From NCBI GenBank assembly GCA_003660555.1, contig QMUK01000050.1, forward strand, positions 1-8,912: a stretch of 8,912 nt of DNA, in the 5' to 3' direction. Below, piece by piece: positions 1-8,912 of this stretch. The stretch's first letter is position 1, and each line of letters opens with the position of its first letter. A program made the position numbers and the translations under genes. The notes under the pieces were generated by a model, which was not told the origin of the DNA, searched no databases, and saw only the letters and a list, made by a program, of their open reading frames with translations. The stretch is from Thermococci archaeon (GTDB lineage: Archaea > Hadarchaeota > B88-G9).

Positions 1-554
1 AGAATGAACAAGGCATAAAAATACTCTTTTCTGGCAGAATACGATAGGAAAATTGCTCCTGGAACTACTAGAAATGCAGGAATCACTAATTCTGGAGGAA
101 GACCAAATATCTTGCCTAGAATTGGGACTCCTTGGCTTATAGTAACTAGAACACAGAACAAAGCTCCGACTGAGTATAGGAGAATTCCAATTCCTTTGAA
201 GAAGTTTTTATCTAGGAAAATCGAGCTTTCAGAAAATTTTCGTCTTTCGATGTATCTTCCCCCTAGATATATACCAGAAATCAGTGAAACGTATCCCAAG
301 GAGAAGATCGCCCTAGAAATAGGAGACATCGATCTAAAACTGAGTAAGTAAAAGAGCAGTACAACCAAGCTAACAGCATTTATCGGGTTGAACATAGGGG
401 CTAAATCTAACTTCTCTAGTGCCCCTATCTCGATTCTCGGAATATTGTCTCTAACTCGAGAGTAAACTTTTATGTATCTCTTAGAAATAGGCCGAATTAC
501 TCTCGAGAGAGAACAAGCAAAGTAGGAAAACCTTCTGATTAGGTCCTCAATCAA
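1..554 (-). CDS. Partial multi-pass membrane protein, Wzy-like (third polymerase-like copy), 3' end outside window
   Basis: An open frame of 184 codons runs off the left edge. The start is TTG at 554, directly after the stop of the upstream gene, with GGTGAT at 564-559 (inside that gene) as ribosome site. The first ~50 residues are basic and probably cytoplasmic. Hydrophobic segments follow at about residues 57-73, 80-98, 119-139 and 155-172. The visible half lines up with the N-terminal half of the protein encoded at 2357-3388: both start with a hydrophobic first residue plus Ile and an acidic/basic Leu-Ile patch, have Gly-Gly/Ser-Arg before a basic loop (GGR 98-100, then ERRK), and have Gly-Val/Ser-Pro (142-144) after the next helix. 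I infer a third member of the same polymerase-like family. The catalytic half is not in the window, so function rests on this alignment and on operon position. Confidence 0.72.
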   Translation of the reverse strand, partial: MIEDLIRRFSYFACSLSRVIRPISKRYIKVYSRVRDNIPRIEIGALEKLDLAPMFNPINAVSLVVLLFYLLSFRSMSPISRAIFSLGYVSLISGIYLGGRYIERRKFSESSIFLDKNFFKGIGILLYSVGALFCVLVTISQGVPILGKIFGLPPELVIPAFLVVPGAIFLSYSARKEYFYALFI

Positions 555-1232
555 CTACATCACCTTTACGCAGTGCACTCTACATCTCCCAACGTGAACT
601 CTATCGTAACTCAGTCCAGAGAGGAACTCCAAGCCCTTAATACTAGTCTTTTCCAACGTAGCTAGTATTCCGTTTGGATACAGCACCAAGCTTAGACCTA
701 GGCCACCTTCACTCCACGAGACTTTGGAATTTAGTTCTGCTATCTCTGAGGGAGAGCTTTCCTTCTCAAACCCAATTACTCCTTCAACGTATATTAAGTC
801 ACATTTCTCTTCTTCTCTTATTTCCTTTACTTTTTCCAGAAGTTCTGTTGGATTCTCAACGTTTTTAAGTATGAAAATCTCTTCTTCTTTATCCAAAGCC
901 CTCATTTTTATTTTGATGGATGCAAAGTCTTCTATGTAGGCGTATTGCCCCCCTATGCTTACTACTGTTTCGTTTTCTGTGAGCACCCTGAGCCTTCCAC
1001 TTATTCCGTCAAGGAAGTATCCCTCTAACTTACCTTTCTGCTTACTTCTAGTGTAGTACCCCTCTATCTCCAAATGAATCAACTTCCCCTCTTGGTTTAA
1101 CTCTATGGCCTTCTTCACAGCATCGTAAATCCTATACTCGAAGACATATTCGCTTTGTGTGATGAACTTCAGTCCAGTTGGCAGGGAGACAATTACGAGT
1201 ATTAGTAGTACTGCGAGGTCAAACCTCCTCAT
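555..1232 (-). CDS. Single-pass membrane-anchored protein with an outside domain, paralogue of the protein at 3378-4001
   Basis: 225 residues. The start ATG at 1232 lies 14 bases inside the previous gene, behind GGAGGGTGA at about 1244-1236. One N-terminal membrane segment (about residues 5-20, after MRRFD) is followed by a soluble, mostly polar domain that should face outward. I do not recognise a named domain. Compared with the 207-residue protein of the same operon, the anchor begins in the same way (basic residues, Phe/Leu-Asp-Leu, then VIVS). A middle stretch also aligns: VVSIGG...ASIKI (90-108) against IIEIGE...TSIKI (92-109). The tail from about 140 to 225 differs and holds three cysteines (144, 217, 221), the last two in a CRVHC pair near the C-terminus. 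It sits immediately before a polymerase-like gene, as its paralogue does, so it may be a partner of that enzyme; this is inference. Confidence 0.75.
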   Translation of the reverse strand: MRRFDLAVLLILVIVSLPTGLKFITQSEYVFEYRIYDAVKKAIELNQEGKLIHLEIEGYYTRSKQKGKLEGYFLDGISGRLRVLTENETVVSIGGQYAYIEDFASIKIKMRALDKEEEIFILKNVENPTELLEKVKEIREEEKCDLIYVEGVIGFEKESSPSEIAELNSKVSWSEGGLGLSLVLYPNGILATLEKTSIKGLEFLSGLSYDRVHVGRCRVHCVKVM

Positions 1233-2370
1233 CTCTCACCCTCCAGGAGACGTATGAGAGTGTCACTAATATAGTTAGCATACTTCCCTCTATTCCCGTC
1301 TCTACACCCACTGCTAAGAAGGAGAGGAAGACCGAGTAAGGATATCTATCCAGTTTGCTACGGGATTTGGCTACGGATGACAAAATACCAAGTATCGCGA
1401 AAAATGAGAATAGCCCAGGCACTCCGAAATCCAACATAGGAGGACCAAATATTGTGGAAGTCAAACTTATCCCCTCTTGGCCAAATACAACTTCAGACAC
1501 CACCTCTCTAGCTCTGGGCATCGAGAAGATCGCTTTCCCCATAGTGGACCCATATGGCCAAGAAACACCTATGGATTCAGAGAAGACCCAGAGAGTGTGA
1601 GCCGATCTATATATGGGAAGTCCTAGAACTCCAATGTTCCATTCCTGCGGTGAATGAGAAATGACTGAGTATCCTATCAATACTATCGGGAGGGGAATGA
1701 GGAGACAGAGGATTGAGATATTCCTCAAATCTTCACCGGAGAGATATAGGTCTATGACCAGGGCCATAAGTAAGACCAAGGGTTCCAGTCTGAATCCAAA
1801 CAGGGAAGTTGACGTCGCTGCCACTAAGGTCCAAACTATCTCCTTCTTTCTTTCACCTCTCACCGAGAAGTAGTATAACCCCAGCAGTATTAGCATGAGG
1901 GAAACCATCCTTATTGGAGAAGTAGATGTGCTCAGTCTTAGATTCCAATCCAAAAGTGGGATACCCCTCACTATGGAGAAGATCGGTGGAACCGAGACTC
2001 CTATTAAAAGAGAAAGGTGGGACAAGAATTGAGTTACTCTACCATCAGAGAAATTAGCCCTCCCATGGTATCTATGGAGGAGGAACAACAAAATTGGTGG
2101 AACAATCGAATAAGTCTTCTCTACTGAATAAAGAACAAATACCCCGAGAATTAGTAGTGGAAACACTAGGTACTTCCCTATGAATGAGAAATCTCTCGAT
2201 GAATAAATGCAGAAAGTGGTGAGAGACACGAGAACTGCTATTGTTACCTTCACTAGGTGAAGTTTCGAATGAAAACCGAACTTGATGCTCCCTGCTATAG
2301 ACAAGAGAAGAAAGAACAGCACTGCTATGATCAAAAAGACACAGGGTTCTAATCTCCTACTCTTTCCCAA
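1219..2370 (-). CDS. Multi-pass membrane protein, O-antigen/oligosaccharide repeat unit polymerase-like (Wzy-type)
   Basis: 383 residues and about ten hydrophobic segments. The start is TTG at 2370, chosen because GAGGTGGT lies six bases or so upstream, inside the end of the preceding gene (14-base overlap). Visible family-like signatures are GIPLL at 136-140 followed by Arg, GFR at 192-194 after a Thr/Ser-rich helix end, YRSAHTL at 254-260, and a C-terminal block TSTIFGPPMLDFGVPG (304-319) followed by a hydrophobic helix, then VETG at 356-359. Wzy-type polymerases that join glycan repeat units on the outer membrane face typically carry such a Thr-rich stretch leading into an Asp-Phe-Gly-x-x-Gly helix. 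All these marks recur in the neighbour at 2357-3388, so the two are paralogues. The substrate is unknown. Another multi-pass transferase of the GT-C or O-antigen ligase type is the main alternative. Confidence 0.78.
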   Translation of the reverse strand: MGKSRRLEPCVFLIIAVLFFLLLSIAGSIKFGFHSKLHLVKVTIAVLVSLTTFCIYSSRDFSFIGKYLVFPLLILGVFVLYSVEKTYSIVPPILLFLLHRYHGRANFSDGRVTQFLSHLSLLIGVSVPPIFSIVRGIPLLDWNLRLSTSTSPIRMVSLMLILLGLYYFSVRGERKKEIVWTLVAATSTSLFGFRLEPLVLLMALVIDLYLSGEDLRNISILCLLIPLPIVLIGYSVISHSPQEWNIGVLGLPIYRSAHTLWVFSESIGVSWPYGSTMGKAIFSMPRAREVVSEVVFGQEGISLTSTIFGPPMLDFGVPGLFSFFAILGILSSVAKSRSKLDRYPYSVFLSFLAVGVETGIEGSMLTILVTLSYVSWRVRDEEV

Positions 2371-3388
2371 AGTACCACCTCATCAGAACGGATAATACTA
2401 GGGATCCCACTAAGTAGACGTGGGCGGGCCCGGACTCCACCCAAAGGACGAGGGATGCCAAGTACATTGAGTAGCAAGTGGGACACCACATCAAGAAAAC
2501 AAAGGATAGAAATCCCATTATGAACGAGAAAGAAACTAGCCCCACTATCCCCAAATCCAATAGAATGGGGCCAATCATAGTGGAAGTGTAGCTCTTAGGC
2601 CAACCCAGAGTTACTTCTCCTATGGAGGGACCGATCAATTCCCTCTCTCCTATCACCAAATCCAAGAAGTAAGAGTTGAGGAACAATTTTCCGTGGTACA
2701 TCCCAAAAGCAAGTTTTTTTTCATTTATTTCTACCTCTATTATTCTTTGCAGCGAATAAAGAGTGAAACCAGCTCTTCCAGTGACTAGGTATCCAAGAGG
2801 ATAGAGGCATCCTTCCGAAATGTAGGAAGACAGGACCTTGTACGTTAGAGATGTGACTAGCACTAGAATCAGGAAGAAACTCGGCCAAAAGCTTTCTTCT
2901 CTCTCAGAGAAATGCAATCTGAAGTAGGACCCCAATATCGGGAACAAGAAGTCTATTCTGTATCCTGATGGAAGACACACCATCATGGTGAGGACGGACA
3001 ATATAATGAATTTCCTAAAGTCTTTGGACAAGGAGACAACTCCTACTGAGAATAGAATATAGGAAAGTGTCCAGACAGGATTTCTCTCCCTAGCCCATAT
3101 CGTGGGGGATCCTATTACTAGGTAACTCGAAATTATGCCGATTGCTCCAAGGACTAAGATTATAGTTGAAAAAGACTGCCCAATATCTACTTTTCGTTTC
3201 TTTAGTCCAGTTCTAGAACCAAATAGGAATCCAATCCAAAAAATCATGAGAAAAAAGAGAATCATCGAGATTGAAACGAATAGTAATCCAGTTTCCAATG
3301 GAATTCTACTCCAGATTCCGAGTAGGAGGTAGAAAGCAAACAGATATGACAAAATGAGATGTGGCTTCTCGATTAGTTCACGGATCAC
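2357..3388 (-). CDS. Multi-pass membrane protein, O-antigen/oligosaccharide repeat unit polymerase-like (Wzy-type)
   Basis: 343 residues with about ten hydrophobic segments. Translation starts at GTG 3388, 11 bases inside the preceding gene, with GGAGTG at 3402-3397 as ribosome site. Signatures shared with the protein at 1219-2370 are GSP (93-95), GYR (142-144), GRAGFTL (204-210), YTSTMIGPILLDLGIVG (267-283) and VESG (317-320). The GYR arginine and the Thr-Ser-Thr to Leu-Asp-x-Gly block are what I would expect of an oligosaccharide repeat unit polymerase; in that family conserved arginines are thought to bind the lipid-linked glycan. An odd detail is WCPTC at 301-305, a CxxC between two late helices that the paralogue lacks. 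It would build a surface glycan in the cytoplasmic membrane. The family assignment rests on motifs and topology, without any search. Confidence 0.78.
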   Translation of the reverse strand: MIRELIEKPHLILSYLFAFYLLLGIWSRIPLETGLLFVSISMILFFLMIFWIGFLFGSRTGLKKRKVDIGQSFSTIILVLGAIGIISSYLVIGSPTIWARERNPVWTLSYILFSVGVVSLSKDFRKFIILSVLTMMVCLPSGYRIDFLFPILGSYFRLHFSEREESFWPSFFLILVLVTSLTYKVLSSYISEGCLYPLGYLVTGRAGFTLYSLQRIIEVEINEKKLAFGMYHGKLFLNSYFLDLVIGERELIGPSIGEVTLGWPKSYTSTMIGPILLDLGIVGLVSFSFIMGFLSFVFLMWCPTCYSMYLASLVLWVESGPAHVYLVGSLVLSVLMRWYFGKE

Positions 3389-4001
3389 TTGAGATCCACT
3401 CCCTTGGTATTACCTCTTTGCCAGAGTTAAATGGTCTTTCTATTGGAATTAACGCTAAGACTACAGAGTCTTTATCGTATTTACAGTCTCTCACATCTCT
3501 CGAAACTACTAGAATCCTGTAAACACCATTACTCTCGATGAACTCAAATCTAGCACCATTGGAAAGGTCCAACTCACCTCCTTTTGGTAGAGAGAACTTA
3601 CAGATATATATTGCGTCTTTCAATTCTCTCAGCTCATCCAGTCTAACGAGTCTAGTCTTTCTTTTCACTGGGTATATCTTAATGGAAGTGGGGACTAGGT
3701 CGGAATCACCCTCTCCAATCTCTATTATTTCCCCATTGGAATCCAAATAGAGCTTACTTCCCAGAGCAACTATCACTAGTCCATCCACGCTCTTCAGACC
3801 TCTCTCTCCTGGAGTGTATCCTATGGCTTTGAGTTCCACATCGTATCCCAGAGAAAACAAAGAGTTAACTGTCTGGATGGCTCCCTCTAAATTATTCCCC
3901 ATGACTTCGAAGTACTTCTCTCTTTCGACCCTCAGGGGTATCGACACGATTACTAGGAGGAAGAGCACGACCAAGGGAACTAAGTCAAGTTTTTTAACCA
4001 A
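3378..4001 (-). CDS. Single-pass membrane-anchored protein with an outside domain, first gene of the left operon
   Basis: 207 residues. The start is TTG at 4001: an in-frame TGA at 4010-4008 blocks any longer version, and a near-perfect GGAGGTGA at 4015-4008 stands six bases upstream. Residues 6-22 form the only membrane segment, preceded by Lys-Lys, so the remaining ~180 residues should lie outside. The outside part looks beta-rich (alternating stretches such as IIEIGE 92-97 and TSIKIYP 105-111) and contains two cysteines (134 and 173). It resembles the N-terminal two thirds of the protein at 555-1232. Both precede a polymerase-like gene, which suggests a pairwise partnership, for example in substrate presentation or control of chain length. 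No known domain is recognised and the function is unknown. Confidence 0.75.
   Translation of the reverse strand: MVKKLDLVPLVVLFLLVIVSIPLRVEREKYFEVMGNNLEGAIQTVNSLFSLGYDVELKAIGYTPGERGLKSVDGLVIVALGSKLYLDSNGEIIEIGEGDSDLVPTSIKIYPVKRKTRLVRLDELRELKDAIYICKFSLPKGGELDLSNGARFEFIESNGVYRILVVSRDVRDCKYDKDSVVLALIPIERPFNSGKEVIPREWISSDP
3990..3997 (+). promoter_or_regulatory. Candidate TATA box for gatD, inside the divergent gene
   Basis: TTTTTTAA is centred about 33 bases before the gatD ATG. With the usual archaeal spacing, transcription would begin near 4020, leaving only a few leader bases. That fits the absence of a good ribosome site before gatD and suggests a nearly leaderless message. The box lies within the first codons of the minus-strand gene at 3378-4001. 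Confidence 0.4.
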
Positions 4002-4007
4002 TTGAAG

Positions 4008-4015
4008 TCACCTCC
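4008..4015 (-). promoter_or_regulatory. Strong ribosome binding site (GGAGGTGA) that fixes a TTG start
   Basis: On the minus strand GGAGGTGA is followed by six bases and then TTG at 4001. This full-length match to the archaeal 16S rRNA tail decides the start of the first gene of the left operon. It also implies that the minus-strand transcript has a leader reaching into the gatD coding region. Confidence 0.75.
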
Positions 4016-4029
4016 ATGGGGATCCCATG
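4015..4029. promoter_or_regulatory. 15-base inverted repeat across the gatD start codon
   Basis: CATGGG-GAT-CCCATG has perfect six-base arms and a three-base spacer, and its right arm contains the gatD ATG. The left arm touches the ribosome site of the divergent operon. It could be an operator that serves both directions, or a hairpin at the 5' end of the gatD message that masks the start codon. No matching second copy was seen in the window. Confidence 0.4.
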
Positions 4030-5340
4030 TACTGGGGAAGGGCCAAGGAGTTCCTAGAAGAGAGAGGTTTTAACGTTTGGGACTACGTGGAAGTCAGCAC
4101 GGAAAGGCAAGTCTTCAGAGGAGTGATCATGCCCAGGACTCAGTTGGGGGACGATCAACATCTCGTCATAAAGCTAGACAACGGATATAACATAGGTGTG
4201 AGAATTTCTAGAATAAAGGAAATGAAGCTAATAAAGAGAGAGAAAAAAAAGAGGCTTAAAAAAGAAGAAAAAAAATATGGAAAGACGATACATGAGACGG
4301 GAGGAGGATATGTATCAATAGTCGGAACAGGTGGAACGATAGCAAGTAAAATAGACTACGAAACTGGGGCCGTCAAACCGTCCTTCAAGGTGTCTGACAT
4401 ACTCAAAAGGATACCGGAATTGAGGGAGATATCTGAAATAAAAGCTGAAGAGATAATGAACATACCCAGTGAGGACATGGAGCCAAGGAACTGGGTCAAG
4501 ATAGGAGAAAAAGTCATACAAGAAATAGAAGGCGGAGCTGAAGGAGTAGTAATAGCACATGGAACGGACACAATGTCTTATACTTCTGCAGCCCTGAGCT
4601 TCATGATACAAGATTTAAATGACCCAGTAGTGCTGGTTGGATCTCAAAGGTCTTCAGATAGACCATCCAGCGATTCAGATTTGAATCTCATGTCATCTGT
4701 TAGAGTGGCCAAAACGGATTTGGCTGAAGTAGCTGTAGTCATGCACGGAAGTATTAGCGATGACTTCTGTTTAATCCACCGTGGAACAAGGGTCAGAAAA
4801 ATGCATACATCAAGGAGAGACGCTTTCAAGACTATAAACGATTCCCCCATTGGAATAGTCACTGAAAAGGGGGAAGTCAAGTTCTTATCCAATTACAAGA
4901 AGAGATCTGATAGCAGAGGGGAAACTTGGCTGGACAAGGAAATGGAGGAAAGAGTATCCCTATTCAAGGTACACCCAGGAGTGAGCCCGGAGTTTCTGGA
5001 TTTCTTAGTAGATAAACAGAGAGGGATAGTAATAGAAGGAACAGGCATGGGTCATGTTCCCAAGAATCTATTAGATCCATTGAAGAGAGCTTTGGACTCA
5101 GGGATAGCTGTAGTCATGACTTCCCAGTGTATACACGGAAGAGTGAACATGAACGTCTACTCAAGGGGGAGAGAACTCCTGAAGATGGGAGTCATACCGG
5201 GAGAGGACATGATTCCGGAAGTTGCCATGGTCAAATTGATGTACGTCTTAGGCAAAACCGAGGACTTGAGGGAAGTCAGGAAGCTTATGTTAACGAACAT
5301 GAGAGGAGAAATTGGGAAGAGAAGTCCAATAAACGCTTAG
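4027..5340 (+). CDS. gatD: Glu-tRNA(Gln) amidotransferase subunit D (asparaginase-like, ammonia-releasing subunit)
   Basis: 437 residues, the usual length for archaeal GatD. It releases ammonia from glutamine or asparagine for the GatE subunit, which uses it to turn Glu-tRNA(Gln) into Gln-tRNA(Gln) in the cytoplasm. Residues 1-65 form the GatD-specific N-terminal domain, with the typical VIMPRTQLGD (33-42) and LDNGYNIGVR (50-59). A very lysine-rich linker follows (64-86). The L-asparaginase-type domain starts near 94: GTGGTIA (100-106, nucleophile Thr104), HGTDTMSYT (178-186, Thr180 and Asp181) and Lys229 form the expected catalytic set. A small C-terminal domain follows from about 310. ATG 4027 is chosen because the N-terminal domain is then complete. 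The start lacks a clear ribosome site. gatE follows after 14 bases, so the subunits are co-transcribed. Confidence 0.97.
   Translation: MYWGRAKEFLEERGFNVWDYVEVSTERQVFRGVIMPRTQLGDDQHLVIKLDNGYNIGVRISRIKEMKLIKREKKKRLKKEEKKYGKTIHETGGGYVSIVGTGGTIASKIDYETGAVKPSFKVSDILKRIPELREISEIKAEEIMNIPSEDMEPRNWVKIGEKVIQEIEGGAEGVVIAHGTDTMSYTSAALSFMIQDLNDPVVLVGSQRSSDRPSSDSDLNLMSSVRVAKTDLAEVAVVMHGSISDDFCLIHRGTRVRKMHTSRRDAFKTINDSPIGIVTEKGEVKFLSNYKKRSDSRGETWLDKEMEERVSLFKVHPGVSPEFLDFLVDKQRGIVIEGTGMGHVPKNLLDPLKRALDSGIAVVMTSQCIHGRVNMNVYSRGRELLKMGVIPGEDMIPEVAMVKLMYVLGKTEDLREVRKLMLTNMRGEIGKRSPINA
4068..4073 (-). promoter_or_regulatory. Candidate TATA box for the left operon, inside gatD
   Basis: The minus strand reads TTAAAA here, within codons 14-16 of gatD. 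Transcription from it would start near 4045 and give a leader of about 45 bases that carries the GGAGGTGA at 4015-4008. Because only 25 bases lie between the two genes, a promoter in this area is required, but this particular box is a weak match. Confidence 0.28.
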
Positions 5341-5354
5341 AGAGGTGTATATGA

Positions 5355-7223
5355 ATGTTCAAAGTGGGTATAGAGGTACACCAGCAACTCAATACAGGAA
5401 AACTATTCTGTAACTGCCCATCTGAGATCTCCGATAGAGAGGCTAGCTTAGTTGTTAGAAGGAAGCTAAGAGCCACAGAGAGCGAAATGGGAGAAATAGA
5501 CCCAGCAGCTTTGCTTGAGTCTTTGAGGGACAGGGAGTTTTTTTATGAAGCCGACAAGGAGACTTCCTGCTTAGTTGAACTAGATGAGGAACCACCAGGG
5601 GAAATGAACAGAGAGGCCTTGGAAGTAGCGATACAAGTTTCCCTCATGCTAGGTCTTGAACCTGTAGACGAAATACACGTCATGAGGAAGATAGTCATAG
5701 ATGGATCAAATACTACAGGATTTCAGAGGACAGCGATAGTTTCAATGGGAGAAGGAATCATAGAGACATCAAAGGGAGAAGTCAGAGTTAAGAGCGTCTG
5801 TTTAGAAGAGGAGTCAGCCAGAATAATGGAAACTACTCAGAGATCAGCCAGATACAGATTAGATAGGTTGGGAATACCTCTGATAGAGGTCTCAACCTAC
5901 CCGGACATAACGGAAGAGGGTCAAGCCAGAGAAGTAGCAGAGTACATAGGGGAAGTGCTAAGAGCTACTGGTAAAGTGAGGAGAGGGATAGGGACAATAA
6001 GACAAGATCTGAACGTATCCATAGAGGGCGGAAGCAGGCAAGAGATAAAAGGGGTTCAGGAGCTAGATCTCATAGAAGAAGTAATAAGGAGAGAGGTGAT
6101 GAGACAGAAGGAGCTTCTCAGAATAAGAGAAATTTTGAGGGAGAGAGGGGCCAGAGTAGGAAACCCAGTTGACGTAACTGAAGTTTTCCTAGGGACTAAG
6201 TCTAAGATACTCAGGAGAGAAATCTCCTCGGGAGGTAAAGTGATGTCTATTCCTCTTTTTGGATTTTCTGGGGTTTTAGGAAAGGAAATACAGCCAGGGA
6301 GAAGACTAGGTACTGAATTAGCGAATTACTCGAGAGTATATGGTGGAATACCAGGAATATTCCATACAGATGAACTTCCAGGCTATGGAATATCCGAAGA
6401 GGAGGTGAAGAGTCTGTATCACCACTTAGGGATAGAGGGAAAAGAGGACGCTGCGATATTAGTGGCAGGGAAAGAGCCTTTTCTGAGTAGGAGCTTAGAA
6501 GCCGTGATGAGAAGAGTAAAGCTCTCCATGGAGGAAATACCAGAAGAGACTAGGAAAGCTCTTCCAGATGGCAACACGGAGTTCATGAGACCACTTCCCG
6601 GAGCAGCTAGGATGTATCCCGAAACGGACGTTCCACCAATACCAATCCATCAGGAATTAATAAATAAAATTAGACTTAGTTTGCCTGAACTACCAAGGGA
6701 AAAAGCTAAAAAACTAATTTCTCTTGGGCTTAGAGAGGAGCTAGCCAATAGATTAGTAAGATCAGAGTATTTGAAAGTCTTCGAGGAGGCAATTTCCAGT
6801 ACGAACTTATCTCCGAATTTCATAGCCTCTTTCCTACTTGATACTCTAAAATCACTGAGAAGAGAGGGAGTAGATCTTTCCAGCTTGAGGGAAAGCGACT
6901 TACTAAGACTATTTGAGCTGAACTCCAAGGGACTTCTGAACAAAGAGGGCATGATCCAAGTAATTAAACTCCTCTCGAAGGGAGAGGGAAGAATGGAGGA
7001 CTTGATCAATAGATTCAAGCTAGTTCCAGAGGAAGAAATAAGGAAAATAATCTCTGAAGTAGTTTCGAAAAGAGCAAGAGATTTACTATCAGGAGATCCA
7101 AGCAGAATCTCTAAGAAATTAGTAGGAGAGGTGATGAAGAGAGTTGGAGGAAGAGCAGATGGAAGGAAAGTCTACGAGATCTTGCTTAAGGAGGTAGAGA
7201 AGCTAAGAAGGAGAGCCCAATAA
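5355..7223 (+). CDS. gatE: Glu-tRNA(Gln) amidotransferase subunit E (kinase/transamidase subunit)
   Basis: 622 residues, normal for archaeal GatE. It phosphorylates the glutamyl group of Glu-tRNA(Gln) with ATP and replaces it with ammonia delivered by GatD. The GatB/GatE catalytic cradle covers about 1-285: VGIEVHQQL (4-12), CNC at 19-21, CLVELDEEPP (72-81), MRKIVIDGSNTTGFQRT (110-126), GTIRQDLNVSI (213-223) and EIKGVQELDLI (230-240). About 290-400 is the AspRS-like insertion that sets GatE apart from bacterial GatB (RRLGTELANYSRV, 316-328; GIFHTDELPGYGI, 334-346). TEFMRPLPGAARMYPETDVP (408-427) closes the core. The helical and YqeY-like tail spans about 435-622. The start is ATG 5355, with GAGGTG at 5342-5347; an ATG at 5351 is out of frame. 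It indicates that this organism makes Gln-tRNA by transamidation. Confidence 0.97.
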   Translation: MFKVGIEVHQQLNTGKLFCNCPSEISDREASLVVRRKLRATESEMGEIDPAALLESLRDREFFYEADKETSCLVELDEEPPGEMNREALEVAIQVSLMLGLEPVDEIHVMRKIVIDGSNTTGFQRTAIVSMGEGIIETSKGEVRVKSVCLEEESARIMETTQRSARYRLDRLGIPLIEVSTYPDITEEGQAREVAEYIGEVLRATGKVRRGIGTIRQDLNVSIEGGSRQEIKGVQELDLIEEVIRREVMRQKELLRIREILRERGARVGNPVDVTEVFLGTKSKILRREISSGGKVMSIPLFGFSGVLGKEIQPGRRLGTELANYSRVYGGIPGIFHTDELPGYGISEEEVKSLYHHLGIEGKEDAAILVAGKEPFLSRSLEAVMRRVKLSMEEIPEETRKALPDGNTEFMRPLPGAARMYPETDVPPIPIHQELINKIRLSLPELPREKAKKLISLGLREELANRLVRSEYLKVFEEAISSTNLSPNFIASFLLDTLKSLRREGVDLSSLRESDLLRLFELNSKGLLNKEGMIQVIKLLSKGEGRMEDLINRFKLVPEEEIRKIISEVVSKRARDLLSGDPSRISKKLVGEVMKRVGGRADGRKVYEILLKEVEKLRRRAQ

Positions 7224-7251
7224 ATAATTAATAGAGAAAAGAGAGAAAGAG

Positions 7252-7267
7252 AGGGACTTGAATCCCT
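7252..7267 (+). terminator. Small hairpin downstream of gatE, possible terminator
   Basis: AGGGA-CTTGAA-TCCCT makes a five-pair stem with a six-base loop, starting 29 bases after the gatE stop. No T-run follows, so termination here is uncertain. On the minus strand it resembles a tRNA T-arm, but the loop is one base short and no tRNA can be folded around it. Confidence 0.2.
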
Positions 7268-7295
7268 TGATGCATCTACTGAGGTATTGGTTTCC

Positions 7296-7796
7296 ATGAG
7301 CCTCTGTGTGCTCCCACTCTTCCCCATTGTAGTCTATAGGTTCGTGAGCTCGAGGAAGCCATTTAAAGAATATTTGAAGCTCTATTCATCCTTCCTATTT
7401 TTTACGTCAATGGCTTCTTGGGGAAGCCCTCACTTCCCGATACAGGTGTATTGACAATAGGGCTACTATTCTTCACTCTGGGAATGGCGCAGCTTTTCGG
7501 AAAACTCAACCCTCTGAAAGTAGGGGACTCAATATCCTTATTTGATCGGAGCAGTATTAGCGATAGCTCTCAGGAAATCCTTGTGCAGCTCCTGCTCTAG
7601 GTTTAGTAATCTCCACAACTAGACCAATTGAACACCTGACGTATCATTGCTCTGCTTATTTAGAAGAGGAGCACCTCCTAGGAGAATTCAGGAACACTTG
7701 CCACATAGAGAATTGCCGTACTTGTAGTATCTGCTTGTTCCTCTTCTCCTTGTCATGACAGGAGAGATTCTATTCGCTCTATCTAATCGCCCATAG
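7296..7796 (+). pseudogene. Decayed small membrane protein gene with several frameshifts
   Basis: No frame stays open, yet protein-like pieces follow each other in order. From ATG 7296, 52 codons (MSLCVLPLFPIVVYRF..., then ...LFFTSMASWG) end at a TGA at 7452. A second frame from about 7418 gives GVLTIGLLFFTLGMAQLF...LNPLKV. Near 7524-7569 the first frame gives YPYLIGAVLAIAL. From about 7570 a third frame gives SGNPCAAPALGLVIST and then a cysteine-rich stretch (TCHIENCRTCSIC, 7696-7734). Near 7734-7796 a last piece reads VPLLLVMTGEILFALSN before TAG. Joined, these make about 165 residues with four or so membrane segments, a plausible polytopic protein. GAGGT at 7281-7285 could serve as ribosome site. 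I do not recognise the family. At least four indels in 500 bases, beside clean genes, point to decay rather than random sequencing error. Confidence 0.5.
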
Positions 7797-7808
7797 GAGG
7801 AGACACTC

Positions 7809-7836
7809 CACTAAGGAAACTTAGCTTAGTGTTTCC
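7809..7836 (-). terminator. Interleaved inverted repeats at the end of the winged-helix gene
   Basis: Two perfect repeats share the same bases: CACTAAG (7809-7815) with CTTAGTG (7825-7831), and GGAAAC (7815-7820) with GTTTCC (7831-7836). They cannot both be fully formed at once. They span the TAA stop at 7828-7826 of the minus-strand gene. A transcript-end hairpin is the simplest reading, although no clear T-run follows. Confidence 0.3.
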
Positions 7837-8098
7837 CACTCATCTCCCTCAGAATCTCCTCCAAGTATTCCATTAGGACTTTCTTCCCCTTTTCCGTTAT
7901 CGAGTAGTACGTCCTAGGTTTTCCCTTAACGATCGCCTTCTCTACTCTGATTAGCCCAGCTTCCTCTAACTTCTTCATGTGAGAACTCAAATTCCCGTCT
8001 GTAGTCCTGAGCTTCTCCTTTAAATACTTGAACTCTGCTTTCTCTAATCCAGAAAGTATAGCCAGAGCCTTTACCCTGATTCTGGAATCCAAGATCAT
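7826..8098 (-). CDS. Winged-helix DNA-binding regulator (ArsR/MarR-like, HTH_27 type)
   Basis: 90 residues, a bare winged-helix domain. The order fits the family of small regulators with a central TDGNLSSHMKKLEEAGLI: an N-terminal helix with RIRVKALAIL (6-15), a second helix FKYLKEKL (23-30), the recognition helix TDGNLSSHMKKLEEAG (33-48), then a wing, with KPRTYYSITEKG at 60-71, and a C-terminal helix likely used for dimer contacts. It starts at ATG 8098, overlapping the stop of the membrane protein gene as ATGA, so the two are translationally coupled. Such regulators often travel with a membrane protein and bind palindromes at their own promoter. Two 17-base palindromes upstream of this operon are the obvious candidates. 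The ligand or signal is unknown, and no cysteine metal site is present. Confidence 0.93.
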   Translation of the reverse strand: MILDSRIRVKALAILSGLEKAEFKYLKEKLRTTDGNLSSHMKKLEEAGLIRVEKAIVKGKPRTYYSITEKGKKVLMEYLEEILREMSGKH

Positions 8099-8667
8099 TC
8101 CTCTCCCTTCTCTAGGCGCTTAAGCGAAATCACTCCACCTAGGAGAAACAATATCGAGAAGTGTAAGAGCGCGTATATGAGGAACTGATACTGCCAATAG
8201 AGGAACATGGCTATCGATGAATAGGAGTAAATGAGTCCTAGGGCTACAGTGGTCCTACATCCCAGCAGGATTCCTCCTAATGATATCCATGCCCCTACCA
8301 AGATTGATATGAAAGCTCCTATGTACATCGGTTTTCCCAAAGCGATTAGCTCACCTATCACGAGGGGAAGTACTGCGAAATATATCATCCAGAACCTCTT
8401 GGCAATTCTTCCGAAGTAAGAGACCACTGAAGGAGGCTCCACTCTAGAGCTCAAGTAAAGACTCACGCCTATCACCAATACCCACCAGGGAATTATGTAC
8501 AGACCATTCAATTTACCGGCAATTGCTTGTTTGAACATCACATGAGTTACAGCAAAGCCTATAGTCGTCGTTGCCCCCCATATCGTCATTTTCTTGGCAG
8601 TGAAGAGCAAGTCCTTCTGGGAAACGCTTCTCTCCACTATTTCCCTTATTTCCTTTACCTCCTCCAA
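8095..8667 (-). CDS. Six-helix membrane protein paired with the winged-helix regulator
   Basis: 190 residues from TTG 8667. The frame stays open to an ATG at 8718, but that start would lie upstream of the TATA box at 8695-8706 and inside an operator, so it could not be transcribed from this promoter. TTG 8667 is preceded by GGGTGG, about five bases away. The first ~25 residues are a charged helix (LEEVKEIREIVERS, 1-14). Hydrophobic segments follow at about 27-45, 56-73, 92-110, 113-133, 139-156 and 160-181, with a short basic/acidic tail (KRLEKGEE). No known domain is recognised. Small multi-helix proteins of this build commonly sit beside HTH_27-type regulators and may sense a membrane signal or titrate the regulator; this is inference. 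The stop overlaps the regulator start by four bases. Confidence 0.82.
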   Translation of the reverse strand: MEEVKEIREIVERSVSQKDLLFTAKKMTIWGATTTIGFAVTHVMFKQAIAGKLNGLYIIPWWVLVIGVSLYLSSRVEPPSVVSYFGRIAKRFWMIYFAVLPLVIGELIALGKPMYIGAFISILVGAWISLGGILLGCRTTVALGLIYSYSSIAMFLYWQYQFLIYALLHFSILFLLGGVISLKRLEKGEE

Positions 8668-8677
8668 TGTGCCACCC

Positions 8678-8694
8678 ACTTTGCAATACAAAGT
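8678..8694. promoter_or_regulatory. Operator copy 1 (17-base palindrome) between TATA box and start
   Basis: ACTTTG-CAATA-CAAAGT has perfect six-base arms with a five-base spacer. It lies just downstream of the TATA box for the minus-strand operon, so a bound protein would block polymerase. The same arms and spacing recur at 8707-8723. Confidence 0.75.
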
Positions 8695-8706
8695 ATAATA
8701 TAAAAA
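8695..8706 (-). promoter_or_regulatory. TATA box of the membrane protein/regulator operon
   Basis: The minus strand reads TTTTTATATTAT. Archaeal spacing puts the transcript start near 8676, about nine bases before TTG 8667, which leaves room only for the GGGTGG ribosome site. The box fills the whole gap between the two palindromes. Confidence 0.65.
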
Positions 8707-8723
8707 ACTTTGCATCACAAAGT
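8707..8723. promoter_or_regulatory. Operator copy 2 (17-base palindrome) over the BRE side of the TATA box
   Basis: ACTTTG-CATCA-CAAAGT has arms identical to copy 1 and differs only in the spacer. The two centres are 29 bases apart. Its place over the factor-B recognition side of the promoter suits a repressor, most simply the winged-helix product of this operon. Confidence 0.75.
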
Positions 8724-8770
8724 TAATCCCAGACGGACTTCAGAGAGACTCCTCACTAACGACAATTAGA

Positions 8771-8782
8771 CGGTTTCGACCG
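8771..8782. promoter_or_regulatory. Short inverted repeat next to a TATA box
   Basis: CGGT-TTCG-ACCG abuts the TATA-like stretch of the gene at 8823. It may be an operator or form part of the factor-B element. Four-base arms are short, so chance is possible. Confidence 0.22.
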
Positions 8783-8791
8783 ATATATATA
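8783..8791 (+). promoter_or_regulatory. TATA box for the plus-strand gene at 8823
   Basis: ATATATATA is centred about 36 bases before TTG 8823. A transcript would begin near 8812, just in front of the GGGTG ribosome site at 8813-8817. Confidence 0.55.
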
Positions 8792-8822
8792 CTCAATCCA
8801 CCTAGGTAAAAAGGGTGTCACG

Positions 8823-8912
8823 TTGGAAGAGTCCAGAGTGGCCTTGATCTTGGTCTTAATCGCTCTGGCAATTTCAACCTGGACTCTCTTCCAAGTCCAA
8901 GAGATGGAAAGA
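8823..8912 (+). CDS. Partial membrane-anchored protein, N-terminus only
   Basis: Thirty open codons run off the right edge. The start is TTG 8823, with GGGTG at 8813-8817 five bases upstream and a TATA box at 8783-8791, the same promoter-to-start layout as the divergent operon. After LEESR comes one hydrophobic segment, residues 6-23 (VALILVLIALAISTW plus neighbours), then a polar stretch (QVQEMER). This looks like a signal anchor or first membrane helix. Too little is present to name a family. About 100 bases separate it from the operators of the divergent operon, so shared control is possible but not shown. Confidence 0.5.
   Translation, partial: MEESRVALILVLIALAISTWTLFQVQEMER

Follow-up and report, generated by a model that had tools for sequence, protein, structure and literature searches.

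An operon-like run of polymerase and anchor genes

The window that we analyzed is a stretch of 8,912 nucleotides. It is an entire contig (C61) of a 1.3 Mb archaeal genome, which is in 150 contigs and is 91% complete. Bases 1-4001 contain five open reading frames, all on the minus strand. In the order of transcription, these are anchor1 (3378-4001, 207 amino acids), polB (2357-3388, 343 amino acids), polA (1219-2370, 383 amino acids), anchor2 (555-1232, 225 amino acids), and the N-terminal part of polC (3-554, 184 amino acids), which is open at the window's edge. The spacings along this chain are -11, -14, -14, and 0 bases, that is, three overlaps and one direct abutment. A previous sequence-only reading of the window had described this order (anchor, polymerase, polymerase, anchor, polymerase) and the coupling by 11-14-base overlaps or abutment, and the open reading frames bear it out.

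That reading had also proposed extending the locus leftward, to count copies and to look for glycosyltransferases. The left end of the window shares an exact 123-base overlap with another contig of the same genome (C92). There, polC is completed on the plus strand (L006:2-775); the joined protein has 401 amino acids. Contig C92 also carries a third, convergent anchor-like gene, anchor3 (L006:695-1459, minus strand), which lies tail to tail with polC and overlaps it by 81 bases. Beyond anchor3 are HIT, PHP-domain, and Orc1/Cdc6-like genes. So the extension did add to the gene count, but it did not reveal a glycosyltransferase: Pfam searches found neither a glycosyltransferase nor a flippase in the window or on contig C92.

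On the other side of the chain, gatD (4027-5340) and, next to it, gatE (5355-7223) are divergent from anchor1. Farther along (7826-8718, minus strand), a winged-helix regulator (HTH_34) overlaps a 207-amino-acid multi-pass membrane protein that has no Pfam match, forming a compact pair of regulator and membrane protein. Between gatE and this regulator (7224-7825), about 600 bases contain no open reading frame of 80 amino acids; this might be a decayed gene for a membrane protein. No RNA family was found in the window.

The polymerases are paralogues

We compared the polymerases to Pfam's O_anti_polymase family (PF01901), which has a curated cut-off of 24.2 bits. PolA (108.7 bits), the divergent polB (66.9 bits), and both parts of polC (27 bits for the part in the window and 140 bits for the part on C92) exceed this cut-off. 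The proteins are also similar to each other by BLASTP (polA-polB, E = 7.6e-7; polA-polC, E = 1.5e-12; polB-polC, E = 3.6e-8), with the best matches around shared motif blocks. Judging by these similarities, polA, polB, and polC are genuine paralogues, as had been proposed. The sequence-only reading had listed the shared motifs and had named a failure to align them as grounds for dropping the idea. The blocks do align across 12 sequences, some of which come from other archaea. (For the genome-wide scan, we used a 7-sequence polymerase alignment, as the 12-sequence one was too diverse.) In a 27-row alignment, P138, R255, T304, G316, G319, E357, and G359 are invariant (polA numbering), and the polymerases in the window retain these invariant residues of the archaeal family.

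Other families did not match. PolA, polB, and polC have no hit to the SEDS family (PF01098) at E values up to 10, so we describe the polymerases as resembling SEDS proteins and do not class them as SEDS. PolA (17.6 bits) and polB (6.2 bits) are below the cut-off for TIGR04370, the family of oligosaccharide repeat unit polymerases (40 bits). When a sequence profile of the polymerases was compared to solved structures, no relative was found and no solved polymerase matched.

Predicted fold and topology of polA

Our fold assignments use one AF2 model per protein, for polA and anchor2, based on alignments of 16 and 27 sequences. The model for polA has a pLDDT of 79.7 and a pTM of 0.82. Comparison to known structures with VIA-align gave FtsW (Z = 14.6, 275 residues), RodA (Z = 13.6), and WaaL (Z = 12.0, 7tpg), and the part of the model that matched these proteins is residues 66-383. 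The eight best matches are all to SEDS proteins or WaaL, with Z scores of 12.0-14.6 and 239-275 residues aligned, while the ninth has a Z of only 8.5. We therefore rule out a transporter fold for polA, which is the outcome that the sequence-only reading had said would count against it. Its assignment of the proteins to a Wzy-like polymerase family is consistent with both the PF01901 scores and the predicted fold. CAZy analysis places SEDS proteins and O-antigen ligases together in GT-C class B (PMC10920833). PolA is predicted to share this fold over most of its chain, but our confidence is only moderate because the E values from Foldseek are weak (0.11-0.15 for RodA).

We drew the topology of polA by hand from the AF2 model and hydropathy. 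It has 12 predicted transmembrane segments and a predicted outside loop of 70 residues (239-308), and SEDS proteins and WaaL have such a loop too. With this topology, there are 19 lysines or arginines among 56 inside residues versus 9 among 109 outside residues, which agrees with the positive-inside rule. Every motif block is predicted to face outside or to sit at the outer edge of the membrane. In particular, the conserved GIP, GFR, R-x3-T, TST-x2-G-x4-D-x-G, and ETG motifs are predicted to lie outside, most of them within the large loop or next to it. Transfer from lipid-diphosphate sugars would take place at this face.

The anchors are related to the sugar-binding domain of TrmB

Anchor1, anchor2, and anchor3 each have a single transmembrane segment near the N-terminus (residues 5-23 in anchor1). 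Only about five residues precede this segment, and no N-terminal DNA-binding domain was matched. Anchor2 matches the TrmB family (PF11495) with 31.9 bits (the cut-off is 22.2). Anchor1 has no match in Pfam. (Anchor2 also had a PHROG match to a DnaD-like loader, with E = 0.0019, which we judged to be spurious.) In the AF2 model of anchor2 (pLDDT = 87.1), residues 26-114 superpose on residues 248-339 of TrmB (3qph; Z = 15.9, rmsd = 1.1 Å over 86 residues, 28% identity), which form the C-terminal sugar-binding subdomain of those regulators. Residues 115-225 are predicted to form an alpha/beta domain that follows the TrmB subdomain. Unlike the TrmB regulators, the anchors are tethered to the membrane, lack the DNA-binding domain, and are encoded beside polymerases.

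We then considered the binding residues. The anchor family's motif, GGxxAYxED, maps to the stretch of TrmB that includes G320 and E326 (by a profile match, with the residues counted by hand). In TrmB from Thermococcus litoralis, mutation of G320/E326 drastically lowers the affinity for sucrose and maltose (PMC10817205). Anchor2 retains the motif (SIGGQYAYIED), including the equivalents of G320 and E326. The motif is lost in anchor1, which reads GEGDS---D, and in anchor3, which reads VGIRFNPNVH. Thus, sugar binding cannot be a general property of the anchors.

That anchor1 and anchor2 are related was claimed by the sequence-only reading but is not visible in a pairwise comparison (BLASTP E = 1.5). 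It does emerge from a profile that was built from other genomes only, leaving out the sequences of this genome. With the search size set to 5,000, this profile recovers anchor2 (E = 5.3e-25), anchor3 (E = 1.6e-10), and anchor1 (E = 7.7e-6). At the level of sequence profiles, then, anchor1 and anchor3 still belong to the anchor family.

An enlarged version of a predicted module

The pairing of these two kinds of genes has been described before, which the sequence-only reading missed, along with the TrmB-type sugar-binding domain of the anchors. Makarova, Galperin and Koonin (2015, section 3.7; PMC5898192) reported that arCOG03206 (PF01901) is typically represented by two paralogues, which share a predicted operon with arCOG03414, a secreted protein that resembles part of the sugar-binding domain of TrmB. 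They suggested that these genes function in the biosynthesis of lipopolysaccharide or in glycosylation, and they noted that the module is often co-located with PMT-family glycosyltransferases. In the literature that we searched, there was no later paper on arCOG03206 or arCOG03414. The expectation of one polymerase per locus is not supported, since archaea with the module have been described as normally having a pair of paralogues in each operon.

Like that module, the locus has at least two PF01901 paralogues and an anchored protein with a TrmB domain in one operon. It differs in having three polymerases and three anchors instead of (typically) two and one, and in its order, which is anchor-pol-pol-anchor-pol plus a convergent anchor. 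There is no PMT-family glycosyltransferase in the window or on contig C92, but this is not disqualifying because the published description says "often," which is no strict requirement. Since the operon was already described, we view the locus as an enlarged and rearranged case of the module that was predicted in 2015. It is real and coherent but is not a new kind of locus. What is new is the third polymerase, the three anchors (two of them degenerate), the rearranged order, and the setting: one genome of a phylum in which none of the other 27 genomes examined contain PF01901. We considered whether a binning error could account for this. However, for GatE, which is encoded on the same contig, the five best matches all come from the phylum to which the window belongs. 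This speaks against such an error, albeit with small margins.

Hydrothermarchaeota, Methanothermococcus, and Thermoproteota also have an anchor followed by a polymerase, and in many cases another polymerase comes next. Wherever upstream DNA is present, the first type of polymerase is directly preceded by an anchor gene. In one record from Methanothermococcus and two from Thermoproteota, an anchor is followed by two polymerases, and the genes are packed as tightly as in the window. (Copy number was counted in three phyla.) In the phylum that contig matches identify as Hydrothermarchaeota, PF01901 is found in 21 of 23 genomes, usually in two copies. At most of these loci (L044-L053 and L064-L072), the anchor gene is followed by the first polymerase, then by a gene of about 1 kb, and then by the second polymerase. 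Where it was read or searched, the gene of about 1 kb encodes a GT4 glycosyltransferase. In the loci that we read, a beta-propeller protein follows, and several of them also have a PF00953-like enzyme. In Hydrothermarchaeum, a GT4 glycosyltransferase and a PF00953 sugar-1-phosphate transferase share the operon with the polymerases; these are steps expected of a lipid-linked glycan pathway. As in these operons, our locus has an anchor gene immediately before the first polymerase, and it has a second polymerase, but it lacks the gene between the polymerases and the beta-propeller and PF00953-like genes.

A conserved membrane protein of about 110-120 amino acids directly precedes the anchor in Hydrothermarchaeota (L054:3682-4014, L047:5095-5448, and L046:1686-2045). 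It is missing from the window, and the one copy that we searched (from L054) has no match in Pfam.

In a phylogenetic tree, polC groups with all of the first-type polymerases (those that directly follow an anchor), with support of 100/97. PolA is near the second paralogue of Methanothermococcus, with weak support (86/43), and polB is unplaced on a long branch. The exact placement of polA and polB is unsafe because of their long branches. Within Hydrothermarchaeota, the first copies group apart from the second copies.

Many methanogens have PF01901 without an adjacent anchor, so the partner is not obligatory. In one phylum of methanogens, 144 of 151 genomes have PF01901 (loci L086-L115). At several of these loci, the anchor is absent and PF01901 has two conserved neighbors, one of which is flippase-like. 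If this phylum corresponds to the orders with pseudomurein walls, as we infer, then PF01901 would be a candidate for the glycan polymerase, which is as yet unassigned. On the other hand, Methanocaldococcus jannaschii also has PF01901, and it does not have pseudomurein.

Glycan assembly elsewhere in the genome

On another contig of the genome (C10), the gene for AglB adjoins one for a PF00953 enzyme. A flippase-family protein and three GT4 genes are on other contigs, and none of these genes, including those on C10, are linked to the polymerase locus. Given these genes, a lipid-linked glycan pathway is plausible. No glycosyltransferase of family 2 (PF00535) was matched in this genome, which is 91% complete, versus matches in 14 of 14 control genomes. 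At L082:6395-9241, the genes for a PF00953 sugar-1-phosphate transferase and AglB overlap tail to tail, and the pair adjoins a run of small genes whose products have pilin-like hydrophobic segments at their N-termini.

A proposed function and its alternatives

In bacteria, the SEDS polymerases FtsW and RodA work with the single-pass partners FtsI and PBP2. The locus resembles these systems in its predicted fold, in the large outside loop between core transmembrane segments 7 and 8, and, by analogy, in its putative single-pass partners. It differs in that PF01098 is not matched and the partner has a TrmB-type domain instead of a transpeptidase. The similarity of the polA model to the ligase WaaL, and the naming of PF01901 after O-antigen polymerases, also connect it to the WaaL and Wzy proteins. 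But this locus is archaeal, is not an O-antigen locus, and does not reach the cut-off of TIGR04370. Nor does it follow the plan of bacterial Wzx/Wzy loci, as glycosyltransferases, a flippase, and Wzz are absent from the window and contig C92.

We propose that the locus is an expanded archaeal operon for polysaccharide polymerization, with GT-C-type polymerases and single-pass partners that have TrmB domains (with a probability of roughly 0.7). Lipid-linked sugar units would be made inside the cell and flipped out. A multi-pass polymerase would then join the lipid-diphosphate-linked units at its outside loop, as Wzy and SEDS proteins do. Each canonical polymerase would have a single-pass partner that exposes the TrmB sugar-binding subdomain on the outside. 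The partner's probable task is to hold or sense the glycan or its lipid-linked precursor, and so it might present the acceptor, set the chain length, or activate the enzyme. Anchor2 and polC would be the canonical pair, polA may be the usual second paralogue, and anchor1 and polB would be an extra, diverged pair.

A serious rival is that the paralogues divide the work between a polymerase and a ligase, so that a chain is built and then attached to lipid or protein, with the anchor presenting the acceptor. PolA has WaaL among its best structural matches, and the fold family of SEDS and WaaL includes both activities. A division of labor would also suit the usual two paralogues per operon and the separate groups that they form in Hydrothermarchaeota. 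Sequence and fold cannot distinguish a ligase from a polymerase, however, and AglB is already available in this genome for transfer to protein, so we hold this possibility only tentatively. It is less likely that the array consists of decaying or recently acquired duplicates with little function, among which only anchor2 and polC are active. The loss of the motif from anchor1 and anchor3, the very long branches of polA and polB, and the lack of PF01901 from the other examined genomes of the phylum fit with decay, but all of the open reading frames are intact and tightly coupled, and the polymerases retain their invariant residues. Least likely is that the anchors sense the state of extracellular or precursor sugars, as TrmB does for transcription, instead of being parts of a polymerase complex. 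Their domain does come from a sugar-responsive regulator, and anchor2 retains the key residues. But with about five residues before the transmembrane segment, the anchors have no DNA-binding or cytoplasmic domain, and they are strictly coupled to polymerases.

A bolder and doubtful idea is that Archaea have a two-part glycan polymerase, comparable to a bacterial SEDS protein with its single-pass partner. A TrmB-type domain would hold or measure the growing chain, and in this genome the pair would have multiplied into three specialized units, some of which do not bind sugar.

For the question of how archaea polymerize their surface glycans, this locus brings together a predicted fold, a putative sugar-binding partner, and a conserved gene order. 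Because the binding residues can be identified, and given the conserved order and the predicted fold, point mutations could serve to probe what the partner does. Two of the three anchors have lost these residues, which provides a natural contrast.
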